Assembly: GCA_013416395.1 (NCBI GenBank)
Contig: JACCEP010000002.1
Location: forward strand, 372,001-436,000
Source of the DNA: Alcaligenaceae bacterium
Lineage (GTDB): Bacteria; Pseudomonadota; Gammaproteobacteria; Burkholderiales; Burkholderiaceae_B
Length of the DNA stretch: 64,000 bases
Reading direction: 5' to 3'
Shown: positions 1 through 64,000 of the stretch, piece after piece
Layout: every line of letters begins with the position of its first letter
Numbering within the stretch: the stretch's first letter is position 1
The notes under the pieces: generated by a model
Seen by the model: the letters and a program-made list of their open reading frames with translations, nothing else
The model's database searches: none
Told to the model about the DNA's origin: nothing
Program-made: the position numbers and the translations under genes

Positions 1-212
1 GTGCGGCGGTAGCCGCAGTCATACCCATGAGCTGCCAGTTGGGCCTTAGATGCCTTGTATCTGTTAGTTGGAGAACGCAGTGGCCCTCTTTACCGACTTG
101 GTTCAGCAAATGGGCTGTTTGCCCTATGGTTCAGTCTATGGCTTGCCAGTAGGCTGGACGAGGGCGCGCTCTTGATAGTTGCGAGTGGCCACCTTTTGAA
201 AAAGGGGGAGGT

Positions 213-608
213 ATGCGATATCTACTGCTCTGTGCCATGCTGGCAGTACCACTTGCCAGTCATGCTGACTGGTACGGCGCCGAATACAGCAAATGCAGCA
301 ATAACCCATCAACCAGCGGTATTGTTGAGTGTGTGCATAAGGCTGTTCAGCGCTGGGATAAGCGACTGAATACTGAATATAAAAAACTGATGGAGCGTAC
401 CGAAGCGCCGCAGCAGGCTAGCTTGCGTTCTGCGCAACGGTTGTGGATTCAGTATCGAGATGCGAACTGTAAATTTTATTATGAAGGGCCGGGTAGCATC
501 AGTAGAGTGCAGTCAATTGAGTGCATGCGCTATATGACCAAAGCACGAACCTGCGAGTTGCAGATGGCAAATCGATGGGAGGGGCCTGATGATCCGCAGT
601 GTAAATAG
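213..608 (+). CDS. LprI-like secreted protein (DUF1311)
   Basis: A 131-residue protein with an N-terminal signal peptide (about residues 1-18, ending ASHA) and several cysteines in the mature part, which probably form disulfides. The arrangement Cys-x-Glu-(about 20)-Leu-Asn-x-x-Tyr-Lys, then QRLWIQYRDANC, matches the LprI/DUF1311 family. Some members inhibit lysozyme in the periplasm or cell envelope; that role here is inferred from the family. The start follows a strong GGGAGGT ribosome site. The gene stands alone, with repeats downstream and a convergent peptidase beyond. Confidence 0.8.
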   Translation: MRYLLLCAMLAVPLASHADWYGAEYSKCSNNPSTSGIVECVHKAVQRWDKRLNTEYKKLMERTEAPQQASLRSAQRLWIQYRDANCKFYYEGPGSISRVQSIECMRYMTKARTCELQMANRWEGPDDPQCK

Positions 609-655
609 GCAGGCAATCACAGCCCCGGTAGCCGTAGCAGCTGTCCAGATATCCC

Positions 656-790
656 CGTCGTAAGGCGAGCGGACGTTGTATGTGCTTCTACCAACGTTGT
701 AAGGCGGGCAGGCGTTGTATGCGTCCTATATCGACGTTATAAGGTGGGCAGGCATTGCATGTATCTTCACCGACGATGGAAGATGAACAT
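656..790. repeat. Imperfect ~39-bp tandem repeat
   Basis: Three clear copies and a decayed fourth of a unit beginning CGTYGTAAGGYGRGCRG start at about 656, 695, 735 and 774 (period 39-40 bp). They fill most of the 295-bp gap between the LprI-like gene and the convergent M16 peptidase. No ribosome site or good reading frame is seen, and the function is unknown. Confidence 0.55.
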
Positions 791-903
791 GTGTTTTGGG
801 CGCTTATGCCTACGATGTAATGTAGGTTGCTGAGGGTATTTATACACGCAGCGGCGACGTTAAGAGTTGCCGCTGCGGTCTTCAGCATTTGCCATAAACC
901 GGC

Positions 904-3900
904 TTAGTTGACTGCGGCCGGTACCATAGCTTCTGCGGGTGCTTTAGCTTCGTCCGGTGCTTTAACTTCAGCCGGCGCTTTAGCTTCTGCGGGTGCTTTA
1001 GCCTCAGCCGGCGCTTTAGCCTCTGTGGGTGCTTTAGCTTCCGCCGATGCTTTGGTTTCTTCGCGTTTTACAGGCTGGACCGCCGGTGCTGTGTCAACAG
1101 GTTTTTCGGCTTTGCTTGACTCAGTAATGGGTAGCGGTTTGTCCTTCTTTTGGTCTTTTGTGCCGGTCACAGCATCGGCTGTTGTTTCTTCGCCTGCTTT
1201 CTGTTTGCTCTGGTCTGCCGCAATGGCCACGCTGAGCTGCGCGGGATTCAACCATTGCCGTACGATGGTATTAACGCGCTCGGCGGTAAGGCCTTTGAGG
1301 GCTTCGTCAATTTCGGCTGACCAGGCAAAGCTTCGGCCTCGTTCCATGTAGTTGACCCAGGTGGAGGCCAATACGCCGTCACGGGTGCGTGCCAGCTTGC
1401 GGTAGTTAAGCAATGACTTGATGCCTTCCTGGACTTCTTCTTCAGTAAAACCCTTGGTGAGGACGTTATGAATGACGTCATTGACTGCGGTGAGCAGCTT
1501 TTGCGTATTTTGTGGCGCGTGGATGGCGTAGAACGTCCAGGTGCCGGACTCTTCAAACGATGAGGCATTCAGGCTGCTGCGCACGTCATAAGACAGGCCA
1601 TCTTGCACACGCACACGAGTCCAGAGCCGCGACGTTTCAGATGAGCCCAGAAGGTAGTTGGCCAGGTACAGCGCGGGGAAGTCAGGGTCTGTATCGCTCA
1701 GTTTTAAGGGCGCTCGGGCCAGGTAAAACGCGTTGGCTTTGTCTGGCGTGTTGATGTTGAACTGCTGCGGTGGTACGGGGTTGTAAGGGTTGGTCAGGCG
1801 TTTGTACGCGGGTGCGACTTGCCAGCCTTTAAGCCCATTAGTGAGGGCGGTCTTGACCTGGTCGGGGTCAAACGCGCCCACGGCCGAGAACAAAACAGTA
1901 CCGGCGCCATAGAACTTGGCGTGGAATTCTTCGAGTTGCTGACGGGTAAGTGCAGCAATTTCGTTTTTTTCTTCGTCAAAGGTGGGGGTGTAGCGAATGT
2001 CATTTCTGGGCCACGGGTTGTCGTGGCGCGCCAGTGCGCGTGATGCCAGGGCGCTGGGTTCGTTCATGGCATCGCTGATGGAAGTGCTGGCCTGACGCTG
2101 GTATTCGACCAGCTCGCGTGTTGGGTAGTTGGCTTCACGCACAATATGCAGAACAAGGTCGACGAGCGCTGGCAAGTGTTCACGTTTGGTGGACATGTCG
2201 ACCGACAATATGCCGCCTGAGCCGCCAATGCTGACGTCTGCCTGCAGGGCATTGTATTTATCCTGGATCTGCTGCCGAGACATATCGGCAGTGCCATGGT
2301 CCAGCAGGGCAGCGGCGGCACTGGAGATTTCGCGGAACCCAAGCAGGTTGTCTGCGTTACCGAACTCGATGCGCAAGTTGGCCTGTACACGGTCACCCCG
2401 TGTGGGCTTGGGCAACAGGGCTAATTGCACCTCGCCATTGGGCAGGTCTAATGGCGTGCGCAGCGTCGATGCGTCGATATGCGCAGGAGACGGGTCAAAG
2501 GCGGCCACATCAGGGGCAGAGCCTTTGCCGACATAATCTTTAAATAACGTCTTGAAATCAGGTTTTTCTGGCAGGGGTGCACGCACGGGGGTTTCAGTTG
2601 GAATGTACTTGCCCAGCGTGCTGTTGCTGGCGACCAGATACTCGGTGGTTACGCGCTGTACGTCGTCAAGCTTGATGTTTTCAACTTGATCGCGATGCAA
2701 AAAGAAGAGACGCCAGTCGCCGCTTGCTATAGCCTCTGACAGCGCACTGGCCAGCGCAGGCGGGCTTGCGAAGACCTGCGACCAGTCAGTTAACCACTTG
2801 TTGCGAACACGCTGTAGATCGTTTTCAGTAAATTTCTTTTGGCCCACCGACTGCACGGTTTCACGCAGTGCGGCGAGTGCCTTGTCTTGATCCATGCCAT
2901 TTTCGAGCTGAGCGCCAAAGAAGACATAGCCAGGTTGGAACATGTCGGCTGAAAAACCGAACACGCTTGCGGCCAGATTTTCGCCTACAAGGTTTTGGTA
3001 CAGCGGGCCTGAGGGCGTGTCTGCGAGAATGGAGACGCCCAGATCGAGTGCAGTGAAGTCTGTGTTGCCCCCGGCGGGCGCATGGTACAGCGCGGCAATA
3101 AGTGGCGTGCCGCCATGGCGGCGCAGGTTGACCACGCGTTCGCCGTCTTGCACGGGCTCAACGGTGTACTCGGGCGGTAGCTTGCGCTCGGGGCGGGGTA
3201 TTTTGCCAAAGACCTTGACCAACGTGCTGAGCGTGGCGTCAACGTCAAACTTGCCGGTGATGATGAGCACGGCATTGTCGGGCTGGTAGTACTCTTTGTA
3301 AAAAGCCTTGAGCTGGGCGATGTCGACGTTTTCTACGTCAGACCGTGCACCGATTGTGCTCTTGCCGTAGTTATGCCATTGATAGGCTGCAGCCTGCATT
3401 TTTTGCAGCAGAATCTGAAAGGGGTTGTTTTCGCCCCGCTCCATTTCGTTGCGTACAACTGTCATTTCGGAGTCAAGGTCTTTGCGGGAGATCAGCGAAT
3501 TGACCATGGCATCTGCCTGCCAGCCCAGGTACCAGTCGAGGGTTTTGGGGTCAGCCGAGAAACTGGCATAGTAATTGGTACGGTCGCTGCTGGTGGAGCC
3601 GTTGGCCTCGAGCCCGCGCTTGGAAAACTCGGCCAGCGCGTTATGCATGGTGGGCGTACCACGAAACATCATGTGCTCGAGCAGGTGCGCCATACCCGTT
3701 TCGCCGTAGTTTTCGTTACGCGCCCCCACCAGGTAGGTCATGTTGACCGTGGTAGTGGGTTTAGAGGCATCTGGAGCGAGCAGCACGCGCAGCCCGTTGT
3801 CGAGTGAGTATTCGGTTACCCCTTCTATCGACGCGCCCTGGGTGATGCCCTGAGGCAGCCCGGCGGCATGAACGGCGAAAGAGACTGTCGCCATGAAGAA

Positions 3901-3945
3901 CAGGGCACCTGAGCGGGCGAAGAGCTTCTGCAGAAACGAGTGCAT
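904..3945 (-). CDS. Periplasmic M16 (pitrilysin-type) zinc metallopeptidase
   Basis: A 1013-residue protein with a signal peptide (about residues 1-28, ending VHAA). The inverted zinc motif HLLEH is at 87-91, and a glutamate at 167 lies exactly 76 residues after the last histidine, as in pitrilysin. The length fits a two-lobe, four-domain M16 enzyme acting in the periplasm. The C-terminal 130 or so residues are not peptidase: they are charged, then a low-complexity Lys-Ala-Pro-(Ala/Thr/Asp)-Glu-Ala repeat that probably forms a flexible tail. The substrate is unknown. It appears to be a single-gene unit transcribed leftward. Confidence 0.93.
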   Translation of the reverse strand: MHSFLQKLFARSGALFFMATVSFAVHAAGLPQGITQGASIEGVTEYSLDNGLRVLLAPDASKPTTTVNMTYLVGARNENYGETGMAHLLEHMMFRGTPTMHNALAEFSKRGLEANGSTSSDRTNYYASFSADPKTLDWYLGWQADAMVNSLISRKDLDSEMTVVRNEMERGENNPFQILLQKMQAAAYQWHNYGKSTIGARSDVENVDIAQLKAFYKEYYQPDNAVLIITGKFDVDATLSTLVKVFGKIPRPERKLPPEYTVEPVQDGERVVNLRRHGGTPLIAALYHAPAGGNTDFTALDLGVSILADTPSGPLYQNLVGENLAASVFGFSADMFQPGYVFFGAQLENGMDQDKALAALRETVQSVGQKKFTENDLQRVRNKWLTDWSQVFASPPALASALSEAIASGDWRLFFLHRDQVENIKLDDVQRVTTEYLVASNSTLGKYIPTETPVRAPLPEKPDFKTLFKDYVGKGSAPDVAAFDPSPAHIDASTLRTPLDLPNGEVQLALLPKPTRGDRVQANLRIEFGNADNLLGFREISSAAAALLDHGTADMSRQQIQDKYNALQADVSIGGSGGILSVDMSTKREHLPALVDLVLHIVREANYPTRELVEYQRQASTSISDAMNEPSALASRALARHDNPWPRNDIRYTPTFDEEKNEIAALTRQQLEEFHAKFYGAGTVLFSAVGAFDPDQVKTALTNGLKGWQVAPAYKRLTNPYNPVPPQQFNINTPDKANAFYLARAPLKLSDTDPDFPALYLANYLLGSSETSRLWTRVRVQDGLSYDVRSSLNASSFEESGTWTFYAIHAPQNTQKLLTAVNDVIHNVLTKGFTEEEVQEGIKSLLNYRKLARTRDGVLASTWVNYMERGRSFAWSAEIDEALKGLTAERVNTIVRQWLNPAQLSVAIAADQSKQKAGEETTADAVTGTKDQKKDKPLPITESSKAEKPVDTAPAVQPVKREETKASAEAKAPTEAKAPAEAKAPAEAKAPAEVKAPDEAKAPAEAMVPAAVN

Positions 3946-4146
3946 GCTGAACTATCCGTATAAAAAGGGAGTAGATGCGGATTGACCTTTCTTTTACCAT
4001 AAGGTTCCGACCCGGGCGATCGGTATCGAAAGCGGCATGGCCGCCAACAGGTAGAAATTGCTGGCGGATTTGCTGACACGGCCGGAAAAAAAGCCTGCGC
4101 CTGATAACTTAAATAGCTGTTTGGGTCTTGGTCTTGGTTGAGCGGG

Positions 4147-5319
4147 TTACTTGGAAAGATAGCGCATGGCTTCCTCGAGCCCGTTTACGGTCACGCTGTG
4201 CATACGCTGCCCCATGATGTCCTGGATGATGGCAATAGATTGCCGGTACTGCCAATAGGCGGCGGGCTCAGGGTTGAGCCATACCGAGCGAGGCCAGTTT
4301 TCGAGCAAGCGCTGCAGCCAGGCGGCACCGGTTTCTTTATTGTAGTGTTCGACCGAACCGCCCGGTTGCAGAATTTCGTAAGGGCTCATTGTGGCGTCAC
4401 CCACAATGATAAGGCGCCAGTCTTCGTTGTACTTGCGAAGAATGTCCCACGTGTCAAAGCGTTCAGAGTAGCGGCGCTGGTTGTTCTGCCAAAGCGACTC
4501 ATACGGGCAGTTGTGAAAGTAATACACCTCGAGATGGCGAAACTCGCTGCGGGCGGCGGCGAACAGTTCTTCGACCCGCGCGATATGGTCGTCCATGCTG
4601 CCGCCGACATCGAGCAGCATTAGCACTTTGACGGTGTTATGGCGTTCGGGCACCATTTGCAGGTCAAGAAACCCCGCATTGCGTGCTGTGCTGCGAATTG
4701 TGTCATCAAGATCGAGCTCAAGCTCGGCGCCTTGGCGAGCAAAACGGCGCAGCCGGCGCAAAGCCATCTTGAAGTTGCGCGTGCCCAATTCTTGCTGGTC
4801 GTCGTAGTCACGGAATTCGCGCTTTTCCCACACCTTGACTGCAGTGCGGTTGCCGGCCGAGGGGCCGCCAACGCGGATGCCTTCTGGATGATAGCCCCCG
4901 TGGCCAAACGCCGAAGAACCGCCCGTTCCTATCCACTTATTGCCACCAGCATGGCGTTCTTTCTGCTCTTCGAGACGCTCTTTGAAAAGCTCCATGAGCT
5001 TGTCCCATCCGTGCTTCTCGATGGCAGCCTTTTCTTCGGCTGTGAGGTTTTTCTGAAACTCCTTCATTAACCAGTCGAGGGGTATTTCTTTGTCAGCCGG
5101 CAACGCCGCTTCGAGTGTCTGGTAAAACTCGCCGAAGGCCTGATCAAAGCGGTCGAACAAGGTTTCGTCCTTGACCAGTGTCATGCGCGCAAGATGGTAG
5201 AAGTCATCAATAGTTGGCGGCATGACATTGGCCTGCAGTGCTTCAAGCAATGTCAGGTATTCCTGGACGGAAACAGGCAGTTTGCGTGCCCGCATATGGT
5301 AGAAAAAATCAATCAGCAT
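4147..5319 (-). CDS. VWA domain protein, CoxE-like
   Basis: A 390-residue cytoplasmic protein. The C-terminal half is a von Willebrand A domain with a MIDAS-like LLDVGGSMDD at about 235-244 (DxGGS in place of the usual DxSGS). The N-terminal half is helical and charged. CoxE-type VWA proteins work with MoxR-family AAA+ ATPases to remodel or insert metal cofactors into client enzymes. Such an ATPase is encoded at the start of the same leftward operon (5998-6861). The start overlaps the end of the acetyltransferase gene by 11 bp. No client enzyme is evident nearby. Confidence 0.88.
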   Translation of the reverse strand: MLIDFFYHMRARKLPVSVQEYLTLLEALQANVMPPTIDDFYHLARMTLVKDETLFDRFDQAFGEFYQTLEAALPADKEIPLDWLMKEFQKNLTAEEKAAIEKHGWDKLMELFKERLEEQKERHAGGNKWIGTGGSSAFGHGGYHPEGIRVGGPSAGNRTAVKVWEKREFRDYDDQQELGTRNFKMALRRLRRFARQGAELELDLDDTIRSTARNAGFLDLQMVPERHNTVKVLMLLDVGGSMDDHIARVEELFAAARSEFRHLEVYYFHNCPYESLWQNNQRRYSERFDTWDILRKYNEDWRLIIVGDATMSPYEILQPGGSVEHYNKETGAAWLQRLLENWPRSVWLNPEPAAYWQYRQSIAIIQDIMGQRMHSVTVNGLEEAMRYLSK

Positions 5320-5926
5320 GGTGTCGTTTCAGTTGGTATTCGAGATGCTTTTGCACCTCGGGCCACTCGCCCGCAAGCAGGCTGTATGCAACGGTGTCGC
5401 GCACGGAGCCGTCGCGGCGCAGGGCATGGTGTCGTAAAACCCCGTCTTTATGCGCACCCAGTCTTTCAATGGCCTTTTGCGATGCAAAATTGAAATTGTC
5501 AGTACGCCAGCCAACTACCGCCGCGCCCAGCGTGTCAAATGCATGGCGCAGCAAAAGCAGTTTGCAGGTGGTGTTGATATGGCTGCGCTGGCAGCGTTTT
5601 GCGTACCAGGTGTATCCGATTTCGAGGCGGGCCACGGCGGGCATGATGTCGTGATAACGCGTTGAACCTACAACATCGCCGCTATGTTCGTCAATGACAG
5701 CAAATGGCAGCATGTGGGCAGCTTCCTGGCCGGCAAGGGCCGTGTCGATGTAGGCGTCCATTTCTCCGGGAGCAGGTACAGAGGTGACCCGCAGTTGCCA
5801 CAGCTTACCGTCGGCGGCTGCGTTATCGAGTGCCTGGCCGTGCTCAGGCAATAAGGGCACAAGCAACACGCCGTTGCCGCTCAAGGTGACGGGGGAGGGC
5901 AGCTGACGAAACGAGGTGGAGGGCAT
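5309..5926 (-). CDS. GNAT acetyltransferase (RimJ/RimL-like)
   Basis: About 205 residues from the Met at 5926. The pattern GDVVGSTRYHDI-(n)-RLEIGYTW and a later NFASQKAIERLGAHKDG are the beta-strand and acetyl-CoA binding parts of the GNAT fold seen in RimJ/RimL-like N-acetyltransferases. The acceptor is unknown. It sits between the MoxR-like ATPase and the VWA gene and overlaps the latter, so the three are probably cotranscribed. An upstream in-frame ATG at 5980 would add 18 unconserved-looking residues. Confidence 0.85.
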   Translation of the reverse strand: MPSTSFRQLPSPVTLSGNGVLLVPLLPEHGQALDNAAADGKLWQLRVTSVPAPGEMDAYIDTALAGQEAAHMLPFAVIDEHSGDVVGSTRYHDIMPAVARLEIGYTWYAKRCQRSHINTTCKLLLLRHAFDTLGAAVVGWRTDNFNFASQKAIERLGAHKDGVLRHHALRRDGSVRDTVAYSLLAGEWPEVQKHLEYQLKRHHAD

Positions 5927-5997
5927 GGGCGCTTCCTGATCTGTGGCTACGAAGGCTGGGTCGGTTACGCGGTGGCGCACGTTAATAGCGCTATAAA

Positions 5998-6861
5998 TCA
6001 GCGATGGGCCCGGGTCATTGCTGCAAGGCGCTGCAGCAGGGTAAGGTCTTGCTCGTTTTTAAGCAGTGCGCCGGCCAAGATGGGCAGATCACGGCTGTCG
6101 CGTACTTTGTCGGCCGAGATACCCTCGCTGGCCATGAGACGCAGCCAGTCGAGAAACTCGGAGGTCGAGGGCTTTTTCTTGAGCCCAGGTGCATCACGCA
6201 AACCAAAGAACGTGTCCAGAGCCGCGCGCAGCAACTCTTCTTTGATATTGGGGTAGTGCACCGCGACGATGTCCTTGAGGGTATCGCGGTCAGGAAAGTT
6301 GATGTAATGAAAAAAGCACCGGCGCAAAAATGCGTCGGGCAGGTCTTTTTCATTGTTGGACGTAATAATGATGAGTGGACGATGCCTTGCCTGGATGGTC
6401 TGGCGAGTTTCGTACACATGGAATTCCATGCGGTCGAGTTCGCGCAGCAAGTCGTTGGGGAACTCAATGTCGGCCTTGTCGATTTCGTCGATCAGCACAA
6501 CAGTAGGTTCGTCAGCTTCGAACGCCTGCCACAACACCCCTTTGACGATGTAGTTGCCAATGTCGCGTACTTTTTCGTCGCCTAACTGCGAATCGCGTAG
6601 GCGCGACACCGCGTCATATTCATACAACCCCTGATTGGCCTTGGTTGTAGACTTGATATGCCATTGCAGCAAGGGTCGGCCCAGTGCGGCGGCAACTTCT
6701 TCAGCCAGCATGGTTTTTCCTGTACCGGGCTCGCCTTTGATCAGCAGAGGGCGTTGCAGTGCAAGTGCGGCATTAACAGCCATTTTCAGGTCGTCGGTGG
6801 CCACATAGCGCTCGGTGCCGGTAAAGCGTTCTGAGGAAGGCGTGGGTACAGCAGAATTCAT
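5998..6861 (-). CDS. MoxR-family AAA+ ATPase
   Basis: A 287-residue AAA+ protein: Walker A GEPGTGKT at 43-50 and Walker B VVLIDEID at 121-128, followed by the lid region. The start at 6861 (MNSAVPTP) is preferred over an upstream ATG at 6930, because conserved sequence starts soon after it. MoxR ATPases act as chaperones with VWA partners, and the CoxE-like VWA gene lies two genes downstream. First gene of the leftward operon 6861-4147. Confidence 0.92.
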   Translation of the reverse strand: MNSAVPTPSSERFTGTERYVATDDLKMAVNAALALQRPLLIKGEPGTGKTMLAEEVAAALGRPLLQWHIKSTTKANQGLYEYDAVSRLRDSQLGDEKVRDIGNYIVKGVLWQAFEADEPTVVLIDEIDKADIEFPNDLLRELDRMEFHVYETRQTIQARHRPLIIITSNNEKDLPDAFLRRCFFHYINFPDRDTLKDIVAVHYPNIKEELLRAALDTFFGLRDAPGLKKKPSTSEFLDWLRLMASEGISADKVRDSRDLPILAGALLKNEQDLTLLQRLAAMTRAHR

Positions 6862-7009
6862 GATGTCGTCTCTTGGAGTTTTAAAACAGATTGCGATGCC
6901 ACAGGCCAGAATGTATCTGGTACGCTGCAATTATCGTACAATCCCAATTTTTCACGGGCAGTTTGATTTTTATCAAACCATTCTAATCTAACGCCAAAGA
7001 AGGGCTACC

Positions 7010-7363
7010 ATGAAGTCGCGAACCTCTTTGAAGCGCACTCTGTCTGCGCTGGCCATGTTGGCCACCTGTGCAATGGCGGGGTCAGCCCTCGCTGCTGACG
7101 CTGCGCCTGTAGGCAACGCCCAGGCTGCGCTTTCCAAAACGTCTATGTGCATTGGTTGCCATGGTATCAAAGGGTATAAAGCCAGCTTTCCAGAGGTATA
7201 CCACGTGCCCATGATTGCTGGCCAGAATGCTGCGTACATCGTAGAGGCACTTAAAGAATATGCCAGCGGTGCACGTACGTTTCCTACCATGGAAGCTATA
7301 GCACAAAGCCTTTCTGAGCAAGACATGGCCGACCTCGCCGCGTATTACTCCAGCTTAAAATAA
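7010..7363 (+). CDS. Small periplasmic cytochrome c
   Basis: A 117-residue protein with a Sec signal peptide (about 1-29, ending ALAA) and one haem-binding motif, CIGCH, at 47-51. The TMEAIAQSLSEQDMADLAAYY segment near the C-terminus probably carries the axial methionine, as in class I cytochromes of the c553/c4 type. It is followed 12 bp later by a second single-haem cytochrome, so the two probably form an electron-carrier pair. The partner oxidase or reductase is not in the window. Confidence 0.9.
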   Translation: MKSRTSLKRTLSALAMLATCAMAGSALAADAAPVGNAQAALSKTSMCIGCHGIKGYKASFPEVYHVPMIAGQNAAYIVEALKEYASGARTFPTMEAIAQSLSEQDMADLAAYYSSLK

Positions 7364-7375
7364 CCGGGGAGACAC

Positions 7376-7738
7376 ATGAATAAAACGATAATAGCCCTGG
7401 CGGGCGCCGCACTGATTGCAGTGGCAGGGGGAGCGCAGGCAGCCGATCTCGACGCAGGCAAGGCCGCATTTGATAAGTTTACCTGTGCAACGTGCCATGG
7501 CGCGGATGCCAAGTCACCGATCATGCCAGCCTACCCCATACTTGCAGGGCAGCATCAAGACTATTTAATGCATGCGCTCAGAGCCTATAAGCGCGGCACC
7601 GATGGTGCGCCTTCCACAGCCAATCTTCGCAAGAACGCGGTTATGGGCGCAATGGTGGCCCAGCTTACTAATGCCGATATGGAAAATATCGCGGCATGGT
7701 TGGCCAGCCTTGATGGCCCATTGGCCGTGCGCAAGTAA
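7376..7738 (+). CDS. Small periplasmic cytochrome c
   Basis: A 120-residue class I cytochrome c with a signal peptide (ending AQAA) and haem motif CATCH at 37-41. MPAYPILAGQHQDYL resembles the cytochrome c4/c553 subfamily. A Shine-Dalgarno (GGGGAG) lies just upstream in the 12-bp gap after the first cytochrome, so both are probably on one mRNA. Probably a soluble electron carrier in the periplasm. Confidence 0.9.
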   Translation: MNKTIIALAGAALIAVAGGAQAADLDAGKAAFDKFTCATCHGADAKSPIMPAYPILAGQHQDYLMHALRAYKRGTDGAPSTANLRKNAVMGAMVAQLTNADMENIAAWLASLDGPLAVRK

Positions 7739-7838
7739 TTTCTAAGTACGCTGCCGACTATGAGTTGTCAGGTAGCGGTTGATACGACACGGGGGGTGGT
7801 GTTATGCCAGCCCCCGTATTCAGGCATAAACCTGCTGT

Positions 7839-8267
7839 CTAATGGCGGCTGGCGTAGCGACGGATAAGGTCGATATACTTTTCTGAATCGAGCGGCTGAC
7901 CCAGCCGTTGCGCCTCCCACACCACTTCACCCAGTGCTTCCATAATGATGTGCGCGGCATCGTGCGCATTATGTGTGGCCAGCAGTTCGCTGAAAGCGGC
8001 CTTGATACCGGGTGGCTGGTCTATCGACAGTTGCTCGTTAATGGCCAGGTGCATGGACAGATGCAGAAACGGGTTGGTCTGCCCCTGTTCGACGGCAAAG
8101 TCGGCACTGGATTGTTCTGGGTTTTCGAGAGCGGCCTGGTATTCAGGGTGTAGTTCGATAAGGTCAGCAGCCATGGTTTCGAGCGGGGTCAGCACGCCGC
8201 CGGACTTGCGCTTGGTCCAGGCTTCGGTAAAAAATTGCCGCACCTGTTCGCGCGAAGGGTTGAACAT
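7839..8267 (-). CDS. DUF1841 family protein
   Basis: A 142-residue cytoplasmic protein starting MFNPSREQVRQFF. The pattern HLSMHLAINEQLSIDQPPGI and the C-terminal DAAHIIMEALGEVVWEAQR are typical of DUF1841, found mainly in beta- and gammaproteobacteria. No function is established. Helical and acidic, with no signal peptide or membrane segment. It is encoded alone, convergent with the cytochrome pair and divergent from icd. Confidence 0.85.
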   Translation of the reverse strand: MFNPSREQVRQFFTEAWTKRKSGGVLTPLETMAADLIELHPEYQAALENPEQSSADFAVEQGQTNPFLHLSMHLAINEQLSIDQPPGIKAAFSELLATHNAHDAAHIIMEALGEVVWEAQRLGQPLDSEKYIDLIRRYASRH

Positions 8268-8502
8268 ACATTATCCTGTTTAAAGCGGGTATTTAAATAC
8301 GGTATTTTGTTATTTTAACGGGCTCGCGCCTTAGGCATGGCAATCGCGTAATTTGGCGCGCGACAGCAGGCGGAGTCTGCCGCTAAAATTACAAAGCCAA
8401 AATAAGCTAAACTACTCTTATATAAGACTGAACGCCATTCCGTGCGCTTTGGTCTTTTGTTCTGTCGACTTTTGCTTCCCGCGAAGCACAACTGGAGCGT
8501 CC

Positions 8503-9759
8503 ATGTCCTTTCAACATATCAAGGTCCCTGCCGAGGGCCAGAAAATCACAGTTAATGCCGATTTTGCGCTTACTGTACCTGATCAGCCCATCATTCCTTA
8601 CATCGAAGGCGATGGCACTGGCGTGGATATCTCCCCAGTTATGATCAAGGTCGTTGACGCTGCCGTCGCGAAAGCATATGGCGGCAAGCGCAAAATTCAT
8701 TGGATGGAAATCTACGCCGGCGAAAAGTCCACCAATATTTATGGTCCAGATGTCTGGCTGCCACAAGAAACGCTCGACGCGGTTAAAGACTACGTCGTCT
8801 CCATCAAGGGCCCGCTAACGACCCCGGTTGGTGGTGGCATTCGCTCGCTTAACGTGGCGTTGCGCCAGCAGCTTGACCTGTATGTCTGCCTGCGTCCTAT
8901 CCAGTATTTCAAGGGCGTGCCATCGCCTGTGCGTGAGCCCGAAAAAACCAACATGGTTATCTTCCGTGAAAACTCAGAAGACATCTATGCAGGTATCGAG
9001 TTCGAGGCCGAAAGCGCCAACGCCAAAAAATTGATCGAGTTCTTGCAGAAAGAACTGGGCGTAGACAAGATCCGCTTCCCCGAAACCTCTGGTATCGGTG
9101 TTAAGCCTGTTTCGCGTGAAGGCACACAGCGTCTTGTGCGCAAAGCTATCCAGTACGCCATCGATAACGACCGTGCGTCGGTTACGCTGGTGCACAAGGG
9201 CAACATCATGAAGTTCACCGAAGGTGGCTTCCGTGATTGGGGCTATGAACTGGCACAAAAAGAGTTTGGTGCTCAGCTGATCGACGGCGGCCCATGGTGC
9301 AAATTCAAAAACCCCAAAACAGGTCGTGACATTATCGTCAAAGATTCGATCGCTGACGCTTTCCTGCAGCAAATTCTGCTGCGTCCGGCAGAGTACGACG
9401 TAATCGCCACGCTTAACCTGAACGGCGACTATGTGTCTGACGCGCTGGCTGCGCAAGTTGGCGGCATTGGTATTGCCCCAGGTGCCAATCTGTCAGACTC
9501 CGTTGCCATGTTTGAAGCCACCCACGGCACTGCACCCAAGTACGCAGGCAAAGACTACGTGAACCCCGGTTCCTTGATTTTGTCGGCAGAAATGATGCTG
9601 CGTCACATGGGCTGGACCGAAGCTGCTGACCTTATCATCTCCAGCATGGAAAAATCCATTCTGTCCAAGAAAGTTACCTACGACTTCGCCCGTCTGCTCG
9701 AAGGCGCGACGCAGGTATCGTGCTCGGGCTTTGGCACGGTCATGATCGAAAACATGTAA
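8503..9759 (+). CDS. icd: NADP-dependent isocitrate dehydrogenase
   Basis: A 418-residue TCA-cycle enzyme that oxidises isocitrate to 2-oxoglutarate with NADP+. The substrate-binding segment RSLNVALRQ (Ser115) corresponds to the region containing the AceK-phosphorylated serine in E. coli. [16 protein letters not shown] is the coenzyme-binding segment of the NADP-type bacterial enzyme. The start at 8503 follows GGAG and gives the normal length; an upstream in-frame ATG at 8353 would add 50 residues unlike the family. A rho-independent terminator follows. Confidence 0.97.
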
Positions 9760-9789
9760 TCAGTTTTCAGCTGATTTATTGAAGTCTGG

Positions 9790-9825
9790 AAAAGCCCTGT
9801 TTTCATACGAGAACGGGGCTTTTTT
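9790..9825 (+). terminator. Rho-independent terminator of icd
   Basis: An inverted repeat (AAAGCCCTGTTTTC / GAGAACGGGGCTTT, 4-nt loop, two G-T wobbles) is followed by a T-run, starting 31 bp after the icd stop. Confidence 0.85.
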
Positions 9826-10021
9826 GTGTCCGGTTGGGTATGACTGAACTCGAGGTCACCAATTAAGTTTGTAATAACGTGCGGCGGTGTTTCAATGGGA
9901 TTGACGGATGGTAAAAGAGCTGCAAGAAATTCCAACCCTTTGCGCATTGCCCACAGTGGCCAGCACCGTTTTGTTCAAAAGGGACGCGTTAAAATCCACT
10001 GAACGAGGTTAGGTTCATAGC

Positions 10022-11131
10022 ATGATTCCCACTACATCTTCATTGATCAGTCCCGACAGTAGCCAGTGGATTCATCAGATACAAGCCTGGGCGCGTGAGT
10101 TGGGGTTTTCTAAAATTGGTGTTGCGGGGGTAGATTTATCCTCGGCCGAGCCGCACTTGCTGCAATGGCTTTCCTTGGGCTACCACGGTGACATGCATTA
10201 TATGGAGCTGCATGGTCTGAAGCGTGCGCGGCCGGCCGAGCTGGTTCCCGGCACGATCAGTGTAATCACTGCGCGCATGCCCTATTTGCCGCGCAGTACT
10301 GCCCCTGACTGGCAAGACCGCGAGCGAGCACGACTTGACCAACCCGGCGAGGGCGTGGTGTCGCTCTATGCGCGAGGGCGTGACTATCATAAGGTGGTGC
10401 GTTCGCGTCTGCGAAAGCTGTGCGGTCTTATCGAGACTCTGGTAGGCCCATTTGGCCACCGCGTCTTTTCTGATTCGGCCCCTGTGCTAGAAAAGGAACT
10501 GGCCAGTCGCAGCGGCCAAGGCTGGCGCGGCAAGCATTCTATGGTGCTTTCGCGCGAAGCCGGCTCCATGTTTTTTTTGGGCGAAATCTTTGTTGACTTT
10601 GCGCTTGAGCCGACCGATCCGGTTAGTGCACATTGCGGTACCTGTACCGCTTGCATCGACGTTTGCCCCACGGGTGCCATCATTGCACCTGGGGTGGTCG
10701 ATGCGCGACGCTGTATTTCGTATCTGACCATTGAAAATCATGGCCCCATCCCCGAGGAATTGCGGCCACTGATGGGCAATCATATCTTTGGCTGTGATGA
10801 CTGCCAGACGTTTTGTCCTTGGAACAAGTACGCACAGACCACAGAACTGCCTGATTTTGACGAGCGTTCGCCTTTGGTCGGGCGTCAGCTTGTCGATCTA
10901 TTCGCCTGGGACGAAGAGACATTTCTTAAACGTGCCGAGGGTGGGCCGATCCGCCGCATCAACCACGAACGTTGGTTGCGTAACATTGCAGTGGCGCTGG
11001 GCAATGCGCTGCGTCAAGCTGATGAGGCGCAGGCTCACGAACTGCGTACGGCGCTGCTTGGCCGTGTCAACCATGAAAGCCCCTTGGTGCGCGAGCATGT
11101 TGCCTGGGCTCTGGCGCAGCGCTTGCCATAG
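10022..11131 (+). CDS. queG: Epoxyqueuosine reductase
   Basis: A 369-residue cobalamin- and iron-sulfur-dependent enzyme that reduces epoxyqueuosine to queuosine in tRNA. Two ferredoxin-type clusters are visible: CGTCTACIDVCPTG (Cys205, 208, 211, 215) and CDDCQTFCPWN (Cys258, 261, 265), with a further Cys231. The catalytic aspartate is expected in FSDSAPVLE (Asp151). The C-terminus is the HEAT-like tail WLRNIAVALGNAL...REHVAWAL. The ribosome site is weak, but the start gives the usual length. Confidence 0.95.
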   Translation: MIPTTSSLISPDSSQWIHQIQAWARELGFSKIGVAGVDLSSAEPHLLQWLSLGYHGDMHYMELHGLKRARPAELVPGTISVITARMPYLPRSTAPDWQDRERARLDQPGEGVVSLYARGRDYHKVVRSRLRKLCGLIETLVGPFGHRVFSDSAPVLEKELASRSGQGWRGKHSMVLSREAGSMFFLGEIFVDFALEPTDPVSAHCGTCTACIDVCPTGAIIAPGVVDARRCISYLTIENHGPIPEELRPLMGNHIFGCDDCQTFCPWNKYAQTTELPDFDERSPLVGRQLVDLFAWDEETFLKRAEGGPIRRINHERWLRNIAVALGNALRQADEAQAHELRTALLGRVNHESPLVREHVAWALAQRLP

Positions 11132-11234
11132 ATCGGGCAAAGCGGGATGATTCGCGTAGGTGATAGGCCAGCGCTGCGCCAGGCATGCGCCGATGCCTGG
11201 CCGTCGCCAATCCACGAACACCTGAATCGCCCCC

Positions 11235-14200
11235 CTAGAAAGGCATCATCATCTTCACCATGCCAGCGTTGCTGCTCACGTGCTTGGAAAACTGTCCTGT
11301 GTATTCCAGGCGCAGATCCATTTTGTGACCTGTCGTGATCTGCACACCGGCACTCACGCGACCAATCACGTTATCCATGGCCAGCGTGGTATTGAACGTT
11401 CCTGTTTCTGCTGGAGCGCCCTGCAGACGTGCACCAACGGTGTAGCTGTCCTTGGAAAGCAGCGTTACCCCTGCGGTCAGGTAGGGGCGCACTTCGGCGC
11501 CATTGTCCAGATTCAACCGTCCACCGATTTCCACCATGGGTGACACGCCGAAGATAAACTGATCCGTACTGTCCACTTTCAGGTTTGCTGCACCTTTGGA
11601 TTCGCTATAGCCGGGAACATGGGTGTAATAACCGTCGATATCCAGATAAGGCTTCACATACATATTGGAGTCGGCAAAGGTACGTGCGATGCGCAGGCGC
11701 AGGTTAGTGCCATAGACATCAGGGCTTGCCTGTGTGCCATTACTCATCCCGGGGATGTTGATGCGGCGATCCATCGAGTAAGCACCATAGCCTGCACTTA
11801 TGCCGCCCGAGTAGGTCCAGGGGCCCGCTTCGTGTTTGAGCACAACGCCAAGATAGCCAAGGTCGCCCGTTCCTTTAACTCGCTTATCATCGCCCTTCAG
11901 GCGCACAGACTGGTACGCCAGCGATCCGCCCAAGAACCAGTGGGGTTGGATTTCTTTCTGCCCGCCCGTCTGGACCAGATATGAATCAACGCTCAGGCCC
12001 GAGAGGCCATGCGAACCGTCTTGCGTCGTGTGCTGACCCGTGATGGTGGCCCATACGCAATTTTGTTCGCCCGTTAACGCATCGTTACCCTGGAAGTGTG
12101 GGCAAGATAGCATCCCGTTAGAGAAGTCAGAAATATTGGAGTGCATGCGCATGCCGGGTGCCAGGCTTAGGCCCGGGGACATGTCCTGTAGTTGATCAGA
12201 ATAGGTTGAAGCGCCGTCGCGTGCACCCATGTCGAGTGAGGCAAACAGCGTTGCCATGTCCGAGCCACCCCCAAGGTCCCAGGCGTTTTGCAGATGCCTG
12301 GCCACCGCGTCCCCACTTTCTGATAAATGCATTGCTGGTGCTGCAAAATGGGCGTCAGCGGCGCGCAGCAGTACCTTGTGGCCGGAGAGACGTGTGTCGT
12401 AGTCTATAACCGGGCTGTCCAGGGCGGTCAGCTTACCCTGGACTTGCCCACCAAAGGTGGCCAAGGTCAGGTCGCGGTCGGGCAGCAGAGTGGTGGGTCG
12501 GACATCAACCTGACCATCCAGGACGCCGTTGCCGCGCACGGCCAGATGGGCAGTGAACCCCTGCGCGAAGTCAGCCTGCGTCTGCAGTACGCCGCCTTCT
12601 TGCAGATGGAAATCGCCGCGGATCGCCAGCTCATCATGGCTGCCCGCATGGCCGATGACCAGCCGACCGGCGTTGTTTACGTTGGCTTCGTAGATGGCTG
12701 CATCCGATAGCAGGCCTCCCGAAAGATTGTTCAAATCGCAAGCCACTGCGCGCGGGCCGTTTCCGCAACGGACGTCGCCGTAGACACGTCCAGAATTGGA
12801 AACCACTAGAGAAGCCGGGGCTGCGACGAACGCTTGTGGAACCACAACGAGCTGCTTTGCACTAGCGGTGCTCCCCTGCGGCTTGCCATTGAGAGTGCCG
12901 GTTCCGGTGTAGCGGATGGCCGTGCCGTCGTCTGTGCCGGGCGACACTGTGCCGCTCGATGAGATAGTGAGCTGGTTCTGGTAGCCGCCCGCCACCCACA
13001 CGCCGTTGCCCGATGCACCGCTGCCTCCAGTTACCGGCGCATTGACAGTGACGGTGATATTGCCCAGATCAGACAGCAGGGCACCGTTGGCGGCACTTTG
13101 TGCAAAAATTGCGGTTCCGCCGCTCCCTGATATATTGATGTTACCGTTGGCTGTGACGGTTACAGGACCACTGTGTCCGACGTCGCTGCTGCCAGATGCG
13201 GTTGATCCGGCAAAACTGCCGGCGCTGTCGCCCGCCAGGCCGCCGCCGCCGCCAATGGACTGGGCCACGATACCAAAGGCGTTGTTTCCTGAGGTGTTGA
13301 TCGAAGAGTCAGAGTTGGAAGTCACTGTCACGCTGCTACCGGAACCCTTGCTATCGGTGCTGGCGTTGGCAGCCCAGCGCTGTGGGTCAAGTTGCAGCTG
13401 TGTGGCGGTGTCTCCCGAAATACCGCCACCACCGCCAATAGATTGGGCGATGACGGCGTTTGCGCCTTCGCCCTGGGTGAGGATGTCGGTGCCGGGCAGC
13501 AGATTAACCGTAACAACCCCGCCATCACCAGAGGCGCCGTCGCGACCACCCAATGCCACACTGGACCCGTTGTCCACTGTGCCGATAACACCGATACCGC
13601 CGCCGCCGCCTATCGACTGTGCCACGATGGCATGGGAACGGGCGCTGAGTGTAGTGTCATTCACCCCTGTGTTGACATTGACCGCACCGCCATCGCCGGC
13701 TGCGCCCCCTTTGCCGCCCACCGATACGGCCAGCATGAGGCTGGATGGGTCCAAGGCAGTTTTGCTATTGCCGGAGGCCCCAACGCCGCCGCCGCCGCCG
13801 ATGGATTGCGCGACCAGTGCTGGAGCATCTGACCCGTATGTGTGCAGAACCAGGAAGGACTGGCTATTGCCGGCATTCACAGTGCCGCCGTTCCCGGCTG
13901 CGCCGCCATTGCCGCCATCTGCGGCGCCAAGGGTTAGAAAGCCGGCTGCCTGATCAGACCCATCACCCCCTTGGCCGCCCCCACCGCCGATGGATTGCAG
14001 CAACACACCGTACGCAGCATAGCCCGCAGTCTGAAGGTGGTTTAAGTGATTATCATCGAAGAGTGCCGTGACGGTACCGCCATCGCCCGCCACGCCGCCG
14101 GAGCCACCGACGCCTATAGTGACGTTGGCCATAACTTTGCTGCCCGATGCGGTCGCAGTGCCGCCTGTGCCGCCGCCGCCGCCAATGGACTGCGCGACCA

Positions 14201-17200
14201 GGCCATCGGCCATGTCGCCAGAGGTCATTATGTGGCCACCGAAGTTGAGATCGACCTCGCCTCCGTCGCCGCCAGTGCCGCCTTGGCCGCCAACACTCGT
14301 ATCCAGTTCGAAGGTCACGCCACTACCATCCAGGCGTTGTTCGTTGTCGTTATATACACCAATTCGGGTAAGAATAGGGTTGGAGGATGCATCGCCGCCT
14401 ATTGAGCCACCCAGGCCACCGCCGCCGCCAATGGATTGCAGCAGAACACCATCGGCATCGTCTCCCAGTGTGGTGATGCCACCATTGATCTGAGCGTCGA
14501 CCTTGCCGCCATCGCCACCTTCGCCCCCTGTCATCCCCACACCAACGTTCACGCGGCCGGTGACGCCTTTGGCACCTGCCGACGCAGCTACGGTGCCGCC
14601 CTGGGAGGTGCCGCCACCACCGCCGATCGATTGGGCCACGATACCTCGGGAGCCTGAACCTCGCGTATTGATGCTGAAATCCGGATTCAGCGTCGTGTCG
14701 ACCTCACCTCCTTGACTGCCGCTGCCTCCTTTTCCTCCGACGCCAATCGCCACCTTGATCGTCACAGCTGTACCATCTGCGTAAGGGTTGCTGCTGCCAA
14801 CACCGCCATTGCCGCCTCCGCCGCCAATAGACTGTGCCAGCACGCCGTTGGCGTAGTCGCCGTAGGTTACGATGCTGGAATCCGGGGCCTGGGCGGATAC
14901 TGGAGCCGAGTTCAATGCCGCCGGTGCATCCACGTAAGTGCTGTTGGGATCCCCCAGGGATACCTGCGCTTTCCCACCCTGGCCACCATCGGCACCGCTG
15001 CCGCCCACGGTTACCTGAGCGTTAATGGAGACGGAGTCGCCTTCGCCGAGCTGAACGCCCATCAGGGAGGCGTCACCGCCATTGCCCCCGCCGCCGCCTA
15101 TGGACTGCGCCACGACTGCATGGGACCCGTCACCGAGCGTCCATACGGAAGAGCCGTTGGTCAGACTGACCGACGTCACGCAACCGGCATTGCCGGCGAT
15201 ACAGGCGTCTCCACCTGAGCCGCCACTACCACCCACTGCAGAATCCAGACTCACCGCCAGCTGGGTTCCCTCTCCGGTTGGCACGGCGAACAGCACATCT
15301 GCGGCCGTCGTGCTGCCTCCGTTGCCTCCACCGCCGCCTATCGTGTGCGCTACGACGCCGAAGGCATCGTCGGGGGCGTAATGTGCCGGGTCGGAAGTAT
15401 CCAGGTCGGAACCAGTGCTAACGTGTGAGCCATTCAGATTAATCTGGGTGGAGTTGGCTGAACCACCGCTGCCCCCGCTGCCACCCAGGGTGACGCCGGC
15501 GCTGAAGCCAACGCCCACTTCGTAGGAGTGTGCATCGCCGCCGTTGCCACCGCCCCCGCCTACCGATTGGGCCAGAAGCCCGATGGCGTGCGCACCTGCA
15601 GTCTGAACCGTCAGATCGTTATAGCTGATCAGTGACCGGCCAGCACTGCCGCCGCCCCCGGCCGTGCCACCCATGCGTAGTCCCACCAGCGATTCAACGC
15701 TGGCACTGACGGCGCTGCCGCCGTTGCCGCCACCGCCGCCGATACTCTGACTCACCAGCCCCATGGAATAATCACCTTGCGTGGTCACCTTGCTGGTACC
15801 CGGTACCATGGTGCCGCTATCACAGCTACCATCATTGCCCATGCAGACAGCTGCGCTGTTGCTGCCGCTCGCGGCACTGCCCCCGATGGCGAGTGTCACC
15901 CCTGCTGAGGCTGTCAGGGTACTGCCGCCGTCACCGCCACCGCCGCCGATGGACTGGCCCAGGACTCCTATGCTGAATTCACCCTGGGTTTGGATCTGTC
16001 CCAAGCCCAGCACAGTTACCGTGCCGCCATTGCCACCAGCGGCCCCCGAGCCGCCCACGCCGATGACGCCTGCGCTGCTTGCGCCGCTGCCTCCGCCACC
16101 GCCGATGGATTGGGCCACGATACCGTGGGCTGCGCCGCCGTTCGTCTTGATTGAGCCTTGGCTGTTGTCGATCAGGATGGTACCGCCTGATGATGTGGTT
16201 GTTCCTTGGGCACTTCCGCCCACGCTGATAAGGCCAACCGAGCTGCCAGCGGCCCCGCCACCGCCACCTATTGACTGTGCCATGAGGCCATGTGCCCCAT
16301 CACCACTGGTCGAAATGCTGCCAGAGTTGGTGATGTCGACGGTGCTGGCCGCGCCGCCGCCTGCGCCATCGCCGCCCAAGCCCACGACAGCCGACGCATC
16401 GATGCCTCCTGCGCCACCGCTGCCGGCAATCGATTGCCCTAGAATGCCATAGGCGTACAGGCCTGTTGTCGAGATGTCGGCACCGGAGGAAATTGCGACC
16501 TTGTTGGCGTTGCCGCCGTTGCCACCGTTGCCTCCCTGGCCGCCCAGTACGGCTACAAAATCACCGCCTGTACCGCCGCCGCCACCGACAGACTGCCCGA
16601 TGATGGCAGCTGAGAAATCACCGTTAGTGTTAATTAGCGCACCAGAATCCGCTGTGATCGTGACCAGACCGGCTGTGCCGCCATAGCCCCCTCCACCGCC
16701 CGTACCAGCGAGTGCAGCACCATCGCCGCCGTTGCCCCCCTGGCCACCGATACTTTGGGCCAGTAACCCGATCAGCCGGCTGCCTTGTGTGGTAATGCGA
16801 CCGTCCGCCCCCAAGGTGATTGTCGCTGAGCCAGCCGAACCGCCGCTACCCCCGGAAGATGTTTCTTTGGGCCCTGTGCCGCCTTTTTCCCCCACGCTGC
16901 GGGCCGCAATGGCGGCGCCATTTCCGGTGAAATTACCGCTGACGCTGAGCAGGACGGAGCCGTCGTTATCTACGGTAGCCGTGTTGCCGCTGCCACCCGT
17001 GCCGCCATTGTCGCTCTCGTCGCCCCCCGAGTCGGTGCCTATGCCTCCGATACTGCGCGCATTGAGCGCCGCGACCGTTCCGCCACCGCTGGCATCCCAA
17101 TATGCTTGCACATCACTACCTTTGGCGTTGCTGATCCAGGCCTCGCCACCGTTGCCGGCATTGCCGTTGAACTGGCCTCCTGCGCCGCCGCCTGAGTCTG

Positions 17201-18008
17201 CATAGATGGCCGAACCGCTGATGTTTCCCTGATAGGGCTTCAGACCCTCACTTGCATCACCCAGGTAAACGGCACCGTTGTTCGTCACATGGACGGTTTG
17301 GGCCGAGCCTCCGGCCCCGCCGTACTGATCGTTATATACCGCATTGTTCTGATGACCGCCACTGCCCCCACCGCTAATGGCGTAAATTCCGTACATACCT
17401 GCGCTGATGGGACCGACTGTCCCCTTCAAGTTCACGACCCCATTATTCACGACGGTGACCGTCCCGCCTGCGCCGCCCTGGCCGCCGTTGGAATTCTGAT
17501 CGCCGTTTTCCTGATCACCATTGCCACCTGCTGAATAGGCCGAAATCACACTTCCCATCGTTCCTGAATTGCTGGAGCCTTGCAGTGTGATCGTTTTATT
17601 GTTAGTAATGCTGAGGGTTCCGCCGGAACCGGACAGACCGGCTTCCGAACCATCTCCGCCAATCGACTGAAGGGTTAGAGCCCCTGCATTGCCACGTTGG
17701 ATGTATATCGGGTAATCAGAAGCAGTGCCAGTGATGTTGTCGTTGATGGTCCGGTCGAGCTCCGGGCCTGCGTCGCCATCGCGATTCTTCTTGTCGTCGC
17801 TCGAGTTGCCGGTTTTACCTGCATCACCTATACAGACTTTGCTGTCTGCATAGTTGCCCGAGCCGGCGCTACAGCTGTAGTCTGCCTGTGCTGAGGACGC
17901 CAGTGCGGCAGTGCCCAGCGCGATGAACAGTCTGACGCTGAGCGCATTGGGCTTGAAGACGGGGGTCAGAAGCTGGCGATGGTGTGGGTATGAGGTGGGT
18001 TTGCGCAT
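11235..18008 (-). CDS. Giant glycine-rich autotransporter (type Va)
   Basis: A protein of about 2,257 residues. The start at 18008 follows AAGGAAAT; an upstream ATG at 18059 lacks one. An extended N-terminal region leads to a signal peptide ending SSAQA. The passenger has about 19 copies of a 60-90-residue unit ending in a (V/L)(A/L)QS(I/V)GGGGGxGG loop, which should form a long beta-helix. The final 280 or so residues are an autotransporter beta-barrel, with an alternating hydrophobic pattern and terminal Phe (MMMPF). Likely a surface protein for adhesion, aggregation or biofilm; the function is inferred from class. GC-rich repeats make it prone to recombination and assembly error. Confidence 0.93.
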   Translation of the reverse strand: MRKPTSYPHHRQLLTPVFKPNALSVRLFIALGTAALASSAQADYSCSAGSGNYADSKVCIGDAGKTGNSSDDKKNRDGDAGPELDRTINDNITGTASDYPIYIQRGNAGALTLQSIGGDGSEAGLSGSGGTLSITNNKTITLQGSSNSGTMGSVISAYSAGGNGDQENGDQNSNGGQGGAGGTVTVVNNGVVNLKGTVGPISAGMYGIYAISGGGSGGHQNNAVYNDQYGGAGGSAQTVHVTNNGAVYLGDASEGLKPYQGNISGSAIYADSGGGAGGQFNGNAGNGGEAWISNAKGSDVQAYWDASGGGTVAALNARSIGGIGTDSGGDESDNGGTGGSGNTATVDNDGSVLLSVSGNFTGNGAAIAARSVGEKGGTGPKETSSGGSGGSAGSATITLGADGRITTQGSRLIGLLAQSIGGQGGNGGDGAALAGTGGGGGYGGTAGLVTITADSGALINTNGDFSAAIIGQSVGGGGGTGGDFVAVLGGQGGNGGNGGNANKVAISSGADISTTGLYAYGILGQSIAGSGGAGGIDASAVVGLGGDGAGGGAASTVDITNSGSISTSGDGAHGLMAQSIGGGGGAAGSSVGLISVGGSAQGTTTSSGGTILIDNSQGSIKTNGGAAHGIVAQSIGGGGGSGASSAGVIGVGGSGAAGGNGGTVTVLGLGQIQTQGEFSIGVLGQSIGGGGGDGGSTLTASAGVTLAIGGSAASGSNSAAVCMGNDGSCDSGTMVPGTSKVTTQGDYSMGLVSQSIGGGGGNGGSAVSASVESLVGLRMGGTAGGGGSAGRSLISYNDLTVQTAGAHAIGLLAQSVGGGGGNGGDAHSYEVGVGFSAGVTLGGSGGSGGSANSTQINLNGSHVSTGSDLDTSDPAHYAPDDAFGVVAHTIGGGGGNGGSTTAADVLFAVPTGEGTQLAVSLDSAVGGSGGSGGDACIAGNAGCVTSVSLTNGSSVWTLGDGSHAVVAQSIGGGGGNGGDASLMGVQLGEGDSVSINAQVTVGGSGADGGQGGKAQVSLGDPNSTYVDAPAALNSAPVSAQAPDSSIVTYGDYANGVLAQSIGGGGGNGGVGSSNPYADGTAVTIKVAIGVGGKGGSGSQGGEVDTTLNPDFSINTRGSGSRGIVAQSIGGGGGTSQGGTVAASAGAKGVTGRVNVGVGMTGGEGGDGGKVDAQINGGITTLGDDADGVLLQSIGGGGGLGGSIGGDASSNPILTRIGVYNDNEQRLDGSGVTFELDTSVGGQGGTGGDGGEVDLNFGGHIMTSGDMADGLVAQSIGGGGGTGGTATASGSKVMANVTIGVGGSGGVAGDGGTVTALFDDNHLNHLQTAGYAAYGVLLQSIGGGGGQGGDGSDQAAGFLTLGAADGGNGGAAGNGGTVNAGNSQSFLVLHTYGSDAPALVAQSIGGGGGVGASGNSKTALDPSSLMLAVSVGGKGGAAGDGGAVNVNTGVNDTTLSARSHAIVAQSIGGGGGIGVIGTVDNGSSVALGGRDGASGDGGVVTVNLLPGTDILTQGEGANAVIAQSIGGGGGISGDTATQLQLDPQRWAANASTDSKGSGSSVTVTSNSDSSINTSGNNAFGIVAQSIGGGGGLAGDSAGSFAGSTASGSSDVGHSGPVTVTANGNINISGSGGTAIFAQSAANGALLSDLGNITVTVNAPVTGGSGASGNGVWVAGGYQNQLTISSSGTVSPGTDDGTAIRYTGTGTLNGKPQGSTASAKQLVVVPQAFVAAPASLVVSNSGRVYGDVRCGNGPRAVACDLNNLSGGLLSDAAIYEANVNNAGRLVIGHAGSHDELAIRGDFHLQEGGVLQTQADFAQGFTAHLAVRGNGVLDGQVDVRPTTLLPDRDLTLATFGGQVQGKLTALDSPVIDYDTRLSGHKVLLRAADAHFAAPAMHLSESGDAVARHLQNAWDLGGGSDMATLFASLDMGARDGASTYSDQLQDMSPGLSLAPGMRMHSNISDFSNGMLSCPHFQGNDALTGEQNCVWATITGQHTTQDGSHGLSGLSVDSYLVQTGGQKEIQPHWFLGGSLAYQSVRLKGDDKRVKGTGDLGYLGVVLKHEAGPWTYSGGISAGYGAYSMDRRINIPGMSNGTQASPDVYGTNLRLRIARTFADSNMYVKPYLDIDGYYTHVPGYSESKGAANLKVDSTDQFIFGVSPMVEIGGRLNLDNGAEVRPYLTAGVTLLSKDSYTVGARLQGAPAETGTFNTTLAMDNVIGRVSAGVQITTGHKMDLRLEYTGQFSKHVSSNAGMVKMMMPF

Positions 18009-18947
18009 TAGATTTCCTTTTATTCTGAACGGGGCGCAGGTGTTTGATGAGATGGCCATGGCGTCGGCGGGCCAGGGCCATGATGGTCAGGGCTAGGTGT
18101 TTGTCTGGCAGACGGGGGGTAACTTTCGCCATTGCGGCAGTTGTACAGAGTGTTCTTGCCGCGGATGCTCGGGTTGCCATCGGCGGTAGCGCTACCGAAA
18201 GACGCGGCCAGCGCATGGCCGTAGCCGTAGTGCTGCCGCCACGTGAGCTCGAGTGTGTCCGCTAAGCTTTGTGAGTCTGTGCTGAAGAAATGAAACAGGC
18301 TTTTTGCGAGAACGGTGCGCTGAATAAATGAACGCCGGTTCTCGCCGAAGCGGTGTACGTCGGGCGGTTTCCAGGGTAAGGAACATGTCTGAACCGGCGT
18401 GCCGTCGTCAAGGGCGAGCTGGTCTTCTGCCAGAGTGGCGCTGCTAGCCGGTGTGTGTGCGCGCTGCGTAGCGGGAGCCTCCTGCAAAAAACGTATAGCC
18501 TTGCCTGGCGGCAGGCCTGTGCCATGTTTCTGCAGCAGAACCGTCGTAAGGTGATGGCGATTAAATGTGCCGATACCTTCTAGCGTATATACGCCTCGCG
18601 GATGAGACGTGAAGTTACTATCTAACCATAATTTTTACAATTTTGTAAATAAAGAATAACCATGAACCGCCCCACACGGTAGGGGCCTGCATGTTTTTCT
18701 ATGACTGCCCAAAGAGCATAACGCTGCGCATACCAAAAGCCTGACGACTGGTGCGTATTCGGCTTGCATGGGTCGGTCCTGGCCCACCCAAACAACTGCC
18801 TACGTAAGGCTGGGCCTGGCAGCATCGGGCCATTTTTGAGGCCATGGACCCAAGTGTCAGCATCCATCCGGTGAATGGGGTGCAAGAAAACATGGGTGGC
18901 AGGCTTTAATTAAAGACTTGGCGTAAGCTAGTTTGTTTGAAAGCCTG
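18009..18947. other. Long intergenic region upstream of the autotransporter
   Basis: No convincing gene is seen in these 939 bp. A 155-codon minus-strand frame (18020-18487) ends just before the autotransporter start but is rich in Pro/His/Ser, shows no family motif and has no clear ribosome site. An AT-rich stretch near 18620-18660 could hold the promoter or leader for the giant autotransporter. Confidence 0.4.
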
Positions 18948-19334
18948 TCAGGCTTCAAGTTCTTTTAGCTCCTGCTGAAGCGTTCGCAGCTCTTCACGTT
19001 CGCGTCCTAATTTACGCTCAAGCTTCTCCACTTTGTCATACCGACCTTCAGATTGTTTTTGCTGGATATCTTCAAGCAACTCGTCGATGTCTTCTTGTTG
19101 CTCAGCAATGTCTTCTTTTTTGTCTTTAATTAAGGCAGCATCTGTACAGTGAGCCTGTACTTGCGAGAGAGCTTTTTCTAGCCCCCGCACTCGCTGCATA
19201 TTATTATTTTCCTTCGTATGCTGAATTTGGTTTTTTATCTCAACTTCCTTGCGCTCGCAGGCAGGGCTCGCGGCTAACGCAGGAGCAATAAAACCTAACA
19301 TCAAAATTGGTATGGCAAGCTTGATTGTGTTCAT
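18948..19334 (-). CDS. DUF1090 family periplasmic protein
   Basis: A 128-residue protein with a signal peptide (ending ALAA). The mature part is almost entirely charged coiled coil (Glu/Lys/Gln-rich) with two cysteines, as in YqjC/DUF1090 proteins. Start 19334 is chosen because AGGAT lies at proper distance and the signal peptide begins there; the frame extends to 19391. The family has no established function; a periplasmic envelope role is likely. Confidence 0.85.
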   Translation of the reverse strand: MNTIKLAIPILMLGFIAPALAASPACERKEVEIKNQIQHTKENNNMQRVRGLEKALSQVQAHCTDAALIKDKKEDIAEQQEDIDELLEDIQQKQSEGRYDKVEKLERKLGREREELRTLQQELKELEA

Positions 19335-19532
19335 CGATTTATCCTGAAATAACAGCGCATTGGCCAGACTCTTACAGACTGCTCGTAGCATCAGAAAAAA
19401 CAGTGTAATGCGTAGTGTACCGGTGCCTGGTTGCTATGAGGCCGGCTCAAGGCTTATGCACGTTTTCACTCAAGATGCTGCAGCCTTGAGCGCGATATCC
19501 AGGATAGCGTGGCGTAGCTCAATACCAACAGC

Positions 19533-20177
19533 TTAATTAGCCTGACCAACCAACGCCTGAACTTCTTCATCGGTGGTTTGCGGAAAATACTCGTACCAGA
19601 CGCCTACCGCACGAAAGGGAAAGGGGGTGGCCAAACTGATTACTTCGTCGACTTCTCGCCGTATTTCTTCAATGGTTTCGGCAGCAGCCACAGGTACAGC
19701 CACAATAATACGGGCAGGTTTCATGGCTTTTGCTGCGGCGATGGCGGCACGCATGGTGGCGCCGGTGGCCAAGCCATCATCAACCAATATGACATTTTGC
19801 TTTTTGATGTCCAGTGGTTTGCGTCCATTTCGGTAAGCGCGCTCACGTCTGCTCAGCTCTATGGATTCGGCCTCGATCACGGCCTCGAGCGATTGTCGGC
19901 TAACTTGCATGGCCTTGATGACTGTGTCGTCCAGATACGTGATGCCGCCACTTGCTATCGCACCCATTGCGTATTCTTTCTGTGCAGGCAAGCCCAGCTT
20001 GCGGACCACCAGTACATCCAGGGGGGCCTGCAAAGCTTGTGCAACTTCGTTTGCGACGGGTACGCCGCCACGTGGCAGGCCGAGCACGCGAGTTCCAGGC
20101 TTTTTGCCATGGCGTTCAAGCAAGGCTTGTCCTAATCGTTGTCCCGCCTCGATGCGGTCACGAAATAACGCATTCAC
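19533..20177 (-). CDS. Phosphoribosyltransferase family protein
   Basis: A 214-residue type I PRTase fold with the PRPP-binding signature VILVDDGLATGAT (about 129-141) and upstream LPRGGVPVA. The GTG start at 20177 follows GAGGGG and begins NALFRDRIEAG, typical of this family; the open frame continues upstream without conserved sequence. The family is often annotated only as phosphoribosyltransferase and the substrate is not known. It stands alone. Confidence 0.86.
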   Translation of the reverse strand: MNALFRDRIEAGQRLGQALLERHGKKPGTRVLGLPRGGVPVANEVAQALQAPLDVLVVRKLGLPAQKEYAMGAIASGGITYLDDTVIKAMQVSRQSLEAVIEAESIELSRRERAYRNGRKPLDIKKQNVILVDDGLATGATMRAAIAAAKAMKPARIIVAVPVAAAETIEEIRREVDEVISLATPFPFRAVGVWYEYFPQTTDEEVQALVGQAN

Positions 20178-20379
20178 ATTTTCCCCTCTTTTTTTGCGTG
20201 GCGTAACGCTGATACAAGCATGCTGCTGAATGACGCCAACTAGACAATTTAAGTCTGTTGTGTCAACGACTAGCTTGAGTGATTTTTTGAATGTGGAGAG
20301 CATTGGCGGTATCTTGATGCTCTTGCACAGGTAAACCCATCTATGCGTGTTTTCTTGTTACTTCTAATTTAACAGGATA

Positions 20380-21630
20380 CTACGGCATTTTGCATTCGGG
20401 TGAACGCACGTGCTCGCGTCTGAACCCCAGGCCAAAGATGCGGGCGGGTATGGAGCGCACGGTGTCCGAGCGCAAGAGCAGTTTTAACAGAGCGGGTATT
20501 TCAATTGGCCTGTCTGAGTCGTTCATTTGCAGTGCTGGCGCGATCAGTCGGCGCTGTAGTGTGGTCTGAATGTGCTGGGTGAGTCGGGTTGGCATCATAC
20601 GTCGACGTTGCACGCGTGCGAGCGTTGATTCATCTGGCTGAAGCCCTGCAAGCAGTGGCGCTGCAATAATATTGGCGGCAGCAACGGCATCTTGTATGGC
20701 CAGATTTATACCCACTCCGCCAATGGGTGACATGGCGTGCGCTGCATCGCCGATAAATAACAGGCCGGGTTGGTGCCAATGCTGTAGTCGATCTACCCGC
20801 ACCTCCAGCAGTTTGACTTCATCCCAGGACTTTAACGAAACAAGTTCATTATTCAGAAAAGGTGCACGACGGGTGATGCTGTCTCTGAAGAGTTGAAGAG
20901 GCTGCGCCTGCCAGCGCTCTGCCGCTCCTTTGGGTATGACGATGGCGGCCTGCCAGTAGTTACCACGGTTCAGCAATACGAGAAAGCTGCCTCTGCCCGG
21001 TACGCCGTAGGTGCCTTTGGGGTGCCACGTTGCCCTTGGCACCTTGAACCACAATACATCCATGGGGGCACCCAGGTTTTGAGGGTGCATTCCGGCAGCG
21101 TGGCGCAACACAGACTGTCGTCCATCGCAACCAACGACCAGGTCGGCCCTTATGTGCAGCCTGCCGTTGGGTGTTTGGGCGTGCACGCCACAGACACGCC
21201 CGCTGGTCTCATCGTGAAGCAAACGTATCGCTTCGGATTGCATGTGCAGCGAGTACCACGGGTAGCGCGCTGATTCTTGGGCCAGAAGTGCAAGCAAGTC
21301 CCACTGAGGTACCAGGGCAAGATATGGAAATGGTTTGAGCTTGCGAAAGTCTGCGACGGCGCAGGGCCCATGTGCCAGCATGACCTCAAGTTGGCTGACA
21401 CGCTGCTGCGGTAGTTGATCGAAACGTGATTTAAGCCCCAGTTCGTCCAGTATCTGCAAGGTCGAAGGGTGGACGGTATCGCCACGAAAGTCACGCAGAA
21501 AGTCACCGTGTTTTTCAATGACGGCGGTTTTTATGCCAGCGCGTGCGAGCAGCAGGCCCAGCATCATTCCTGCCGGGCCTCCCCCGACGATACAGCATTG
21601 GCATGACAGCGATTTTTCGGGAAGCTCCAT
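20380..21630 (-). CDS. FAD-dependent monooxygenase (PHBH fold)
   Basis: A 416-residue flavoprotein with the ADP-binding GGGPAGM near 17-23, the middle DG motif VVGCDGRQSVLR, and the FAD-ribityl motif LLFIGDAAHAMSPIGGVGINLAIQDA, diagnostic of the p-hydroxybenzoate hydroxylase superfamily. It probably hydroxylates an aromatic compound using NAD(P)H and O2; the substrate is unknown. The C-terminal part (LLKLLLRSDTVRSIPARIFGLGFR) occurs in a proteobacterial subgroup. Monocistronic, divergent from the dismutase gene. Confidence 0.88.
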   Translation of the reverse strand: MELPEKSLSCQCCIVGGGPAGMMLGLLLARAGIKTAVIEKHGDFLRDFRGDTVHPSTLQILDELGLKSRFDQLPQQRVSQLEVMLAHGPCAVADFRKLKPFPYLALVPQWDLLALLAQESARYPWYSLHMQSEAIRLLHDETSGRVCGVHAQTPNGRLHIRADLVVGCDGRQSVLRHAAGMHPQNLGAPMDVLWFKVPRATWHPKGTYGVPGRGSFLVLLNRGNYWQAAIVIPKGAAERWQAQPLQLFRDSITRRAPFLNNELVSLKSWDEVKLLEVRVDRLQHWHQPGLLFIGDAAHAMSPIGGVGINLAIQDAVAAANIIAAPLLAGLQPDESTLARVQRRRMMPTRLTQHIQTTLQRRLIAPALQMNDSDRPIEIPALLKLLLRSDTVRSIPARIFGLGFRREHVRSPECKMP

Positions 21631-21756
21631 GCACCAAGTGTGAGCGCGTCAGACGTGCCGAAAAGTATGTATGTGAAAAACATTGAAAGTATTTGCGAAA
21701 TGATCAATGCGATCAAACAGTTGGCTACAAACATAGTCGGCCTGAATGTTATCATC

Positions 21757-21775
21757 AATAATGATTATCATTAAC
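21757..21775. promoter_or_regulatory. Fur-box-like site upstream of sodA
   Basis: The 19-bp AATAATGATTATCATTAAC agrees with the classical Fur consensus GATAATGATAATCATTATC at 16 of 19 positions. It ends 20 bp before the superoxide dismutase start, where bound Fur would block the promoter. Iron-dependent repression of manganese dismutase is well known in other proteobacteria. Confidence 0.7.
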
Positions 21776-21795
21776 ATTTATACGAGAGTGTTTCT

Positions 21796-22410
21796 ATGGC
21801 CTATAGCTTGTTGCCTTTGCCCTATGCATATGATGCGCTTGAGCCGCATATTGACGCCAAAACCATGCAAATTCACCACTCACGTCATCATCAGGCCTAC
21901 GTTGATAACCTTAATGCGGCGCTCACGGGCGCAGGAGTGGTTGCCGATGAATCTGTTGAATCATTGGTGGCGCGGCTTGACTCCCTGCCACAACCTGTTC
22001 GCACAGCGGTTCGCAACCATGGCGGTGGGCATGCCAATCACAGCATGTTCTGGTCGGTAATGGCACCAAACGGGGAGCGTGCGCCGCGTGGTCGTCTGGC
22101 ACAGGCGATACAAAATGAATTAGGGGGTGAAGAACGCTTTCGCGAGGCCTTTACGCAGGCGGCATTGAGCCGCTTCGGCAGTGGATGGGCCTGGTTAAGT
22201 GTAACTTCAGGGGGCACACTTATTGTGGAAGACACCGCAAATCAAGATAGCCCGCTGATGCATGGCAATACGCCTATTTTGGGCCTTGATGTGTGGGAGC
22301 ACGCTTATTACCTGAAATATCAAAACCGTCGGCACGAGTATGTATCGGCGTTTTATCAGGTTATTAACTGGCTTGAAGTCGAAAACAGATTTGAGGTTGC
22401 TATCGCGTAA
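21796..22410 (+). CDS. sodA: Superoxide dismutase, manganese type
   Basis: A 204-residue Fe/Mn-family dismutase converting superoxide to peroxide and oxygen. Metal ligands are His27, His82, Asp165 and His169 (DVWEHAYY). [11 protein letters not shown] and NQDSPLM are typical of Mn-dependent rather than Fe-dependent enzymes. There is no signal peptide, so it is cytoplasmic. A Fur-box-like site precedes it, consistent with induction under iron limitation. A strong bidirectional terminator lies downstream. Confidence 0.93.
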
Positions 22411-22612
22411 AACCGCGGTTTTATTGTTTTGGCATACATTTTCACGATTTATTTTAGCCCTAAGGCATAAAACTAGTGCATACCCTAAGTGTCCATTTGC
22501 AAATTATGGTGCACAATCTTGCCATGCAGGTGAGGAGACATAGCCCTGCATGGGCAGCCGATTAATCGGTAATAAAAAAAGTTGCGGGTCCCATAAAAAA
22601 TAAAAAAAGCAG

Positions 22613-22648
22613 AGGCTGGTATGTGTTTAACACATACCAGCCTTTTGT
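22613..22648. terminator. Bidirectional rho-independent terminator
   Basis: A perfect 13-bp stem (AGGCTGGTATGTG / CACATACCAGCCT) with a 5-nt loop, flanked by an A-run on the left and a T-run on the right. It separates the convergent dismutase and SMR genes. About 200 bp of AT-rich sequence between the dismutase stop and this hairpin holds no gene that I can see. Confidence 0.85.
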
Positions 22649-22667
22649 CATTTCGTGCCCCGGAGCA

Positions 22668-22997
22668 TCAATGGACGGTTGTTTTTGAAAATATGTTCAG
22701 TACGATGACGCCAGCCAGAATAAGACCAATGCCAATAAAGCCGGCAGTGTCCAGTGTTTGCCTGAAGACCAGATAGCCAATAATGGAAATGGCAACAATG
22801 CCCGCGCCTGACCATATGGCATAGGCAATACCAACAGGGATCGTGCGCAAGGCGAGAGAAAGGCAATAGAAAGACAGGCAGTAACCCAAAACCGTAATGG
22901 CTGAGGGGTAAAGCCGGGTAAAGCTGTGGGATGCCTTTAGCGCCGTCGTGGCGATAATTTCAGCACCAATAGCAATGCTTAGGAAAAGCCAGTTCAT
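22668..22997 (-). CDS. SMR-family multidrug efflux protein (EmrE-like)
   Basis: A 109-residue inner-membrane protein with four transmembrane helices. The essential membrane glutamate is Glu13 (IGAEIIATTALKAS), and GIAYAIWSGAGIV is the SMR signature. It would export cationic compounds or guanidinium by proton exchange. Start 22997 matches the family; the frame runs further upstream into the Smr-domain gene without family sequence. Confidence 0.9.
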   Translation of the reverse strand: MNWLFLSIAIGAEIIATTALKASHSFTRLYPSAITVLGYCLSFYCLSLALRTIPVGIAYAIWSGAGIVAISIIGYLVFRQTLDTAGFIGIGLILAGVIVLNIFSKTTVH

Positions 22998-23040
22998 TTG
23001 CGTGCTTCTTTGTTGATAATGGTTATTGCTCAGTCTGCGA

Positions 23041-27199
<4,159 letters not shown>

Positions 27200-27210
<11 letters not shown>

Positions 27211-27820
27211 ATCTATTCTGGCGGCCACCGTGCTGGCTGCCATGCCGTTTACGGTCTGGTCGGCGGATGCCATCCAGCAACTGCGCACATTCATTGCAGA
27301 TGTGCCGGCCGCATCCGGCCAGTTCACTCAACAGGTACTTGCTCAAAACCAAAGCAAGCCGCCTCAGTCGGGCGAGTTTTCGTTTCGTCGCCCAGGGCAG
27401 TTCAAATGGTCAGTGCTCAAGCCTTATGAGCAGCTTATCGTATCCGACGGCAAAGTCATTTATCAATACGACCCTGACCTGCTTCAGGTCACGGTGCGTA
27501 ACGTAGATCAGTCAATTGGCGCGTCGCCGGCAGCCATTCTGTTTGGCTCAGGCTCTCTTGAAGACGCCTTTACGCTTGAGCCGCAAAAGGCGCGCGATGG
27601 GCTTGAGTGGCTGCGTGCCATTCCCCGTTCAGCCGACGCTGGGTTTACGCATGTGGATATCGGCTTCGCCAATGGGCTTCCGGCTCGGCTCGAACTGCTG
27701 GATTCCTTTGGTCAAACTACACGTATTGAATTTCAAAAGCTCGTTGTCAATCCAAAGCTTCCCGCCGGTGAGTTCAAATTTGATCCTCCTCCCGGCGTAG
27801 ATGTGGTCAACATGAAATAG
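27200..27820 (+). CDS. lolA: Outer-membrane lipoprotein carrier LolA
   Basis: A 206-residue periplasmic chaperone that takes lipoproteins from LolCDE to LolB. A signal peptide ends VWSA. The body shows the family pattern [38 protein letters not shown] and a C-terminal [12 protein letters not shown]. The start at 27200 overlaps ftsK by 11 bp, indicating coupling in the ftsK-lolA-rarA operon. Confidence 0.94.
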
Positions 27821-27826
27821 GCCGGC

Positions 27827-29386
27827 ATGGCAACCACGGCAGACCTGTTTACTCCTTCTTATCCAGGCGCATACGTCCATGCGCCACTGGCTGAGCGCAT
27901 GCGTCCGCGCACATTGAATGATGTGGTCGGCCAGACGCACTTGCTTGGCCCGGGCAAACCGCTCAGGGTCGCGTTTCAGTCGGGGCGGCCACACTCCATG
28001 ATTTTCTGGGGCCCGCCAGGGGTCGGCAAAACCACACTTGCCCGGCTGATGGCTGACGGTTTTGACGCGCAGTTTATTGCCATGTCGGCGGTGCTGGGCG
28101 GGGTAAAAGACATCCGTGAAGCCGTGACCACTGCGCAGATTGCACAGGGGCAGGGGCGTCGCACCATATTGTTTGTCGACGAGGTGCATCGTTTCAACAA
28201 GGCGCAGCAAGACGCGTTTCTGCCTTATGTTGAAAGTGGCTTGTTCACGTTTATTGGCGCAACCACCGAAAACCCATCGTTTGAAGTCAACTCGGCATTG
28301 CTTTCAAGGGCTCGGGTGTATGTGCTCAATTCACTGTCCATAGAAGAATTGAAGCAACTGATCGATCGGGCAGTGGCTATTCTTAATGTGGACGTACAGT
28401 CCGAACAAGACACTGCAGATGGTTCTGGTGAGCGGTCATCCAGCTTTACCTCAACTGCCCAGCCAGCACAGCCAGCACAGCCAGCACAGCCAGAACAGCC
28501 AGAACAGCCAGAACAGCCAGAACAGCCAGAACAGCCAGAACAGCCAGAACAGCCAGAACAAGCAGACGCGGCAGAACAGACGGAGCCTGCTGGTGAAAAT
28601 ACGATTCAAGACGACGGCGACGCTTCCACGCTGCGTTTCGATGAGGCAGCCAGAGATCAACTCGCGCGCTGGGCCGACGGCGATGCGCGGCGGGTTATCA
28701 ACGCCATGGAGGTCGTGGTCGAATCGGCGCTGGCTGCCGGGCATACCTTAATTGACAGTGCCTGGCTCGAAACCTCGTTGTCGCAGAACCTGCGTCGTTT
28801 CGACAAAGGGGGCGATGCGTTCTACGACCAGATCAGCGCCATGCATAAGGCTGTGCGCGGTTCTGATCCCGATGCATCGTTGTATTGGTTTTCCCGTATG
28901 CTTGATGGGGGTGCCGATCCGCGCTATTTGTCGCGACGTATCGTGCGCATGGCTGTTGAAGATGTCGGCCTGGCTGACCCGCGCGCTACTCAGCTTGCTC
29001 TTCAGGGGGCTGATATCTACGAACGGTTGGGCTCACCGGAAGGTGAGCTGGCCCTGGCGCAGGCGGTTGTGTATATGGCCTGTGCGGCCAAGTCAAATGC
29101 CGTCTACATGGCTTACAAACAAGCGCGACGCTATGCCGAAGAGCATGGCAGTGCGCCCGTGCCCATGCATTTGCGTAATGCGCCCACCAAGCTTATGAAA
29201 GAACTTGGTCATGGGCAGGCCTATCGCTATGCGCACGATGAGCCTCATGGCTATGCCGCTGGAGAAAATTATTTCCCGGACGGCTTGCGTCCCCGCTTCT
29301 ATCAGCCGACTGATCGCGGGCTTGAAGGTAAAATTTCCGAGAAACTTGCTTTTCTGCGTTCACTCGACAAGCAAAGTCGCTCTTAG
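27827..29386 (+). CDS. rarA: Replication-associated recombination protein A (RarA/MgsA)
   Basis: A 519-residue AAA+ ATPase related to clamp loaders that acts at stalled forks. Walker A GPPGVGKT at 62-69, Walker [12 protein letters not shown], sensor GATTENPSF and the C-terminal tetramerisation domain ([25 protein letters not shown]) are present. It is longer than usual because about 75 extra residues sit before the lid helices; their core is a Pro-Ala/Glu-Gln tandem repeat (about 212-244). The reading frame is intact. Confidence 0.95.
28460..28558 (+). repeat. In-frame 9-bp tandem repeat inside rarA
   Basis: Eleven consecutive copies of CAGCCAGMA: three CAGCCAGCA, then eight identical CAGCCAGAA, encoding (Gln-Pro-Ala) and (Gln-Pro-Glu) steps. 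The 9-bp unit preserves frame whatever the copy number. Confidence 0.95.
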
Positions 29387-30811
<1,425 letters not shown>

Positions 30812-30884
30812 GTTGTCGCATTGGTTTGCGCTGACGCACCACCTATGATCAGGTGTAGTGTTAAAAATATAACAAGGGACAGGC

Positions 30885-31673
30885 ATGGATCTCGAACTGG
30901 CAGGTAAGGTAGTGGTGGTGACGGGCGGCAGCAAAGGCATTGGCCTTGCATGTGCACATGCTTTTGCGCGCGAAGGTGCGCGTGTTGCCATTGTGTCGCG
31001 TAGTACTGAAAATCTCCATGCGGCGCAGCAAGAGCTGGCGCAGGCCGGTTTTGATGTCCATGTTCAGGCAGCAGACCTTTGCAATGCAGTGGCTGCTGAG
31101 AGTATGGTGCTGGGGGTGAAAGAGGCTTTGGGCCCCATTGATGTGCTGGTTAATTGCGCGGGGGATGCTCGGCGCTATCCGCCTGAGGCTCTTGTGCCTG
31201 AATCATGGCGCGATGCCATGGATGCCAAGTTTTTCCCTTATATCAACGCCATGGATGCAGTGCTCAAAGGCATGATCGAAATGGGCGCTGGTGCCATTGT
31301 CAACGTTATTGGCAATGGCGGTCGCGTTGCCAGCCCGGTTCACTTGCCGGGTGGTTCAGCCAACGCTGCGCTGATGTTAGCGTCTGCTGGGCTGGCCAAT
31401 GCCTGGGGGTCTAAAGGCATACGTATCAATGCCATCAACCCCGGCGCAACGCTGACAGGCAGGGTACAGGGCCGACTGGACGCTGAAGCCTCCCGTACAG
31501 GCGAGTCTGTTGAAGTTCTGCGCCAAGCCATGGAACAACGCATACCGCTGGGCCGTTTGGCGCGGCCTGAAGAGGTGGCCGATACTGCACTGTTTCTGGC
31601 GTCTGCGCGTGCAAGTTATGTGACGGGTGCGCTGGTAACCATGGATGGCGGTTTGGTTCCATTGGGCGCATAA
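30885..31673 (+). CDS. SDR-fold protein lacking the catalytic triad
   Basis: A 262-residue Rossmann protein of the short-chain dehydrogenase family with the cofactor motif [10 protein letters not shown] (13-22) and the structural NCAGD. The catalytic Ser-Tyr-Lys are not seen: where the pattern ISS...YxxSK is expected the sequence is [22 protein letters not shown], with Gly for Ser, Gly for Tyr and Ala for Lys. It may bind NAD(P) without normal dehydrogenase chemistry, or use other residues. The C-terminal [20 protein letters not shown]...[10 protein letters not shown] is typical. Confidence 0.85.
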
Positions 31674-31751
31674 ACTCAGCCTCTTGGCACGCGTTTTTGC
31701 GCTGCCACGGGTGGGCTGCCTCAGAGGCTTAAGCGATGCAGCAGTCTAAGT

Positions 31752-31787
31752 TGCATAAGAGCCCCTCTATCGAGGGGCTCTTATGCA
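31752..31787. terminator. Perfect 16-bp hairpin, bidirectional terminator
   Basis: The stem TGCATAAGAGCCCCTC pairs perfectly with its reverse complement across a 4-nt loop. It lies between the convergent SDR and EF-hand genes and has no long T-run on either side. Confidence 0.7.
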
Positions 31788-31801
31788 TTGGGGCGAACCA
31801 C

Positions 31802-32353
31802 TTATTTGGCGTGACGTGCCAGGTAGCCAGTCAGGTGCCGGAAGTGCTGTTTACTTGCTGCGACTTTGCGCGTTTTGAGTGATGCTCGGCCCGCGGGTGT
31901 GCGGGAGTGGGACTTTAGCGCTTGCCGCGTGTTTGCAGGCGTGGGCAGCGGCACGCCATAAAACGAGTGGCCCGTGTCAGATGGCGTTTTGTAGGCCGTA
32001 AATGTTTTGGCGTCTTGAGGCAGTTTGGTGCCTTGGCCCTGGGCAAGCGTGGCAGGGTGGTTTTCAGGTTGCTCAACGTCGGGTGAGCTGAGCGTTAACG
32101 CTGCATACACCACGGCTACCCAGAAAATGAGTGACAACGATATCGAAAGCAAACCATCGAAGCTGCCATAGCCTGTGGCCTTGGATGCTTCAATGCCCAG
32201 AAACGACGAGAGATAAGGGATGTGCCCCAGCCCCTCAACCATAACGTTACCGGGCAAGCGGTAGAGCGTACGCAGAAACTCGGAAATTTCGAGTAGGCTG
32301 TAAGAGCCGTCGCCGTTCAGGTCGATGACCAAATTTAATGACTGGATACTCAT
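31802..32353 (-). CDS. Membrane protein with a single EF-hand
   Basis: A 183-residue protein. Residues 11-22 (DLNGDGSYSLLE) form a canonical calcium-binding EF-hand loop (D, N, D, S and E at positions 1, 3, 5, 7 and 12). A transmembrane segment at about 70-88 (LLSISLSLIFWVAVVYAALT) is followed by a basic, Ser/Thr/Pro-rich tail. No enzymatic domain is evident. Possibly a calcium-responsive membrane anchor; the function is not known. Confidence 0.7.
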   Translation of the reverse strand: MSIQSLNLVIDLNGDGSYSLLEISEFLRTLYRLPGNVMVEGLGHIPYLSSFLGIEASKATGYGSFDGLLSISLSLIFWVAVVYAALTLSSPDVEQPENHPATLAQGQGTKLPQDAKTFTAYKTPSDTGHSFYGVPLPTPANTRQALKSHSRTPAGRASLKTRKVAASKQHFRHLTGYLARHAK

Positions 32354-32505
32354 GCCGGCCTCCTTGACTCAGTCGGCCTGCAGGCATGTAGCCGCATGCG
32401 AGGCCGAGAAGCAGTTGCATACGTGCAACCCCATTACCAACACATGACATCTTTTCTCTACTATAAACCTCCCCGGCAGGACCCACAATGGCAGTGGTGG
32501 GGGGT

Positions 32506-33147
32506 TTACTCAACTTCGCTATAGGGCTCGAATTTGCCGGTTTTTGAGTTTCTGATAAACAGCACGCCTGTCGCCACCCCGAAGTAGGCACCGTGCAAGG
32601 TTAGCTCACCTGCTTCAACAGCCTCGCGAACGGCAGGAAAGGTCATGAGGTTTTGCAGGCTATAGTCAACCACTGCCCATTCCAGCTGCTGGATCCAGCC
32701 TGCTCTGTCATATTTTGATCGGTCTACTTTCTCGGCAACCTGGGTAATCTGTGACATCCATTTGCCGATGAAATCACGTTTTGACAGCGGGGCGGCTTGG
32801 TTGGCGAAAGCACTTACCCCGCCGCAGGCTGCGTGACCCAATACAACTATATGCTTGACGCGCAAGGCATTTACGCCGAATTCAATGGCGGCGCTGGTAC
32901 CGTGGAATGACCTTTCGGCATCTGTCTCGCACGGTGGCACCAGGTTGGCGATGTTACGGATGACGAATATTTCACCGGGTCCAGCGTTAAAAATGGTCTC
33001 TGGTGCGACCCGGGAGTCTCCACAGCCAATGACCATGATCTCCGGATGCTGACCGTGCTTGGCAAGGTCTTCATAACGTTCGCGCTCTTGCTCTAGGCGT
33101 CCGTGAAGAAACGATTGATAGCCTTCGGTAAGCCGTTCGGGAAACAT
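32506..33147 (-). CDS. can: Beta-class carbonic anhydrase
   Basis: A 213-residue cytoplasmic enzyme interconverting CO2 and bicarbonate. Zinc ligands Cys42 (in CGDSR with Asp44-Arg46), His105 and Cys108 (GHAACGGV) are all present. Length and the closing region (LHGAYFGVATGVLFI) are normal. It is the last host gene before the tRNA-Ser and the prophage. Confidence 0.94.
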   Translation of the reverse strand: MFPERLTEGYQSFLHGRLEQERERYEDLAKHGQHPEIMVIGCGDSRVAPETIFNAGPGEIFVIRNIANLVPPCETDAERSFHGTSAAIEFGVNALRVKHIVVLGHAACGGVSAFANQAAPLSKRDFIGKWMSQITQVAEKVDRSKYDRAGWIQQLEWAVVDYSLQNLMTFPAVREAVEAGELTLHGAYFGVATGVLFIRNSKTGKFEPYSEVE

Positions 33148-33270
33148 CAGGAAACTCCTTGGTATTGTTGGAACAGTGATTTTACGCTTGTTAGGGATGG
33201 GCGTTTTGCGTCACTTGTTCGCATGCAAGGCTGCTCGTTTTCGCTGCCGCGCGAAGTAAAGGGGCTGACA

Positions 33271-33308
33271 AAACAAAAAACCCGCCTAGCCATGAGCAGT
33301 GCGGGTTT
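33271..33308 (-). terminator. Terminator of the tRNA-Ser gene
   Basis: Read on the minus strand, AAACCCGC and GCGGGTTT form an 8-bp stem around a 15-nt loop, followed by TTTG. It lies directly after the tRNA 3' end (33321), so it is probably the original host terminator of that tRNA. Confidence 0.75.
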
Positions 33309-33320
33309 GTTTGAATTTGC

Positions 33321-33383
33321 TGGCGGACAGGGTGAGATTCGAACTCACGTTACGCCTAGACGTAAACCGGATTTCGAGTCCGG
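33321..33383 (-). tRNA. 3' portion of tRNA-Ser(CGA), left attachment site (attL)
   Basis: The minus strand shows, in order, an anticodon arm (CCGGA-CTCGAAA-TCCGG, anticodon CGA), a long class II variable arm (TACG/CGTA stem), a T arm (GTGAG-TTCGAAT-CTCAC), acceptor strand CCTGTCC, discriminator G and encoded CCA. No D arm precedes the anticodon stem. A GGACAG that could pair with the acceptor lies upstream, but 37 nt away with no D-arm fold. This is therefore the 3' part of a tRNA split by prophage insertion; the core of the att site must lie within it. Confidence 0.85.
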
Positions 33384-33485
33384 TACGGAATACGCGGAAG
33401 CCCTGTTTATGCGGGTCTTGGCTGTCCAGTATGTCCATATATCCCGTAAATTCCCCACATTTGGGCAAAAAAGTCCCCAGCAGAT

Positions 33486-34445
33486 TCAGGCCACTTTCTT
33501 GCCTATTTTCGATAACGCGGCGAGCATCGTATCGTGCTTTAGGTGCGCGTACCGTTGCGTGGATCGCGGGTCTTTGTGGCCCAGCACCTGGCCGACCATG
33601 TACAGATCAGCGCCCGAGTTAATCAGCCCGCTTGCCGTGCTGTGCCGCAGGTCGTGAAAGTTGACGTGATCCAGCCCTGTTTTGCTGCGAGTGATGCGCT
33701 GCCATTTCTGCACGGTGGATTTCTTATGCTTTGGTGGCCACTCTTTTAAGTAGCGCTTTAGTGCGGGGTGCATGGGTACGCTTTTGATTGCGGCCCCGTT
33801 CTTGGTGTCGTGCACCACCAGGGCATCACCCTGTATCTGTGATCGCAGTATCTCAGACAGCCTCATTCCAGTATAGAAGGCGGCAACCATCACCATGCGT
33901 ATATCTTTGTGCGGCACATGGCGCAGCATGCGGTGCAGATCGCCCACCTCTATATAGACGTGCCGTTCGTTTTGCACCTTTGGCACCTGAAGTCGTGCAG
34001 CCGGGTCTGAGCCGGCCATGCCGTGCTTTTTCCATGCCCATCTACAAGCAGCGCGCAGTAGAGATATGCGGTTTTTCAGGGTGGCAGGGGCTAAGTGCGC
34101 GTCTTTCTTGACAATAAGTGCGGCGACTTCTGGCAGCTGGTCGATGGGTTTTTTGTTATAAGCCCACATCACCTGGGCCAAATGCCTTGCCGCCTCTATG
34201 TATGACTTAAGGTGCTTTTTTTCCTGCAGATATACCTTGACCGCTTCGTCTATCGTGTAGGTACGGCTGATAACGCCGGACGCGATTCCGTAGAGCCTTT
34301 CGCCTTCCTGCCTGTCGAACTTGTCCGCTTGGGCGCGATTCCAATCCCTCGGAAGATGCTTTCTAACCCTGATTCGACGCTTATTGATGCGGCGGTCGAA
34401 TTCAAAGACGAAACAACCGCGCTCTTTGTCTCTATATATCGGCAT
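33486..34445 (-). CDS. int: Tyrosine recombinase, phage integrase
   Basis: A 319-residue integrase. An N-terminal arm-binding part (MPIYRDKERGCFVFEFDRRI) and a SAM-like core-binding domain precede the catalytic domain with Arg195 (TGMRLSEI), HDLRH (His264, Arg267), His290 (LGHKD) and Tyr299 nucleophile. Start 34445 gives the usual N-terminus; a longer frame reaches 34508. It sits next to the tRNA-Ser attL, as expected for tRNA-targeting integrases, and is the last gene of the leftward operon. Confidence 0.95.
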   Translation of the reverse strand: MPIYRDKERGCFVFEFDRRINKRRIRVRKHLPRDWNRAQADKFDRQEGERLYGIASGVISRTYTIDEAVKVYLQEKKHLKSYIEAARHLAQVMWAYNKKPIDQLPEVAALIVKKDAHLAPATLKNRISLLRAACRWAWKKHGMAGSDPAARLQVPKVQNERHVYIEVGDLHRMLRHVPHKDIRMVMVAAFYTGMRLSEILRSQIQGDALVVHDTKNGAAIKSVPMHPALKRYLKEWPPKHKKSTVQKWQRITRSKTGLDHVNFHDLRHSTASGLINSGADLYMVGQVLGHKDPRSTQRYAHLKHDTMLAALSKIGKKVA

Positions 34446-34600
34446 TTTTCCCTGTACTCCAATAGGTCGGCACGGTCGAATATCACTCGTCGCCCTATTC
34501 GCATGCAAGGAATTGGGCCTTCTGGCGCTGCGAGCGCGTACAACTGGCTGCGGCTGATGCCAAGCATGTCAGCAGCGCTCTGAGGCTGGATTGCTTCCAT
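34250..34600 (-). CDS. xis: Excisionase-like HTH protein (AlpA/MerR-type domain)
   Basis: Residues 5-52 (SAADMLGISRSQLYALA...CMRIGRRVIFDRADLLEYREKC) form a winged-helix domain of the excisionase/AlpA type, with a start after GGAGG at good spacing. The frame then continues about 64 residues, overlapping the integrase start by 196 bp. That tail is low-complexity, as expected of an overlapped reading frame. Probably the directionality factor for excision. The symbol is by role, not by homology to a named protein. Confidence 0.75.
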   Translation of the reverse strand: MEAIQPQSAADMLGISRSQLYALAAPEGPIPCMRIGRRVIFDRADLLEYREKCRYIETKSAVVSSLNSTAASISVESGLESIFRGIGIAPKRTSSTGRKAKGSTESRPALSAVPTR

Positions 34601-34615
34601 ATCGTACCTCCAAAT

Positions 34616-34795
34616 TCAAATAACCCACCACAGCACCCAAGCCACCACCGATACGATACCGGCGCTAGCATAGGCTGCAGCATGCAAAATATAGTCAGTG
34701 CTGGCCTCGTAATCCGCCCCGTCGCGCTCGGCTGATGCGTGGGCGCGCAGAGCTGACAGGATGGTTATGGCCAGCGGGATTAGGGCGGTGTGCAT
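34616..34795 (-). CDS. Small phage membrane protein (59 aa)
   Basis: ATG at 34795 follows AGGAG by 5 nt and gives 59 residues (MHTALIPLAITIL... ending VAWVLWWVI). An N-terminal hydrophobic stretch and a C-terminal transmembrane helix of about 20 residues are visible. Function unknown. It fits tightly between the upstream 57-residue gene (8 bp) and the excisionase gene (15 bp). Confidence 0.7.
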   Translation of the reverse strand: MHTALIPLAITILSALRAHASAERDGADYEASTDYILHAAAYASAGIVSVVAWVLWWVI

Positions 34796-34803
34796 GGGCG
34801 CTC

Positions 34804-34977
34804 CTACTGAATAGAATCGGCGCGAACCAGCGGTATCAGCACGAACTCACCGACAGGCAGGCCGTCCAGCGCATCAGCCTCAGATAATTCTGTAGCGCCT
34901 TGACCGCGAGAGCAAAACGCGTACGGCATCCCGGTTGCGATGTGGATTATGTGCCAGCCGTATATTTCCTTGCTCAT
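34804..34977 (-). CDS. Small phage protein (57 aa)
   Basis: The start at 34977 makes a 4-bp ATGA overlap with the upstream gene. The sequence MSKEIYGWHIIHIATGMPYAFC...GLPVGEFVLIPLV is not recognised. It is probably a small cytoplasmic protein of the leftward operon. Confidence 0.6.
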   Translation of the reverse strand: MSKEIYGWHIIHIATGMPYAFCSRGQGATELSEADALDGLPVGEFVLIPLVRADSIQ

Positions 34978-35483
34978 TGGCGGCGCTCCAGTTCGTCCCA
35001 TGCTTCATCTTCGGGCGCTGGGCGGGGTGGCTCTGTAACGGGTACGAAAAGGCCGACAGGCTGGCCTATGCCAGAGACTGGGATGGTTCCGTCAGCATCT
35101 TGATAGCACCTATCCATCAAGGATTCCTTTGCTACTGGCTCGGCGGGTTGTGGAGCGGTGAAAACGATAGCCCACGCGCGATCATATGCTTTCTGCACTT
35201 CGTCAGGCATGCGCCCATAGTGCCGATCTCGCAGAGCGTTGACTAGATCGGCCAACGCGCTCACCGGCTCGCCCCGTTGCTTGCGGTCGTGTTCGATGGC
35301 GGCATCAATAGCGGCTTGGCGCGTCGCGTCGTTGGTGATGTGCTGGCCTGACGTGTTCAGGAATTGTTCGATGGCAGATCTAGCGTAACCCTTGATTTGC
35401 TGCTGGGTGTCTTTGCAATATGCCACTAGAAACGATGGCAGCGGCGGCAGATCAAGCTCAGCGCGTTCGGTTTCTTTGGTCAT
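34974..35483 (-). CDS. Phage hypothetical protein (169 aa)
   Basis: Start 35483 (MTKETERAELDL) overlaps the stop of the upstream 27-residue gene as ATGA. The protein is acidic and helical; its middle (AIEQFLNTSGQHITNDATRQAAIDAAIEHDRKQRGE) resembles uncharacterised phage early proteins. Function unknown. Confidence 0.65.
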   Translation of the reverse strand: MTKETERAELDLPPLPSFLVAYCKDTQQQIKGYARSAIEQFLNTSGQHITNDATRQAAIDAAIEHDRKQRGEPVSALADLVNALRDRHYGRMPDEVQKAYDRAWAIVFTAPQPAEPVAKESLMDRCYQDADGTIPVSGIGQPVGLFVPVTEPPRPAPEDEAWDELERRQ

Positions 35484-35563
35484 TTCAGCAATTCCAGTAA
35501 AATAAACGTGAGCGCCATACCGGAAACAGCGCCGTAGAGGTAGGCTTTGAGAAATTCGCCCAT
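35480..35563 (-). CDS. 27-residue phage membrane peptide
   Basis: ATG at 35563 follows AGGAG by 6 nt. The peptide has a short head (MGEFLKAYLYGA) and a hydrophobic helix (VSGMALTFILLELL), and its stop overlaps the next ATG. The strong ribosome site and coupling argue that it is translated; its job is unknown. Confidence 0.6.
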   Translation of the reverse strand: MGEFLKAYLYGAVSGMALTFILLELLK

Positions 35564-35565
35564 GA

Positions 35566-35955
35566 TCACTCTCCTGTAATGCGGCGGCGGGCGTGGGCAA
35601 ACAAACTAGCGGCACGTGATGGGCCAATCAGCAAGTGATTTCGAATACCTTCCTCGCCCATTCCGGGAATCCTGTCCAGCAACCAATTGGCAGCGCTTTG
35701 TAGCGGATCATGTTGCTGATCTTCACATTCCCTGTTCTGCGCTCCACAAGCCGCGTTGTCGTTAACGGGCGCTGCGCTATGATCGTACTTGGCGAGTAGC
35801 TCTATCGTGTAAGCCTTAACGCGCTTGAACATTTCCGTGTTTTCATAAGGGGTTTGCGTTGGCCGGATTGCGTTAAGCCGGTCAAAGCCTGGGGCTATAT
35901 GCTTCTTTGCGAGTGCTGTTATTTGCTCATCGATCGGCATTCTATTTGCTATCAT
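35566..35955 (-). CDS. Phage hypothetical protein (129 aa)
   Basis: Start 35955 is placed 5 nt after GGGAGGG; an adjacent ATG at 35958 is possible. The C-terminal NWLLDRIPGMGEEGIRNHLLIG...LFAHARRRITGE is the most ordered part. No family recognised. It overlaps the upstream 64-residue gene by 14 bp. Confidence 0.65.
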   Translation of the reverse strand: MIANRMPIDEQITALAKKHIAPGFDRLNAIRPTQTPYENTEMFKRVKAYTIELLAKYDHSAAPVNDNAACGAQNRECEDQQHDPLQSAANWLLDRIPGMGEEGIRNHLLIGPSRAASLFAHARRRITGE

Positions 35956-36136
35956 CATTACCCTCCCGTCTCCACTGATCATCACACCCCGTAGTAGACG
36001 CGCCCATCATGGATATGCCGCCAGCGCCTATGGCTCGCTCCTGCTCTATCAATTCTGCTATCTGCTCATCGCGGTTAATGGCAATATCGACCAGTTGCTC
36101 ATGCGTGAGCCCCTGGTAATAGTGGCGTGTATTCAT
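35942..36136 (-). CDS. Phage hypothetical protein (64 aa)
   Basis: MNTRHYYQGLTHEQLVDIAI... followed by a glutamate-rich helix. Good ribosome site (AGGAG, 8 nt). The start overlaps the stop of the HTH gene as ATGA. Function unknown. Confidence 0.65.
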   Translation of the reverse strand: MNTRHYYQGLTHEQLVDIAINRDEQIAELIEQERAIGAGGISMMGASTTGCDDQWRREGNDDSK

Positions 36137-36366
36137 GTGCGACTCTCCTTGTTTTTCGATTTTGTAAGCCTGAAAACCGAGGTCTTAGACACGCCCGTTT
36201 CTTTCACTATTTCGGCGGTCGAGGCTCCAACAGAGCGCATGCGTCTTACTGTCGCGATTACCTCTGGCTTTAAGTTGGTAGTTTTGCGTTTATCTTTCGG
36301 TGGCTCAGGCAGCAGATGGATGTACGACGCTGTTAATTGACGCACCATCGCTTGGATTCCTGTCAT
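36133..36366 (-). CDS. Small HTH protein (resolvase-type helix-turn-helix)
   Basis: A 77-residue basic protein. Residues about 33-70 (LKPEVIATVRRMRSVGASTAEIVKETGVSKTSVFRL) are a helix-turn-helix like the DNA-binding end of Hin/resolvase. There is no catalytic domain, so it is a regulator or accessory DNA-binding protein. Its ATG overlaps the stop of the DGR reverse transcriptase (ATGA), and AGGAG lies within the reverse transcriptase gene. Confidence 0.7.
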   Translation of the reverse strand: MTGIQAMVRQLTASYIHLLPEPPKDKRKTTNLKPEVIATVRRMRSVGASTAEIVKETGVSKTSVFRLTKSKNKESRT

Positions 36367-37487
36367 CGAAAACTCTCCTGTGTGATTTGTGTGATCTCCG
36401 CTTGCCGGTAGGCTTTGGTGGCCTGCGCATCAACGCAGTGGCCGCGTCGGCGTGCCGCGTTAGCGACTCGAGTGCGGTCGTGGCGGGCATCCGCGTGACG
36501 CATCAGGCCTAAATAACTATTGATGCTTTCCAGCGTCTGGCCAGCGGGTAGTGTTTCGATGCGAGCCAGTGCGGTTCTTACGGTGCGTCGTCGGATTTCG
36601 CGCCGCCATGGTTTGATGACATGGCCGGCAAAGTCCACGCCGCGTGATATTGGCTGCAGAATGGTTTTGCGTGGATTTAAGGCCAAGCCAAGCTGCGGTA
36701 GGTAGTCGTTGATTTCTCGCAGCGCATCGTTTAGCCACTGCGCCGACTCGTGCAGAATCACAAAATCATCGACGTATCGAATGTAGTGTTTGGCACGCAC
36801 CTGGTGCTTCACAAACTGATCCAGACCGTCCAGCAGCACGTTGGCAAAGAACTGGCTTGATAGGTTGCCGATGGGAAGCCCGTGCAAGGGTGGCGCGTTC
36901 GTCAGGCGTTTGTGGGGCGGAACGGCTTTAAGTAGATCCTTGGCACCACGCACATGGACGTTCTCTCGCGGGTCATGGAAAAGTATCAAGGCAGCAAGAT
37001 TGCGCCACCATGGTTCCGGGATCTGTGGCGACAAGCGTAGCCAAAGCCGTCGTTTGTCGATGCTGACAAAGAAGTTGGCCAAGTCCATTTTTAGGTAATA
37101 GCCGGGTCGCGACCAGTTGTGTGTCTGGCTGCGTACTTTGGCTTCCAGGCGCTTGGCAGCGTACAGCGTGCCGCGCCCTGGGATGCATGCGCAACTGTCT
37201 GCAATGAATCTTGCGTGGAATCGCGGTGCTATTTTGTTGTAAAGCAGGTGGTGCACAATTCGGTCTCGAAAATCTGCTGCCCAAACCTCTCTAGGTCTGG
37301 GCCTTGCAATGGCAAAGCAGATGGTGCGACCAGGTCGGTAGGTGCCTTGCATCAGCTCATCATGAAGTTGGGCAAGGTTGCGCTCCAGATCAAGTTCAAA
37401 CCGCAAGGCGCTGTCGGTGGTGCGCTTATTCTTGCGGCAATCGAAGTAAGCCTGGGTAAGCAGCTCGAGCGTGTAGTCAGACTGCAT
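36363..37487 (-). CDS. DGR reverse transcriptase
   Basis: A 374-residue reverse transcriptase that makes mutagenised cDNA from the template repeat. The palm carries YLKMDLANFF (Asp135) and the catalytic YVDD at 238-241. LPIGNLSSQ at 204-212 is the DGR-clade version of motif 4, unlike the QG of retrovirus-like and group II intron enzymes. There is no maturase, endonuclease or RNase H domain. A GGAG site 6 nt before the ATG lies just past the end of the template repeat. Gene order (targets, avd, TR, RT) matches Bordetella phage BPP-1. Confidence 0.95.
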   Translation of the reverse strand: MQSDYTLELLTQAYFDCRKNKRTTDSALRFELDLERNLAQLHDELMQGTYRPGRTICFAIARPRPREVWAADFRDRIVHHLLYNKIAPRFHARFIADSCACIPGRGTLYAAKRLEAKVRSQTHNWSRPGYYLKMDLANFFVSIDKRRLWLRLSPQIPEPWWRNLAALILFHDPRENVHVRGAKDLLKAVPPHKRLTNAPPLHGLPIGNLSSQFFANVLLDGLDQFVKHQVRAKHYIRYVDDFVILHESAQWLNDALREINDYLPQLGLALNPRKTILQPISRGVDFAGHVIKPWRREIRRRTVRTALARIETLPAGQTLESINSYLGLMRHADARHDRTRVANAARRRGHCVDAQATKAYRQAEITQITQESFR

Positions 37488-37506
37488 GCATAACTCCGTG
37501 ATAATT

Positions 37507-37606
37507 TGCGGAAAGGCCGGACACGGAACTCGTTGTTACGGTTGTTGTTGTTCACGTTGCCGTTCTCAAAGTCGACGGCCCAGGCGTTGTTGCTGCCGAT
37601 AGGCGT
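37507..37606 (-). repeat. DGR template repeat (TR)
   Basis: 100 bp, noncoding, 19 bp upstream of the reverse transcriptase start. In the sense (minus) strand it contains ten AAC triplets in the frame used by the targets. If translated it would read SNNAWAVDFENGNVNNNN. Its last 25 or so nt (ending CCGGCCTTTCCGCA) are identical in both VRs and correspond to the region where cDNA synthesis or homing starts (IMH-like). Confidence 0.95.
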
Positions 37607-37745
37607 ATGCCACACTATTCACGTCGTCCCAGCGAGAGCATCAGCCTTCACCAGTGCGACTGCGCCAGACCTTGCGACCTGATGTCGCTGGTTTCCGTTA
37701 TGCGCTTCTCGGTGGCCTTGTGGGCCAGCGGTGCGACCAGATTAT

Positions 37746-38132
37746 CTAAGCGCGTTGGCCCGATCGCCGTGACGAAGGGGCAGCAAGCGCATGTTCGGAG
37801 TGTTTGAGCCAGCCGGTGGACTGCTTGCCGATACTGTCGAGCAGCGCTACCAGTTGCGCGTATTGGCCTCGGGATATGAGGCGAAGATCTACCGCAAGAC
37901 GGGCCGATAGGTTGGTTGCTTCGACTTCTTCGCGCAGATCGCGCAGCACCCGGACTTTGTCGCCTACGGTATTGGCTTTGTAGACCAGTCGCACTAGGCC
38001 AAAACACTGGCGCCTGAAATCGGCGCCGAAGTCGGCCTTATAGTTTCTGGGCATATTGGCAACTAGCCTGGTAGCCAGTAGGGTCAGATCATAGGTCGAG
38101 CGGTATATCTGAGTGTCTGTGTGCAGGGCCAT
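37746..38132 (-). CDS. avd: DGR accessory variability determinant (Avd)
   Basis: A 128-residue basic helical protein. The pattern TYDLTLLATRLVANMPRNYK-(n)-LVRLVYKANTVGDKVRVLRDLREEVEATNLSARL matches the Avd/four-helix (S23-like) family. Avd pentamers bind the DGR RNA and the reverse transcriptase and are needed for mutagenic homing. It lies between the last target gene and the template repeat, as in BPP-1. No clear Shine-Dalgarno; a GC hairpin sits 8 nt before its ATG. Confidence 0.92.
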   Translation of the reverse strand: MALHTDTQIYRSTYDLTLLATRLVANMPRNYKADFGADFRRQCFGLVRLVYKANTVGDKVRVLRDLREEVEATNLSARLAVDLRLISRGQYAQLVALLDSIGKQSTGWLKHSEHALAAPSSRRSGQRA

Positions 38133-38140
38133 GACGCATT

Positions 38141-38155
38141 GCGGGCGGTGCCCGC
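38141..38155 (-). other. GC-rich hairpin 30 nt after VR1
   Basis: GCGGGC-GGT-GCCCGC (plus strand), a perfect 6-bp stem with a 3-nt loop, 7 bp past the stop of the first target gene. Its spacing from the VR end equals that of the hairpin after VR2. In BPP-1 a hairpin or cruciform downstream of the VR is needed for target recognition; the same role is inferred here. Confidence 0.75.
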
Positions 38156-38162
38156 TAAAGAG

Positions 38163-38582
38163 TTAAAGGGATGAAGCGATAATGCTGCGGAAAGGCCGGA
38201 CACGGAACTCGTCGCGACGGGTGTCGCCGTGCACGTAGCCGTCCTCAAAGCCGACGGCCCAGGCGTTGCTGCTGCCGATAGGCGTTGACGTCCAATACCA
38301 GTCATCCTTGCTGAAAAGCTCGGGCGTATTGATGTAGGCCAGCATGAGTTCGCGTTGATCAGGTACGCGCCAGTCGGCGTGGTCGTTGATTTCGCCCTTG
38401 TCCTGCACGGCCTGGGCTGCGTCATTGAAGCTGACGTCTTCAATATCGTGTTCAGGGCCACCCGGGACGAACAGGTGGTGCAGTGCGCCGTCTTTCATCA
38501 GGCTGCCGATGTAAATGCCACCTTGCTCGGGCCAAGCGTGCCCGATGGTAGGAATGGTCGTTTGTTGCGTTACCGTAGTCAT
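38163..38582 (-). CDS. DGR target protein 1 (DUF1566/C-type-lectin-like)
   Basis: A 139-residue protein paralogous to the next gene upstream. QGGIYIGSLMKDG and DWRVPDQRELMLAYIN precede the ligand-binding end, DDWYWTSTPIGSSNAWAV and EFRVRPFR, typical of Fib_succ/Lcl (DUF1566) C-type-lectin folds. The variable repeat covers residues about 100-132. Ten AAC-derived positions and one GAC can vary in the lectin-like loop while the scaffold stays fixed. Probably a displayed binding protein. The ribosome site AGGAG directly follows the hairpin after VR2. Confidence 0.9.
   Translation of the reverse strand: MTTVTQQTTIPTIGHAWPEQGGIYIGSLMKDGALHHLFVPGGPEHDIEDVSFNDAAQAVQDKGEINDHADWRVPDQRELMLAYINTPELFSKDDWYWTSTPIGSSNAWAVGFEDGYVHGDTRRDEFRVRPFRSIIASSL
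38186..38285 (-). repeat. DGR variable repeat VR1
   Basis: 100 bp aligned without gaps to the template repeat: 12 differences, every one at an adenine of the template sense strand, none at C, G or T. Confidence 0.96.
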
Positions 38583-38595
38583 GCGTTAGGCTCCT

Positions 38596-38612
38596 GCCGG
38601 GCGCAGCCCGGC
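38596..38612 (-). other. GC-rich hairpin 30 nt after VR2
   Basis: GCCGGGC-GCA-GCCCGGC (plus strand): perfect 7-bp stem, 3-nt loop. It lies 16 bp past the stop of the second target gene and abuts the ribosome site of the first. Confidence 0.75.
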
Positions 38613-38628
38613 CAAGTGGGTGAATGGA

Positions 38629-39192
38629 TTAATAGGTGAATCTGCGGAAAGGCCGGACACGGAACTCGTAGCTACGGTTGAGGAGGCTCACGAGGCCGCT
38701 CTCAAAGGCGACGGCCCAGGCGCTGCTGCTGCCGATAGGCGTTGATGTCCAGTAGTAGCTGTCTTTGCCAAACAGCTTCGGCACATTGGCCATGGCAATC
38801 AGGAATTCACGGCGTGCCGGCAGGTAGAAGTCCATGTGCCCGTCAACCTCATACTGTGCAGCCAGATACGCGGCTGGATGATCGGCGCGGTTAAGGCGGT
38901 TCGTATTGCCCGGGCCGTCCCACTCTGACAGGTCACGCTCACCGTCCGGGCCCCATTTGGCTTTGCCTATATCCTGCTCTTTGCCGATGGCCAGGCCGTA
39001 CAACACGCCATCATCGCCTTGAATGTCGCCTGCGTAGATGCCGCCCTGGCCGTGCAAATACTCGCCGATCTTGTAGCGTGTTGGTTGTGCGGGGTGTTGT
39101 TGCTGCAAGCGCTCAAACAGCGCTGATGCCACTTTATCGGCGGGCAGGGCGATAGAGGCCCCGCCGCCCAGTTCAAACTGGATGGTATCCAT
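38629..39192 (-). CDS. DGR target protein 2 (DUF1566/C-type-lectin-like)
   Basis: A 187-residue paralogue of target 1. An extra N-terminal segment (MDTIQFELGGGASIALPADKV) is followed by QGGIYAGDIQGDDGVLYGLAIG and MDFYLPARREFLIAMANV. The lectin-like end is SYYWTSTPIGSSSAWAV to EFRVRPFRRFTY. The variable repeat covers residues about 151-183. Good ribosome site (AAAGGAAACCC before ATG). No transmembrane or signal sequence, consistent with virion assembly from the cytoplasm, though no tail gene is adjacent. Confidence 0.9.
   Translation of the reverse strand: MDTIQFELGGGASIALPADKVASALFERLQQQHPAQPTRYKIGEYLHGQGGIYAGDIQGDDGVLYGLAIGKEQDIGKAKWGPDGERDLSEWDGPGNTNRLNRADHPAAYLAAQYEVDGHMDFYLPARREFLIAMANVPKLFGKDSYYWTSTPIGSSSAWAVAFESGLVSLLNRSYEFRVRPFRRFTY
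38643..38742 (-). repeat. DGR variable repeat VR2
   Basis: 100 bp, 13 differences from the template repeat, all at template adenines. It differs from VR1 at many of the same sites but with other bases, so the two VRs were diversified independently. Confidence 0.96.
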
Positions 39193-39325
39193 GGGTTTCC
39201 TTTGGGAAATGATGTATGAAGGTTGCTGCTTGATTTCTTGACCCCCGCGACACCTTCACGGGGTATGGCCGCTTTACGACTGGCCAGGCCGGGAGACAAC
39301 TTCAAATCTTGCGAGTGATTGTTTA

Positions 39326-39391
39326 TTAAAGTGGCTTGCCAATTGCCCAGATCGCTGCGGCGATGACGAGCAGACATAACAAAAAGTCCAT
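39326..39391 (-). CDS. 21-residue hydrophobic phage peptide
   Basis: ATG at 39391 follows AGAGG by 5 nt. The peptide (MDFLLCLLVIAAAIWAIGKPL) is almost all transmembrane. Very short, so existence is uncertain. It fills the gap between the 143-residue gene and the DGR. Confidence 0.4.
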   Translation of the reverse strand: MDFLLCLLVIAAAIWAIGKPL

Positions 39392-39405
39392 ATCTACCTC
39401 TCTGA

Positions 39406-39837
39406 TCATGGTGTTGACGTCAGTGGGTTGATTCCCTGCTCTCGCATCTGCCGCACTGCTGCTACAGCAAGTTTCTCTGCGGTATACAGCTTGGCAACAT
39501 CGATCCAACCCAGTACGTTGTCGATCGCATTGACCGCCACGCGCACAGGTGCCAGATGGTGGTCTTGAGGCTTGAGGCCGGCATCGATGAGCTTGCCGAT
39601 ATCATTCATGGCCATTGCCCCACCTTGCACGAGACGGTATTCATGTGCACACCGTTCGTCATACCGAATGGTCAGGCCGATCATGTTGATGATGTTGGCC
39701 AACGAGTCAAACGAGCGGGTATCTGCCCCGTAGGTCAGCGCGGCCAGGCTCGCATGCATGTGTAAAGCGATCATGTCGCGCAAGCCGGTCATGGGGATGC
39801 GCACGGGTTTGGGTTTATAGACTCTACGTTTACGCAT
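39406..39837 (-). CDS. Phage hypothetical protein (143 aa)
   Basis: A basic N-terminus (MRKRRVYKPKPVRIPMTGL) is followed by a helical body with repeated Ala/Met-rich helices. I recall similar proteins in early regions of Burkholderiales prophages without function. It overlaps the kinase gene by 8 bp. Confidence 0.65.
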   Translation of the reverse strand: MRKRRVYKPKPVRIPMTGLRDMIALHMHASLAALTYGADTRSFDSLANIINMIGLTIRYDERCAHEYRLVQGGAMAMNDIGKLIDAGLKPQDHHLAPVRVAVNAIDNVLGWIDVAKLYTAEKLAVAAVRQMREQGINPLTSTP

Positions 39838-40459
39838 GGCTGGCCTGGTAGGCTTTCATGACCTCGGCTGCCAGGCTGGTCATGGACCGGTTGTTGTTGA
39901 TCGTGACGTCAGGGGTGATCTGATCCACTTCGCGTTCAGACTGGTGGTTGGCGGGTGATTGCTCGGCCAGAACACGGGTTACCTTCCAGATGACGCCGCC
40001 GTTGTAACGGACAAATGCGGCCTCGTTGTCGAATCGAAGGTCAGTGATGACGATCCTCCGAAAGCCTCTGCGCAGTGCTTCGTGCAACGTGTCGCTGGCG
40101 ATACGCGTCCAGTAGTGAGGCTGTTGGACCCGGCGATACTCTGTGCCCCACCAACGCATGATTTCGCGTGGTGATCTGGGTGCTGAAAAGCTGACTCCGT
40201 GCTTTGCCATGGTGGTTGTAAAGACTCGGTCGCTGCATCGCTCAATCGCCAGTGCCTCGATTTTCCGTTCTTTCGCGGATCCGTGAAAGATGGTCGGGTC
40301 GATGCCAAAGGCGTTGGTGATCTCGGCGCGCACGGGGTCGGCGAACGCAAATCGATAGAACTGATAGGCGTCACACAGTATGTCAGCGGCCGTGTCCTTG
40401 CCTGCACCCGCCCGGCCCGTCAAGCCCAGTATCAGGTAACGGTCATCCAAATGGCTCAT
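39830..40459 (-). CDS. P-loop deoxynucleoside monophosphate kinase-like protein
   Basis: A 209-residue protein with the P-loop GLTGRAGAGKDTAA (12-25) followed by FYRFAFADPVR and a lid region; this matches phage dNMP kinases (AAA_33/DUF-type P-loop kinases), which raise dNTP supply in infection. Overlaps the DUF2303 gene by 4 bp in the leftward early operon. Confidence 0.8.
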   Translation of the reverse strand: MSHLDDRYLILGLTGRAGAGKDTAADILCDAYQFYRFAFADPVRAEITNAFGIDPTIFHGSAKERKIEALAIERCSDRVFTTTMAKHGVSFSAPRSPREIMRWWGTEYRRVQQPHYWTRIASDTLHEALRRGFRRIVITDLRFDNEAAFVRYNGGVIWKVTRVLAEQSPANHQSEREVDQITPDVTINNNRSMTSLAAEVMKAYQASHA

Positions 40460-41319
40460 TTGACGATCTCGCCATACAGGACGGGTAGGTTGGTTTTCTC
40501 CTTCACGTTAGCAAGGATAGTTTCAACCGCGTCGTTGATAACTAGGTCAGGACGGATGAGGTCGTACCAGAGCGAGAGTTTGCCGCCGTGCACGCGGTAA
40601 CGCAGTTTGGCTTCAAGCAAGTAGGCTTGGCCCATCCAGAAGGCAGGCAGGCCTATCATGAACTTGTCGAAGGCTTTCATTTTTTCGACTGTGGTGGCGT
40701 CGTCGGTGTCGATAAACTGAAGGTCGGAACCACCCGATTGCAGCCGGACTGCTGAGCGAAACTGTTTGTCCTGATTGGCTTCGAACTGGGTGGCCATCTG
40801 CAGCATTTCGGTCCCTGTTGGATATCCGTCCTGGCTGCTGATGTCTTTGGAGTTATTGTCGATAAAGAGCGCAAACTCGAACTGGCTCATGGCTTTGCCG
40901 TTGTGCGCGTTCCATGTTTTCCATTCGTGCGAGGATTCCGGAATAAGCACTGCCGAAAAGTCGCGCCACCCCGGTTCGCTGTCGTCGACCTCGCCGCCCT
41001 GGTGCTCGTTAAAAACTGCCGTGATCTGCAACGGCGTGTCGATGTTGCGCGGATCAACTTTGGCGTAGAGCAATGATTCATCGCATCTATGCGTATTTAC
41101 GTAATGAATGAATGAGTCGGCCGTCTTGACGCGTACAGCGCCAGTTTTGCGCCAGGGTCGGTTCTGTAACTTTTCGAGTGCACTGTCGGTCTGAAGCGAA
41201 AACCCATCAGGAACGGCGTAAATTGTGCAGCGATCATTGCCTTCTGATAATAGCTCGGGCTTTCTGGATTCCCGAACAATGGTTTCGGCAATGTTAGTGT
41301 CGTTGATTCCTTGGTTCAT
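40456..41319 (-). CDS. DUF2303 family phage protein (YfdQ-like)
   Basis: A 287-residue protein with the family landmarks GWRDFSAVL, SHEWKTWNAHNGKAMSQFEFALFIDNN and the closing RYRVHGGKLSLWYDLIRPD. Members such as YfdQ are common in prophage early operons; the molecular role is not known. It lies directly upstream of the kinase and 1 bp from the preceding gene. Confidence 0.85.
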   Translation of the reverse strand: MNQGINDTNIAETIVRESRKPELLSEGNDRCTIYAVPDGFSLQTDSALEKLQNRPWRKTGAVRVKTADSFIHYVNTHRCDESLLYAKVDPRNIDTPLQITAVFNEHQGGEVDDSEPGWRDFSAVLIPESSHEWKTWNAHNGKAMSQFEFALFIDNNSKDISSQDGYPTGTEMLQMATQFEANQDKQFRSAVRLQSGGSDLQFIDTDDATTVEKMKAFDKFMIGLPAFWMGQAYLLEAKLRYRVHGGKLSLWYDLIRPDLVINDAVETILANVKEKTNLPVLYGEIVK

Positions 41320-41676
41320 TTAATCTTCTCCGGAGGCAGGTTTGATGGGGGTAACGTCAGAGGCTCCAACGACGCGCACGGTCTTTAGGTCGAGCTTTTG
41401 CTGACGGGGGTCTTCAGTAATAAGGTTGCCTTCGGACGTCGGATACATCATCGTGGTCAACGCGGCTTCGCTTGGAATCTTGCTGGTGACCTTATCGATG
41501 ATTTCCAGTGCGCCGGAGCGACTAAGCTTTTTGATCTGCAACTCAATCGTGATCTTGCCAGCCTTGCCTGTGACCTCTACGGCCTTGACGATTTCGGCCA
41601 GCAGCTCCGAGGTTTCATTGATGAGTAAGCCGCCGCGCACATGGCGCAGGGTGTCGGTGATGGGTTTGAGAGCCAT
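41320..41676 (-). CDS. Phage hypothetical protein (118 aa), DUF2303 partner
   Basis: The sequence ETSELLAEIVKAVEVTGKAGKITIELQIKKL has the look of a beta-rich single-domain protein and is regularly found next to DUF2303 genes. It abuts that gene without a gap. Function unknown. Confidence 0.65.
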   Translation of the reverse strand: MALKPITDTLRHVRGGLLINETSELLAEIVKAVEVTGKAGKITIELQIKKLSRSGALEIIDKVTSKIPSEAALTTMMYPTSEGNLITEDPRQQKLDLKTVRVVGASDVTPIKPASGED

Positions 41677-41738
41677 GTAAGGTTCCTGTCTTGGTTCAGG
41701 TGCACGCGTGCGCGCCGTTCTTAGAGTGGGGTTGCTTC

Positions 41739-41942
41739 TTAATCAATATCGCCCGCAGCCAGGCGCTTATGGTCAATCACAGGCCGACGCGCTGTGGAGG
41801 CTTTACGGGCGGCAAGTGCATGCGCCGTGTTGCGCAATGCGATGTAAAGGGTGGGGGAAAGCAAGGCATCATCAAGCGGCATGTGCAGACGTGACGCCTG
41901 CAGCGCCTCCTGCAGCTGCTCGCGGGTGGGCCGGGCGTTCAT
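41739..41942 (-). CDS. Phage hypothetical protein (67 aa)
   Basis: MNARPTREQLQEALQASRLHM..., helical and charged. No recognised domain. Its start is next to the stop of the upstream gene. Confidence 0.55.
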   Translation of the reverse strand: MNARPTREQLQEALQASRLHMPLDDALLSPTLYIALRNTAHALAARKASTARRPVIDHKRLAAGDID

Positions 41943-41943
41943 G

Positions 41944-42153
41944 TCAGCCCCACATCCAGAAAGAGAATTTCAGCGTTGCCCAGATGGTGGCAGCGGTACC
42001 GCCTACATATAGAAAAGCTGGGACGAGTGGGATTTTGTGGCTGTCTTTGGCCCAGCCGCCCTGGCCGTCATAGCGCGAGGTGCGTGGGAATTTCAGTGTG
42101 TGGTTGCTGTGGCTGTAGTCAATGCCACAAGGCCAGTTTGAGCGCTCGTGCAT
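41944..42153 (-). CDS. Small phage membrane protein (69 aa)
   Basis: Start 42153 follows AGGAG by 5 nt; the frame extends upstream to 42204 without a ribosome site. The C-terminal IPLVPAFLYVGGTAATIWATLKFSFWMWG is a transmembrane helix. Function unknown. Confidence 0.65.
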   Translation of the reverse strand: MHERSNWPCGIDYSHSNHTLKFPRTSRYDGQGGWAKDSHKIPLVPAFLYVGGTAATIWATLKFSFWMWG

Positions 42154-42209
42154 GGCGACTCCTGAGTGAGTGGTGAAAAGTGGGGCTCTGCCCAGGCAAG
42201 GCATGTTGA

Positions 42210-42383
42210 TTAAGTGCGAGGGCAGGGCGAGCCGCTTTTCACCTGGCCGGGGTGGGAGACAACTTCTATCCAGTCAGGATGTAGTTTCTCTTTCAGGTAT
42301 GGCCGCCACCACTGCGTGACGTTACCGTCAGGGCTTTGGTATTGGCGCAGGCCGTGTTCGATGAGGATGGTTGAAATCGACAC
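42210..42383 (-). CDS. Phage hypothetical protein (57 aa, GTG start)
   Basis: GTG at 42383 follows AGGAG by 6 nt. The protein (VSISTILIEHGLRQYQ...WWRPYLKEKLHPDWIEVVS) has a compact tryptophan-rich core. Function unknown. It is the first gene of the leftward operon after the leader. Confidence 0.65.
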   Translation of the reverse strand: MSISTILIEHGLRQYQSPDGNVTQWWRPYLKEKLHPDWIEVVSHPGQVKSGSPCPRT

Positions 42384-42404
42384 ATCACTCTCCTATTCGT
42401 TGTC

Positions 42405-42440
42405 ATCCGCAGCGGCACTTTGATAAATGCCGCTGCGGAT
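42405..42440 (-). other. 13-bp perfect hairpin in left-operon leader
   Basis: ATCCGCAGCGGCA / TGCCGCTGCGGAT with a 10-nt loop, 22 nt before the first gene. There is no T-run, so it is probably not a terminator; it could be an antitermination, processing or attenuation element. Confidence 0.6.
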
Positions 42441-42616
42441 GGGCCTGCTTGTCAGGCCACCTCCTGCCGGTCTTCTCCCGGCTGTCATCAAACGGAATAC
42501 CAAAGCCTTCCTTCGATTCTTGGCTGGTATGACGCGACGTAATGCTGCGTCAAGCCCACAGGGCCCCATTGCTGAGGGTCTGCTTTCGCCCGGGTTTCTG
42601 TCCGGACGGTCTCGGT

Positions 42617-42628
42617 TGTTAAAGAGCA
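42617..42628 (-). promoter_or_regulatory. boxA-like antitermination element (nut-like)
   Basis: On the minus strand the leader reads TGCTCTTTAACA, identical to the ribosomal-operon boxA as I recall it. It lies about 55-66 nt after the predicted start of the left promoter, as a lambda nutL would. Confidence 0.65.
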
Positions 42629-42689
42629 ATGACTGCCATCCGCCTTCACCCTCCTTCAGGGATGAGATGTTTTGTCGGACACTGAGAGA

Positions 42690-42731
42690 ATATTAGCGCC
42701 GCTGTTTATATATGTCAACAGCGGCGCTAAT
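42690..42731 (-). promoter_or_regulatory. PL-like promoter with two repressor operators
   Basis: On the minus strand TTGACA (42718-42713), 17-bp spacer and TAATAT (42695-42690) make a near-consensus sigma-70 promoter. A 15-bp operator AACAGCGGCGCTAAT (42706-42692) covers spacer and -10; a second, inverted copy is at 42717-42731 over the -35. It drives the leftward operon. Confidence 0.8.
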
Positions 42732-42805
42732 TATGATGGCGTATAAAAGAGAATCGTGTGCATTTGGTCCGGGTGTGGCCGCAGTGATCCGTTATTGACA
42801 GACGC

Positions 42806-42827
42806 AAAAAAGCCCTCATGAGAGGGC
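42806..42827 (-). terminator. Terminator of the cI-exonuclease operon
   Basis: Minus strand: GCCCTC-4 nt-GAGGGC followed by a T-run (TTTTTTG). It ends the leftward transcript 44 bp after the 121-residue gene and insulates it from the left promoter. Confidence 0.8.
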
Positions 42828-42870
42828 GAATAGGTCGAGGCGGCTTTTTCTTGAAACGGTTGAAACGGAT

Positions 42871-43236
42871 CTATGGCCCGCCGTACTTATTGACATCATC
42901 TGTGAATACAACAGACATCCCGAACTTGGTGCAGATCAATGTGACTTCACTGTCAGTATTGATCTGCAGATCGTCACCACGAAGGCCTTGCCACATCGCT
43001 AAGTACTGATAAACACCATATTTATTTTTCATTTTTAGTTTCTTTTCTACGCCACCCTTCCACGGCAACGGCACGAGCTCTCCATCGCGGGCTTTACTTG
43101 CCATCTCTGGATCTTCCTTTGCCTTTTCCCTACCGCGTTCCCAGCATGCTATTAGGCCTAAGTCTGGGCCGTGCCAGAGATCATTGGTCTTTAAGTTGCG
43201 CCGCAAAGGCTCACTGGAAAGCCGATATATTTGCAT
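42871..43236 (-). CDS. Unknown protein cotranscribed with cI and exonuclease
   Basis: A 121-residue, highly charged protein (MQIYRLSSEPLRRNLKTNDLWHGPDLGLIACWERG...). No known family is recognised. It has no Shine-Dalgarno of its own and starts 3 nt after the stop of the exonuclease gene, so translation is probably coupled. Position in the lysogeny operon suggests a role in the lysogen such as superinfection exclusion; that is inference. Confidence 0.6.
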   Translation of the reverse strand: MQIYRLSSEPLRRNLKTNDLWHGPDLGLIACWERGREKAKEDPEMASKARDGELVPLPWKGGVEKKLKMKNKYGVYQYLAMWQGLRGDDLQINTDSEVTLICTKFGMSVVFTDDVNKYGGP

Positions 43237-43239
43237 GGC

Positions 43240-43929
43240 TTACGGTCTAGATATGTTGTTCAAAAACCTTCTCACCAAACCGGCGTCTTCCGTTTCGTGC
43301 CCTTGCTTGTTTGAGTGCTCATGGTTATGTTGCGTGATGGTTGCTGCGCCTGGGTATTGCGTCAATAATTTTTTACGCTTTTTTGCGAGCGCAACAAGGT
43401 GGGGAAGGCCAGTCTGTAAGTCGCTTTTTTGAATGGCGGCAAAGACTCCCTTAGCATCGTCCAAAGCTCTGTGCTTGGACTCTGTCGATATTTGGTAGAA
43501 AGACAAAATATCTTCTAGTTTTCGACTTTGTACCCCTTGGGCCAACCAATTGATGTTGCTCATCGTGCATACCCAGTGCAAATTCTGCAAGTCTGGATAA
43601 ATCGCGCTAATAAAACGCCGGTCAAATCCTACGTTGTGAGCATATATTTTTTGCGCATCAAGCATGCATGCAGAGATATGCTTATCGTCCAGAAATCGTC
43701 CGCGCACCATATCCATATTGATACCATTGACGCGCTGTGCTGTTTTTCCTATTGGCACGGACGGTTCACGAAACTGGCTATATTCATTAAGTATTTCTAG
43801 AACCTCACCAGTCGATCTGTTGTAGCGAAACATTATGTGGCCGTACTCGATTATCTCGTCATGAGATCTTAGGCCGGTTGTTTCGGTATCAAGCAATAAC
43901 CCGATCTCGATCGGCGTGTTTTTAGCCAT
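43240..43929 (-). CDS. DnaQ-like 3'-5' exonuclease (DEDD fold)
   Basis: A 229-residue protein. ExoI LLLDTETTGL near 12-21, ExoII YAHNVGFDRRFI near 95-106 and ExoIII HRALDDAKGVFA near 153-164 give all four acidic metal ligands and His (DEDDh). There is no polymerase or other domain. It is encoded 109 bp after cI on the same strand and before the shared terminator, so it should be expressed in the lysogen. The start follows AGGGGG; a 16-codon leader frame with its own good site overlaps the start. Confidence 0.85.
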   Translation of the reverse strand: MAKNTPIEIGLLLDTETTGLRSHDEIIEYGHIMFRYNRSTGEVLEILNEYSQFREPSVPIGKTAQRVNGINMDMVRGRFLDDKHISACMLDAQKIYAHNVGFDRRFISAIYPDLQNLHWVCTMSNINWLAQGVQSRKLEDILSFYQISTESKHRALDDAKGVFAAIQKSDLQTGLPHLVALAKKRKKLLTQYPGAATITQHNHEHSNKQGHETEDAGLVRRFLNNISRP

Positions 43930-44038
43930 GCAATGCCCCCTGAGAATTGGTTATTGGTGCGATCCTTCTCATACCCTTCTCCTCACATTTTTGAATGACT
44001 GATAAAGTTTCGTTACTTCATAAGCAAAAAGAAGTCTG

Positions 44039-44812
44039 CTATCCCTTTCGTAGGGTCCACCAAGCAAGCACTTTGCCGCAGACGACGATAGAGTCCCCAA
44101 CGCGACTCAAGTCATGGCGTTCTTCGTCTGGATATTCGGCTGTGTTGTCGCTGCGAATGATTAAAGTTCCGTTGCTTAAGATCATCGCCTTCTTAAGAAT
44201 GAATCTGCCGGCCACGTCCAACACATAGATCCCCGCCGTTTCAATGCTGCGGCACTCTATATCTACAAACACGAGATCTTTGTCATTGATAGTAGGGGCC
44301 ATGCTGTTGCCATTTCCGGTCAGGACTTTAATCCGTGCTGGGTTTGTGGCTCCAACCTCTTGACGCACCCATTGCTCCAGCACATCGAGGTGCTGAACTA
44401 TTTGTATTGGCTCGTTGATGAGGGCGCCTGCACCCATCGATGGGCGGGGCGAAAGATGCTCAAGTCGTATGTAACCTTCTGGAGGACGATCCGCAGCCCT
44501 TCCGTAGTGTGAGGTTACTTTTCTGATTTGCGTTATTGGAGCTTGGCTAAGAGCAATCTTCCCGGCCTCTGCCGCCAGACGTGGGCTGAAATCATCAATC
44601 CTGCATCCGAGCCCGTGAGCAAATCCCACTGCTGCCTTTAGGCTCAAGGCAGATCGGCCAGCAAGAAAATTTCCTACGGCCGCTTGATTTCCTATCTCGT
44701 ATGTTTCGCCAAACACTTCTTGCGTGCTTGGTTTCTTTTCATCCCAAATTGCTCTGAGTTTTTTCGCCTCAAGGCGATGTTCGTCGGTGATTTTTGCTTT
44801 TTTAGAGTCCAT
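44039..44812 (-). CDS. CI-type repressor (XRE HTH plus S24 peptidase)
   Basis: A 257-residue repressor. N-terminal helix-turn-helix (about 38-70) binds operators. The C-terminal S24/LexA-like domain has Ser170 (GNGNSMAPT) and Lys207/208 (GRFILKKAM), with a self-cleavage Ala-Gly bond at 128-129. RecA-stimulated cleavage after DNA damage would induce the prophage. It is read leftward from the switch region between two operators and probably drives expression of the two genes after it. A weak promoter (TTTCAC-18-TAATGT) ends only 6 nt before its ATG. Confidence 0.92.
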   Translation of the reverse strand: MDSKKAKITDEHRLEAKKLRAIWDEKKPSTQEVFGETYEIGNQAAVGNFLAGRSALSLKAAVGFAHGLGCRIDDFSPRLAAEAGKIALSQAPITQIRKVTSHYGRAADRPPEGYIRLEHLSPRPSMGAGALINEPIQIVQHLDVLEQWVRQEVGATNPARIKVLTGNGNSMAPTINDKDLVFVDIECRSIETAGIYVLDVAGRFILKKAMILSNGTLIIRSDNTAEYPDEERHDLSRVGDSIVVCGKVLAWWTLRKG

Positions 44813-44846
44813 TGTTAAACATTACCAGCACTAATGATTTATGTGA

Positions 44847-44888
44847 AACAGCGGCGCTGTTGACTTGGTTAAACAGCGGCGCTAATAT
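44847..44888 (+). promoter_or_regulatory. PR-like promoter with two repressor operators
   Basis: TTGACT (44860-44865), 17 bp, TAATAT (44883-44888), mirror of the left promoter. Operators: AACAGCGGCGCTGTT (44847-44861, perfect dyad) and AACAGCGGCGCTAAT (44872-44886, in spacer and -10). They are 25 bp apart, centre to centre. The -10 ends 6 nt before the cro ATG. Confidence 0.82.
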
Positions 44889-44894
44889 TACGGC

Positions 44895-45113
44895 ATGAGC
44901 CATATACATTTCATCCGAAAAAAGATGGGCATCACTCAGTCAGAGCTGGCTATTGGCATTGGTGTGACGCAAGGGAATATCTCGCACTACGAGAAAGGAC
45001 AGACCGTGCCGCCGGAAGTAGCAGCGCGGCTGATTGGTTTCGCGCAAACGCTAGGCATGTCATTAACGTTTGACGATATCTACCGTCCCACCAAAGAGGC
45101 TGAGCATGCATAG
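44895..45113 (+). CDS. Cro-like XRE repressor
   Basis: A 72-residue helix-turn-helix protein (MGITQSELAIGIGVTQGNISHYEKGQ). It is first in the rightward early operon, opposite to cI. There is no Shine-Dalgarno, and the -10 element lies 6 nt before ATG, so the mRNA is predicted to be leaderless. It would compete with CI for the same operators and favour lytic growth. Confidence 0.88.
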   Translation: MSHIHFIRKKMGITQSELAIGIGVTQGNISHYEKGQTVPPEVAARLIGFAQTLGMSLTFDDIYRPTKEAEHA

Positions 45114-45114
45114 T

Positions 45115-45315
45115 TCAATGCACCGACGCGGCCAGCGCAGGCGATTCGCCGCGCTGCGCACCAAATTGCAGTCGTGCATAAACGCCATCCACATGGTCAT
45201 CGGTTGGCTCGGTGAACGCCTGGTAAGCAATGTCGATGGCGAGCTCAAGCATCAGGTCGTCTTCGCGCCGCAGGGCGCGTTCAAGGGCAGGTGTCTTAGG
45301 CGCAATCAAATTCAT
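45115..45315 (-). CDS. Small antisense-strand phage gene (possible)
   Basis: A minus-strand frame of 66 residues (MNLIAPKTPALERALRREDDLMLELAIDIAYQ...) has codon use and acidic helical character of real coding. It lies between cro and the cII-like gene, on the opposite strand. The frame extends to 45420 but no strong ribosome site supports any start. It may be an antisense regulator or an accident; uncertain. Confidence 0.4.
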   Translation of the reverse strand: MNLIAPKTPALERALRREDDLMLELAIDIAYQAFTEPTDDHVDGVYARLQFGAQRGESPALAASVH

Positions 45316-45432
45316 TTTGTTAGTCCGTGTCATAGCGGTTAATAGGTGCTGGGCTGAGGAGCCCGGCGTATTGATAGTGTCCAGCGTTACGTACGCAATG
45401 ACACGCAGAACATTTTGCATAGGGTTGCAGAT

Positions 45433-45750
45433 ATGACTATTTCAACGATTTCGACGCCGCCAAGAGCGCGCGTCACGGCCGAGAAGGTGCTTCGCGATGC
45501 GCTGTCCGATAAGAAGCGTCGCGACAGCATTGCGCTTGCCGCTGGATGGAAGGATGCATCCAGCGCCGCCAGTCGCGTGCTTTCAGGACAACAGGGGTTA
45601 CCTCTTGATCGTCTGGATGACATTCTGACCGAAGCTGGGTTGACCATCGTCACGCCCAGTTATCTGGACTGGCTCGCTAAGGGCGCGATCATCGGCGCCC
45701 ATTGTTGGTGTGAGCGCAATTCCATGGGCACCTGTGGCGTAAATATTTAA
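45433..45750 (+). CDS. CII-like transcriptional activator
   Basis: A 105-residue protein with the CII-type helix-turn-helix (VLRDALSDKKRRDSIALAAGWKDASSAASRVLSGQQGLPLDRLDDIL). In lambda, CII sets the lysogenic choice and turns on the cI and int promoters. Start 45433 follows AGGG; six extra codons upstream lack support. The C-terminus has clustered cysteines (HCWCERNSMGTC), unlike lambda CII. Confidence 0.75.
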   Translation: MTISTISTPPRARVTAEKVLRDALSDKKRRDSIALAAGWKDASSAASRVLSGQQGLPLDRLDDILTEAGLTIVTPSYLDWLAKGAIIGAHCWCERNSMGTCGVNI

Positions 45751-45764
45751 AACTGGAGGCAGGT

Positions 45765-46076
45765 TTGAAAGGTATTCAGCGAAGGATTGGTCCAGGTAGG
45801 CCCAGGGGGCAGGTTTCCCGTGAGATTCTGGTCGTGTTACGGCGTAATGGGCCTATGACGGCACGAGAGCTCGCGTTATATCTTCAGTTGACGGTTAACG
45901 TTGCCGAATTCACATGCAGTCGTTTGGCTTCGAGTGGTGATGTTGAAGTGGTTGATCGGGTAAATCGCGCCTGGTCAAATCGCCGTGTGAGTCTTTATGG
46001 GGTCGCTCCAAAAGCGACAGGCTGTCTTCCGACTTCGTTCATCTTTGATGAAGTTCCGGCCGAGGCCGGCGCATGA
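45765..46076 (+). CDS. Winged-helix protein, TTG start
   Basis: A 103-residue basic protein. Residues 15-60 (GQVSREILVVLRRNGPMTARELALYLQLTVNVAEF...) look like a winged helix that follows a MarR- or replication-type layout. GGAGG lies 5 nt before TTG. It overlaps the primase-helicase gene by 4 bp, so it may take part in replication initiation; inference. Confidence 0.65.
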   Translation: MKGIQRRIGPGRPRGQVSREILVVLRRNGPMTARELALYLQLTVNVAEFTCSRLASSGDVEVVDRVNRAWSNRRVSLYGVAPKATGCLPTSFIFDEVPAEAGA

Positions 46077-48430
46077 AACGATCGTTGGACTTTAAAGCGA
46101 TTGCCCAGGCAGCACTCAACAGCGCAGAAGCGCTTGTGCCAGACTGGCTGTCTTCTGGGCATCGCGACGGGCACGAGTGGCGCTGCGGCAACCTGCGTGG
46201 TGATGCGGGCAAATCACTGGCGGTCAATCTGTCCACAGGTGTTTGGGCCGACTTCTCTACCGATGAGCGCGGTGGTGACCTGATATCACTGTATGCGGCC
46301 ATATTTACGGGCAACAACCAGCTCGACGCAGCCAAGCAGCTTGCCGAACGTCTGCACATGCATCACGAGACGACGAGCGCACCAGCCAAGGGTGAGCGTG
46401 CGCCTGTCAAAAAACGCAGAAGCACCTGGGCGCCTATTGTTCCGGTGCCGGGTGATGCTACTACGCCACCCGTAGCGCACCCAGTGCGTGGCGTCGCGCA
46501 GATGCGTTGGACTTACCACGACCAGGACGGGCAGATTCTTGGCTACGTTCATCGTTTTCAAACGTCTGATGGTGGTAAAGAGATTCTGCCGTGCGTGTGG
46601 GCCAAAGACAGCGAGTCAGGCAAAACAGATTGGCGCTGGATGCAGTTTCCCGAACCACGGCCATTGTATGGCTTGCCGCATTTGACCGGCGAGCGTGAAT
46701 ACGTGTTGGTGGTCGAAGGCGAAAAATGCGTCGATGCCGCGCATGCGGCGCTCGGCAAGTGGTTTGAGGTTGTATCCTGGCCGGGTGGCAGCAAGGCGGT
46801 GCAAAAGGTTTTCTGGGGCTCGCTGGTAGGGCGCAAGGTCATTCTCTGGCCAGACTGTGACGCCAAGGTTGATAACGATGGTGCGCTGCTGCCTGAGTTT
46901 CCAGAGCAAGGCAAGCAAAGCCAGCCAGGCATTAAAGCGGTTGAAGAAATAGCCAAAATACTGCTCGGGCTGGGCTGCACCGTGCGTATCGTCAAGGTGC
47001 CTGCGCCGGGAGAGTTGCCCGATGGCTGGGATGTGGCCGATGCGTTTGAAGAAGGGCGCGAGCCTGAGACCGTCAAGGATTGGGTTCTCAAGAGCTTACG
47101 TGAACCCCTTCACGCGATAGAACCCGCGCCTGCGCAAGCGGTTATGGGGTCTTCCACCCCTGAGCCGGCTATCGCCACAAAGCCATGGCAGCTACAGCTT
47201 ATTAAAAAGCCGCGCGGGGGCTATGAGGATTGCAAAGAAAACGTCGCTATTGCGTTGGAAGGCCACCCGCAGCTGCAGGGCTTGATTGGGTTTAATGAAT
47301 TCTCAGCGCGTATAGAAAAACGCCATACACCACCCTGGGACACGTCTGATGGCGAGTGGACAGCGGGAGACGATCTCGAACTATCCATGTGGTTGGGGGT
47401 CAAGCAGGAACTACTTTTCCGAGCGAAGTCCGCCATTGAGGACGGTGTGCAGCTGGTGGCCAACAGAAACAAGTTTCACCCAGTGCGCGATTGGCTCAAG
47501 TCGCTCGAGTGGGATGGCATCGATCGTCTTGAAATCTGGATGCGTGATTGCCTGGGCGTTCAGGACAGTACTTACAGTCGTCTTGTGGGCAGGCTCTGGA
47601 TGCTGCAGGCTGTGAATAGGATCCTGAACCCAGGCTGCAAGGGCGACTATGTGTTGATTCTGGAGGGCACACAAGGCCTCATGAAATCTAGCGCCTTGCA
47701 CGCGTTGGGCGGTGAATGGTTCTCGGATGCACCGCTCGACCTGAATAGCAAAGATGCGTTCATGTCGATCAATGGCACATGGATTTATGAGATTGCTGAG
47801 CTGGACGCCTTTAATCGCACTGAGGCCACGCGCATCAAGGCGTTCTTGACGCAGGCACAAGACCGGTACCGACCACCTTATGGCTCGCGCATGGTCACCC
47901 AGTTGCGCCAGACGGTGTTCGCCGCCACGACCAATAACTTCGAATACCACAAAGACCCTACCGGCAATAGGCGGTTCTGGTCCGTGTTGTGCACGAAGGT
48001 GCGCCTAGACCTCATTAAACAGGTCAGAGAGCAGCTTTTTGCGCAAGCGGTCTATGAGGTCCAGGAGGGTGCACGAGTCTATCCGACACGTGAGCAGGAG
48101 ACGCTGTACATCGTGCCAGAGCAACAGATGCGTGAGCTTGTAGATCCTTGGCATGAGGCAATTGCCTTGTGGCTGGAGATGCCAGAGCGCTCGATGGTCA
48201 AACGTTTCACCTCGACGGACATTCTGACCGGTGCGATCAAGATGGAGATCGCCAAGATCGACGGCCAGAGATCAGCCACGACGCGTGTTGGGTCAATCAT
48301 GATGCGCCTAGGGTGGCGCAAGGTGCGTGAGTCTACGGGCCCACGCACGTATTTCTACGAGCGTCCGGAAAAGCCTTCCGACAGCGCAAGCCAGACCTCG
48401 GGGCAAGAGCATGAAGCACTGCCCATCTAA
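46073..48430 (+). CDS. Phage primase-helicase (Toprim plus VapE/D5-like helicase)
   Basis: A 785-residue replication protein. The N-terminus resembles a CHC2-type primase start (HEWRCGNLRGDAGKSLAVNLSTGVWADFSTDERGGDLISL). A Toprim core follows near 211 (VLVVEGEKCVDAAHAAL). The C-terminal half is VapE-like helicase, with P-loop LEGTQGLMKSS near 532 and FAATTNNFEYHKDPTGNRRFW. It would unwind and prime phage DNA. A repeat cluster fit for an origin lies just after it. Confidence 0.88.
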   Translation: MKRSLDFKAIAQAALNSAEALVPDWLSSGHRDGHEWRCGNLRGDAGKSLAVNLSTGVWADFSTDERGGDLISLYAAIFTGNNQLDAAKQLAERLHMHHETTSAPAKGERAPVKKRRSTWAPIVPVPGDATTPPVAHPVRGVAQMRWTYHDQDGQILGYVHRFQTSDGGKEILPCVWAKDSESGKTDWRWMQFPEPRPLYGLPHLTGEREYVLVVEGEKCVDAAHAALGKWFEVVSWPGGSKAVQKVFWGSLVGRKVILWPDCDAKVDNDGALLPEFPEQGKQSQPGIKAVEEIAKILLGLGCTVRIVKVPAPGELPDGWDVADAFEEGREPETVKDWVLKSLREPLHAIEPAPAQAVMGSSTPEPAIATKPWQLQLIKKPRGGYEDCKENVAIALEGHPQLQGLIGFNEFSARIEKRHTPPWDTSDGEWTAGDDLELSMWLGVKQELLFRAKSAIEDGVQLVANRNKFHPVRDWLKSLEWDGIDRLEIWMRDCLGVQDSTYSRLVGRLWMLQAVNRILNPGCKGDYVLILEGTQGLMKSSALHALGGEWFSDAPLDLNSKDAFMSINGTWIYEIAELDAFNRTEATRIKAFLTQAQDRYRPPYGSRMVTQLRQTVFAATTNNFEYHKDPTGNRRFWSVLCTKVRLDLIKQVREQLFAQAVYEVQEGARVYPTREQETLYIVPEQQMRELVDPWHEAIALWLEMPERSMVKRFTSTDILTGAIKMEIAKIDGQRSATTRVGSIMMRLGWRKVRESTGPRTYFYERPEKPSDSASQTSGQEHEALPI

Positions 48431-48533
48431 AACACTCATGGGCGCTGTGCCCGTCAATCTTACGCACTTCCAGGGATGGGTGGCGATGACGCGTATTCGC
48501 GTTTTCACGTCGCGCCCGAAAAGGACGGACGTA

Positions 48534-48766
48534 AGGTTAGACGGCCAAGACCCGCATGAACAGTGGCCCCGTCTAACCTCCTAACCTGTCCTACCAATTT
48601 CCTCGCGTACGCGTATACGTGTGCGCGTGAGACGTGAACAACCACATATTGCTATTCACTTTTAAGTTTCTATTTCAATCAAAAAGGTTAGGAGGTTAGA
48701 CAGAATGAGTATTGATGCGGCTTTCCGGCGTCTAACCTGCCGTCCTACCAGCTTAGCAGGTTGGAC
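48534..48766. repeat. Origin-like cluster of AGGTTAGAC repeats
   Basis: The 9-mer AGGTTAGAC or its complement occurs at 48534, 48571, 48693 and 48730, with shorter copies at 48581 and 48685 and a variant at 48758. GTCTAACCTCCTAACCT at 48571-48587 is repeated perfectly inverted at 48685-48701, flanking a 97-bp spacer that is AT-rich on its right side. It lies in the 340-bp gap after the primase-helicase gene, which holds no gene I can support. Confidence 0.7.
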
Positions 48767-48769
48767 GGT

Positions 48770-48964
48770 ATGAGTAAGAGCCTGCGAGACCAGATGCCTG
48801 AGACAACAGCGTTCATCGATTCGCTGCGTGAGGCATTCGGCGCTGAGATGATCAATGAGCAAATCAGAAAAGGTTTGAAGGGTGAAGCCACGTTCTATGC
48901 CAGCGAGAACGGCCATGAGCTGGGTACACCATGGATGCAAGGGGAAGAAAATGCGAAGGATTGA
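48770..48964 (+). CDS. Phage hypothetical protein (64 aa)
   Basis: MSKSLRDQMPETTAFIDSLREAFGAEMINEQIRKGLKGE... An acidic helical protein; the sequence GATFYASENGHELGTPW-like end is common in phage replication regions. Weak ribosome site; a TTG at 48761 in frame is possible. Overlaps the Q-like gene by 14 bp. Confidence 0.6.
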   Translation: MSKSLRDQMPETTAFIDSLREAFGAEMINEQIRKGLKGEATFYASENGHELGTPWMQGEENAKD

Positions 48965-49337
48965 TTGGGTAGATAAGCTGCTGCACGAGTGGGCAGCATG
49001 GCGTTTGGCGGGGTCAGGCGGGTACTTTGGCTCGGCATACCATGACTATGACCGTGTCGACAACAACCCGGTGGCTGCTGTGGTCGAGTTCAGCATCGAG
49101 CAAGAGGCAGCCGCCATGCGTATCGACGGTGCTCTGGCCAGCCTTCCTGCGGAACTGTCCGACACGGTGGTGGCCGTCTACACATGGGAAGGCGGCATGG
49201 GTGTTGTCACGGCAAAGCTGCGTGTGACGCGTGCCACCGTGCACAGGCGTCTGTGTAACGCGGACATTCGGATATCGGCCTGGTTGGAAACGCAGCGCGT
49301 GATTGCACAAAACACAGAGAGGTGCAGGCTGGTGTAG
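48951..49337 (+). CDS. Q-like antitermination/late regulator
   Basis: A 128-residue protein (MRRIDWVDKLLHEWAAWRLAGSGGYFGSAYHDYDR...) with a C-terminal helix-turn-helix (GVVTAKLRVTRATVHRRLCNADIRI) in the layout of the phage antiterminator Q family (sigma region 4-like). It follows AGGGGAAG. A promoter-like region and strong terminator lie just after it, and all late genes follow, which is the expected Q target. The role is inferred. Confidence 0.65.
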   Translation: MRRIDWVDKLLHEWAAWRLAGSGGYFGSAYHDYDRVDNNPVAAVVEFSIEQEAAAMRIDGALASLPAELSDTVVAVYTWEGGMGVVTAKLRVTRATVHRRLCNADIRISAWLETQRVIAQNTERCRLV

Positions 49338-49415
49338 AAATAATTATGCAAGTTATACCGAATGGGTCATAATCCGCTATATTAGGGAATCGTCGCGTCA
49401 AGGGCGATTAGGCAA

Positions 49416-49447
49416 AAGCTCAGAACCTCACGGCTCTGGGCTTTTTT
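49416..49447 (+). terminator. Terminator upstream of late genes (tR'-like)
   Basis: The inverted repeat AGCTCAGAACC / CGGCTCTGGGCT with 3-nt loop (some G-T pairs) ends in TTTTTT. It stands about 80 bp after the Q-like gene and 95 bp before the HNH gene, so late transcription must pass it by antitermination. Confidence 0.75.
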
Positions 49448-49541
49448 GTTACCCGTACCAAGCAACCCTCGGCAGCTGCAGCCTTCTCCTCACGCCTGGC
49501 CCGGGCGTCATGCAGCAGGGTAAATATTCAAAGGTAAGTCT

Positions 49542-49913
49542 ATGGCTACTGCTGCTCCTAAGCCGTGCACCAAAGCAGGCTGTTCCGCCCTGGTGTATGA
49601 CGGCGGCGGTGCTTGCGATAAGCATAGGCCAGCTGCCTGGTCAGTGAAGCGGCCCACACCTACCAAGCGCATCACCGGGCGCCGACTGCAACGCTCGCGT
49701 GAGCAGCTGTTTCGTCGGCACCCATTATGTGTCGAGTGCTTGAAGGCTGGAAGGGTGACTGTAGCCACTGAGCGCGATCACATAATTCCGTTGTTTGATG
49801 GTGGCGCTGATGATGAAAGCAATACGCAAGCGCTCTGTGAGCCCTGTCACGACCTGAAAAGCGCAGCAGAAAGGCAGCGTTCATACAGCCGGAGGGGTGG
49901 GTTAAAAGTCTAG
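49542..49913 (+). CDS. HNH endonuclease of the packaging module
   Basis: A 123-residue HNH nuclease: Cys63, Cys66, Cys99 and Cys102 bind zinc, and ERDHIIPLFDGG (His80), Asn94 and His103 form the active site. An additional N-terminal CxxxxC-(n)-CxxH is present. HNH proteins just before terS assist cos cleavage in HK97-like phages; position supports this. Confidence 0.88.
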   Translation: MATAAPKPCTKAGCSALVYDGGGACDKHRPAAWSVKRPTPTKRITGRRLQRSREQLFRRHPLCVECLKAGRVTVATERDHIIPLFDGGADDESNTQALCEPCHDLKSAAERQRSYSRRGGLKV

Positions 49914-49973
49914 GAAGGCTCGAGCGGAAACCGAGCCCCCCGTCTTCTTTTGTACACGACACGTTTTTGAATA

Positions 49974-49982
49974 GGGGGGGGG
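49974..49982 (+). other. G9 tract before terS
   Basis: Nine consecutive Gs, 18 nt before the terS ATG. GC-rich sequence here, between HNH and terS, is where 3' cos ends are often found in HK97-type phages. It may also serve as a poor ribosome site. Confidence 0.6.
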
Positions 49983-50000
49983 TAAAACCTCCCATGAATC

Positions 50001-50504
50001 ATGGCTTCACATCTTCAACTTCTGCCGGCAGTCGATGGAGGGGTTGGGGAAGGTGTGTCTGGCAAGGCGGTTGTCCCATCCGAAATCCCATCGCCAGTAG
50101 CAAAACTGACGGCCAAGGAAAAACGAGTTTGGGAACATGTGACGGGTGCACTGTTAGAGTGTGGCCTGATCCATCGAACCGACGCCATGATGTTGACAGT
50201 CATTTGTCGAACTTTCATTCGGTGGGTTGAAGCCGAAGAACAGTTAACCCTTTTTACGAAGGAAAATAAAGGCACTTATATCGTGGCTACCCCAAATGGC
50301 TACGAGCAACCTCACCAGTTGTTCTATGTGGTTCGTACGTTAAAGCGTGAGTTGTTGCAGTGGCTGCCAGAAGCGGCGTTAACGATTCCGGCGTTTCAAA
50401 AACTATCGCGAGAATCGGCTGCGCCAGAGCAGGGCTCTTTGTTTGATGACCCCGTGGAAGCGCATAAACGACGCAAAACGGGAATCGGCATGAAGTTGGT
50501 CTGA
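50001..50504 (+). CDS. Terminase small subunit (P27 family)
   Basis: A 167-residue DNA-recognition subunit. The segment LTAKEKRVWEHVTGALLECGLIHRTDAMMLTVICRTFIRWVEAEEQL and the C-terminal KLSRESAAPEQGSLFDDP are typical for P27-like TerS. Start 50001 gives the usual N-terminus; an upstream ATG (49994) is in another frame. Its stop overlaps the terL start. Confidence 0.85.
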   Translation: MASHLQLLPAVDGGVGEGVSGKAVVPSEIPSPVAKLTAKEKRVWEHVTGALLECGLIHRTDAMMLTVICRTFIRWVEAEEQLTLFTKENKGTYIVATPNGYEQPHQLFYVVRTLKRELLQWLPEAALTIPAFQKLSRESAAPEQGSLFDDPVEAHKRRKTGIGMKLV

Positions 50505-52180
50505 TGGCCGATGCTGGTAATTCCTTTGACTGGGATGCTTATGGTCGAGACGTCATTGCAGGTTTAATTCCTGTATGCAAGTGGACCCGCCTGGGTGTTG
50601 AGCGCCATTATCGCGATCTGAAAACTGGACAGTCGCGTGGGCTGTATTTTTCCGATGAGCACGCACAGCACGCGTTGGAGTCATTTCTTTTTCTGCGCCA
50701 CTCAAAGGGCGAGTGGGCAGGCAAGCCGTTCGAGCTGTCGCCCTGGCAACAGTTTTGGATAGCTCTTGCGTTTGGCTGGTTGCGTCAAGATGGAAGCCGC
50801 CGATTTAGGGAAGTATGGCAAGAGGTGCCTCGCAAGAATGGCAAAAGCACCATGCTGGCGGGCATTGGCATTTATCTGTTTGAGTTCGACGGCGAAGGTG
50901 GTGCCGAAGTTTATACGGCTGCCACAAAAATGGAGCAGGCCAAGATCACGCACAAAGAAGCCGTGCGGATGGTGCAGTCTTCGCCATTGCTTAGGCGCCA
51001 TATCGGAATTCGATTAAACGAGCTGTACAACCCAAGCCCAGGCCGCGCAGACATGTTCGTGCCGCTGGGGCGAGACTCGAAAAGCTTGGACGGATTAAAT
51101 CCCCATGGCGCGATCTTGGATGAGGTTCACGCGCACCCCACGTCAGAAATTTATGACGTGATCAAGTCTGGCCTCGGTGCGCGCCGCCAACCGATGATCT
51201 GGCAGATTACAACTGCAGGTTTTGACCTGTCGTCCTTTGGCTATTCGCAGCATGAGTATGCGGAAAAGGTACTGGAAGGCGTGTTCGATGATGATGAGCT
51301 GCTGGCGATCATTTATACCGTTGATGATGTCGCTAAATGGGATGATCCGCTTGAGTGGGTTAAGGCGAACCCTAATTTAGGCGTCTCGGTTTATGAGGAA
51401 AATCTTCAAGCGGCGGTCGATAAAGCGAAACGACAACCTGGGGATTTACCTAATCTTCAGACTAAGCGTTTAAATATTTGGTTGCGTGGTGGCTCCAAAT
51501 GGATACCCGTCGCAGACTGGAAGGCGAGAGGAAATTCAAAGCTTCGCCTCGAGGACTTTGCCGGTGAGCCTTGTTGGATTGGGCTTGACCTGGCGGAGAA
51601 GAAGGATATTGCCGCGTTGTGCATTACGTTTAAGCGTGAAGGCAAATACTACGTTTTCTTTAAGCTTTACCACAATGAGGACCAGGTCAACGCACCTGAA
51701 AATCGGCATTTCTATACCTATGAGCAGTCAGGGCATTTGATAGTCACGCCAGGCAATGCGACAGACTTTAATGTTATTCGTCGTGACCTGGTGGCGTTAC
51801 GTAACGGCCATGAAATTAAAGAAGTGTTGTTTGATCCTAAATTTGCGGCATATTTTGCGGCAACGTTGGCTGAAGAGGATGGCTTACTGATGGTGGAAAT
51901 GCCTCAGACGTCCAGCCGCTTCACATTGCCGATTATTGAAATAGAGAATTTGGTGTTAACCGGTGATATTGAGCATGACGATAACCCCGCTGTCGCGTGG
52001 ATGATTAGTAATGTCGTCATGCGTGAATCAAAGTTTTCTGGTTTGCGGCATCCAACAAAAGAGAAGCCGGAAAATAAAATTGACGCACCCATAGCATTGA
52101 TCATGTCCATGGGCCGGGCACTAAATAACGAGACGGACGATGGTCTTGATTCGTTTCTTAACAACCCGATTATTCTTTAA
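50504..52180 (+). CDS. Terminase large subunit
   Basis: A 558-residue packaging ATPase and nuclease. Walker A VPRKNGKST (108-116), Walker B GAILDEVH (202-209) and the nuclease-domain aspartates starting IGLDLAEKKD near 348 are visible. HK97-type terminase. It directly precedes the portal gene. Confidence 0.94.
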   Translation: MADAGNSFDWDAYGRDVIAGLIPVCKWTRLGVERHYRDLKTGQSRGLYFSDEHAQHALESFLFLRHSKGEWAGKPFELSPWQQFWIALAFGWLRQDGSRRFREVWQEVPRKNGKSTMLAGIGIYLFEFDGEGGAEVYTAATKMEQAKITHKEAVRMVQSSPLLRRHIGIRLNELYNPSPGRADMFVPLGRDSKSLDGLNPHGAILDEVHAHPTSEIYDVIKSGLGARRQPMIWQITTAGFDLSSFGYSQHEYAEKVLEGVFDDDELLAIIYTVDDVAKWDDPLEWVKANPNLGVSVYEENLQAAVDKAKRQPGDLPNLQTKRLNIWLRGGSKWIPVADWKARGNSKLRLEDFAGEPCWIGLDLAEKKDIAALCITFKREGKYYVFFKLYHNEDQVNAPENRHFYTYEQSGHLIVTPGNATDFNVIRRDLVALRNGHEIKEVLFDPKFAAYFAATLAEEDGLLMVEMPQTSSRFTLPIIEIENLVLTGDIEHDDNPAVAWMISNVVMRESKFSGLRHPTKEKPENKIDAPIALIMSMGRALNNETDDGLDSFLNNPIIL

Positions 52181-52186
52181 GAGCAT

Positions 52187-53473
52187 ATGAGCGAAACCAA
52201 AACCAAAAAGCCGGGGCGCGTGAAGTCCAGCGTGCTCAAGTGGCTCGGCGTGCCGATTTCGCTCACCGATGGCACGTTTTGGAGCGCCTTCTACGGTACG
52301 GATTCATACAGTGGCAAGAGCGTTACGGTGAATTCTGCCCTTCAGCTGTCCACCGTTTGGGCGTGCGTGAATCTTCTTTCTCGTACTGTATCGACGTTGC
52401 CGCTTAATTTATATCGTCGCACCGCAGACGGCGGACGTGAAGTGGCGAATAGTCATCCGCTTTATGCGTTGCTTCATAGTCAGCCGAACGCTGACATGAC
52501 GGCCTCGGTGTTTCGCCAAGTGATTTTGGCTCACCTGCTCCTATGGGGAAATTCCTTCATAGAAAAAACATACTCCGGCAAAACCATTGTTGCGTTGACG
52601 CCTTTGCTTCCTGCTCAGGTAGAAAAAAAGCGACTCAAAAATGGTTCTTTCGAGTACTGGTATGACGATCGCAAAGGCAGGCGTCGAAAGGTCGATGAGC
52701 GGAATATGATGCATATTCCCGCTTTTACGATGGACGGCTATATCGGCCTGTCCGTCATTGGATGCGCGCGACAGATATTTGGCAATGCGGAAGCTGCCGA
52801 GGAGGCTGCAGGCAAGACATTCGCCAATGGCATGAAGTCTACAGGTCTTGTGACGATGGACGCCATCATGAAGCCTGAGCAGCGGGAAGAAGTGCGCCAA
52901 CATGTCAAAAGGGTGTGGGACAACGGCGGTGTTATGGTTCTGGAGAAAGGTTCAGAATTCCAGCAGCTGACCATGAACCCGCAAGACGCGGAGTTGCTTT
53001 CTACGCGAAATTTCAGCGTGGAGGAGATTGCTCGATGGTTTGGTGTGCCTCCTCATATGATCGGCCACACTGGCAACTCGACCAGCTGGGGGACAGGCCT
53101 GGAGCAGCAGGTATTAGGTTTTCTCACGTTTTCCATGCAGCCGTGGCTGACACTCATTGAGCAACAAATAAACAAGGATTTGCTGCACCCAGAAGACCGT
53201 GCTGAATATTATTCAGAGCATGTTGTCGAAGGCTTAATGCGCGCCGATTCGGCGGGTCGCGCTGCGTTGTACTCATCGTCCAGTCAAAACGGATGGATGA
53301 GTCGTAAAGAAATCCGTAGTAAAGAAAACCTACCGTACAAAGAAGGCACCGACGTGCTTACTGTGCAGTCCAATCTCACTCCGCTCGACCAGCTTGGGCA
53401 AACTTCGGACGCCACAAAGGCGCGAGACGCCATTAAAGATTGGCTCAATGAGGGCAAAACAGATGAAACATAA
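52187..53473 (+). CDS. Portal protein (HK97 family)
   Basis: A 428-residue portal subunit forming the dodecameric DNA channel at one capsid vertex. SALQLSTVWACVNLLSRTVSTLPLNLYRR and FNVEEIARWFGVPPHMIG (here FSVEEIARWFGVPPHMIG) are HK97 portal signatures. The stop overlaps the protease start by 11 bp. Confidence 0.93.
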   Translation: MSETKTKKPGRVKSSVLKWLGVPISLTDGTFWSAFYGTDSYSGKSVTVNSALQLSTVWACVNLLSRTVSTLPLNLYRRTADGGREVANSHPLYALLHSQPNADMTASVFRQVILAHLLLWGNSFIEKTYSGKTIVALTPLLPAQVEKKRLKNGSFEYWYDDRKGRRRKVDERNMMHIPAFTMDGYIGLSVIGCARQIFGNAEAAEEAAGKTFANGMKSTGLVTMDAIMKPEQREEVRQHVKRVWDNGGVMVLEKGSEFQQLTMNPQDAELLSTRNFSVEEIARWFGVPPHMIGHTGNSTSWGTGLEQQVLGFLTFSMQPWLTLIEQQINKDLLHPEDRAEYYSEHVVEGLMRADSAGRAALYSSSSQNGWMSRKEIRSKENLPYKEGTDVLTVQSNLTPLDQLGQTSDATKARDAIKDWLNEGKTDET

Positions 53474-54149
53474 AGCCGCAGCGATGCAGGTTCGCTCGTT
53501 CGATTACCAAGTCAAGGCCGTCAGTGATGATGGTCTTTTTTCTGGCTATGGATCAGTGTTTGGCACTGTAGACAGCTACAACGAGGTCGTTGCCGCGGGC
53601 GCATTTATTGAGTCCCTGGCTGAAACGAGATCAAAGGGCCGTACGTTTCCGGTTCTATGGCAACACCGCAGTGGCGAGCCTATAGGAAATTGGGATATCG
53701 AGAGCCTCAAAGAAGACAGCCACGGCCTGTTTGGGTCTGGCCAGCTTTGGTTGGATGATGCGCCTTATGCAAAAGTGGCGTATCGAGGCATGCAGTCTAA
53801 GTCAATTACCGGTCTTTCCATCGGCTATTACGTGCGTGAAGACTCGTTCGACGAAAAAACCCGCATTCGCACGTTAAAGAAGGTCGACCTGGTGGAGATC
53901 AGCGTTGTGACTGCGCCGGCCAATGATGATGCCCGTATCGATGCGGTGAAAGCCATCATTGCCCAAGGCGGTCTGCCTTCTCTAAAAGAATTTGAACAGA
54001 TCTTGCGTGAGGCAGGGTTTTCCAAATCTCAGTCCGTGATTATCGCAAATCGCGGACTGAAGCATCTACTTCGGAGCGAGTCCGAAGAAGTCGCGAATAC
54101 ATCTGCCCTGATCGATCAGATCAAGGGTTTCAAACTCCCTTCGTTTTAA
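53463..54149 (+). CDS. Prohead protease (HK97 family, U35/S78)
   Basis: A 228-residue maturation serine protease. FSGYGSVFGTVDSYNEVV, LWQHRSGEPIG (His68) and SITGLSIGY (Ser119) are the conserved parts. The last 70 residues may be the scaffold-like end. Start 53463 overlaps portal; the longer frame from 53394 lies within portal. Confidence 0.92.
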   Translation: MKHKAAAMQVRSFDYQVKAVSDDGLFSGYGSVFGTVDSYNEVVAAGAFIESLAETRSKGRTFPVLWQHRSGEPIGNWDIESLKEDSHGLFGSGQLWLDDAPYAKVAYRGMQSKSITGLSIGYYVREDSFDEKTRIRTLKKVDLVEISVVTAPANDDARIDAVKAIIAQGGLPSLKEFEQILREAGFSKSQSVIIANRGLKHLLRSESEEVANTSALIDQIKGFKLPSF

Positions 54150-54159
54150 GGACTCCCCC

Positions 54160-55404
54160 ATGAAAACAGTATTTGACCGCGCCTACCAACGCAAAAGCGG
54201 TGGTGAACGTGCTGATGACCAGCTTGAATTAAAGGCCATCACGGAGGCGCTTGCCTTGCGTGACGCTGAAATTAAAGCGTTCGTCGAGAAAGCCACGTCC
54301 GAAATTGCATCAACCGGCAAGATCGCACAGGACACTAAGGCAGCGATTGAGCTACTTTCCAAAACTGGCAATGACCTTACCTCTCGCTTGGTCGAAGTTG
54401 AGCAGAAGCTCGCGCGTGGCGACTTCGGGCATCACGAAGAAAGCAAGTCATACGGCGAGCAACTCACCGATTCGGACGATTTCAAGTCGTTAGCCTCCAA
54501 AGGCCGCGGCACTGCACGTCTGAGTGTGAAGGCCGTCACCAACATCACCAGCTCTACCACTGGCACTGGCGGTGTAGGTGCCGCGCTTCAGCCTGCTCGC
54601 GTTCCAGGCATCATCAGCGGCCCTGATCGTCCGTTCACGATTCGCGATCTCATCATGCCAGGGCGAACTGACTCTAACGCAGTCGAATACGTGCAAGAGA
54701 CGGGTTTTCAGAACATGGCTGCGCCTGTTGCTGAGGGTGGGACCAAGCCTCAGTCTGACCTCAAGCTCGAGCTTAAAACCACGACCGTCAAAACGATTGC
54801 TCATTGGTTCCGCGCATCCAAACAGGTATTAGCCGACATTCCTCTGTTGCAAAGCTATATCAACGGTCGCGCCATCTACGGCCTGAAGTATGTTGAAGAA
54901 AACCAGATTCTAGCCGGCGACGGCACAAACCAGAATCTTCTGGGGCTCATCCCTCAGGCGACAGCCTACGATACCAGCCTAACTAAGACAGGCGACACAC
55001 CTATCGATGTCTTGCGCCGGGCGATCTTGCAAGTTCGCATCGCCGAGTACCGTGCCACTGGTATTGTTCTAAACCCCAACGACTGGGCAGACCTGGAGCT
55101 GCAGAAAGACGCTGGTGGAAACTACATATGGGTCAACGTTAGCGAAGGCGGTGTTCAGCGCATGTGGAAGCTGCCCGTCATCGACACTAATTCAATGCCT
55201 GCTGGCGAGTTCCTGGTTGGCGCCATGGACATGGGGGCCCAGCTCTTTGACCGGGAAGATGCAGGCGTTGAGGTCTCCACTGAGGATGCTGATAACTTCA
55301 CCAAGAATATGGTCACAATTCGGGCTGAGGAACGCTTGGCGCTCGCTGTGTATCGTCCCGAGTCATTTGTTCACGGCGAGTTTCCTGCCAATCCTGCGCC
55401 TTAA
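54160..55404 (+). CDS. Major capsid protein (HK97 fold)
   Basis: A 414-residue protein. The first 100 or so residues are a charged coiled-coil delta domain, to be removed by the protease, and then the HK97 fold begins (VPGIISGPDRPFTIRDLIMPGRT...). AEERLALAVYRPESFVHGEF is the conserved C-terminus. A terminator follows, which probably sets capsid level against later genes. Confidence 0.94.
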   Translation: MKTVFDRAYQRKSGGERADDQLELKAITEALALRDAEIKAFVEKATSEIASTGKIAQDTKAAIELLSKTGNDLTSRLVEVEQKLARGDFGHHEESKSYGEQLTDSDDFKSLASKGRGTARLSVKAVTNITSSTTGTGGVGAALQPARVPGIISGPDRPFTIRDLIMPGRTDSNAVEYVQETGFQNMAAPVAEGGTKPQSDLKLELKTTTVKTIAHWFRASKQVLADIPLLQSYINGRAIYGLKYVEENQILAGDGTNQNLLGLIPQATAYDTSLTKTGDTPIDVLRRAILQVRIAEYRATGIVLNPNDWADLELQKDAGGNYIWVNVSEGGVQRMWKLPVIDTNSMPAGEFLVGAMDMGAQLFDREDAGVEVSTEDADNFTKNMVTIRAEERLALAVYRPESFVHGEFPANPAP

Positions 55405-55417
55405 GCAGTAAGTCTAC

Positions 55418-55448
55418 GCTCGCCGGATAATCCCCGGCGGGCTTTTTT
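55418..55448 (+). terminator. Terminator after the capsid gene
   Basis: Stem GCTCGCCGG / CCGGCGGGC with a 7-nt loop and TTTTTT, 13 bp after the capsid stop. It probably attenuates transcription in the late operon. Confidence 0.8.
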
Positions 55449-55461
55449 ATAGGTGGCCGTC

Positions 55462-55656
55462 ATGAGCGATGTGCAAGTTCTGGTTGAGCGAGGCTTTCTG
55501 AATGGGCTTGAGTATGCCAAGAGAGGGACAGAAATCACGGTGTCAGAAATCAGAGCGCGTGATCTTGAGTCCAACGGCCTTGTGTCGCGCAAAATGGCTG
55601 ATAAGCCAAAAAACAAAATGGCTGCCAAGCCTAATAACAAGTCAAAGGCGAAATGA
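55462..55656 (+). CDS. Small head-module protein (64 aa)
   Basis: MSDVQVLVERGFLNGLEYAKRGTEITVSEIRARDLESNGLV... followed by a Lys/Asn-rich tail. No known function; small proteins of this type occur after capsid in HK97-like phages. GGTGG lies before the start. Confidence 0.65.
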   Translation: MSDVQVLVERGFLNGLEYAKRGTEITVSEIRARDLESNGLVSRKMADKPKNKMAAKPNNKSKAK

Positions 55657-55657
55657 C

Positions 55658-56005
55658 ATGACTACCGTTAAGCAGCACAAACGCAGCTATGCTAATTATC
55701 TAGGTTCGCTTGGCGGGACACCAGAAGAGCCGAAAAACACAGTTGCGCCATCCATCACGGGGACGGCGCAGGTAGGGGGGACTCTTACGAGTAATGGCGG
55801 CACATGGACGGGTCGACCTACTCCGAATCTGTCCCGCGTATGGTCGGCTGGAGGCGTTGTGATCGTTGGCGCCACAGGCCTGACATATGATCCGATCGTG
55901 GGCGACATTGGCAAGACCATAACTGTGAGCGTTACTGGATACAGCCATGAAGGGCGCGTAACAGTTACCAGCATTGCAACCACTGCGGTTATTGGAGCTG
56001 AATAA
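55658..56005 (+). CDS. Head-module protein with a bacterial Ig-like domain
   Basis: A 115-residue protein. Residues about 28-110 (PSITGTAQVGGTLTSNGGTWTGRPTPNLSRVW...GATGLTYDPIVGDIGKTITVSVTGYS) are a Big/Ig-like repeat as found in decoration and adhesion domains of phage virions. The start at 55658 lies just past the previous stop. It may be displayed on the capsid and bind carbohydrate. Confidence is moderate for function. Confidence 0.75.
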   Translation: MTTVKQHKRSYANYLGSLGGTPEEPKNTVAPSITGTAQVGGTLTSNGGTWTGRPTPNLSRVWSAGGVVIVGATGLTYDPIVGDIGKTITVSVTGYSHEGRVTVTSIATTAVIGAE

Positions 56006-56337
56006 TGCTCATCTCGGATGATCGTGTCAGGGCGCATTTGCGCATTGGCATTGATGAGGATGTAAGCGTATATGTGGGTGCGGCTGAGTCTTTAGCGGCA
56101 GAGTTTATGAATCGAAACATCTACGCCAATGTGCTGGAAATGACAGCTGCGGTGCTAGATGGAACCGCTGGAGAGAGTCCTATCGTCATGAATGACCTCA
56201 TCCAGGCAGCCGTGCTGCTTATCACCGGGCATCTGTATGCAAATCGTGAAGATGTTGTCGTGGGTGCGCCGGTGGCGAAGTTACCCATGGGGACTATGGA
56301 TTTGTTGCAGCCTTATCGTAAGTGTATGGGTGTGTAA
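56005..56337 (+). CDS. Head-tail connector (HK97 gp6-like)
   Basis: A 110-residue adaptor that forms a ring below the portal. MLISDDRVRAHLRI-(n)-SVYVGAAESLAAEFMNR and LIQAAVLLITGHLYANRE are the typical pattern. Overlaps the previous stop and the next start. Confidence 0.88.
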   Translation: MLISDDRVRAHLRIGIDEDVSVYVGAAESLAAEFMNRNIYANVLEMTAAVLDGTAGESPIVMNDLIQAAVLLITGHLYANREDVVVGAPVAKLPMGTMDLLQPYRKCMGV

Positions 56338-56660
56338 TGCAAGCCGGAAAGCTAAATCGCCAAGTCACAATCCAGAAGCCCAAGACGCCAGAAGCTGGCG
56401 AGCCATTCCCAACTGGATGGGATGATGTGACCACCGTATGGGCTGATGTAAAGCTGCCTTCTGGCATTCAGGCGATAAAAAGCGGCATTGATGTGTCTGT
56501 AGTGAAGGCGTCGATCAGAGTTAGATATCGCACGGACATTACCGCCGCCATGCGTGTTGCTTATGATGGCATAATGTTTGACATTCGCGCCGTGCTGCCT
56601 GATGTATCAGGGCGCGTGTATCTGGATTTGGTGTGTGAAAGCGGAGGCAATGCGGGATGA
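56337..56660 (+). CDS. Head closure protein (gp16/SPP1-like adaptor)
   Basis: A 107-residue protein: MQAGKLNRQVTIQKP...DDVTTVWADVKLPSG and ISIRYRTDI-like strand (IRVRYRTDI) fit the phage head-tail joining family. It would seal the head after packaging. Start 56337 overlaps the upstream stop by 1 bp. Confidence 0.87.
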   Translation: MQAGKLNRQVTIQKPKTPEAGEPFPTGWDDVTTVWADVKLPSGIQAIKSGIDVSVVKASIRVRYRTDITAAMRVAYDGIMFDIRAVLPDVSGRVYLDLVCESGGNAG

Positions 56661-57160
56661 AAACATCAATGCACATGTCGGGCCTGCGCGAGCTTGGCCA
56701 AGCGTTCGCGGCGCTTAATGACGATATCCAGAAGAAGGCCGGGCGTAATGCGGTGTCTGCCGGCGCTAACGTCATCAAAAAAGAAGCTAAAAAACTGGTC
56801 CCTGTATTGGCTGTTGACACGATCACGCGCAATCCAGGCACGATAAAAAAGAACATACGCAGCAAGGCCGTGAAGAAGAAAGACGGCACGTTTGAGGCTC
56901 GCGTATGGGTCAAAGGCCTGGGGGCAAAGAAGATATCCGCGTTTAAGGCCAGCACAGGCAACGCCGCTAAAGACAATCCGGACGATCCTTTTTACTGGCA
57001 TTTCGTCGAATTCGGCACGGCCAAGGCTCCAGCTCAGCCATTTATGCGGCCGGCCTTTGAGCAGCAAAAAGTAGTCGCAGCCGAAAAGATCAAATCAAAC
57101 CTTTTAAACCGCATCAATAAAGAAGCGGCCCGTATTGGGAAAACCATAGGCAAAGCGTAA
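56657..57160 (+). CDS. Tail completion protein (HK97 gp10-like)
   Basis: A 167-residue protein. MSGLRELGQAFAALNDDIQKKAGRNAVSAGANVIKKEAKK and HFVEFGTAKAPAQPFMRPAF are the family hallmarks. Needed for joining head and tail. Overlaps both neighbours by 1-4 bp. Confidence 0.9.
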   Translation: MKTSMHMSGLRELGQAFAALNDDIQKKAGRNAVSAGANVIKKEAKKLVPVLAVDTITRNPGTIKKNIRSKAVKKKDGTFEARVWVKGLGAKKISAFKASTGNAAKDNPDDPFYWHFVEFGTAKAPAQPFMRPAFEQQKVVAAEKIKSNLLNRINKEAARIGKTIGKA

Positions 57161-57516
57161 TGGGTATACATGCTGATCTCATTGACTGCCTGGGCTCGCT
57201 GGTGAGCAACCGTGTATTTTTCGGCATATTGCCAATAGCAGTCGGCAGCCCGCCAGTCGTTCCCGCGATTGTGCTGCCCGTGGATATTGTTACGCCCGTT
57301 AACACGATATGCGGAGCCTCTGATCTTCAAGACTACCGAATGCAGATTGACACGTATACCGCTACGCATCCGGGAATGCTGACGTTGCGCGATAGTGTTT
57401 TTGCCGCTGTGGAAACGAAATTCCCTATGGCTGTGCGTCTTAACGATATGTACGCGTTTGACGCAGATTTAAAGCTTCATCGCCGTATTATCGAATATTC
57501 AATTCCCGCTGAATAA
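57160..57516 (+). CDS. Tail terminator/completion protein (DUF3168)
   Basis: A 118-residue protein of the gpU/gp17-like tail-terminator class: MGIHADLIDCLGSLVSNRVFFGILP... TYRIQIDTY-like (YRMQIDTYTATHPGMLTLRDSVFAAVE). It would cap the growing tail tube. A short weak stem-loop with a T-run (about 57540-57562) follows. Confidence 0.82.
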   Translation: MGIHADLIDCLGSLVSNRVFFGILPIAVGSPPVVPAIVLPVDIVTPVNTICGASDLQDYRMQIDTYTATHPGMLTLRDSVFAAVETKFPMAVRLNDMYAFDADLKLHRRIIEYSIPAE

Positions 57517-57607
57517 CCGGGCCTAGCCCAACACTTACTGACTCGCTTCGGCGGGCTTTTAATTTCTACCTGCCGCCATGTGCGGCTTTTTGTTTGGAGC
57601 CATAAAT

Positions 57608-58267
57608 ATGAGCAGCGGAAAGCGTATACCATTTCGAGGCAGTCGCCTCCAGGTGCAAAAGGAGGTGTCGAGCACGACCTCGACCATTACAGCTGTGTCG
57701 GCCACCGATCCCGCCACCGTCACGACGGCGCTGGCGGCCGTGAAGGGAGACATCATCACGATTGTGGGCCTTTCAGGCTTCGAGGGTCAGTACGTCGTGG
57801 CTTCCGTTGATGCGGGCAAGCTGACGTTGGCTGGCACCGACTGGAGCGAAGAGGTGGTGCCCGACGAGTACGACGGTGCCACGATAGCCAGGCATGAGTT
57901 TTTCTCGCAATACTGCGAACTGACAGGCGTTAACCACTCTGGAACCACCATTAATTACGATGACTCCAGCACCATCTGCTCAGGCGTGTACGATGAATTT
58001 GACGCGGCGTCGATCGATTCCGGCACGTTTCAGATGGATTTTAACTTTGCACCGGCCGTACCCATTCAGGAAAAATTCCGCGAGTACGAACGTAATATGG
58101 AAAAGTTCTGGATAAAGGTCATCTTGCCTCGCGGCCAAGGCACGATGGTGTACTTTGGCGGCATTCAAAACGGTCCGGGGATGGCCGGATCAGCCAGCGC
58201 GACCAACTACACCTCGGCCTTGACGATGAAACTGTCAGGCCCGTACTTCCATATCAAAGCAGTGTAA
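57608..58267 (+). CDS. Major tail tube protein
   Basis: A 219-residue protein beginning MSSGKRIPFRGSRLQVQ. A beta-rich segment (SATDPATVTTALAAVKGDIITIVGLSGFEGQYVVASVDAGKLTLAG) and the ending SATNYTSALTMKLSGPYFHI fit a siphophage tail tube subunit. Start 57608 follows GGAG. Confidence 0.85.
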   Translation: MSSGKRIPFRGSRLQVQKEVSSTTSTITAVSATDPATVTTALAAVKGDIITIVGLSGFEGQYVVASVDAGKLTLAGTDWSEEVVPDEYDGATIARHEFFSQYCELTGVNHSGTTINYDDSSTICSGVYDEFDAASIDSGTFQMDFNFAPAVPIQEKFREYERNMEKFWIKVILPRGQGTMVYFGGIQNGPGMAGSASATNYTSALTMKLSGPYFHIKAV

Positions 58268-58277
58268 GGAGAAGCAA

Positions 58278-58574
58278 ATGTCTGCAAAAGCAATACGTGA
58301 GGCGTTTGCCGCCAAAAAACTGCAATCGGCCATTGTTGATGTTGCCGGTGTTGGTAAGGTTATGGTGCGGGAGCTGATGGTTGGCGATTTGGATAGCGTC
58401 GATCATGATGGTACGCCGGAGGCTCGTGCAAAGAATATTGCACTAGCTATCTACACCGAAGACGGAGCTGAACGAATCTTTGACCATGAAAGTCCAGAGG
58501 ATGTTGCGATCATCATGGGCCTAGGCAATCGCTCCGTTAACAAGATTATCGAGGCCTTGGCCGAAAAAAACTGA
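58278..58574 (+). CDS. Tail assembly chaperone, short form (gpG-like)
   Basis: A 98-residue acidic protein (MSAKAIREAFAAKKLQSAIVDVAGVGKVMVRELMVGDLD...). Like lambda gpG it covers the tape measure during tube assembly. Its last codons contain the slippery heptamer A AAA AAC (58565-58571), from which a longer fusion is made by -1 frameshift. Confidence 0.85.
   Translation: MSAKAIREAFAAKKLQSAIVDVAGVGKVMVRELMVGDLDSVDHDGTPEARAKNIALAIYTEDGAERIFDHESPEDVAIIMGLGNRSVNKIIEALAEKN
58565..58571 (+). other. Programmed -1 ribosomal frameshift site
   Basis: AAAAAAC with codons GAA-AAA-AAC in the zero frame, immediately followed by TGA. This X-XXY-YYZ heptamer is among the strongest known -1 slip sites in bacteria. 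Confidence 0.88.
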
Positions 58575-58828
58575 CGCCCCAGCGCGAGTTTCTCATTGAG
58601 TTGAGCCTCGCATTGGGGAAAACACTAGAAGAACTTCGGGAGATGCCGGAAAGTGATTTCCGGCTTTATCAGCAGTACTACGCTAAGCAGCCATTCGGAC
58701 AATGGCGAGGCGACTACAACACCGCCAAGATCGTGCAATCGATGGCTGGCGGAAAACTGCAAGAGCTTATGCCATTTTGGTATGAAGACACCTGCGATAT
58801 GTTGTTTGCTGGGGCAGTATCGGTGTAG
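58571..58828 (+). CDS. Tail assembly chaperone, frameshift extension (gpT-like)
   Basis: The -1 frame after the slippery site begins LTPQREFLIELSLALGKTLEELREMP and runs 85 codons, so the GT-like fusion would be about 183 residues. The part GKTLEELREMPESDFRLYQQYYAKQPFG is the typical T domain found in other siphophages. Not expected to be translated alone; an internal ATG is not needed. Confidence 0.85.
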   Translation: MTPQREFLIELSLALGKTLEELREMPESDFRLYQQYYAKQPFGQWRGDYNTAKIVQSMAGGKLQELMPFWYEDTCDMLFAGAVSV

Positions 58829-58870
58829 CTGCCTATAATGCCTGTAACAATATGAAATGGGAGCGGGCAT

Positions 58871-59206
58871 ATGGGTGATCTGATGTTTTTAATTGGGAGT
58901 TTTGCAAGTGTGTGGTTAGTTGTAGCCTGGCTCGCATGCGCAGCATTTTGCGGCACTCTTGCCGAAGAAAAACGGTATTGCTGGCCCTGCTGGGTGGTGT
59001 TGGGGCTTCTGTTTGGGCCCTTAGCGCTTGTCGCCGCTGCTGGGCTGCCTGACCGACATGTGGTGAGAGTGGCCTCAATACCGATTCCAGATGAGGATAG
59101 TCGAGAATACAAGGCACTTGGGTTTCGCAAGAAGCCTACATACTATGAGTTTGGAATATTGTTAATAGTATTCGCAGCAATTGTTGCATTTGCTTTGTTG
59201 CGCTGA
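58871..59206 (+). CDS. Membrane protein, moron candidate (111 aa)
   Basis: Three hydrophobic segments (FLIGSFASVWLVVAWLACAAFC, WVVLGLLFGPLALVAAAGL, FGILLIVFAAIVAFALL) give a predicted three-helix inner-membrane protein. It interrupts the conserved chaperone to tape-measure order. A TATAAT at about 58831-58836 and a terminator right after give it its own transcription unit look. Function unknown; a lysogenic conversion or exclusion role is possible. Confidence 0.7.
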   Translation: MGDLMFLIGSFASVWLVVAWLACAAFCGTLAEEKRYCWPCWVVLGLLFGPLALVAAAGLPDRHVVRVASIPIPDEDSREYKALGFRKKPTYYEFGILLIVFAAIVAFALLR

Positions 59207-59219
59207 CAGACTAAAACGA

Positions 59220-59244
59220 AGCCGCCGTGAGCGGCTATATTTTT
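59220..59244 (+). terminator. Terminator after the membrane-protein moron
   Basis: Perfect 6-bp stem AGCCGC / GCGGCT with a 5-nt loop and a TTTTT tail, 13 bp past the stop. Confidence 0.8.
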
Positions 59245-59281
59245 GCCCTGCTTTAAGCGGGGTTTTTTATGGGCGGTTGAT

Positions 59282-61312
59282 ATGGCTTCAAATGGCGCAC
59301 TTGGACGATTAAATATAGCGCTCGGCCTTGACTCGACTGATTTCACATCTGGGCTGACTAAGGCTGAGCACACGTCCAAGCAAAAAATGGACAAAATCGC
59401 CAACAATGCAAAAATGCTTGACGGCGTATTGGTTGGAATCGGTGCTGGCTTTGGGCTTGGAATACTAGATACCGCGAAAAGCTTAGCTCTTGCATTCCCT
59501 CGCATGATCAGATCAAGCATCGACACTATGGATGCGACGAGCAAGCTGTCTCAGTCTATAGGGACAACAGTCGAGTCGATCTCGGCGTTGACTTATGCTG
59601 CAGATATGTCAGGCGTCAGCCAAGATGCGCTAGCAGGATCATTGGTGCGTCTTACCAAAGGCATGGATGACACCATCCGCGGCACAGGCGATGCCAAGAA
59701 AGCCTTTGATGAGCTGGGCATCAAGGTAGCCAACACCGACGGCACACTACGAGACAACGTCAGCGTGTTGAATGATGTTGCTGACAAGTTTTCCGGCATG
59801 ACGGACGGTGCAAAAAAGACGGCGCTGGCTGTTCAGCTTTTCGGGCGATCTGGAGCCCAGCTGATTCCATTTTTAAATAGTGGTCGTGACGGCATAAAGG
59901 AAATGACAGACGAGGCGGAAAGCCTTGGTATTGTTTTGAACACAAAAACATCAAAGGCGGCTGAGGATTTCAATGACAATCTTTCCAGGATAAAGAAAGC
60001 GAGCGATGGGTTTGTTATCCAGGCGACAAACGATCTTCTCCCCACATTAAGCAGCATTACCAAAGGCTTTGTAGACGCAGCCCGGGCCTCAAAAAGCTAT
60101 TGGGTTAGTCTTCTGGCTTCAACAGAAAGCGTTGTTTTTGGCGACTCCAAGGATGCGCTGGCTGAGCAGCAGCGTTTAATAAAGCAGATTGAAGATTACA
60201 ACAAAGCGATAGTGCCAGACGCTGAAGGTGGCGTAAACAATGCCATTCTAAAGAAAGGTTTGGCTTACGCTGAGGCGCGGCTGGCAATTGTGCGTGAGCA
60301 AATAAGCCGCGAATTGGGCGGCATGTTCCCTGATAATGTACCTGAGCTTCCGAGTATAAAAATCACACCAGAAGGTGGCGGCAATGGCGGCGGAAGAAAG
60401 CCAACAGCAAGGCCAGAAAAGCCCACCGACCCGCTTGGCGACTTTATTAAAGAGCAAGAACAGGCAACTCAATCCTACCTGTCATTCATGAATGACATCA
60501 CCGGCGAGACTGAGCGCCGCCGTGTCGAACAGCAGCAGCGATACTTGGATGATGCGCTTGGCCTGGGCCGAATCAGTGCCGATCAATACGCTAAATACAT
60601 GGACGAAATCGCTATAAAGAACAAAGAAACCCTGACAGCTATGGACGAGTTCACGGTTCAAGCGGCCCGAAACATCGAATCTGCATTGGGCAGTGGCCTG
60701 TATGACCTATTGGACGGCAATTTCAAGAACATGGGCGATGCTTTTGCCGACATGCTTAAGCGCATGGCAGCGGATCTAGCGGCGTCTGAACTGTCCAAGC
60801 TACTTCTGGGTGATTATGGTTCAGGCAAGGGCATTGGTGGACTGTTGGGTGGTTTGTTTAGCGTCGTGAAAACCGGCCTTGCGGTTGGCGCAGCCAACAG
60901 TTCGATGGACCCGATTGGCTCATTAATAGGTAGCCTGGGTGGTCGAGCAGGCGGTGGCCCGGTTTTGGGTGGCGGTATGTATGACGTTAATGAGCGCGGT
61001 ATACCTGAGCTGCTGACCGTGGGTGGCCGACAAATGCTGATGATGGGCCGTCAACCAGGTCACGTCACACCTTTACTGCCTGCGGATCGGGGCTCAGCGC
61101 CAGCCAGGAATTCTGCGCCAAACATCACCATAAACAATAACGCTGGCGGGATTGATATTGAGGCGCGGATGAGTGACGGTCAAATCATCATGGAGATCAA
61201 TAAACAGATCGCCAGCCAGACCCCTCGCATCATGGCGCGTGAGCAGGGCAACCAGAACAGCACGTTCTCCGTCGCTCAACGCAACGCCATAAACGTCACA
61301 CCACGCAGGTAA
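59282..61312 (+). CDS. Tail tape measure protein
   Basis: A 676-residue protein fixing tail length. N-terminal MASNGALGRLNIALGLDSTDFTSGLTKAE, a hydrophobic stretch (GVLVGIGAGFGLGI) and the TMP-core pattern SIGTTVESISALTYAADMSG...LVRLTKGM, then long helices, fit siphophage tape measures. The start follows GGGCGG. At this size a short tail (about 100 nm by the usual 0.15 nm per residue) would be expected. Confidence 0.9.
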   Translation: MASNGALGRLNIALGLDSTDFTSGLTKAEHTSKQKMDKIANNAKMLDGVLVGIGAGFGLGILDTAKSLALAFPRMIRSSIDTMDATSKLSQSIGTTVESISALTYAADMSGVSQDALAGSLVRLTKGMDDTIRGTGDAKKAFDELGIKVANTDGTLRDNVSVLNDVADKFSGMTDGAKKTALAVQLFGRSGAQLIPFLNSGRDGIKEMTDEAESLGIVLNTKTSKAAEDFNDNLSRIKKASDGFVIQATNDLLPTLSSITKGFVDAARASKSYWVSLLASTESVVFGDSKDALAEQQRLIKQIEDYNKAIVPDAEGGVNNAILKKGLAYAEARLAIVREQISRELGGMFPDNVPELPSIKITPEGGGNGGGRKPTARPEKPTDPLGDFIKEQEQATQSYLSFMNDITGETERRRVEQQQRYLDDALGLGRISADQYAKYMDEIAIKNKETLTAMDEFTVQAARNIESALGSGLYDLLDGNFKNMGDAFADMLKRMAADLAASELSKLLLGDYGSGKGIGGLLGGLFSVVKTGLAVGAANSSMDPIGSLIGSLGGRAGGGPVLGGGMYDVNERGIPELLTVGGRQMLMMGRQPGHVTPLLPADRGSAPARNSAPNITINNNAGGIDIEARMSDGQIIMEINKQIASQTPRIMAREQGNQNSTFSVAQRNAINVTPRR

Positions 61313-61314
61313 TT

Positions 61315-61800
61315 ATGCAAAGAATGCCTTTCTGCCCGCGTCGTGCGGGCTATTCGGCGTCATTCAATGATGGAGTTCGTCGCATTGAGCTTGATGGCGG
61401 CCCGGGCCGATATAGCCAAATGTATGTTGGTGGCTCCGACCTGGTGGATGCGTCGTGGAAGCTCAAGGAGGACGATTACTCCTTGTTTATGGCCCTTGTT
61501 CGCAATTGGTCGCGTTCGGGTGGGATGCCATTCGAGATTGGGCTGAAGCTGGATTCCCATGCTCTGGACTGGTATCGGGCGCAATTTATCCCAAAGTCTG
61601 TTCGCTTAACGGGAATGGTTGGGCCGTGGTTCTACGTTTCCGCGCAGCTCGAGGTCACTCCACTGCAGAAGTATCTGGATCCCGAGCAAGACGTTTGGGC
61701 GATCATCGCCGAGCTCATGCCGTACTACGGCAGCGTGGCCGCCGTACGTGAAATGTTTAACCTTCTTGAGCAACTGGTGAACTATGACTGGCCTTCGTGA
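61315..61800 (+). CDS. Minor tail protein (161 aa)
   Basis: MQRMPFCPRRAGYSASFNDGVRRIELDGGPGRYSQMY..., beta-rich, with a C-terminal helix. It stands after the tape measure at the position of lambda gpM/gpL-type tip proteins. No named family is certain. It overlaps the next gene by 17 bp. Confidence 0.7.
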   Translation: MQRMPFCPRRAGYSASFNDGVRRIELDGGPGRYSQMYVGGSDLVDASWKLKEDDYSLFMALVRNWSRSGGMPFEIGLKLDSHALDWYRAQFIPKSVRLTGMVGPWFYVSAQLEVTPLQKYLDPEQDVWAIIAELMPYYGSVAAVREMFNLLEQLVNYDWPS

Positions 61801-62302
61801 TCCGCAGCTCGTTTCGTTCTTTCTCGACCGCCCGGACGGGGTAAGTGAAGAGCTGGAGACGCTGGAAATCAGCGATCCTGACTTTTCCAAAACCTATTAC
61901 ATCGTGCGCAATGCTCATTTTGGCCTCACCGCGCGTGACGAAAACGGCGTCGAGCGGCACTTCGAGTACTACCCGATGACGCTGCGCGCACTTGGCCAGC
62001 GCGACACGCTGGACTACGGCATAGGCGTGGCTTTGGGCGACCAGGGCGAGATTGTGGACGAAGAGGTGCACAACATGCGTATGGCTGACGCACTGCGATC
62101 GCGCCCGAAGGTCGTCTACCGGGCGTATCGCGCCGATGATCTGTCCAAACCGATGATCGGGCCGATCAACCTGCAGATCGATGAGGTCTCGACTTCCGAA
62201 GAGGGCGCGAGCTTTGATGCAGTGGCGCCATCGCTCAACTTGGTCAAAACCGGCGAGTTCTACACGGTGGATCGCTTTCCGCAGCTGCTGGGGTGGCTGT
62301 GA
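61784..62302 (+). CDS. DUF1833 tail protein
   Basis: A 172-residue protein with the DUF1833 pattern ISDPDFSKTYYIVRNA, FEYYPMTLRALGQRDTLDYGI and a closing GEFYTVDRFPQLLGW. Found at the tail tip of siphophages between tape measure and the NlpC-like gene. Structural role likely. Confidence 0.85.
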   Translation: MTGLRDPQLVSFFLDRPDGVSEELETLEISDPDFSKTYYIVRNAHFGLTARDENGVERHFEYYPMTLRALGQRDTLDYGIGVALGDQGEIVDEEVHNMRMADALRSRPKVVYRAYRADDLSKPMIGPINLQIDEVSTSEEGASFDAVAPSLNLVKTGEFYTVDRFPQLLGWL

Positions 62303-62649
62303 GTATCGACCCTCTATTCGAGCGCACCTATGACCGCGACAGCTACAACTGCCTGCACTTGGCGGCGGAAGCCTGGACGCTGCTGACGGGTGATGACACG
62401 CTGATCGGTGTGGATGAGCGCGACTTTAAGCGCGGCTTGCTTCGTGACGTATTCCGGGCCTACCGGCGCGTAGAAGGGCCGACTGTGACGCCATCGATTG
62501 TGCTGATGGAAAACCTGCGCGATGAGGCGCACATCGGGATTTGCTACCGCCAGCGCTTGCTGCACATCCGTGAGCATGACGGCGTGCAGAACCTGCCTTT
62601 TGATGCCAGCTTGACGACCCTTAGAAATTTCAGGTTTTACCAACGATGA
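62299..62649 (+). CDS. NlpC/P60-like tail tip peptidase
   Basis: A 116-residue protein. DRDSYNCLHLAAEAW carries a candidate catalytic Cys18 and DEAHIGICYRQRLLHI a histidine, the layout of gpK-type NlpC/P60 peptidases that open peptidoglycan. The GTG start at 62299 overlaps the upstream stop by 4 bp; a GTG at 62293 is also possible. Confidence 0.7.
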   Translation: MSIDPLFERTYDRDSYNCLHLAAEAWTLLTGDDTLIGVDERDFKRGLLRDVFRAYRRVEGPTVTPSIVLMENLRDEAHIGICYRQRLLHIREHDGVQNLPFDASLTTLRNFRFYQR

Positions 62650-64000
62650 AAACCATATTCTTAACCCGCCTGCCTGACCAGGACGCGCCGGAGATTGTCG
62701 AGGTCCAGGACGTGTTCACGTTTCTAGAAACAGAGTTCGGGCATTGGTCGCGTGTGGGTAGGGTGGTGCACGTGCCTGATGGGCGCGTGGTGACCCCGCG
62801 CCTGCCCTCGGATGTAATGGTTTTGCGCGATCTGCCTGGGCCGTTTACGGTGGAGGCGTTCCCGCGCATAGAGCCTGGCACTGCCGTTGCCATCCTCATG
62901 ATGATCGCCTCGGCGATGGTGCAAAGTCTGCTCGCTCCCAAAATTCCCGAGCAAGCCAGCCGGACGGTGCGCAACGAGTCGCCCAACAATGGATTGTCTG
63001 GCCGCACGAACGAGGTGCGGGTCAATGGCCGGCTACCTGAGATATTCGGCCAGGTGCGCTCGTACTTTGATCTACTGGAGGCGCACACGATTTTCGAGAA
63101 TCATGTCGAAAAGGAAATTGCTTACCTGTGCATTGGCCGGGGCAGCTACGAGGTCGAAAGCATCCGCGACGGCACCACGCGCATTGACCAGATTGCAGGG
63201 GCAGCCGCCGCCGTCTACGGGCCGCACACCTCGCCCAACTCTGGCACACCGCAGCTGACGATTGGCAACGCCATTGACACGCCCGTCATGATGACAAAGC
63301 GCGAGAACGGCATCAACGGCCAGACGCTGCAGCCGCCGAACCACGCGAACGTCGCGTTCGAGCCTATGCGGTTTGAGTCGCCCAACCTCGTGCGCATGAT
63401 GAGCCCGGACGTGGACTTCACCGAGTATTTCTTGTCGGGCGACGTGGTGACGATCAGTCGCGGGTACGTCTCGAAGGGCACGTTTTCGTATTCTATTGAG
63501 GCCGACGAAGCGACTTTTGAGCTGACTGAGGCTCTTGCGGGAACCATAACCTTTGCAGGCTCGCACTCATCGGACTGGGCGATAGGTCAGGCGCTGACAA
63601 TATCAAACGGGACGGTTCACTGGGATGCGGTAAGCGGTGGCGACTCGGGCGCGATATACACGAAATCCGGAAATGTCAACGGGGTATATCTGATAACAGG
63701 GGTGTCCGAGGCTGGCGGAAACACCACATTGGCGCTTGATATAGAGAACAACTCAAGGGCGTGGTATTTTCAGGACGGGGAGGGCCACCAGGCTGAGGCG
63801 CTCGGAGGGCCGCGGCTAACACGGCCATCCACAGATATTATTTATGACCTATCAGGCGTCTACACCATCGCCACACTGAGCGGCGATCTACTCACGCTGG
63901 ACAACCCCGCTGCCGTAAACCCTGACTGGGACGTGATGACCGACGACTATGGCGGCATCTCACCCACACTGCAGGTCACCATCGAGGCCAGCAAAGAGCG
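62646..64000 (+). CDS. Tail tip/host-specificity protein, gpJ-like (partial)
   Basis: 451 codons are visible and the frame is open to the window end. Start overlaps the previous stop as ATGA. An early hydrophobic segment (AVAILMMIASAMVQSLLAPKIP) followed by NESPNNGLSGRTNEVRVNGRLPEIFGQVRSYFDL is typical of the central tail-tip protein (gpJ/gpI region). It determines receptor contact in related phages. Confidence 0.85.
   Translation, partial: MKTIFLTRLPDQDAPEIVEVQDVFTFLETEFGHWSRVGRVVHVPDGRVVTPRLPSDVMVLRDLPGPFTVEAFPRIEPGTAVAILMMIASAMVQSLLAPKIPEQASRTVRNESPNNGLSGRTNEVRVNGRLPEIFGQVRSYFDLLEAHTIFENHVEKEIAYLCIGRGSYEVESIRDGTTRIDQIAGAAAAVYGPHTSPNSGTPQLTIGNAIDTPVMMTKRENGINGQTLQPPNHANVAFEPMRFESPNLVRMMSPDVDFTEYFLSGDVVTISRGYVSKGTFSYSIEADEATFELTEALAGTITFAGSHSSDWAIGQALTISNGTVHWDAVSGGDSGAIYTKSGNVNGVYLITGVSEAGGNTTLALDIENNSRAWYFQDGEGHQAEALGGPRLTRPSTDIIYDLSGVYTIATLSGDLLTLDNPAAVNPDWDVMTDDYGGISPTLQVTIEASKE

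Follow-up and report, generated by a model that had tools for sequence, protein, structure and literature searches.

An RT-15-lineage diversity-generating retroelement, very probably complete, with two target genes in an Alcaligenaceae prophage

The gene cluster on the minus strand at positions 36363-39192 of the window (the whole 64,000-nt stretch of Alcaligenaceae DNA analyzed) raises the question of whether a temperate phage carries here a complete diversity-generating retroelement (DGR) and, if so, what kind of proteins it varies. A sequence-only reading had named a reverse transcriptase (RT) with the motifs LPIGNLSSQ and YVDD, an Avd-like gene, a template repeat (TR) of about 100 bp and two lectin-like genes each ending in a near-copy of the TR, all on the minus strand. 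Coordinates and profile matches agreed with every one of these elements, and it is very likely that together they make up a complete DGR belonging to the RT-15 lineage and carried by a temperate phage.

The cassette and its reverse transcriptase

The RT gene (36363-37487, minus strand, as are all features of the cassette) encodes 374 aa with both motifs and matches RVT_1 (3.3e-15) and PHROG 1423, "Reverse transcriptase" (8.7e-115). The TR (37503-37606; 104 nt) lies 15 nt from the RT gene and contains 29 adenines, mostly in AAC codons; it belongs to a family of direct repeats with substitutions whose other members are VR1 (38182-38285) and VR2 (38639-38742). The avd gene, or accessory variability determinant (37746-38132; 128 aa), matches bAvd (PF22296, E 8.4e-13) and PHROG 3206, "Avd protein of DGR" (E 6.5e-29). 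VR1 forms the end of target 1 (38163-38582; 139 aa) and VR2 that of its paralogue, target 2 (38629-39192; 187 aa), the VR being C-terminal in both. Target 1 matches Lcl_C (PF07603) at 6.3e-12 and target 2 at 2.6e-06, the latter with a score of 28.1 bits vs the Pfam cut-off of 34.9; the two gave 48% in a pairwise alignment. The Lcl_C profile in turn matches the solved chain 8q4e at 2.1e-09, and we infer a binding function for the target proteins from this fold family. A small HTH ORF that follows the RT gene was considered as a conserved partner and rejected, as it had no relative among 164 other loci.

In a tree of RTs the window RT grouped with those of phage DGRs and not with either of the two group-II-like RTs that the genome also encodes. 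It was likewise placed with phage DGR RTs, and separate from a group-II-like RT, in a 35-row tree from which L175 and L186 were omitted for their very long branches. The RT thus falls inside the DGRs, and its best solved-structure match, 8ub7 (E 4.9e-35; the next was a group II maturase, 7e-12), agrees with this placement.

The closest of the systems compared are those of Burkholderia phage Magia (MT701587; PMC7883833) and Pseudomonas phages Cruim01 and Haboob, with RTs 60-61% identical to that of the window. Like the window, all three have an Avd, a TR abutting the RT, VRs that differ at adenines only, small targets, and a DGR on the strand shared with the repressor and integrase. Cruim01 and Magia each have three VRs and Haboob has two; unlike the window, Cruim01 and Magia have an additional target far from the cassette, and in Magia the RT starts inside or before the TR. 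More distant are the DGRs of Bacteroides uniformis phages (F2) and the gut scaffold MT836212, whose RTs are 38% identical and branch in the tree as a sister group of the lineage. Their TRs stop short of the RT position by 25 and 12 nt, respectively, neither has an Rfam match, and the F2 cassette, unlike that of the window, adjoins an annotated outer capsid gene. Bordetella phage BPP-1 (mtd, avd, brt) shares with the window a DGR RT (31.7% identical), adenine specificity and the order target-VR, avd, TR, RT, but has a single target, in its tail region.

Adenine-specific differences in the window and its lineage

When the TR was aligned with VR2 (104 nt) and VR1 (100 nt), 26 of the 56 TR adenines were changed vs none of the 148 other bases (Fisher P 1.3e-17). 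In the final 4 nt of the 104-nt repeat, outside the BLAST-aligned part, VR1 also has one non-A difference. The changes differ between VR1 and VR2, which bears out the earlier proposal that two genes are diversified from one template; the substitution pattern itself shows that both target genes were rewritten from the same TR. Extra targets elsewhere in the genome were ruled out, since a search of the whole genome found the repeat at only three sites, the TR, VR1 and VR2.

To place the window among its relatives we took the best 80 of 361 viral candidates, the best 80 of 143 genome candidates and three phages, dropped L171 (RT cut off) and merged 18 near-duplicates; the non-redundant set comprises 146 loci. 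By its sequence, the window DGR joins a large lineage of proteobacterial phage DGRs as a new member. Within these best-80 sets Avd is present in 145 of the 146 loci and TR/VR pairs in 142, 129 of which have two to four targets, so that two targets served by one template are normal in the lineage and not special to the phage in the window. The loci that yielded no pairs are three whose sequence ends about 530-730 nt before the RT (L052, L107 and L144) and L132, which has neither Avd nor RT-15.

The lineage also shows the adenine bias. For 310 TR/VR pairs from 140 of the 146 best-80 loci, selected for having at least 60% of their differences at A, 3865 of 4048 differences are at TR adenines; without that selection the count is 3935 of 4185 (316 pairs). 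Expressed per base, 41% of A were changed vs 0.6-1.2% of C, G and T. Two loci in which the TR lies about 1 kb from the RT, beyond our first search range (L141 and L154), add five pairs in which all 60 differences are at A. Most pairs of near relatives differ by 10-20% in the VR, 5-10% in the RT and 0-2% in the TR, and between the loci L011 and L013, 40 of 99 differences sit in about 170 nt of VR. Given the RT tree, the 8ub7 match and this adenine pattern, neither of the outcomes that the sequence-only reading had set against itself, an RT outside the DGRs or many non-adenine VR/TR differences in relatives, was found.

Prophage setting and the role of the targets

The left end of the prophage is a piece of tRNA-Ser(CGA) at 33321-33383, of which at least 60 nt are identical at the right end (L004:11946-12008); ARAGORN found the whole tRNA only at the latter. 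An integrase (33486-34508, minus strand; Phage_integrase 3.3e-17, PHROG 1) follows the left end, and a CI-like repressor (44039-44812; PHROG 4 and 6201) lies on the same strand as the DGR. In lineage loci with readable context the cassettes similarly sit in the repressor-recombination-integrase region, on the strand opposite to the structural genes, and the targets are short and without tail-fibre domains. A panel of queries from the window and the three phages, with self-matches of those phages excluded, gave 30 integrase matches near the lineage cassettes (24 on the DGR strand), 31 to recombination genes, seven to repressors and one to a tail gene, while 85 of 145 loci had no panel match.

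These observations bear on whether both targets are virion receptor-binding proteins like Mtd, with a DGR that alters host range and an early-half placement that is accidental. This is a substantial possibility, if short of a probable one: published phage DGRs, as treated in PMC8144416, are associated for the most part with tail or attachment proteins, Mtd of BPP-1 is likewise a separate protein beside its DGR, and the genome announcement of Magia proposes a host-range role (PMC7883833). However, the neighbours of the cassette are genes for a repressor, recombination and an integrase. In the best-80 sets, 296 of 302 complete target ORFs are no longer than 300 aa, and the prophage encodes a tail protein of its own, PHROG 469, as well as fibre-like genes beyond the window. 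The target frames were picked automatically, and 286 of the 302 contain the expected motif; a few, e.g., that of L047, were probably misread. Position and size thus speak against the targets of the window being tail proteins, and the region, strand and short targets make tail tropism only an assumption. The likeness to BPP-1 drawn earlier therefore holds for rewriting by a DGR; tail tropism, if it was implied, finds no support in position, target size or RNA layout. We consider the two target products to be, probably, small lectin-fold proteins made early or in the lysogen. Export of the targets was rejected on a simple scan of N termini, in which two of 298 were mildly hydrophobic and one had a lipobox-like string.

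The RNA beside the template and the activity of the element

Two additions to the features first listed are a structured RNA and inverted repeats after both VRs. The latter are perfect, GC-rich and have loops of 3 nt: the one after VR1 (38141-38155) has a 6-bp stem and the loop ACC, and the one after VR2 (38596-38612) a 7-bp stem and the loop TGC. The BPP-1-type hairpin is described as having a GC-rich stem of 7-10 bp and a 4-nt GRNA loop (PMC3240598). In the best-80 sets hairpins follow 112 of 310 VRs vs 11.8 in shuffles and seven of 140 TRs; by the same counting rule the other 198 VRs have no perfect stem of 6.

The RNA, Rfam RF03018 (RT-15), occupies 37603-37792 (core 37790-37610), overlaps the end of avd and reaches the 5' edge of the TR; its match covers the full model at 134.4 bits vs a gathering score of 82. 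The RNA family was already known, and its association with the 5' flank of the TR is derived here from coordinates. In an alignment of 66 relatives, chosen for spread from 139 eligible loci, the consensus fold has 47 base pairs, all between avd and the TR, of which 37 have two-sided changes, the structure having been picked by RNAalifold on the same alignment used for counting. In that alignment 95.7% of cells are paired vs 26-44% when the pairing is slid; the shuffles of the alignment preserve columns and not relatedness. Consensus folding predicted no structure 3' of the TR.

This layout is the mirror image of that of BPP-1, in which avd touches the TR and the RNA (RF03022) lies in a 144-nt spacer 3' of it. 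Such a 3' structured spacer is described as priming cDNA in BPP-1-type DGRs (PMC12875486); in the window the structured RNA is 5' instead. The distance between the end of the TR and the RT is -36 to +13 nt for 139 of 140 best-80 loci, and in 86 of the 140 the nearest RT start codon is inside the TR. The idea that the 5' portion of the RT gene conceals a spacer like that of BPP-1 was rejected, there being no consensus structure and no raised synonymous conservation in codons 1-50: fourfold-site identity was 0.40-0.54 per ten-codon bin vs 0.44 for the whole gene, and the mildly higher values of codons 31-50 (0.49 and 0.54) are equaled in other bins. For the small set of RTs in the tree, 90% of bootstrap trees gave the 5' layout a single origin.

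By analogy with work on BPP-1, the RT and Avd would copy TR RNA into cDNA with adenines misread, and the cDNA would then overwrite the VR in one or the other target, with 3' homology and the hairpin as guides. Because the layout leaves no space for a 3' spacer RNA and shows no trace of one, the 5' RT-15 RNA may do the job of the BPP-1 spacer, binding RT-Avd and perhaps priming. A rather doubtful alternative is that RT-15 regulates translation of avd or the RT and is no counterpart of the spacer, the cDNA being primed otherwise. RT-15 does overlap the end of avd and precede the RT, its Rfam entry as displayed gives it no function, and our literature search found no paper treating it. However, in L083, L141 and L154, where 305 nt to about 1 kb separate the TR from the RT, RT-15 stays joined to the TR and so tracks it rather than the RT. 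In addition, the 3' spacers of BPP-1 and BalMu-1 hold different RNA families (RF03022 and RF02921), so that each layout has one RNA.

The DGR is probably active, as judged from its sequence. That it is intact but silent, a relic no longer homing, is improbable: a simple scan of 36000-40600 found no promoter-like site (2.4 expected), but the RT, avd and both targets are all open, the aligned repeats lack the non-adenine differences that a dead copy would accumulate, and recent VR turnover is visible in the lineage. That the RT serves in defence, or is of some other kind, and lies beside repeats by chance can safely be set aside, for although 78 PADLOC families, with generic RT as the best, match it at E 0.001, PHROG 1423, Avd, the TR/VR pattern and the RT tree contradict a defence RT, and the adenine pattern already refutes chance repeats. 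PADLOC matched none of the five remaining proteins of the cassette and its neighbourhood, and their membership in a defence system was rejected.

Returning to RT-15 as the counterpart of the spacer, we tentatively raise the possibility that its lineage represents a second type of DGR architecture mirroring BPP-1, in which an RNA 5' of the template recruits, and perhaps primes, the RT, leaving the 3' end of the template free to merge with the RT gene. Such DGRs might vary small soluble proteins, made early or as prophage, against molecules inside or on the phage's own host or rival phages, and not tail fibres. The window documents what appears to be a complete, probably active mutator with two targets in a prophage. 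Should the 5' RNA of this widespread lineage do the job of the 3' RNA in BPP-1, permutation would be possible in a mechanism for which a 3' spacer had seemed necessary, and should neither target belong to the virion, DGRs of temperate phages would serve something other than host-range switching.

An adenine-limited cassette and its relatives

The diversity-generating retroelement (DGR) lies at 36363-39192 on the minus strand and consists, in transcription order, of target 2 (187 aa), target 1 (139 aa), the accessory variability determinant gene avd (128 aa), the template repeat (TR) and the reverse transcriptase (RT) gene (374 aa). The 104-nt TR is separated from avd by 139 nt and from the RT gene by 15 nt. 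Domain searches named the RT, Avd and the Lcl_C domain of both targets, that of target 2 under the Pfam cut-off, and the targets are paralogs (48% in a pairwise alignment). In alignments of the TR with the variable repeats (VRs) that end the two targets, 26 of 56 adenines were changed versus none of 148 other bases. In the target frame, twelve template codons are changed: eleven AAC or GAC codons, each at its first or second position, and one AAA at the extreme end. The RT stop overlaps by 4 nt with a frame of 77 aa (36133-36366), which carries a resolvase-type HTH and had no relative in the other loci.

From RT searches, in which the best 80 of 361 viral and the best 80 of 143 genome candidates were kept, we collected 164 loci, 146 of them non-redundant. 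The RTs of the related phage records are 58-61% identical to that of the window, and the genome records are, by title, mostly Beta- and Gammaproteobacteria (Bordetella, Achromobacter, Pseudomonas, Paraburkholderia, Janthinobacterium and others), with a few from elsewhere, such as Geobacteraceae, Planctomycetota and Verrucomicrobiaceae bins. TR/VR pairs were detected near the RT in 140 loci, which carry one (13 loci), two (88), three (35) or four (4) VRs, and a wider search added two loci with two (L154) and three (L141) VRs. Hence 129 of 142 loci have at least two VRs, a lower bound given the truncation of contigs and flanks. In the 140 loci, all 310 VRs share the strand of the TR. Multiple targets as such were already known, as a 2012 survey reported two to four VRs in several Proteobacteria (PMC3521204) and two-target cassettes are given as 13% of DGR cassettes (PMC10743442); in this lineage they are the rule. 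For Burkholderia phage Magia, the record and the announcement list only two targets, genes 47 and 57; we observed a third VR within gene 046 (L088:12517-12607).

An inverted repeat downstream of the VR is reported to be required in the textbook DGR of Bordetella phage BPP-1 (PMC3240598). One follows both window VRs and 112 of the 310 lineage VRs, versus 11.8 expected by shuffling; in comparison regions, there were 24 in the 70 nt before the VRs, and 7 of 140 TRs were followed by one. It mostly starts 24-37 nt past the VR, and its loop is mostly 3 nt (58 of 112), whereas that of BPP-1 is 4 nt.

A structured RNA ahead of the template

The order of spacers in the window is the reverse of that in BPP-1, where avd abuts the TR and 144 nt separate the TR from the RT gene, brt. 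The BPP-1 spacer is filled by RF03022, and in BalMu-1 the 3' gap is occupied by RT-14, whereas the window has a different family, RT-15 (RF03018), 5' of the TR (37792 to 37603, the final 4 nt within the TR). Across 66 relatives, the consensus fold comprises 47 pairs, every one located in the interval from avd to the TR, and 37 of them show two-sided changes; 95.7% of cells were paired, versus 82.9% after shuffling and 26-44% after sliding. No structure was predicted in the TR, the TR-RT gap or RT codons 1-20. The avd-TR gap measures 117-231 nt in 133 of 140 loci.

Three relatives, in which the TR and RT are separated by an open frame (L083:5684-5990), a 360-aa gene (L154:6877-7959) or approximately 0.8 kb (L141), serve as natural tests. 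A search with the 360-aa frame gave no identification. Because RT-15 still adjoins the TR in all three while the RT is displaced, these arrangements favor the view that the 5' RNA serves the template rather than RT expression. The RNA might recruit the RT or prime cDNA synthesis, functions ascribed to the spacer in BPP-1 (PMC12875486).

In eight of ten control phage DGRs the TR is 124-309 nt ahead of the RT position, as in BPP-1 (169 nt); in the remaining two, the nearest by RT identity, it is 25 and 12 nt ahead. In an RT tree that omitted L175 and L186 for their very long branches, a single branch separated the loci with the TR next to the RT from the others (recovered in 90% of bootstrap trees, with support of 92/65), a grouping that is not firm. 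Two group-II-like RTs from contig C18 of the same genome (L175 and L176) were used as an outgroup in tree building. The 2012 survey described one group whose TR overlaps the RT gene and concluded that arrangement is immaterial to mechanism (PMC3521204). In the literature covered, we found no published account of the mirrored RNA layout or of the fixed early position. The window DGR belongs to a known kind of element, and since RT-15 is already an Rfam family and its original description is outside the literature covered, we do not claim the layout as new.

Start codons and adenines of the template

The window RT has an ATG with GGAG downstream of the TR. No ATG, GTG or TTG occurs in the RT frame between the TR and the RT domain in 99 of 140 relatives (e.g., L044, L035 and L087); the nearest start codon is within the TR in 86 of these and only upstream of it in 13, so the start of the RT gene may lie within its own template. 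The TRs of L013, L014 and L022 have only 16, 9 and 21 adenines, respectively, versus 27-30 in closely related loci, a loss that would fit homing of cDNA into the TR itself, although short-read mis-assembly could also produce it.

Genomic context and the role of the targets

The prophage, on contig C22 of its genome, extends from 33321 to approximately 8 kb past the window end (L004:12008 in its continuing sequence). A stretch of tRNA-Ser(CGA) of at least 60 nt is present at both ends, and the tRNA is complete at the right one. From the left, minus-strand genes encode an integrase, small proteins, the DGR, a dNMP kinase, DUF2303, an exonuclease-like protein and a CI-like repressor, followed on the plus strand by primase-helicase, terminase, head, tape measure and tail genes. 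This order places the DGR in the immunity, recombination and integration half, outside the tail module. Near the right end, three frames rich in collagen-like G-x-y stretches (L004:9871-11810) are perhaps fibers of this phage.

The targets of the lineage are short (median 189 aa for 302 complete frames, with six >300 aa), and almost no export signals were detected by a simple scan. In a survey of 30,000 DGRs, the phage clades are linked to tail proteins, but most targets are left with no known domain outside the VR (PMC8144416); the first of these results speaks for a tail role here, to which we give somewhat less than an even chance. Against it, a small query panel, with self-matches left out, found the integrase downstream of the DGR in all 30 loci where it was detected, recombination genes on the DGR strand (31/31) and the repressor upstream on the same strand (7/7), but its single tail match on the opposite strand. 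The window and the annotated phages show the same context. Twenty larger neighbors in ten loci comprised integrases, methyltransferases, ParB-like proteins, a RecE-like protein (with an additional, weaker match to a "virion structural" family), host genes and unknowns. In contrast, the control DGRs are mostly amid annotated baseplate, fiber or virion genes. Based on this one-sided context and the contrast with the controls, we judge it slightly the likelier case that the targets of this lineage are not tail fibers.
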